NCBI GenBank assembly: GCA_902459845.2
Contig: CABPSV020000167.1
Span: forward strand, 1 to 17,500
DNA length: 17,500 bases
Reading direction: 5' to 3'
Origin: Hepatocystis sp. ex Piliocolobus tephrosceles
Taxonomy: Eukaryota; Apicomplexa; Aconoidasida; Haemosporida; Plasmodiidae
The notes under the pieces are model-generated. The model saw nothing but the letters and a program-made list of their open reading frames with translations, did no database searches and had not been told where the DNA came from. Shown piece by piece: positions 1 through 17,500 of the stretch. Made by a program: the position numbers and the translations under genes. Each line of letters begins with the position of its first letter. Position 1 is the stretch's first letter.

Positions 1-1
1 T

Positions 2-244
2 TTATCAAATAATGTTAATTTATCAAATAATGTTAATTTATCAAATAATGTTAATTTATCAAATAATGTTAATTTATCAAATAATGTTAATTTATCAAAT
101 AATGTTAATTTATCCGATAATGTTAATTTATCAAATAATGTTAATTTATCAAATAATGTTAATTTATCAAATAATGTTAATTTATCAAATAATGTTAATT
201 TATCAAATAATGTTAATTTATCAAATAATGTTAATTTATCAAAT
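2..244 (+). repeat. 18-bp in-frame tandem array, NNVNLS repeat
   Basis: Thirteen 18-bp units (ttatcaaataatgttaat) run from 2 to 235, with a partial copy to 244. Twelve are identical. The seventh (110-127) has two adjacent changes, giving Ser-Asp in place of Ser-Asn. The array touches the window edge, so its true length is unknown. Confidence 0.97.
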
Positions 245-3200
245 ATAAGTGAAACAAATAATAATGACAACATTGTAGAGAACATAAATAACGAAAAATC
301 TAATTTTATAAAAAACAAACAAAAGTCAAAATCGAAGTTAAAATCAAAAAAAAAGTCTACTAATATAAATCCAATTGAAGAATATTATAAAAAAAATTAT
401 GAAAACGAAATAAATAAAGAAGAACTAAACCTTTGTGACATATATCATGTTATATATACAGCTAGTCATTTTTATTGTAATATTTTATTTTTGGAATTTC
501 TTAAAAATTGTATAAATCAATACTATATGTTTAATTATATAAAAAAAAAAATTCAAATATATAAACAAAGTATAACAACAAAAAAGGTAGAGACCATTGC
601 TTCGTGTTATAACTACAATTTCAACGATAAGGATAATCTTTTACATGTATATATTGATTTATATCCGTTCGAGTTAGAAGAACAAATGTACTTTCACTTT
701 AATAAAACAGCTTTTATAAGTATAAATAGCGAACAGAGCAAAAATAAAACAATAATTTTAAAATTTACTATGAACAACCAAAATGGAAATATTAAGGTGT
801 TTATGTGGCCATTTAGTTTTTTTTTTAAAAAGGGTTTGACAGTGGAAGGTCAAACAGAAGGTGGGGCAACAGAAGGTGGGGCAACAGAAGGTGGAGCAAC
901 AGAAGGTGGAGCAACAGAAGAGGATCAAACAAAAGAGGGTCAAACAAAAGAGGTCGAAACGCACAAATTTGATAACATTTTGACATATTACGAATTTTGC
1001 TTTTGCAAACTTATAAAAAAAAAAATAAAAAAATTATTGGTTTATAACCCTATTTGTATGTATTTGGAAACTTGGTTAATCAAAGTATCCAATTGTTTAG
1101 TATATTTTTTATTTTCTATTTTGAAAACATTTTGTTTAAGTAGGTATAATAACAATAAAGTTAGACTTAAGTATAATAGGGACATACATAAAATAGAAAC
1201 TTTAATTGAAAAAAAAAAAAATATCAAAATATTAAAAAAAGAAATAAAAACAAAAAAGAAACCATTGTATTATCAATCATTTACTAATTTTAACGATATG
1301 AAAAAAAAAGAAATAGAGTTTAAAAGAAATATAATAAGTTTTTACAAACTAGTATTAAATTATTTTTTTGATTTTGATTATATTAGGGAAGAGTTAAATT
1401 TGGTTCGTTCGGGTTTAAGTAGTGGCAGTATTGGTAGTAGTGGCAGTAGTGACAATACAAGTAGTGACAGTGGCAGCGCAGAAATATGCGATATGTCCAC
1501 CTACTTCCTAGACAAACATGAAATAAAAAATAAAATAAAAATAGTTAAAGTAAAAAATGAAAAAAAAAAAAAAAAAAAAAAAGAAACAAGTGGATATTTT
1601 TATATAATGAGATATAAATTTTATGAGCAAAAAATAGATTTATTTATGGATTCAGAAAAGGGTAAATTTATTTTTAAATGCCACTGGGAAGATATTTTTA
1701 TAAATCTTATTGGTTTGCATTACAATTTGAAATTAATAATATATATTATTTATTTATTAAAACATTTTTCTTTATATATATATTTTTATAATTTATTAAA
1801 AATTAATTTTGTTAATTTATTACCTGGTAATGCTCAAATTATTAGTAGTAAAAATATGAATAATAATAATGTTGATATTAGTAATAATAATGTTGATATT
1901 AGTAATAATAATGTTAATAATAATATTAATAATAATATTAATAATAGTGTTAATAATAATAGTGGAAATTTTAAATTAATTAATAATTATATGAACAGTC
2001 AATTTTTTTATTATAAATTACAATTATATGACTTTTTAAAAGAATATAATTATTCAATAAATATAGACTTAACAAATTTTTTAAGCAACCTTTTTGAATA
2101 TATAGATTTTTGGTATTATATTTATGCACCTAAAAGAGATATTATTTCTTCATTTGATAATTATTATGAACAATTCGAGTCGTTTATGCGAAATATTATT
2201 CATTCGACAGGTAGCGATCGTAACAGTAGTAGTAGCGATGGTAATAGTAGTAGTAGCGATGGTAATAGTAGTAGTAGCGATGGTAATAGTAGTAGTAGCG
2301 ATGGTAATAGTAGTAGTAGCGATGGTAATAGTAGTAGTAGCGATGGTAATAGTAGTAGTAGTAGTAGAGCTGACGACAGTAATGTTGCTGAAGAAGATAT
2401 GCTCCACTCGAATGATTATAAAAAGAGAAAAACAAAAAATGGTATTGTAAAAAAACGTAAAAAAAATAAGTTTTATAGACATTCTTTTTTTACAGTTTTT
2501 TATTATACTATTTATATAAAAGATAACATACCCGTGTTATTATGTTTGTTTGTTGAAAAAAATTATATTTTTCAAACTTTTATTATTATATCGTATGAAA
2601 AAAATGATGAATACGATGAGGAAATAATAGAGGAAGGAATTGATTTTAATAAAAAAAAAAAAAATGTACAAGGTAACTATAAAGTTAACAGGTTGAGAAT
2701 TGAAAAAGACGAACAAAGAAATGAACAAAGAAATGAACAAAGAAATGATGAAAGAAATGAACAAAGAAATGATGAAAGAAATGATGAAAGAAATGAAGAC
2801 AAAAATGAAGAAAGAAATGAAGAAAGAAATGAAGAAAGAAATGAAGTAAAGGACAAACAAAAAAACAATTTTGTTATACCACTTATTCATAAAAAATATC
2901 GAATAAATAAAAATATGGTTTCTTATTTTCATGGTTTAAAAGAATTAATAAATAAATTTACAAGTATGTTTATTACATTAAAAAAAATAGCACAGATATA
3001 TTCTTTTGCTCCATTTTGGTTTACTCGTTGTGATCTATTCAATGAGTATCCTCCGATTTGGAAAAACACAAACAATAAACAAAATTATCAAAAAAAAAAA
3101 TATAACATAAATCCAATTTCCCATTATATTGATGATAAAAGTTATGAATATTTCAAAAATAATGAAAATAAAAAACATAGTATTGATTTACAATATTTTA

Positions 3201-6200
3201 TAAATAAGTATGATAAATCTAATAATTCTGAATATATAAATACAAAATATTCTGAAAACTATTTGAGTGATTATATGTTATGTTTTCAGTTTACGCTGAA
3301 TAAAATGTATTTTATTAGTAAGGGGCTACTACCTACTAAGCGAAAAGAAGCACAGCAAGGTGAACCGACCGAACAAACCAAACCGAACGAACAAAACAAA
3401 CTGAAAGAACAAACCAAACCGAACGAACAAAACAAACTGAAAGAACAAACCAAACGGAACGAACAAAACAAACTGAAAGAACAAACCAAACGGAACGAAC
3501 AAAGTAAAGAAGAAAAACAGTTTTTTATGAAAATCCTTCCATGCGGCTCCTTTTATTTAACAATCCTAATTAAGCAAAAAACATATATAAAAGTAAAAAG
3601 TGTGGATGACCTAAAAAATGAAGATACTTTATCTATTTTTTACGAACATGTAATTATAAATATGATCGTACAAAAAAGGAAAAAAAAAAAAAAGTGGAGT
3701 GATGGTATGAATAGTGGTGACCTGGACACACAGGAAAAAATCACTGAACAAAAAAACTGTGAAAAAAACTGTGAAAATATATGTGAAAAAAACTGTGAAA
3801 ATATATGTGAAAAAAACTGTGAAAATATATGTGAAAAAAACTGTGAAAATATATGTGAAAAAAACTGTGAAAATATATGTCAAAAAAAAGGTCAAAAAAA
3901 AAGAAGTAAAACACGAAAGGATAACTGGGTATTATTGACAAAAATTGATTTGTTTATTAAAGATGAATCCTCAATAAAAAATATTATATTTTTATTTTTT
4001 GTTATAATTAAAATTTATTCAAATTTATACATCTTTAATGAATTATATTATTTAGAACATTCACCATTAAACAAAATTTTTAACATAATTGAATGTTCTC
4101 TATTTCGAATAAAAATAGAATATTTTGGTAGTGGTAGTGGTAGTGGTAGTGGTAGTGGTAGTGGTAGTGGTAGTGGTAGTGGTAGTGGTAGTGGTAGTGG
4201 TAGTGGTAGTGGTAGTGGTAGTGGTAGTACTGAAAGATTAACCAGTTGTATGATAAACCTAGACCTTTTTAATGGTCAACTGCCAATAAATGCTGATAAA
4301 CAGTACTTAAATATTCTGAACGATCAGGATGAAAAAAATTGTTCAACAAAACTAGAAGAGTTAATTTTTACAGAGATGGACGAGCTGGATACAACTCTCA
4401 ACACAGTTGTTAGTGTGGATAATAGTGCTGATACAGGTAAATACAATAATAATAAAAATCAGCAGAAGAATAATCAGGAATACCAAAATTTCAAACATAA
4501 TAACTTAGAAAATTACTCAAACACAGTTTTAGATCATATTTTATTTATCAATATTATATTTAATTGTTCACTTAATGTTATTAATAAAATATATATAAAA
4601 GAAAAAAAAAAATTATATTTGTATTTAAAAAAATGTAAAAGTATTTTTAAGCTGTTAAAACTAATATGTTTAACTTTTGAATTTCATAAAAATATATATA
4701 CCCTTATAAATGAAACAAACGATCATTTAAATAAAATAAATTTGTTAAATCCAGTAAACGATTTAAAATATTTTGATTTATTTTATGAAAATATTTTTAC
4801 AATTAGCATAATATTTAATGAATTTCTTCAAATAGATGGTTTTATTTTATCATTTTTTATAATTCTTCAACCAGAAGATTATTTAAAAGTTATTATTATT
4901 CCGCATTATACAAGATGTGGCATAGGTATAGGTAAAACACATGAAGGAAACATAGCAGTAAAATCTTTTTATAAAAAAATGAAAAACCAAAAATCTTTCA
5001 ATCTTTTTAGTGACGATACTTTTGATGGTGGTTATGATGGTGGTTATGATGGTGGTGATGATAGTAGAAGACTAAACAAAGATGTAGGAACAAATTTTAA
5101 AAAAACTGTTTTATTTTATAATAATATAAATAAACAGTCGAAAATAAACATAAAAAATTACATTATAATTGATAATATGAGTGAAACAAGATTATTTATT
5201 TATTTATTTTTAAAATTTTTTAATATATTAAATAATAGTGATAATACAACGAATGTAAAATATTATGCTATAAAGGTTGGTACTAAAAATTATTTTGATA
5301 GTAATAATCCCTCTCCAACAGGAGATTTGGATAAAGGTAATGTAGTTGGTAATAAGTTATTTCAACAACAGCATGAATTTTTAAATAGTGATGAAGCAAT
5401 ATTAATGAATAGTAACAGCCGAAATGGAGGGAAAAATGACATCTTAAGTGAAGAGAGTTTTTTTATAGATTTAAAAATATTCGAAGATTATGACATGTTT
5501 TTTAATAATATAAAATATTTATTAAAATATATGAACAAAATAATATTAGTACAATTAAATTTTTATATTCCGTTTTTTCTTTCAACTGTATTATATCCAT
5601 TCATTGAATTTTTACGAACGACAAAAGTATGGTTTGTTTTGTTTGATTGTTTAAAAATTCATTATACCAATATAACTTTAAAAGGGTCATCAGATATAAA
5701 TAATATTTTTGAATATATAACAGCTGTAAAAAGGAAAAATAAAACGTTAAATAATTTTGGTAATAATTTAAAAGGTAATGATAATCAAGAGGCAAACATA
5801 AAAAAAAAACAAATCGCACAAGAGGAACAAAATGTAATTACAGTGAACAATATACAAACAAATAACAGTAATAACGACAGTAATAATAACAGTAATAACG
5901 ACAGTAATAATAACAGTAATAACGACAGTAATAATGACAATAAAAACGACAGTAATAATGACAGTAACAAAGACAATGACAGTAATATATATAATGACAG
6001 TAATATGTATAATGATATATATATACATATTGTCTGGTTTTTGTATATTTTTAAAACACCACATATAAGATTGTTACAAAAGTTAAAAAAAAAAAATCAC
6101 AAAAGAAAACGTAACACCATTATGGTAAATGTTAATGATTGTAATGACTACCATGTTAGTAATTCTGAAGAATCGGACTTTATATATTACAACAGTAGTA

Positions 6201-8128
6201 GTAATAGTAGTAGTAATAGTAGTAGTAGTATTAGTAGTAGTAATAGTAGTAGTAGTATTAGTAGTAGTATTAGTAGCAATAGCAGCAGTAATAGTAGCAA
6301 CGAAATAATAACAAAAAGAATTCGAATTGGTGGTATAAATGAAGAAGACAACAACAAGAACAATAAATCGGTCGAACAGGGTGACATAAAAAACAATAAC
6401 ATTATAAATGGTATCAGAATAGAAGAAGAAAAAAATGAAAAAACAAACGAAAAAAAAAAAAAAGAAAAAAACGAAGAAAAAAACGAAGAAAAAAAAAAAG
6501 AAAAAAACGAAGAAATAATATACAATGGTTTATTATTAAATGATTATACTGATAGCACAAATAAAATAACTACAGAACAATTAATGTATATTACTAATGC
6601 TTATACATATAATAATAATTATATTTTTTTAAATGAACATAAACCAACAGATATAGTTTTATTAAAAAAAATGTGTTTAAGGTATTATACTTTACAACAT
6701 TGGACTAAAGAAAACATGTTTAAATTGAAAAAAAAGAAAGAAGTAAATGATAGTAGTATATATGTTAATACATATGGTACTAAACGTAATAGTAAGGGTA
6801 AAGATGGTAAACACCGATTAAAAGAAATGGAGACTCCCAATTCGATTATATACATGGAACAAGAAAAAAATATATTCTCAAAAAAAGGATTTAATAATAT
6901 AATAAATAATTATAGTATAAATAATATAATACATTCGATTAGTATTTATTATGAAAATGTCGGTGAAACAATAGATGAAAAACATACTTGGTTTTATTGT
7001 AATGCGAAACATAATTTAGAAAAAAACGATAAAAATATTAATAACGAAACAGTAAATGGTACAAAAAAAAAAAAAAAAAAAAATTGTTTTTTTTTAATAG
7101 CACAGACGAATATATTAAATAATGTGAGTAAGTTGAATTCAGCTTTAAATACTATTTATAAATTTATAAAAATATGGTTTTTAAAAATGGATTTTATTAA
7201 TATTCGAACTTTTTTTTTATTACTTAATGAAATAATTAATGATAAAAAAAGTATATGTGAATTAAGCTCTTTATTGTTTAATTGTATTTTATCATATTAT
7301 GAACATTTGAACTTTTGGATTGCACAAAAATTTACAAACGTATCTGTTCCTTTTATCGAATTAATGTTTGTTCCAAGTGAACGTAAAGACATATGTAGTA
7401 GTACCATAAACAGTAGCACATGTGATAGTACCATAAGTAGTGGCATATATACTAAACAAGAAAAATTCTTAAAAAATGAAAAATTATTAAAAAAAGAATT
7501 TTATTTTTTTGAAGAAGCTGTTGCTTCTATTAATAATATGAAAGAAGTCTATTACAAAATGGAAGAAAATTATACAAACATAAAACCATTGTTAAATGAA
7601 AAAAAAAAGACAAATTCTAATACAACATTTACAATGATGGAAGATAGTTATAAAGAAAAAATAGTAGTACCACCTCCAAATGATATATGTAATGAAATTA
7701 TATCAACAGAAGGAAATGGAAACAGTGATAAAAACAACGTACATAATGAAACAACATATATGAACAATAAAATTTATATTAAATATAAACTTTGGAAATA
7801 TATGCCCTGTCCATTTAAAAATATAATATTATATAAAAAAGAGTTATATAACGATATAAATAAAAATAATACAAATATTACTTTATCTATTAAAATATCA
7901 TCTATACCTATACAAAATTTAAACGATGTTTATATAAATGGAGAAACATTTGTTAAGTTTCTTGTTTCAAATAAAATTGATCTGAATATAGCCCATGAAA
8001 GAGTTATGAATACTTTACAAAAATATAACTTAACTGCTAATTACTCATTAGTTGCCGCTCATACAGTTCTACACATTTCGACTTTTGAGTTATTGGGCAA
8101 TAAAGAGGAGGAAAAAAAGGGAGAATAA
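2..8128 (+). CDS. cg2: Giant low-complexity Plasmodium protein, 5' end outside window; candidate Cg2 orthologue
   Basis: The frame is open without a stop from base 2 to the TAA at 8126-8128, giving 2,708 residues with the N-terminus missing. The codon at 491 is TTG inside this open frame, not a start; translation of 2-490 is plainly coding (13 NNVNLS-type repeats, then a lysine-rich stretch). I recognise no domain. Non-repetitive blocks rich in Leu, Ile, Phe, Tyr and Asn alternate with repeat arrays. Some hydrophobic stretches (near 1711-1830, 3976-4050, 5194-5235) could be membrane or buried helices; I cannot tell which. The C-terminal ~100 residues (from about 7795) are repeat-free and probably a folded unit. 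No intron is evident. Identity as Cg2 is an inference from size (about 320 kDa in the window alone; Cg2 is reported near 330 kDa) and from the neighbouring CKYS glutaredoxin gene. The function of Cg2 is unknown to me. Confidence 0.8.
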   Translation, partial: LSNNVNLSNNVNLSNNVNLSNNVNLSNNVNLSNNVNLSDNVNLSNNVNLSNNVNLSNNVNLSNNVNLSNNVNLSNNVNLSNISETNNNDNIVENINNEKSNFIKNKQKSKSKLKSKKKSTNINPIEEYYKKNYENEINKEELNLCDIYHVIYTASHFYCNILFLEFLKNCINQYYMFNYIKKKIQIYKQSITTKKVETIASCYNYNFNDKDNLLHVYIDLYPFELEEQMYFHFNKTAFISINSEQSKNKTIILKFTMNNQNGNIKVFMWPFSFFFKKGLTVEGQTEGGATEGGATEGGATEGGATEEDQTKEGQTKEVETHKFDNILTYYEFCFCKLIKKKIKKLLVYNPICMYLETWLIKVSNCLVYFLFSILKTFCLSRYNNNKVRLKYNRDIHKIETLIEKKKNIKILKKEIKTKKKPLYYQSFTNFNDMKKKEIEFKRNIISFYKLVLNYFFDFDYIREELNLVRSGLSSGSIGSSGSSDNTSSDSGSAEICDMSTYFLDKHEIKNKIKIVKVKNEKKKKKKKETSGYFYIMRYKFYEQKIDLFMDSEKGKFIFKCHWEDIFINLIGLHYNLKLIIYIIYLLKHFSLYIYFYNLLKINFVNLLPGNAQIISSKNMNNNNVDISNNNVDISNNNVNNNINNNINNSVNNNSGNFKLINNYMNSQFFYYKLQLYDFLKEYNYSINIDLTNFLSNLFEYIDFWYYIYAPKRDIISSFDNYYEQFESFMRNIIHSTGSDRNSSSSDGNSSSSDGNSSSSDGNSSSSDGNSSSSDGNSSSSDGNSSSSSRADDSNVAEEDMLHSNDYKKRKTKNGIVKKRKKNKFYRHSFFTVFYYTIYIKDNIPVLLCLFVEKNYIFQTFIIISYEKNDEYDEEIIEEGIDFNKKKKNVQGNYKVNRLRIEKDEQRNEQRNEQRNDERNEQRNDERNDERNEDKNEERNEERNEERNEVKDKQKNNFVIPLIHKKYRINKNMVSYFHGLKELINKFTSMFITLKKIAQIYSFAPFWFTRCDLFNEYPPIWKNTNNKQNYQKKKYNINPISHYIDDKSYEYFKNNENKKHSIDLQYFINKYDKSNNSEYINTKYSENYLSDYMLCFQFTLNKMYFISKGLLPTKRKEAQQGEPTEQTKPNEQNKLKEQTKPNEQNKLKEQTKRNEQNKLKEQTKRNEQSKEEKQFFMKILPCGSFYLTILIKQKTYIKVKSVDDLKNEDTLSIFYEHVIINMIVQKRKKKKKWSDGMNSGDLDTQEKITEQKNCEKNCENICEKNCENICEKNCENICEKNCENICEKNCENICQKKGQKKRSKTRKDNWVLLTKIDLFIKDESSIKNIIFLFFVIIKIYSNLYIFNELYYLEHSPLNKIFNIIECSLFRIKIEYFGSGSGSGSGSGSGSGSGSGSGSGSGSGSGSGSGSTERLTSCMINLDLFNGQLPINADKQYLNILNDQDEKNCSTKLEELIFTEMDELDTTLNTVVSVDNSADTGKYNNNKNQQKNNQEYQNFKHNNLENYSNTVLDHILFINIIFNCSLNVINKIYIKEKKKLYLYLKKCKSIFKLLKLICLTFEFHKNIYTLINETNDHLNKINLLNPVNDLKYFDLFYENIFTISIIFNEFLQIDGFILSFFIILQPEDYLKVIIIPHYTRCGIGIGKTHEGNIAVKSFYKKMKNQKSFNLFSDDTFDGGYDGGYDGGDDSRRLNKDVGTNFKKTVLFYNNINKQSKINIKNYIIIDNMSETRLFIYLFLKFFNILNNSDNTTNVKYYAIKVGTKNYFDSNNPSPTGDLDKGNVVGNKLFQQQHEFLNSDEAILMNSNSRNGGKNDILSEESFFIDLKIFEDYDMFFNNIKYLLKYMNKIILVQLNFYIPFFLSTVLYPFIEFLRTTKVWFVLFDCLKIHYTNITLKGSSDINNIFEYITAVKRKNKTLNNFGNNLKGNDNQEANIKKKQIAQEEQNVITVNNIQTNNSNNDSNNNSNNDSNNNSNNDSNNDNKNDSNNDSNKDNDSNIYNDSNMYNDIYIHIVWFLYIFKTPHIRLLQKLKKKNHKRKRNTIMVNVNDCNDYHVSNSEESDFIYYNSSSNSSSNSSSSISSSNSSSSISSSISSNSSSNSSNEIITKRIRIGGINEEDNNKNNKSVEQGDIKNNNIINGIRIEEEKNEKTNEKKKKEKNEEKNEEKKKEKNEEIIYNGLLLNDYTDSTNKITTEQLMYITNAYTYNNNYIFLNEHKPTDIVLLKKMCLRYYTLQHWTKENMFKLKKKKEVNDSSIYVNTYGTKRNSKGKDGKHRLKEMETPNSIIYMEQEKNIFSKKGFNNIINNYSINNIIHSISIYYENVGETIDEKHTWFYCNAKHNLEKNDKNINNETVNGTKKKKKKNCFFLIAQTNILNNVSKLNSALNTIYKFIKIWFLKMDFINIRTFFLLLNEIINDKKSICELSSLLFNCILSYYEHLNFWIAQKFTNVSVPFIELMFVPSERKDICSSTINSSTCDSTISSGIYTKQEKFLKNEKLLKKEFYFFEEAVASINNMKEVYYKMEENYTNIKPLLNEKKKTNSNTTFTMMEDSYKEKIVVPPPNDICNEIISTEGNGNSDKNNVHNETTYMNNKIYIKYKLWKYMPCPFKNIILYKKELYNDINKNNTNITLSIKISSIPIQNLNDVYINGETFVKFLVSNKIDLNIAHERVMNTLQKYNLTANYSLVAAHTVLHISTFELLGNKEEEKKGE
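845..961 (+). repeat. 15-bp in-frame array, EGGAT/KEGQT repeat
   Basis: Eight consecutive 15-bp units encode EGQT-type, then four EGGAT copies (857-916), then EEDQT, KEGQT and KEVET. It is unusually G-rich for this gene and strongly acidic, directly after a hydrophobic Phe-rich stretch. Confidence 0.9.
1411..1475 (+). repeat. Ser-Gly low-complexity tract
   Basis: Degenerate agtggcagt-type units encode a flexible Ser/Gly linker within the giant protein. A poly-lysine run of about eight codons follows near 1559-1582. Confidence 0.8.
1855..1970 (+). repeat. Asn-rich array, NNNVDIS repeat
   Basis: A 21-bp unit encoding NNNVDIS occurs about two and a half times, then decays into Asn/Ile/Val-rich sequence. 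This is typical Plasmodium asparagine low complexity. Confidence 0.85.
2222..2365 (+). repeat. 21-bp in-frame array, NSSSSDG repeat
   Basis: Six near-identical 21-bp units encoding NSSSSDG run from 2222 to 2347, followed by a truncated unit. Codon use is homogeneous between copies (the same AGC before GAT each time), which points to recent expansion. Confidence 0.95.
2711..2854 (+). repeat. 12-bp in-frame array, EQRN/DERN/EERN repeat
   Basis: Eleven 12-bp units (gaacaaagaaat and variants) encode highly charged tetrapeptides EQRN, DERN, EDKN and EERN, with a degenerate twelfth unit. It probably forms an extended charged helix or a disordered stretch. Confidence 0.95.
3371..3508 (+). repeat. 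36-bp in-frame array, EQTKPNEQNKLK repeat
   Basis: Three full 36-bp units and one partial unit. The first two carry Pro (CCG) and the later two Arg (CGG) at position 5, so a single C-to-G change was copied between units. The composition is richer in C than the flanking sequence. Confidence 0.95.
3758..3880 (+). repeat. 24-bp in-frame array with cysteines, CEKNCENI repeat
   Basis: Five identical 24-bp units encode CEKNCENI, followed by one more Cys codon at 3878-3880, giving eleven cysteines at regular four-residue spacing. A lysine-rich stretch follows. Confidence 0.97.
4127..4228 (+). repeat. (Gly-Ser)17 hexanucleotide array
   Basis: Seventeen perfect copies of ggtagt encode alternating Gly-Ser. 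It is a 50% GC island in very A+T-rich DNA and should act as a flexible linker. Confidence 0.98.
5024..5059 (+). repeat. 12-bp array, DGGY repeat
   Basis: Three 12-bp units (gatggtggttat), the third with Asp in place of Tyr. Confidence 0.9.
5856..6000 (+). repeat. Asn/Ser/Asp low-complexity tract
   Basis: Interleaved AAT/AAC, AGT and GAC codons make NNDSNNNS-type repeats, about 45 residues, decaying into NDSNIYNDSNMY at the 3' end. Confidence 0.9.
6190..6300 (+). repeat. Serine-rich trinucleotide array
   Basis: AGT runs interrupted by AAT or ATT encode a Ser tract with scattered Asn and Ile, about 37 residues. Confidence 0.9.
6424..6516 (+). repeat. Lys/Glu charged tract
   Basis: GAAAAAAACGAAGAAAAA-like units encode a KEKNEEK-type charged segment of about 30 residues in the giant protein. 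Confidence 0.85.
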
Positions 8129-8212
8129 AAAAAGGTGAATAAAAAAAAGGTGAATAAAAACAGGTGAATAAAAACAGGTGAATAAAAACAGGTGAATAAA
8201 AACAGGTGAATA
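8120..8212 (+). repeat. 14-bp array spanning the stop codon of the giant gene
   Basis: Unit ggtgaataaaaaca. Copies lie at 8120-8133 (variant carrying the TAA at 8126-8128), 8134-8148 (one extra A), then four identical copies at 8149-8204 and a partial one. The period is not a multiple of three, unlike the arrays inside the reading frame, so the array belongs to the 3' UTR but begins within the last two codons. Confidence 0.95.
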
Positions 8213-8384
8213 TGAATTGCCAATAAAAATTGCTCATAAAAAGTACGCATAAAAATGAGAGGGAAAAAAAAAAAAAAAAAAAAATATATATACATATGTA
8301 TATATACATATACATATACATGTATACCTCCCCTTTTTTAACAACAAAAAACAAACAAATGAATGAATGATACTTTTTTTTGTG

Positions 8385-8417
8385 TGTTTTCTTTTCCCAT
8401 TATAAAAAAAGAAAACA
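8385..8417. repeat. Perfect 11-bp inverted repeat (hairpin 1)
   Basis: Left arm 8385-8395 (tgttttctttt) and right arm 8407-8417 pair perfectly around an 11-base loop, in the likely 3' UTR of the giant gene. It could be a processing or termination structure, but inverted repeats arise easily in A+T-rich DNA. Confidence 0.7.
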
Positions 8418-8495
8418 AAAAAAAATATTAATTATTAATGTTAATGCATAGCACTTTTTTTTAAGTTCGTTTTTTCCCTTATGAAATAATAACAC

Positions 8496-8544
8496 TTTTT
8501 TTTTTTATGTTTTACATTTCCATTTTAAAACATAAAAAAAAAAA
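8496..8544. repeat. Perfect 19-bp inverted repeat (hairpin 2)
   Basis: Left arm 8496-8514 (eleven T then atgtttta) and right arm 8526-8544 are perfectly complementary with an 11-base loop, the same loop length as hairpin 1 about 80 bp upstream. Any function is inferred. Confidence 0.75.
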
Positions 8545-8660
8545 AAATAAAAAAAAAAAAAAATAAAAAAAAAACTTTTAATATAGTCACCAATATAAAA
8601 CATTATTAACATAATTTGTCATATACATGTATTAACACTTTTTTTTTTGTAAATTTTGTA

Positions 8661-8830
8661 ACGAACACGTTTTATTTTTAACGAGCATGTTTTGTTTTTA
8701 ACATGTACATTTCATTTTCAATACGTACGTTTCATTTTCAATACGTACGTTTCATTTTCAATACGTACGTTTCATTTTCAACACTTATGTTTTGTTTTTA
8801 ATGCGTATGTTTATTCTTAATACGTGTAAG
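8661..8830. repeat. 20-bp minisatellite with palindromic ACGTACGT core
   Basis: Eight exact-length 20-bp units (8661-8820) plus half a unit. The central three (8721-8780) are identical: atacgtacgtttcattttca. The outer copies are increasingly diverged. Units 3 to 6 each contain GTAC inside an 8-bp palindrome. The array lies about 550 bp upstream of the glutaredoxin start codon. Confidence 0.9.
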
Positions 8831-9277
8831 TAATAATCTGCCTAAATATATGCAAAAGTTGATGAAAAAGCAGTTTGCTTTTTAATGATATTTTTACAGT
8901 TGTAAGAAAAAAGCTATTGAAAAAACGTTTGACAGTTATAATTCATAATATATATGTTTAATTAATATCATGCACTTAGTCTGACAGTGTCACTCATCTA
9001 TTACAACAATGTATCCCGTCTATTCTAATTTTTTTCCCAAATGTGACAGTATGCAACAATATGTAACAATATTTTGAAATTTTTTTATTTTTATTTTTTT
9101 TATTTTCGAATTTGCTAAAAACGTAGTAGAAAAAAATAAATTAATAAACAAAGTGTAATAGGCACAAAACGAGTGTAAAAATAAAAAGTAGCACCCAAAA
9201 AAAAAAATAAAATAAAATAAAATAAAATAAAGTAAAACAAATAAAATAAAATAAAATAAAGTAAAACAAATAAAATA

Positions 9278-9370
9278 AATAAAACAAGAAAAACAAATAA
9301 AACAAGAAAAACAAATAAAACAAGAAAAACAAATAAAACAAGAAAAACAAATAAAACAAGAAAAACAAAT
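9278..9370 (+). repeat. 18-bp array abutting the glutaredoxin start codon
   Basis: Five identical copies of aataaaacaagaaaaaca (9278-9367), with a partial copy running to within 13 bases of the ATG. The period is a multiple of three and the repeat is open in the glutaredoxin frame (N-K-T-R-K-T), back to a TAA at 9257-9259, with no in-frame ATG in that stretch. Confidence 0.95.
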
Positions 9371-9382
9371 AAAACGAATAAA

Positions 9383-10366
9383 ATGAATAAATGGACTAAG
9401 TCGAATTTTATTTATTTATATGGTTGTGCTAATATATATACCATACACAAAAACCATTATAATTGTACAGACTTTAATAATCATAGTTATAATATAAAAA
9501 CCAATTTAAAATTGTTTAAAAATGTAGGCAAACAGTATGAAAACAAACACAGATCACAAAATGGTTCTACAATAATACTAATCGCTAAAACATGTACTAC
9601 AAATAAAGTAATTAGTGACAGTAAGAAAAAATTTAATAATATATTAAAAGAAAATATATTCGAAAAAAAAAGTATTTTAAACAAATTTCAAAAAATAAAC
9701 AATGAAAAGGAAAAAAGTATAATTTACGAAAAAAATCACAAATATATATCAACATACAATAAAAATATAAAGTTTAGTGACTTTAATACTAAAGCTTATA
9801 CATTTCTTTTAAATAAATTATTTAAGACGTTTTATGAAACAAAAATAATTGTAAGTTGCGAGGAGGCAAGTAATAATATAAAATTAAGCAATGGTATAAC
9901 CAGTAGTGCGGGTGAAAGACGGGATCAAAACATTTATCACAATGGGAGTAGTAACGTAAATAGCGACATAAATAGTGACATAAATAACGACATAAATAAA
10001 GATAAAGAAAGTTGTAGTAAAGATGAAAACGAACCACCAGTTGTCGAGTTAAATGAAGATATGATAAAACTAATTGAAAGCATATTGAAAAAACAAAAAT
10101 TGGTTTTATTTATGAAAGGAACAGCATTAAATCCTTTTTGCAAATACAGTAAACAAGCAATATATATTTTAAAATTAAATAATGTAAAGATAATACATAC
10201 GGTTAATATTTTAGAAAATGAAGATTTGAAAAAGGCTTTAAAAATTTACTCAAACTGGCCTACATTTCCACAGTTATATGTTAATGGAAAATTTATAGGA
10301 GGAATAGACAAAATACAAGAGTTACATGATAACAACGAATTAAAAAACATATTAGCACAGTTATGA
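9383..10366 (+). CDS. GLP3: Monothiol glutaredoxin-like protein, CKYS active site (GLP3-type)
   Basis: 327 residues, single exon, first ATG after the in-frame stop at 9257-9259. The C-terminal ~100 residues (226-327) are a glutaredoxin fold of the Grx5/monothiol class. Visible marks are the glutathione-contacting Lys in K245-G-T, the active site C253-K-Y-S256 eight residues later, N-W292-P-T-F-P296 with the cis-proline, and G306-G-I-D309 near the end. The usual monothiol motif is CGFS; CKYS is the variant I recall being reported for P. falciparum GLP3. This class generally binds glutathione and Fe-S clusters rather than acting as a dithiol reductase; the role here is inferred. Residues 1-225 are an Asn/Lys-rich extension without a recognised domain, including an INSDINNDINKD-type tract. 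It could hold an organelle transit peptide, but no clear signal peptide is visible. Confidence 0.92.
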   Translation: MNKWTKSNFIYLYGCANIYTIHKNHYNCTDFNNHSYNIKTNLKLFKNVGKQYENKHRSQNGSTIILIAKTCTTNKVISDSKKKFNNILKENIFEKKSILNKFQKINNEKEKSIIYEKNHKYISTYNKNIKFSDFNTKAYTFLLNKLFKTFYETKIIVSCEEASNNIKLSNGITSSAGERRDQNIYHNGSSNVNSDINSDINNDINKDKESCSKDENEPPVVELNEDMIKLIESILKKQKLVLFMKGTALNPFCKYSKQAIYILKLNNVKIIHTVNILENEDLKKALKIYSNWPTFPQLYVNGKFIGGIDKIQELHDNNELKNILAQL

Positions 10367-10373
10367 AAAGGTA

Positions 10374-10404
<31 letters not shown>

Positions 10405-10606
10405 CAATTCTTTTATGAAGAGCAAGCTACAATAATATTTCTGTTTATATTATATTATAATATATGTATATGATATGTATTGCATATTTCATTTAATAAA
10501 TATTTGATCTATACAAAAAAAAAAAAAAAAAAAAAAAAAAAGGAAGATAGGGAACCGAGTTTGTACTATTTCATTTTATTATAGTGCATAAAATTTTACC
10601 TATTTG

Positions 10607-10704
10607 TATTATTGTATTTGTATTATTGTATTTGTATTATTGTATTTGTATTATTTTATTTGTATTATTTTATTTGTATTATTGTATTTGTATTATTGTT
10701 ATTG
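10607..10704. repeat. 14-bp minisatellite
   Basis: Seven consecutive 14-bp units of tattattgtatttg. Copies 4 and 5 share a G-to-T change and the last copy is diverged. It lies in the 3' flank of the glutaredoxin gene. Confidence 0.93.
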
Positions 10705-10951
10705 TTACTATTATTATTTATTTTATTCATCCGTTTTTTAAATTCGGGTTTGTCCGTTTCACTTAGTCAATTATATTTTTTGTAACTTGTTTGTTCGCTT
10801 CATTGGATGTTTAACTACTTATTCAATCACTCACTTAACTCGCTTTACTTTTTAAGCTCATAACTTTTGGAACAGTGTGAATTCCGCAAAAAAATAAAAT
10901 AAAATTGTCTACCCCAAACAATGTACACAGTTTACACAATTATATAGCGAT

Positions 10952-11077
10952 ATGTTACTAGCATTTAGTTTTTTATGCAATTTAAAAATGTTAATTACTA
11001 AAAACAAAAATAGTTCAAATGTTTTTATGGTCTTACATAAATCAAATGAAAAAATAGTAAACGAAATAAATAGATAA
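10952..11077 (+). other. Possible small open frame of 41 codons
   Basis: ATG at 10952 to TAA at 11075-11077 encodes 41 residues with a hydrophobic start (MLLAFSFLCNLK) and a polar remainder. Local composition is less A+T-skewed than the surroundings. No similarity recognised; a chance open frame is at least as likely as a gene. Confidence 0.12.
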
Positions 11078-11259
11078 GCACAATAAAATATGTAAGTAAA
11101 AAATAAATAATAATAATCATAAAAAAAAAAAAACAGCTAAGTGAAAAAATAGTAACATCCATAATAATAAAACAACAAATACATCATTAGAAAAGTGTAA
11201 AAGAAGTGTATAGCTATTTTCTCTAAAAAAACTATTTGAATTAAACGTATTTTTTAATG

Positions 11260-11325
11260 TAGGATTAATGTAGGATTAATGTAGGATTAATGTAAGATTA
11301 ATGTAAGATTAATGTAAGATTAATG
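11260..11325. repeat. 11-bp minisatellite
   Basis: Six 11-bp units: three of taggattaatg, then three of taagattaatg. The block structure shows a point change followed by local duplication. Confidence 0.93.
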
Positions 11326-11334
11326 TAGGAGGTC

Positions 11335-11365
<31 letters not shown>

Positions 11366-11376
11366 AAAATTATAAA

Positions 11377-11507
11377 ATGAACGACATGTACAACATAAAC
11401 TGCGTGAACAACATGAAAAGCATTGAACGTAATAATGTTAAATAAAAGCGTTCACTTGTTTTTATTTATTTTTTATTTTTTTATCCATTTTTTTATTTTT
11501 ATTTTTA

Positions 11508-11538
<31 letters not shown>

Positions 11539-11617
11539 TTTATTTTTTTTTTTTTTGCTTTTTTTTTCTTTGACAGCTACAAAAAAAAATATTAACAATT
11601 CAGGTAAAATTTTATAA
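11377..11617 (+). other. Possible two-exon micropeptide gene or spliced noncoding RNA
   Basis: Exon 1 would be 11377-11428 (ATG, 17 codons plus one base), notably richer in G+C than its surroundings. A donor (C|GTAATA) starts a 148-base intron with a long pyrimidine tract and the acceptor ttctttgacag at 11576. Exon 2, 11577-11617, continues in frame to TAA. Total 93 coding bases, 30 residues. A second donor-like CAG|GTAAAA lies inside exon 2 at 11604. No homology recognised; this rests only on composition and splice consensus. Confidence 0.2.
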
Positions 11618-11676
11618 AAATAAACCATAAAATAAAATGTTCATATGGATAGCTATATTATGTGCTATGTAATAGC

Positions 11677-11718
<42 letters not shown>

Positions 11719-11741
11719 ACGAATTGGTATATGAACAGATA

Positions 11742-12942
11742 TTAAAAGAGCAAATTAAACAAATCATAAGGAAACAATTTCCAAACAATGTGATTTTTTT
11801 TAGGAATGTAAAAATGAAAGAAGTCGTTATATTTTTCAAAAAATTGTGGTAAATATTCATTGTAAATCATTTTATCACCATAAACTAAACTTGACTCAGG
11901 TACATATGCAAAATGAAAGTTTTCACCGTCCGTATTTTTTGTCTGATCAGTATTTATTTCATAATAAATTCCTTCTTCATTGTTTGTTTTGTAGAAATAT
12001 TGTTTTGTGTTTCTGTTATTATTACTATTGGTACTAATATTTTTTATAATATTTTCGTGTATGTTGCTATTATCTTTTTTTGTGCTTGAGTGATCACTTG
12101 TTTGTTCTTGTGTTTTTTCGTGTATTTTTTCGTGCTTTTTTTCATGCTCTTTTTCATGCTCTTTTTCATGTGTTTTTTCGTGCTTTTTTTCGTGTGTTTT
12201 TTCGTGCTTTTTTTCATGCTTTTTTTCGTGCTTTTTTTCGTGCTTTTTTTCGTGCTTTTTTTCGTACATTTTTTCGTACATTTTTTCGTACATTTTTTCG
12301 TACATTTTTTCCTGTTTTTTTTTGTGTGTTTTATTTCGACTATCACTATCTCCACCTTTATTAGTACCATTTTTATTATTAATTAAGATAAGATAGTGAA
12401 CTTTGTTTTGCAATTCAGATGAATGTTCAGAAAAAAACTTATTTTTCCAATCAACTGGAGCAAAGCATTTATAATCCCAACTAACTACAACAGCTTCATA
12501 ATTCCAATACTTATGTCTCACTACATTACCAACATGAAAAACAGGATTATTTTTATATACTCTTTTTCTTACATAATTACCTAAACCAAAATCATAAATT
12601 TTACTAAATTCAATTTTTTTATAATTAGGTACTGCTTCAAAGGTTAACATATTTTTGTTTTTAAGTATCTTCGGTTTTAATTTATAAAATTCGTATAAAT
12701 ATAATTTATCTTCTATACTTATGTATTGATCATCTTTCACATTATATATATTATCATTTTTATCATTACCCATATCATCATTTTTATCATCACTTATATC
12801 ATTACTCATATCATCATTTTTATCATCATTTTTATCATTACTCATATCATCATTTTTATCATCACTCATATCATAACTATGTATGTTATTATTTTTGTTC
12901 ATGTTATAATTATAATTATATTTGTTTCCAATTTTAAAGGGA

Positions 12943-13015
<73 letters not shown>

Positions 13016-15593
13016 CCATTTGTTCCATTTGTTCCATTTGTTGTAATGAATTTTCAGTTTGATCAAATAAAGAATTATAAATACTATTTTGAGAAGAATA
13101 TCCTTGAAATTGTGAGCTAGCAGCATATAAATTTTTAAAACATTTTATAACTTTTTTATCAGATTTTACTGGTGTATGTAATATTGGATGAGCACATAAA
13201 AAAGGCGATGTAATATGGATATAGTAATGACATTCTGTTGTTTGAAAAACATTAAGAATACTTGTATTCATTTTATTTTTATGATGTAAAGAGCAATCAA
13301 AATAAATAGTCGTTATATAATAATAGAACTGATTTAATGAATCTTTACATATTCCACCTTTCAAATCAAATGCTAAAACTTTGTAAAATTTATATGAATT
13401 AATTTTTAATAGCTCATCTGGTTTATCCATTATATATACACTCATATAAGGTATTTGATTAACCGAAAATGAGAAATAAGGTGAATATAAATTTATAAAT
13501 GATGTATTATGAAATAGATTTAGTGAAGATAATATGTTAGGTAAATGATGTAAGTTTGGTATTTCTGGAAATTCGTTAGAGCCAGGTGTAGGAATTGTAA
13601 TTGAACTAAATAGACTGTTTGAATTGTTTTCGCCTATATTGGTGGTATTTATGGTGTTGCTACTGTTTCCGGTACTTGTGGTGGTACCACTATTTGTGCC
13701 ACTAGAAGTACCACTAGAAGTACCACTACTTGTGCTAGTACCTGTAGTCTTACCCGGATCAATACTAGTGCCTGCAACGACATTTGCGCCGACCAGCGTA
13801 TGTGAAGAACGTTGCACATGCGATGAAACTGGCGGATATTCATGAGGTATATTAGCATAATTTTTGTGTATACTACTACCACTGCTATTACTGCTATTAC
13901 TGCTATTACTGCTATTACTGCTATTACTGCTATTACTGCTATTACTGCTATTACTGCTATTACTGCTATTACCACTGCTATTACCACTGCTATTACCACT
14001 GCTATTACTACTACCATTGCTATTACTACTACCACTGCTATTACTACTACCACTGCTATTACTACTACCACTGCTATTACTACTACCACTTGTTACTGAA
14101 ATGTTGCCACTTTTTATTACATGCTGATGCTGTGTAAAAAAATTACTACTTTTTAGTAATTCCTGTTTTTTTTTTTTTAAAATATTTTCTACATTTTTTT
14201 TCATCATAAATTCTGTTTTGGATACTGGAAAAATATCATAAGTTTTTTCAAAAAATGGAATTCCTTCATTTATAGAAACATAGGAAGAGCCTAATGAAAT
14301 AATTGGATCTTTTATTTTTCCATTTTCATCTTTTTTATATTTTACGACACTATAAGGTAAACAAATTTCATAAATATAATCCTCTTCATCTTTTATAAAA
14401 TTAAAACATTTATTCATTAAATTTTTAACTAAATAATGATTAGGTGGGTTTATTTTATTAGTATAATCACAAAATAAATAAGCACTTAAAGTAATACGAT
14501 ATACATTTTTTATATTTGGATAATATGCATTAATATTTTCATTCATTTTATTTTTTAATGCTGTATAATAATTATTGTTATATGTATAAAATGAAAAAGT
14601 TTTAAAAAAATAAGCTTCATTAGATTTTATTTTATTTAAAATAATATTATAAAGTTTTGTTATGTTTAAATTTGTGTATAAATATATTTGAAAAAATAGA
14701 GGATAATAATTCCTATCTAATAATTCAAAACTATTTATTCTTAAATTATTATTACCACATATATATAATACTTCAAAAAAATTAATATTATCTGTATAAT
14801 ATTGTACAATTGTATTATTCGAAAATAATAAATCTAAACCGTTTATATAATTCGAAATGGATAAAACTTTTTTTATTTTTATTTTTTTATTACTAGATTT
14901 GTTGAATGGAGAATAGTCATTTATAATAAATGATATAAATTTATTTAAACATATTTTTAATACATTTTCATTATTATAAAAATAATCAACACATGTATTG
15001 TTAATAGTCATCATCTTTCCTTTAATAATATGTTCTTTTAATGATGTTTCTTCATTTATGTTTTTATATACTCTATTTTTATGGTATACATTAAATTTAT
15101 ATTTATAAAATATATAATCATACAATTTTTGAAAATTACAAGTAAATATTTTATTTTTTTCAAGACCATTATTAATACGGTTAGTAGTAGTAATAGTAGT
15201 AGTAATAGTAGTAGTACCACTACTGATGTCATTATTTACTATTCCCTCATCTTGTAACAACAATTTATAATTAGTATTATCGCTTTCATATTTTAAAATA
15301 TAATTTGTATTTAATTTTTCTTCTAAATAATTATTAATATCATTAATATTTAAATTTTTAAAAATGTTATAATCTTCCTGACATGTCAGCTCATTTTTAT
15401 TATCATATTGTTCATTATTTAATAAACATAAAAATGCATCTTGTCCGACAGTTATGTTGGTATATTTTAGTGAATTATTCAAACTGATTAACTCACTCGG
15501 TATACTATAATCTAACTGTATTTCATATTTTTTATTTAAAAAGCATATACATAATAATATGTTTAGTGTAATTATTACAATATATATAAACAT
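11742..15593 (-). CDS. cg1: Secretory MRH-domain (OS-9/erlectin-like) and YccV/HspQ-like domain fusion; candidate Cg1 orthologue
   Basis: 1,283 residues, single exon, ATG at 15591-15593. Residues 1 to about 19 are a hydrophobic signal peptide ([18 protein letters not shown]). An MRH (mannose-6-phosphate-receptor homology) domain of OS-9 type spans about 390-805. Its first half has C396 and Y-E-I-C411 with a following LGSS; its second half has G-G-I-C749, F-D-C767, E787-C788-H-Y-Y and F-L-C800-A-H-P, matching the SC-Y...LC-HP signature of OS-9. A Ser/Asn/Gly/Thr-rich insert separates the halves. Then come poly-Gln (23), Asp/Lys/Asn repeats, and from about 1019 to the C-terminus a YccV/HspQ-like domain resembling that of FBXO21: [26 protein letters not shown] and F-Y-I-P, itself interrupted by a KHEK repeat (about 1085-1162). 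There is no KDEL-type tail. Domain calls are by eye. The Cg1 name is inferred only from gene order and size. Confidence 0.88.
12108..12312 (-). repeat. 12-bp in-frame array, KHEK/MYEK repeat
   Basis: About sixteen 12-bp units encode tetrapeptides YEKM, then [12 protein letters not shown] and IHEK. The array is a highly charged insert inside the YccV-like domain, between its Y-L-I-L-I strand and A-Y-V-P-E segment. Confidence 0.95.
12745..12885 (-). repeat. Asp/Lys/Asn-rich array, DDKNDDMSN repeat
   Basis: Fifteen-base modules encoding DDKND and DDMSN/NDISD alternate irregularly, giving about 45 mostly acidic residues upstream of the YccV-like domain. Confidence 0.9.
12945..13037 (-). repeat. 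Poly-glutamine tract with MEQ repeats
   Basis: Twenty-three consecutive CAA codons (12945-13013 on the reverse strand), preceded in the protein by three Gln-Met-Glu units. It is a pure trinucleotide run and so likely length-polymorphic. Confidence 0.97.
13875..14094 (-). repeat. Asn-Ser-Ser / Gly-Ser-Ser array inside the MRH domain
   Basis: About 72 residues of SNSSGS then NSSG and NSS units, encoded by AATAGCAGT repeats. By my count it creates about sixteen N-S-S sequons plus one N-G-S. A second Ser/Thr/Gly stretch (SGTSSGT units) follows in the protein near 13670-13740. Confidence 0.93.
15181..15235 (-). repeat. Short Thr/Ile trinucleotide tract
   Basis: Repeated ACT/ACTATT codons encode a [17 protein letters not shown] segment of about 18 residues in the N-terminal third of the MRH/YccV protein. 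Confidence 0.8.
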
Positions 15594-15641
15594 TTTATCA
15601 CATTTCGCGTTTTATACTTTTCATTTTGCAATATACAGATG

Positions 15642-15670
<29 letters not shown>

Positions 15671-15676
<6 letters not shown>

Positions 15677-15766
15677 ATATTTTCATATACACATATATAT
15701 ATATTATTATATTTTCATATACACATATATATATATTATTATATTTTCATATACACATATATATAT
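15671..15766. repeat. 32-bp tandem repeat in (AT)n context
   Basis: Three identical 32-bp units, each starting attattatattttcatatac and ending in alternating AT, at 15671, 15703 and 15735. Degenerate TTTTACATACAC units continue to about 15840. It sits 80-250 bp upstream of the MRH/YccV start codon, in the probable 5' UTR or core promoter. Confidence 0.9.
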
Positions 15767-16046
15767 ATTTTTACATACACATACGTATACATATATTTTT
15801 ACATACACCTACATATACACCTACACATATACATACATATATTTTTTTAATTATTCATAATTTAAAAACAAATTGCACAATATAAAAATATATGGACAAT
15901 TTTTAATGCTGAAGCAACATGTCCTTCAAAATGAGCAGACATATTGTGATAATTTTAACCTTCTCACAATTTTGTCCTTATAATTTTATTAATTAAATTA
16001 TTTTTTAAAAATATAATAATTTTACAATTTTTATCCGTTTTTGGAG

Positions 16047-16085
<39 letters not shown>

Positions 16086-16371
16086 ATCTCTTTACTGTTT
16101 ATATACTGCACAAGTTTTATTAATGGATTAAAGTTTATGATTAAGATGGGTTAAAAAAAAAAAAAAAAAAATGAATGAAAATGAAAATGAAATAATAATA
16201 AATGAATGAACGAATAGAAAAACAAATAAAATATTGTAAACGATTTGAAATATATTTATGTACACCTAAAATGTAGATTTTATATAAAACTTACTGTTTC
16301 TATATATATGTTTATTTATTTAATTATTTTTAAATGTATAAAAGCAAGATACTTTTGAGGGGAGTTGGGCT

Positions 16372-16411
<40 letters not shown>

Positions 16412-16680
16412 GTTGAGTGTTTTTACATGGCTCATAAGAAAATTAATATATAATATATACGTAAAGTACAACAATAATTTTTTTTTAACAGCTACATCAT
16501 TCACTCGTGTTAATATATAAATAATATATATATACATATATATATATATACATATATATATATATTATTTATATGTAAGTACGCAATTACATTTATAATA
16601 TTAACCCAGTTACAATATAACAAATATATAAACCATTTTTTTTTATTTAGTTAAATTTTTTTTTAAAGTAAATTTTTTAT

Positions 16681-16740
16681 TTTTATTTTCATTCCTATTT
16701 TTATTTTCATTCCTATTTTTATTTTCATTTTTATTTTTTT
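16681..16740. repeat. 18-bp pyrimidine-rich array
   Basis: Two to three units of cattcctatttttatttt, with T-rich degenerate copies on either side, immediately preceding the G-rich purine island at 16744. Confidence 0.8.
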
Positions 16741-16911
16741 TATGGAGGAAGGAGGGAGGAGAAATTATAAAAATGTTTTTACATATCATAGATTTTTAAA
16801 AAATATCCTAAGTTTGTATGATTTTCACCGTAGCATTTATGAATCCGTTCATGCATATACATAAATATATACAAAAGTTCACATGACTATTTATTACTAC
16901 TATTATTATTT

Positions 16912-16912
<1 letters not shown>

Positions 16913-16973
<61 letters not shown>
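16913..16973. repeat. 61-base poly-T run
   Basis: An uninterrupted run of 61 T on the + strand (poly-A in the sense of the MRH/YccV gene), the longest homopolymer in the window. The exact length may be affected by sequencing or assembly. Confidence 0.9.
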
Positions 16974-16974
<1 letters not shown>

Positions 16975-17500
16975 TATAAAAGCCAGAATTTAAAAACGTT
17001 TACACAATTGGAATATAACATTTATAAAAAAATAAATGTCTATCCCTTTAAGTTATAAGATATACATCTCCTTATCAACATATATATACACATGTATATG
17101 CGCACGTTGTATAAAACACATTGAAACAAAAGAAGGAATAGTTGTTTATTAATGTATATTTTTTTTTTTTTTTTTTTTTTTGTTACTGTATAATTCATTT
17201 TAAAAAATGATGAGTTATAACTGAATTGGAAGAAAAAAAGAAAAGAAAGAAAAAAAAAAATGTTCGAAATATTTGGCGAAAGGTATTTGACATTTTTACG
17301 CAATTTTTTTTTTTTTTTTTTTTAAATTAGAAGTTCCAATCTTAATTATATTTTATAAAAATTATATAAATAAAGAAATATAGTTGTAAAGTCTTCTAAA
17401 CAAAGTATAAAAAAAAAAAAAAAAATAATATATTATAAGTGGATATGGCTAATAAATTAAAATAATCGTTATCAATATTTTATTTTAAGGCCTTGGTATA

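Follow-up and report, generated by a model that had tools for sequence, protein, structure and literature searches.

The window, a stretch of 17,500 nt from Hepatocystis sp. ex Piliocolobus tephrosceles, carries on its minus strand the ortholog of Plasmodium Cg1 (PF3D7_0709100, formerly PF07_0035), as identified by its closest relatives and by gene order. The protein has a YccV domain at its C-terminus, and residues 386-830 likely form an MRH domain, recognised by matches below the curated cut-offs, from which most of the sugar-site residues have been lost. Our tentative explanation, to which we give a little less than an even chance, is that Cg1 is an OS-9/erlectin-like luminal ERAD adaptor that would do without mannose and also carries a YccV domain for interactions.

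On the minus strand, the reading frame of cg1 is uninterrupted between positions 15593 and 11742 and encodes 1283 aa plus a stop codon; the preliminary description had placed a frame at the same 11742..15593 without giving its strand. The gene order at the locus is cg2-glp3-cg1-crt, where cg2 is recognised by position and the order of glp3 and cg2 around cg1 follows PMC6547842. The glutaredoxin-like protein gene glp3 lies on the plus strand at 9383..10366 (PF00462, E 1.8e-16). The cg2 ortholog, also on the plus strand (2..8128), is open at the left edge of the window, and its 2708 aa in view contain no Pfam domain above cut-off. The gene cg1 is already known, lying beside the chloroquine-resistance transporter gene, long an orphan, and the YccV part of its product is already publicly annotated, as a 'hemimethylated DNA-binding domain'. 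In the open-licence literature (subscription journals and bioRxiv being outside the scope), we found no function for cg1 beyond adjoining pfcrt and no localisation, interaction or phenotype data for Cg1, and no title or abstract start among the matches listed concerned an MRH domain in it.

Protein searches returned 15 relatives, all of them Cg1 proteins: 14 from Plasmodium and one further protein, P0012. Outside Plasmodium these searches led to no named relative; as they require shared exact 5-residue words, they do not establish absence. The window protein is 47-57% identical to 12 of the relatives over the alignment. It shares with Plasmodium Cg1 the gene itself, the neighbours (glp3, cg2 by position, and crt) and the domain order, but has longer repeats and stands at about equal distance from all species compared; the window assembly is haemosporidian and incomplete. 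Median identity to the relatives lies at 62-82% in the N-terminal domain, the MRH halves and the YccV parts, falls to 47% for residues 21-110 and is lowest, at 15-30%, in the linkers and inserts; for the inserts, only the 2-6 relatives spanning half or more of the stretch enter the median. The YccV domain is in the same protein as the rest of Cg1 in 14 of the 15 relatives, and in the remaining one, P0012, the gene model stops before it. The architecture proposed in the preliminary description (signal peptide, MRH-type domain and YccV domain in one gene) is supported, and among the 15 relatives we saw none with the MRH and YccV domains in separate genes.

A signal peptide is predicted at residues 1-20 (15534..15593, minus strand). 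Mean hydropathy is 2.81 over residues 1-19, a strongly hydrophobic stretch, and a hydrophobic N-terminus is found in all 16 proteins, in P0012 behind an N-terminal extension of the gene model. Of the 19-residue stretches that begin beyond residue 90, none has a hydropathy above 0.85. Because of these two features Cg1 is predicted, from hydropathy, to be secreted and soluble, as the preliminary description had it.

The MRH-type region, all of it on the minus strand, consists of a first half (residues 386-460, 14214..14438, with C396 and C411), an insert of S/N/G/T-rich low complexity (residues 461-712, 13458..14213), and a second half (residues 713-830, 13104..13457, with C749, C767, C788 and C800, then C818). 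Searched separately, each half matches an MRH model, in the right order and in cysteine register: six of eight first-half pieces match PF07915, the lowest E being 0.0016, and five of nine second-half pieces from orthologs match PF13015, as their sole family, with E down to 0.0051; significance is given by HMMER's own E-values. The window protein's own second half has no Pfam match, and its full-length sequence no MRH match in Pfam. Among the matches with bits given, the best fall below the curated cut-offs (19.1 versus 27 for PF07915, 12.9 versus 23 for PF13015). The six cysteines at 396, 411, 749, 767, 788 and 800, the OS-9-type framework pointed out in the preliminary description, are cysteine in all 16 aligned sequences. 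Of its MRH call, the part that stands is the weak and consistent model matching by orthologs and by halves; a match at a curated cut-off is what did not emerge.

Searches of the PDB with the second half put MRH proteins first. As a single sequence, the window's second half finds erlectin first and second (E 0.014 and 0.019) and then OS-9 (0.052), and the second-half profile again places erlectin first and second (E 0.0046 and 0.012), with OS-9 absent from its list; these E-values refer to entire chains, and single stretches reach 0.028-0.11 at best. With full-length queries, OS-9 (E 0.64) or erlectin (E 0.38) appears at the position of the second half, ranked below noise. The whole-alignment or whole-protein profile finds nothing in the PDB at E <= 1, and the first-half profile finds no MRH protein there, only one unrelated short peptide (E 0.13). 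Two AlphaFold models were both poor (mean pLDDT 30 and 36). Foldseek on the poor MRH model puts the human OS-9 MRH domain (3aih) at the top, with probability 0.94 and E 0.52; GNPTG comes second and the unrelated WIPI3 third (probability 0.92), and chains of OS-9, XTP3-B and Yos9 stand at ranks 19, 21, 26, 27 and 37, all at E-values of 0.5 or worse. A second structure aligner gave no MRH chain among its best 50 rows for this poor model, which are filled by unrelated proteins, many of them beta-propellers.

The sugar pocket was compared at the lectin Arg, at Gln, Glu and Tyr, and at the Trp pair of OS-9. At the position of the lectin Arg (R188 in OS-9), 13 of the 16 sequences have Tyr and three have His, and none has an Arg between the third residue after C749 and C767. 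The Trp pair of OS-9 is absent from every sequence, with no Trp at all between C396 and Y419. The pocket Gln is Gln in 2/16, while the pocket Tyr is kept throughout (16/16); Glu is never found at the aligned position and stands instead three residues later, directly before the fifth cysteine, in all 16. Mutation of the Arg strongly reduces glycan binding by OS-9, XTP3-B and Yos9, according to an excerpt of PMC7835635, and P. falciparum N-glycans are described in an excerpt of PMC4628283 as one or two GlcNAc without mannose, so that the signal for OS-9/Yos9 would be missing there. With neither the essential Arg nor the Trp pair in place and, on that excerpt, no mannose on P. falciparum N-glycans, the 'lectin' of the preliminary description is not supported. 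Searches of the window's assembly for PF07915, GH47, ALG3, PF13015 and calreticulin gave no match. A search for STT3, which should be there, was equally empty, and those for PF07915 and PF13015 miss cg1 itself, so either the assembly is incomplete or the search is too weak, and the absences of mannose-pathway and other MRH genes are uninformative.

The C-terminal YccV domain is secure. On the minus strand, a low-complexity linker with poly-Q and D/K/N repeats (residues 831-984, 12642..13103) leads to the first part of the domain with its lead-in (residues 985-1072, 12378..12641), an insert with K/H/E-rich repeats (residues 1073-1226, 11916..12377), and a conserved tail (residues 1227-1283, 11745..11915; FAYVPESSL...FYIPK...WKLFPYD) with 82% median identity. 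The PF08755 match covers residues 1019-1078 (12360-12539) with E 3.8e-10 and 40.4 bits versus a cut-off of 22.8, confirming the domain named in the preliminary description, whose two C-terminal motifs, one of 18 protein letters and the later FYIP, are both present. PF08755 is matched by 12 of 13 members. We assign the tail to the YccV domain, as its remaining part, on order and motif rather than on a profile match of its own. No YccV structure in the PDB was matched by the C-terminal part of the window protein. While Cg1 shares with HspQ a YccV domain above the PF08755 cut-off, three of three proteins (34.8, 37.2 and 30.6 bits) fall below the 38.05 of the HspQ equivalog TIGR02097; unlike HspQ, Cg1 is eukaryotic, has a signal peptide, is fused to other domains and bears a repeat insert.

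FBXO21 is a eukaryotic case of a YccV domain in a longer protein tied to protein degradation. Cg1 resembles FBXO21 and plant ClpF in having a eukaryotic YccV domain within a longer degradation-linked protein, but it has no F-box or UVR match and is secretory by its N-terminus, whereas they are cytosolic or plastid. No F-box match was found up to E 10 in 13 members, nor in 8 proteins (six of them the same), and Pfam showed no UVR or other Clp domain in Cg1 proteins. Plant ClpF, which contains a YccV domain, serves the Clp protease (excerpt of PMC7966870).

On the reading we favour, Cg1 would be a soluble protein of the secretory pathway, with an N-terminal cysteine-containing domain, an MRH domain with a decayed sugar pocket and a YccV/HspQ-like domain at its C-terminus. 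We infer that it would most likely be a subunit of the HRD1-SEL1L(Hrd3) degradation complex and recruit substrates for it in the ER lumen. Its MRH fold, held by disulfides, may be a protein-binding or docking module for misfolded polypeptide and the SEL1L repeats, not for mannose. The YccV domain might provide a second protein-binding platform, by analogy with HspQ and ClpF in protease systems; we know of no precedent for a YccV domain in the secretory lumen, and count this against the explanation. Encoded in the same assembly are HRD1/SYVN1 (E 1.3e-25, with RING), a Derlin, and a SEL1L-like Sel1-repeat protein that is collinear with SEL1L (E 2.3e-31), and against which two other Sel1-repeat proteins score above SEL1L.

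Like OS-9, erlectin (XTP3-B) and Yos9, the MRH proteins of the HRD1 complex, Cg1 has a hydrophobic N-terminus, is predicted to be soluble and carries no retrieval signal, and it matches both MRH halves weakly, with all six cysteines and the pocket Tyr. It differs from them in its pocket, which has neither the lectin Arg nor the Trp pair and no Glu at the aligned position, and by its large inserts, extra N-terminal domain and C-terminal YccV domain. A KDEL-type signal is absent from Cg1, and OS-9, XTP3-B and Arabidopsis OS9 are described without one in an excerpt of PMC7835635. In the excerpted text of PMC4049591, a non-glycosylated substrate depends on OS-9 and is bound by it, still also by its R188A mutant, and OS-9 is also reported there to have no role for several unglycosylated substrates in other organisms; losing Yos9 made little difference to a non-glycosylated substrate (excerpt of PMC7835635). 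A broader scenario, which we hold to be possible but doubtful, is that the Plasmodium lineage, on losing N-glycan mannose, kept an OS-9/erlectin-type protein whose MRH domain now reads misfolded proteins without glycans (or a bare GlcNAc stub), coupled in the ER lumen to a YccV/HspQ-type adaptor, and that Cg1 is the missing ERAD substrate receptor of malaria parasites. Malaria parasites encode the HRD1 branch of ERAD (HRD1 itself in the window's assembly), and Cg1 is a candidate for substrate choice in it; this would suggest a function for a gene noted mainly as a bystander at the chloroquine-resistance locus and, if true, would mean that a YccV domain occurs in the secretory lumen.

The MRH likeness might be superficial, Cg1 being a secreted cysteine-rich protein with a YccV domain, unrelated to OS-9/erlectin and with some other secretory or surface role. 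The sub-threshold bits, the mostly missing sugar-site residues, the unreliable models with their beta-propeller matches in the second aligner, and the first-half and whole-protein profiles that find no MRH protein in the PDB would all suit such a protein, but we consider it unlikely: the separate halves each match an MRH model in order and in register, the window's second half has erlectin twice and OS-9 as its top three in the PDB and the profile has erlectin as its top two, and the human OS-9 MRH domain heads the Foldseek list. Nor need an MRH protein of the ER serve degradation. Glucosidase II beta and GNPTG, for example, are MRH proteins that are not ERAD factors, and the second half does match PF13015, a glucosidase II beta-type model, with GNPTG second in Foldseek on a poor model; Cg1 could then be an ER-resident folding or trafficking factor, such as a chaperone-like cargo receptor. 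Erlectin and OS-9, its best PDB sequence matches, are however ERAD proteins, and P. falciparum is reported, in an excerpt of PMC4628283, to lack the calnexin-type glycan quality-control parts that glucosidase II serves, so we judge this role decidedly unlikely.

Two further readings change the ligand or the compartment. It seems quite improbable to us that Cg1 is still a lectin, with its MRH pocket retuned to the GlcNAc or GlcNAc2 stub on Plasmodium asparagine. The invariant pocket Tyr, the Glu before the fifth cysteine and the Gln of two sequences could belong to such a pocket, in MRH halves that hold 65% (first) and 62% (second) median identity, but the essential Arg is lost, the aligned Glu is changed, no Trp remains between C396 and Y419, and GlcNAc binding is not known to us for any MRH domain. 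Its proposed ligand would match the one or two GlcNAc given for P. falciparum N-glycans (excerpt of PMC4628283). Very improbable, in our estimate, is that Cg1 serves the apicoplast Clp protease as a YccV adaptor like ClpF, its signal peptide being the opening part of a bipartite targeting signal. Its appeal lies in the YccV domain and Clp service of plant ClpF and in the Clp and ClpS of apicoplasts, but ClpF is also called unique to higher plants (all in an excerpt of PMC7966870). In 16/16 sequences the stretch of 50 residues that follows residue 20 (residue 75 in P0012) carries a net charge between -4 and +1, unlike a transit peptide, the invariant cysteines fit an oxidising ER, and the UVR and other Clp domains were not found.

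Between the signal peptide and the MRH-type region, Cg1 has two further parts, both again on the minus strand. Residues 21-110 (15264..15533) contain an invariant C56 and have no family match; the idea that they are the OS-9/erlectin N-terminal segment is unsupported, the profile of this segment giving only two unrelated PDB matches (E 0.57 and 0.68). The conserved N-terminal domain at residues 151-385 (14439..15143) has invariant cysteines at 152, 201, 215, 279 and 375. The spacing of C201 and C215, which resembles that of C396 and C411, had suggested a second MRH domain here, near the N-terminus as in erlectin. The idea was rejected: compared by profile, this domain shows no significant similarity to the MRH region, with E no lower than 0.062 and probabilities below 1%.

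The gene read on the minus strand from 15593 to 11742 runs for 1283 codons without interruption and is the cg1 ortholog, since neighbors of P. falciparum cg1, where the order is sco1, crt, small nucleolar RNA, cg1, glp3 and cg2 (PMC6547842), recur around it: a glutaredoxin gene in the place of glp3 (9383-10366, plus strand; PF00462, E 1.8e-16), a large ORF occupying the place of cg2 (2-8128, plus strand) and, ~2.5 kb past the right edge of the window, the start of CRT-like matches at contig positions 20004-21332. Cg1 is PF07_0035 of P. falciparum, where the association of cg1/cg2 with chloroquine response is ascribed to likely linkage with pfcrt (PMC4014544); the same paper cites a study that, by its title, saw no change in chloroquine response when cg2 and cg1 alleles were modified, and for both reasons we do not regard Cg1 as a resistance gene here.

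Twelve relatives came from a protein search that used the first 500 residues as query: P0012 and 11 Plasmodium proteins, most of the latter labelled 'Cg1 protein' or 'chloroquine resistance associated protein cg1'. Querying with different stretches of two orthologs enlarged the set to 15 relatives (P0002-P0016), of which 14 are Plasmodium proteins. For 12 members of this set, identity to the window's protein over the entire alignment is 47-57%, placing our haemosporidian at a distance from all of these. P0012 (913 aa, on a 3.6 kb contig) is a Cg1 that lies close to the one of P. coatneyi; it is extended at the N-terminus and its end diverges ahead of the C-terminal domain, both probably gene-model or assembly artefacts.

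That C-terminal domain is, on the profile evidence, a YccV domain and, by the NCBIfam test, not HspQ. PF08755 matches residues 1019-1078 of our protein at 40.4 bits (E 3.8e-10, cut-off 22.8) and is found in 12 of the 13 members of the first alignment; precomputed domain assignments place YccV in 14 of the 15 relatives, the sole exception in both cases being P0012, whose model stops before the domain. The NCBIfam HspQ model matched all three proteins tried, each time below its cut-off. This part of Cg1 is already in public annotation, as the relatives' names include 'hemimethylated DNA-binding domain'. In the incomplete Hepatocystis assembly Cg1 is the single YccV match at E ≤0.001.

The other domain is harder to detect. 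Full-length Pfam scans, together taking in 15 of the 16 proteins, gave PF07915 in four (E 0.0057 to 0.58) and PF13015 in one (E 0.087), all below cut-off, and neither in the protein of the window itself. The region is divided by a long low-complexity insert; for that reason its halves (residues 386-460 and 713-830) were searched separately. The first half alone matched PF07915 in 6/8 pieces (best E 0.0016), with two further families in one piece apiece (E 0.027, 0.16); the second matched PF13015, and no other family, in 5/9 pieces (best E 0.0051), the window's own piece not among them. Against the PDB, the window's second half had erlectin (whole-chain E 0.014, 0.019) and OS-9 (0.052) as its top three, and the 9-sequence profile of that half ranked erlectin first and second (0.0046, 0.012), with OS-9 not among its matches; single stretches in these erlectin and OS-9 matches had E of 0.028-0.11. 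The full-length proteins matched at the same place, behind noise (OS-9 at E 0.64 for the window's, erlectin at 0.38 for P. vivax), while the first-half profile found no MRH protein and the whole-protein profile no matches at E ≤1 in the PDB. AlphaFold models of Cg1 are of poor quality. With the poor model of this region, Foldseek ranked the human OS-9 MRH domain first (E 0.52, probability 0.94), GNPTG second and the unrelated WIPI3 third (probability 0.92), with OS-9, XTP3-B and Yos9 chains lower in the top 50; a second look (VIA) did not confirm the MRH ranking. Since the two halves agree in order and in cysteine register, we consider the split region quite likely to be an MRH domain.

Its six cysteines are invariant in all 16 aligned sequences, and the majority of its sugar-site residues appear from the alignment to be lost. 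We took the Trp, Gln, Glu and Tyr positions of the site to be those of OS-9; E212 and Y218 are consistent with the OS-9 chain numbering in the PDB alignment of the window's second half. The lectin Arg was placed by the erlectin alignment with that half, extended by one residue; there Cg1 has Tyr (13/16) or His (3/16). No sequence has an Arg anywhere from the third residue past C749 as far as C767; the P. vivax group has one immediately after C749. Mutation of this Arg strongly cuts glycan binding in OS-9 (188), XTP3-B (428) and Yos9 (200) (PMC7835635). OS-9 owes its specificity to two Trp (PMC3332353), and none of the 16 sequences has a Trp within C396-Y419. The pocket Gln is Lys in nine, Arg in five and Gln in two, and the pocket Tyr is retained in all 16. 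At the place of E212, four residues ahead of the fifth cysteine, stands Gln (12/16) or Thr (4/16); a Glu directly before that cysteine in every sequence, with a second three residues further up in the four rodent sequences, speaks against a simple loss, and the carboxylate may have shifted.

The MRH domain as a whole is not decaying: median identity to the relatives is 65% and 62% in its halves vs 15-30% in linkers and inserts (insert medians come from 2-6 relatives only). The two YccV parts stand at 66% and 82%, residues 21-110 at 47%. Residues 151-385 (14439-15143, minus strand) are also well conserved (62%), with five invariant cysteines; neither a family match nor a confident structure model was obtained for them. 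P. falciparum builds its N-glycans from one or two GlcNAc and no mannose, and is reported to lack calnexin-type glycan quality control (PMC4628283). A mannose reader would have no target there, so a decayed pocket inside a retained, constrained fold is the expected outcome. The relatives reached, 14 Plasmodium proteins and P0012, include none assigned to another genus, so the MRH-YccV fusion may predate Plasmodium.

Elsewhere the assembly encodes a SEL1L-like candidate (L013, 1380-3626, plus strand; Sel1 repeats, collinear with SEL1L over ~315 residues), HRD1 (L014, 580-1950, minus strand; SYVN1 region and RING finger) and Derlin (L010, 1501-1800), the core of an ERAD complex. The first is called a candidate because two other Sel1-repeat proteins outscore SEL1L. 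A search of the 12.4 Mb, 611-contig assembly did not detect STT3; as even this was missed, we give gene absences no weight. One paper on malaria ERAD components mentions SEL1L/HRD3 in the discussion, and OS-9 and Yos9 occur nowhere in its main text (PMC3422240). OS-9 binds a non-glycosylated substrate that requires it, and the R188A mutant still binds (PMC4049591); the plant OS9-SEL1L link survives MRH-domain mutation (PMC3332353). A lectin-dead OS-9-like protein can thus serve as an adaptor. On the other hand, several other unglycosylated substrates show no OS-9 role (PMC4049591), and a non-glycosylated substrate is little affected by Yos9 loss (PMC7835635). While domain content and residue loss are established at sequence level, ER residence, partners and function of Cg1 we infer: as the explanation we favor, it would be the luminal recruiting subunit of the HRD1/SEL1L-like/Derlin complex, with YccV as a second binding platform.

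Among the neighbors, the ORF in the cg2 position, 2708 aa long as far as the left edge, where it is still open, has many tandem repeats, GS, SSSSDGN and ENICEKNC among them; it has no Pfam domain above cut-off, and a weak LED_rpt match (E 0.0035, below cut-off) lies within repeats near its start. The glp3 glutaredoxin carries a long extension at its N-terminus, and its CKYS site contains a single cysteine, like that of single-cysteine glutaredoxins.
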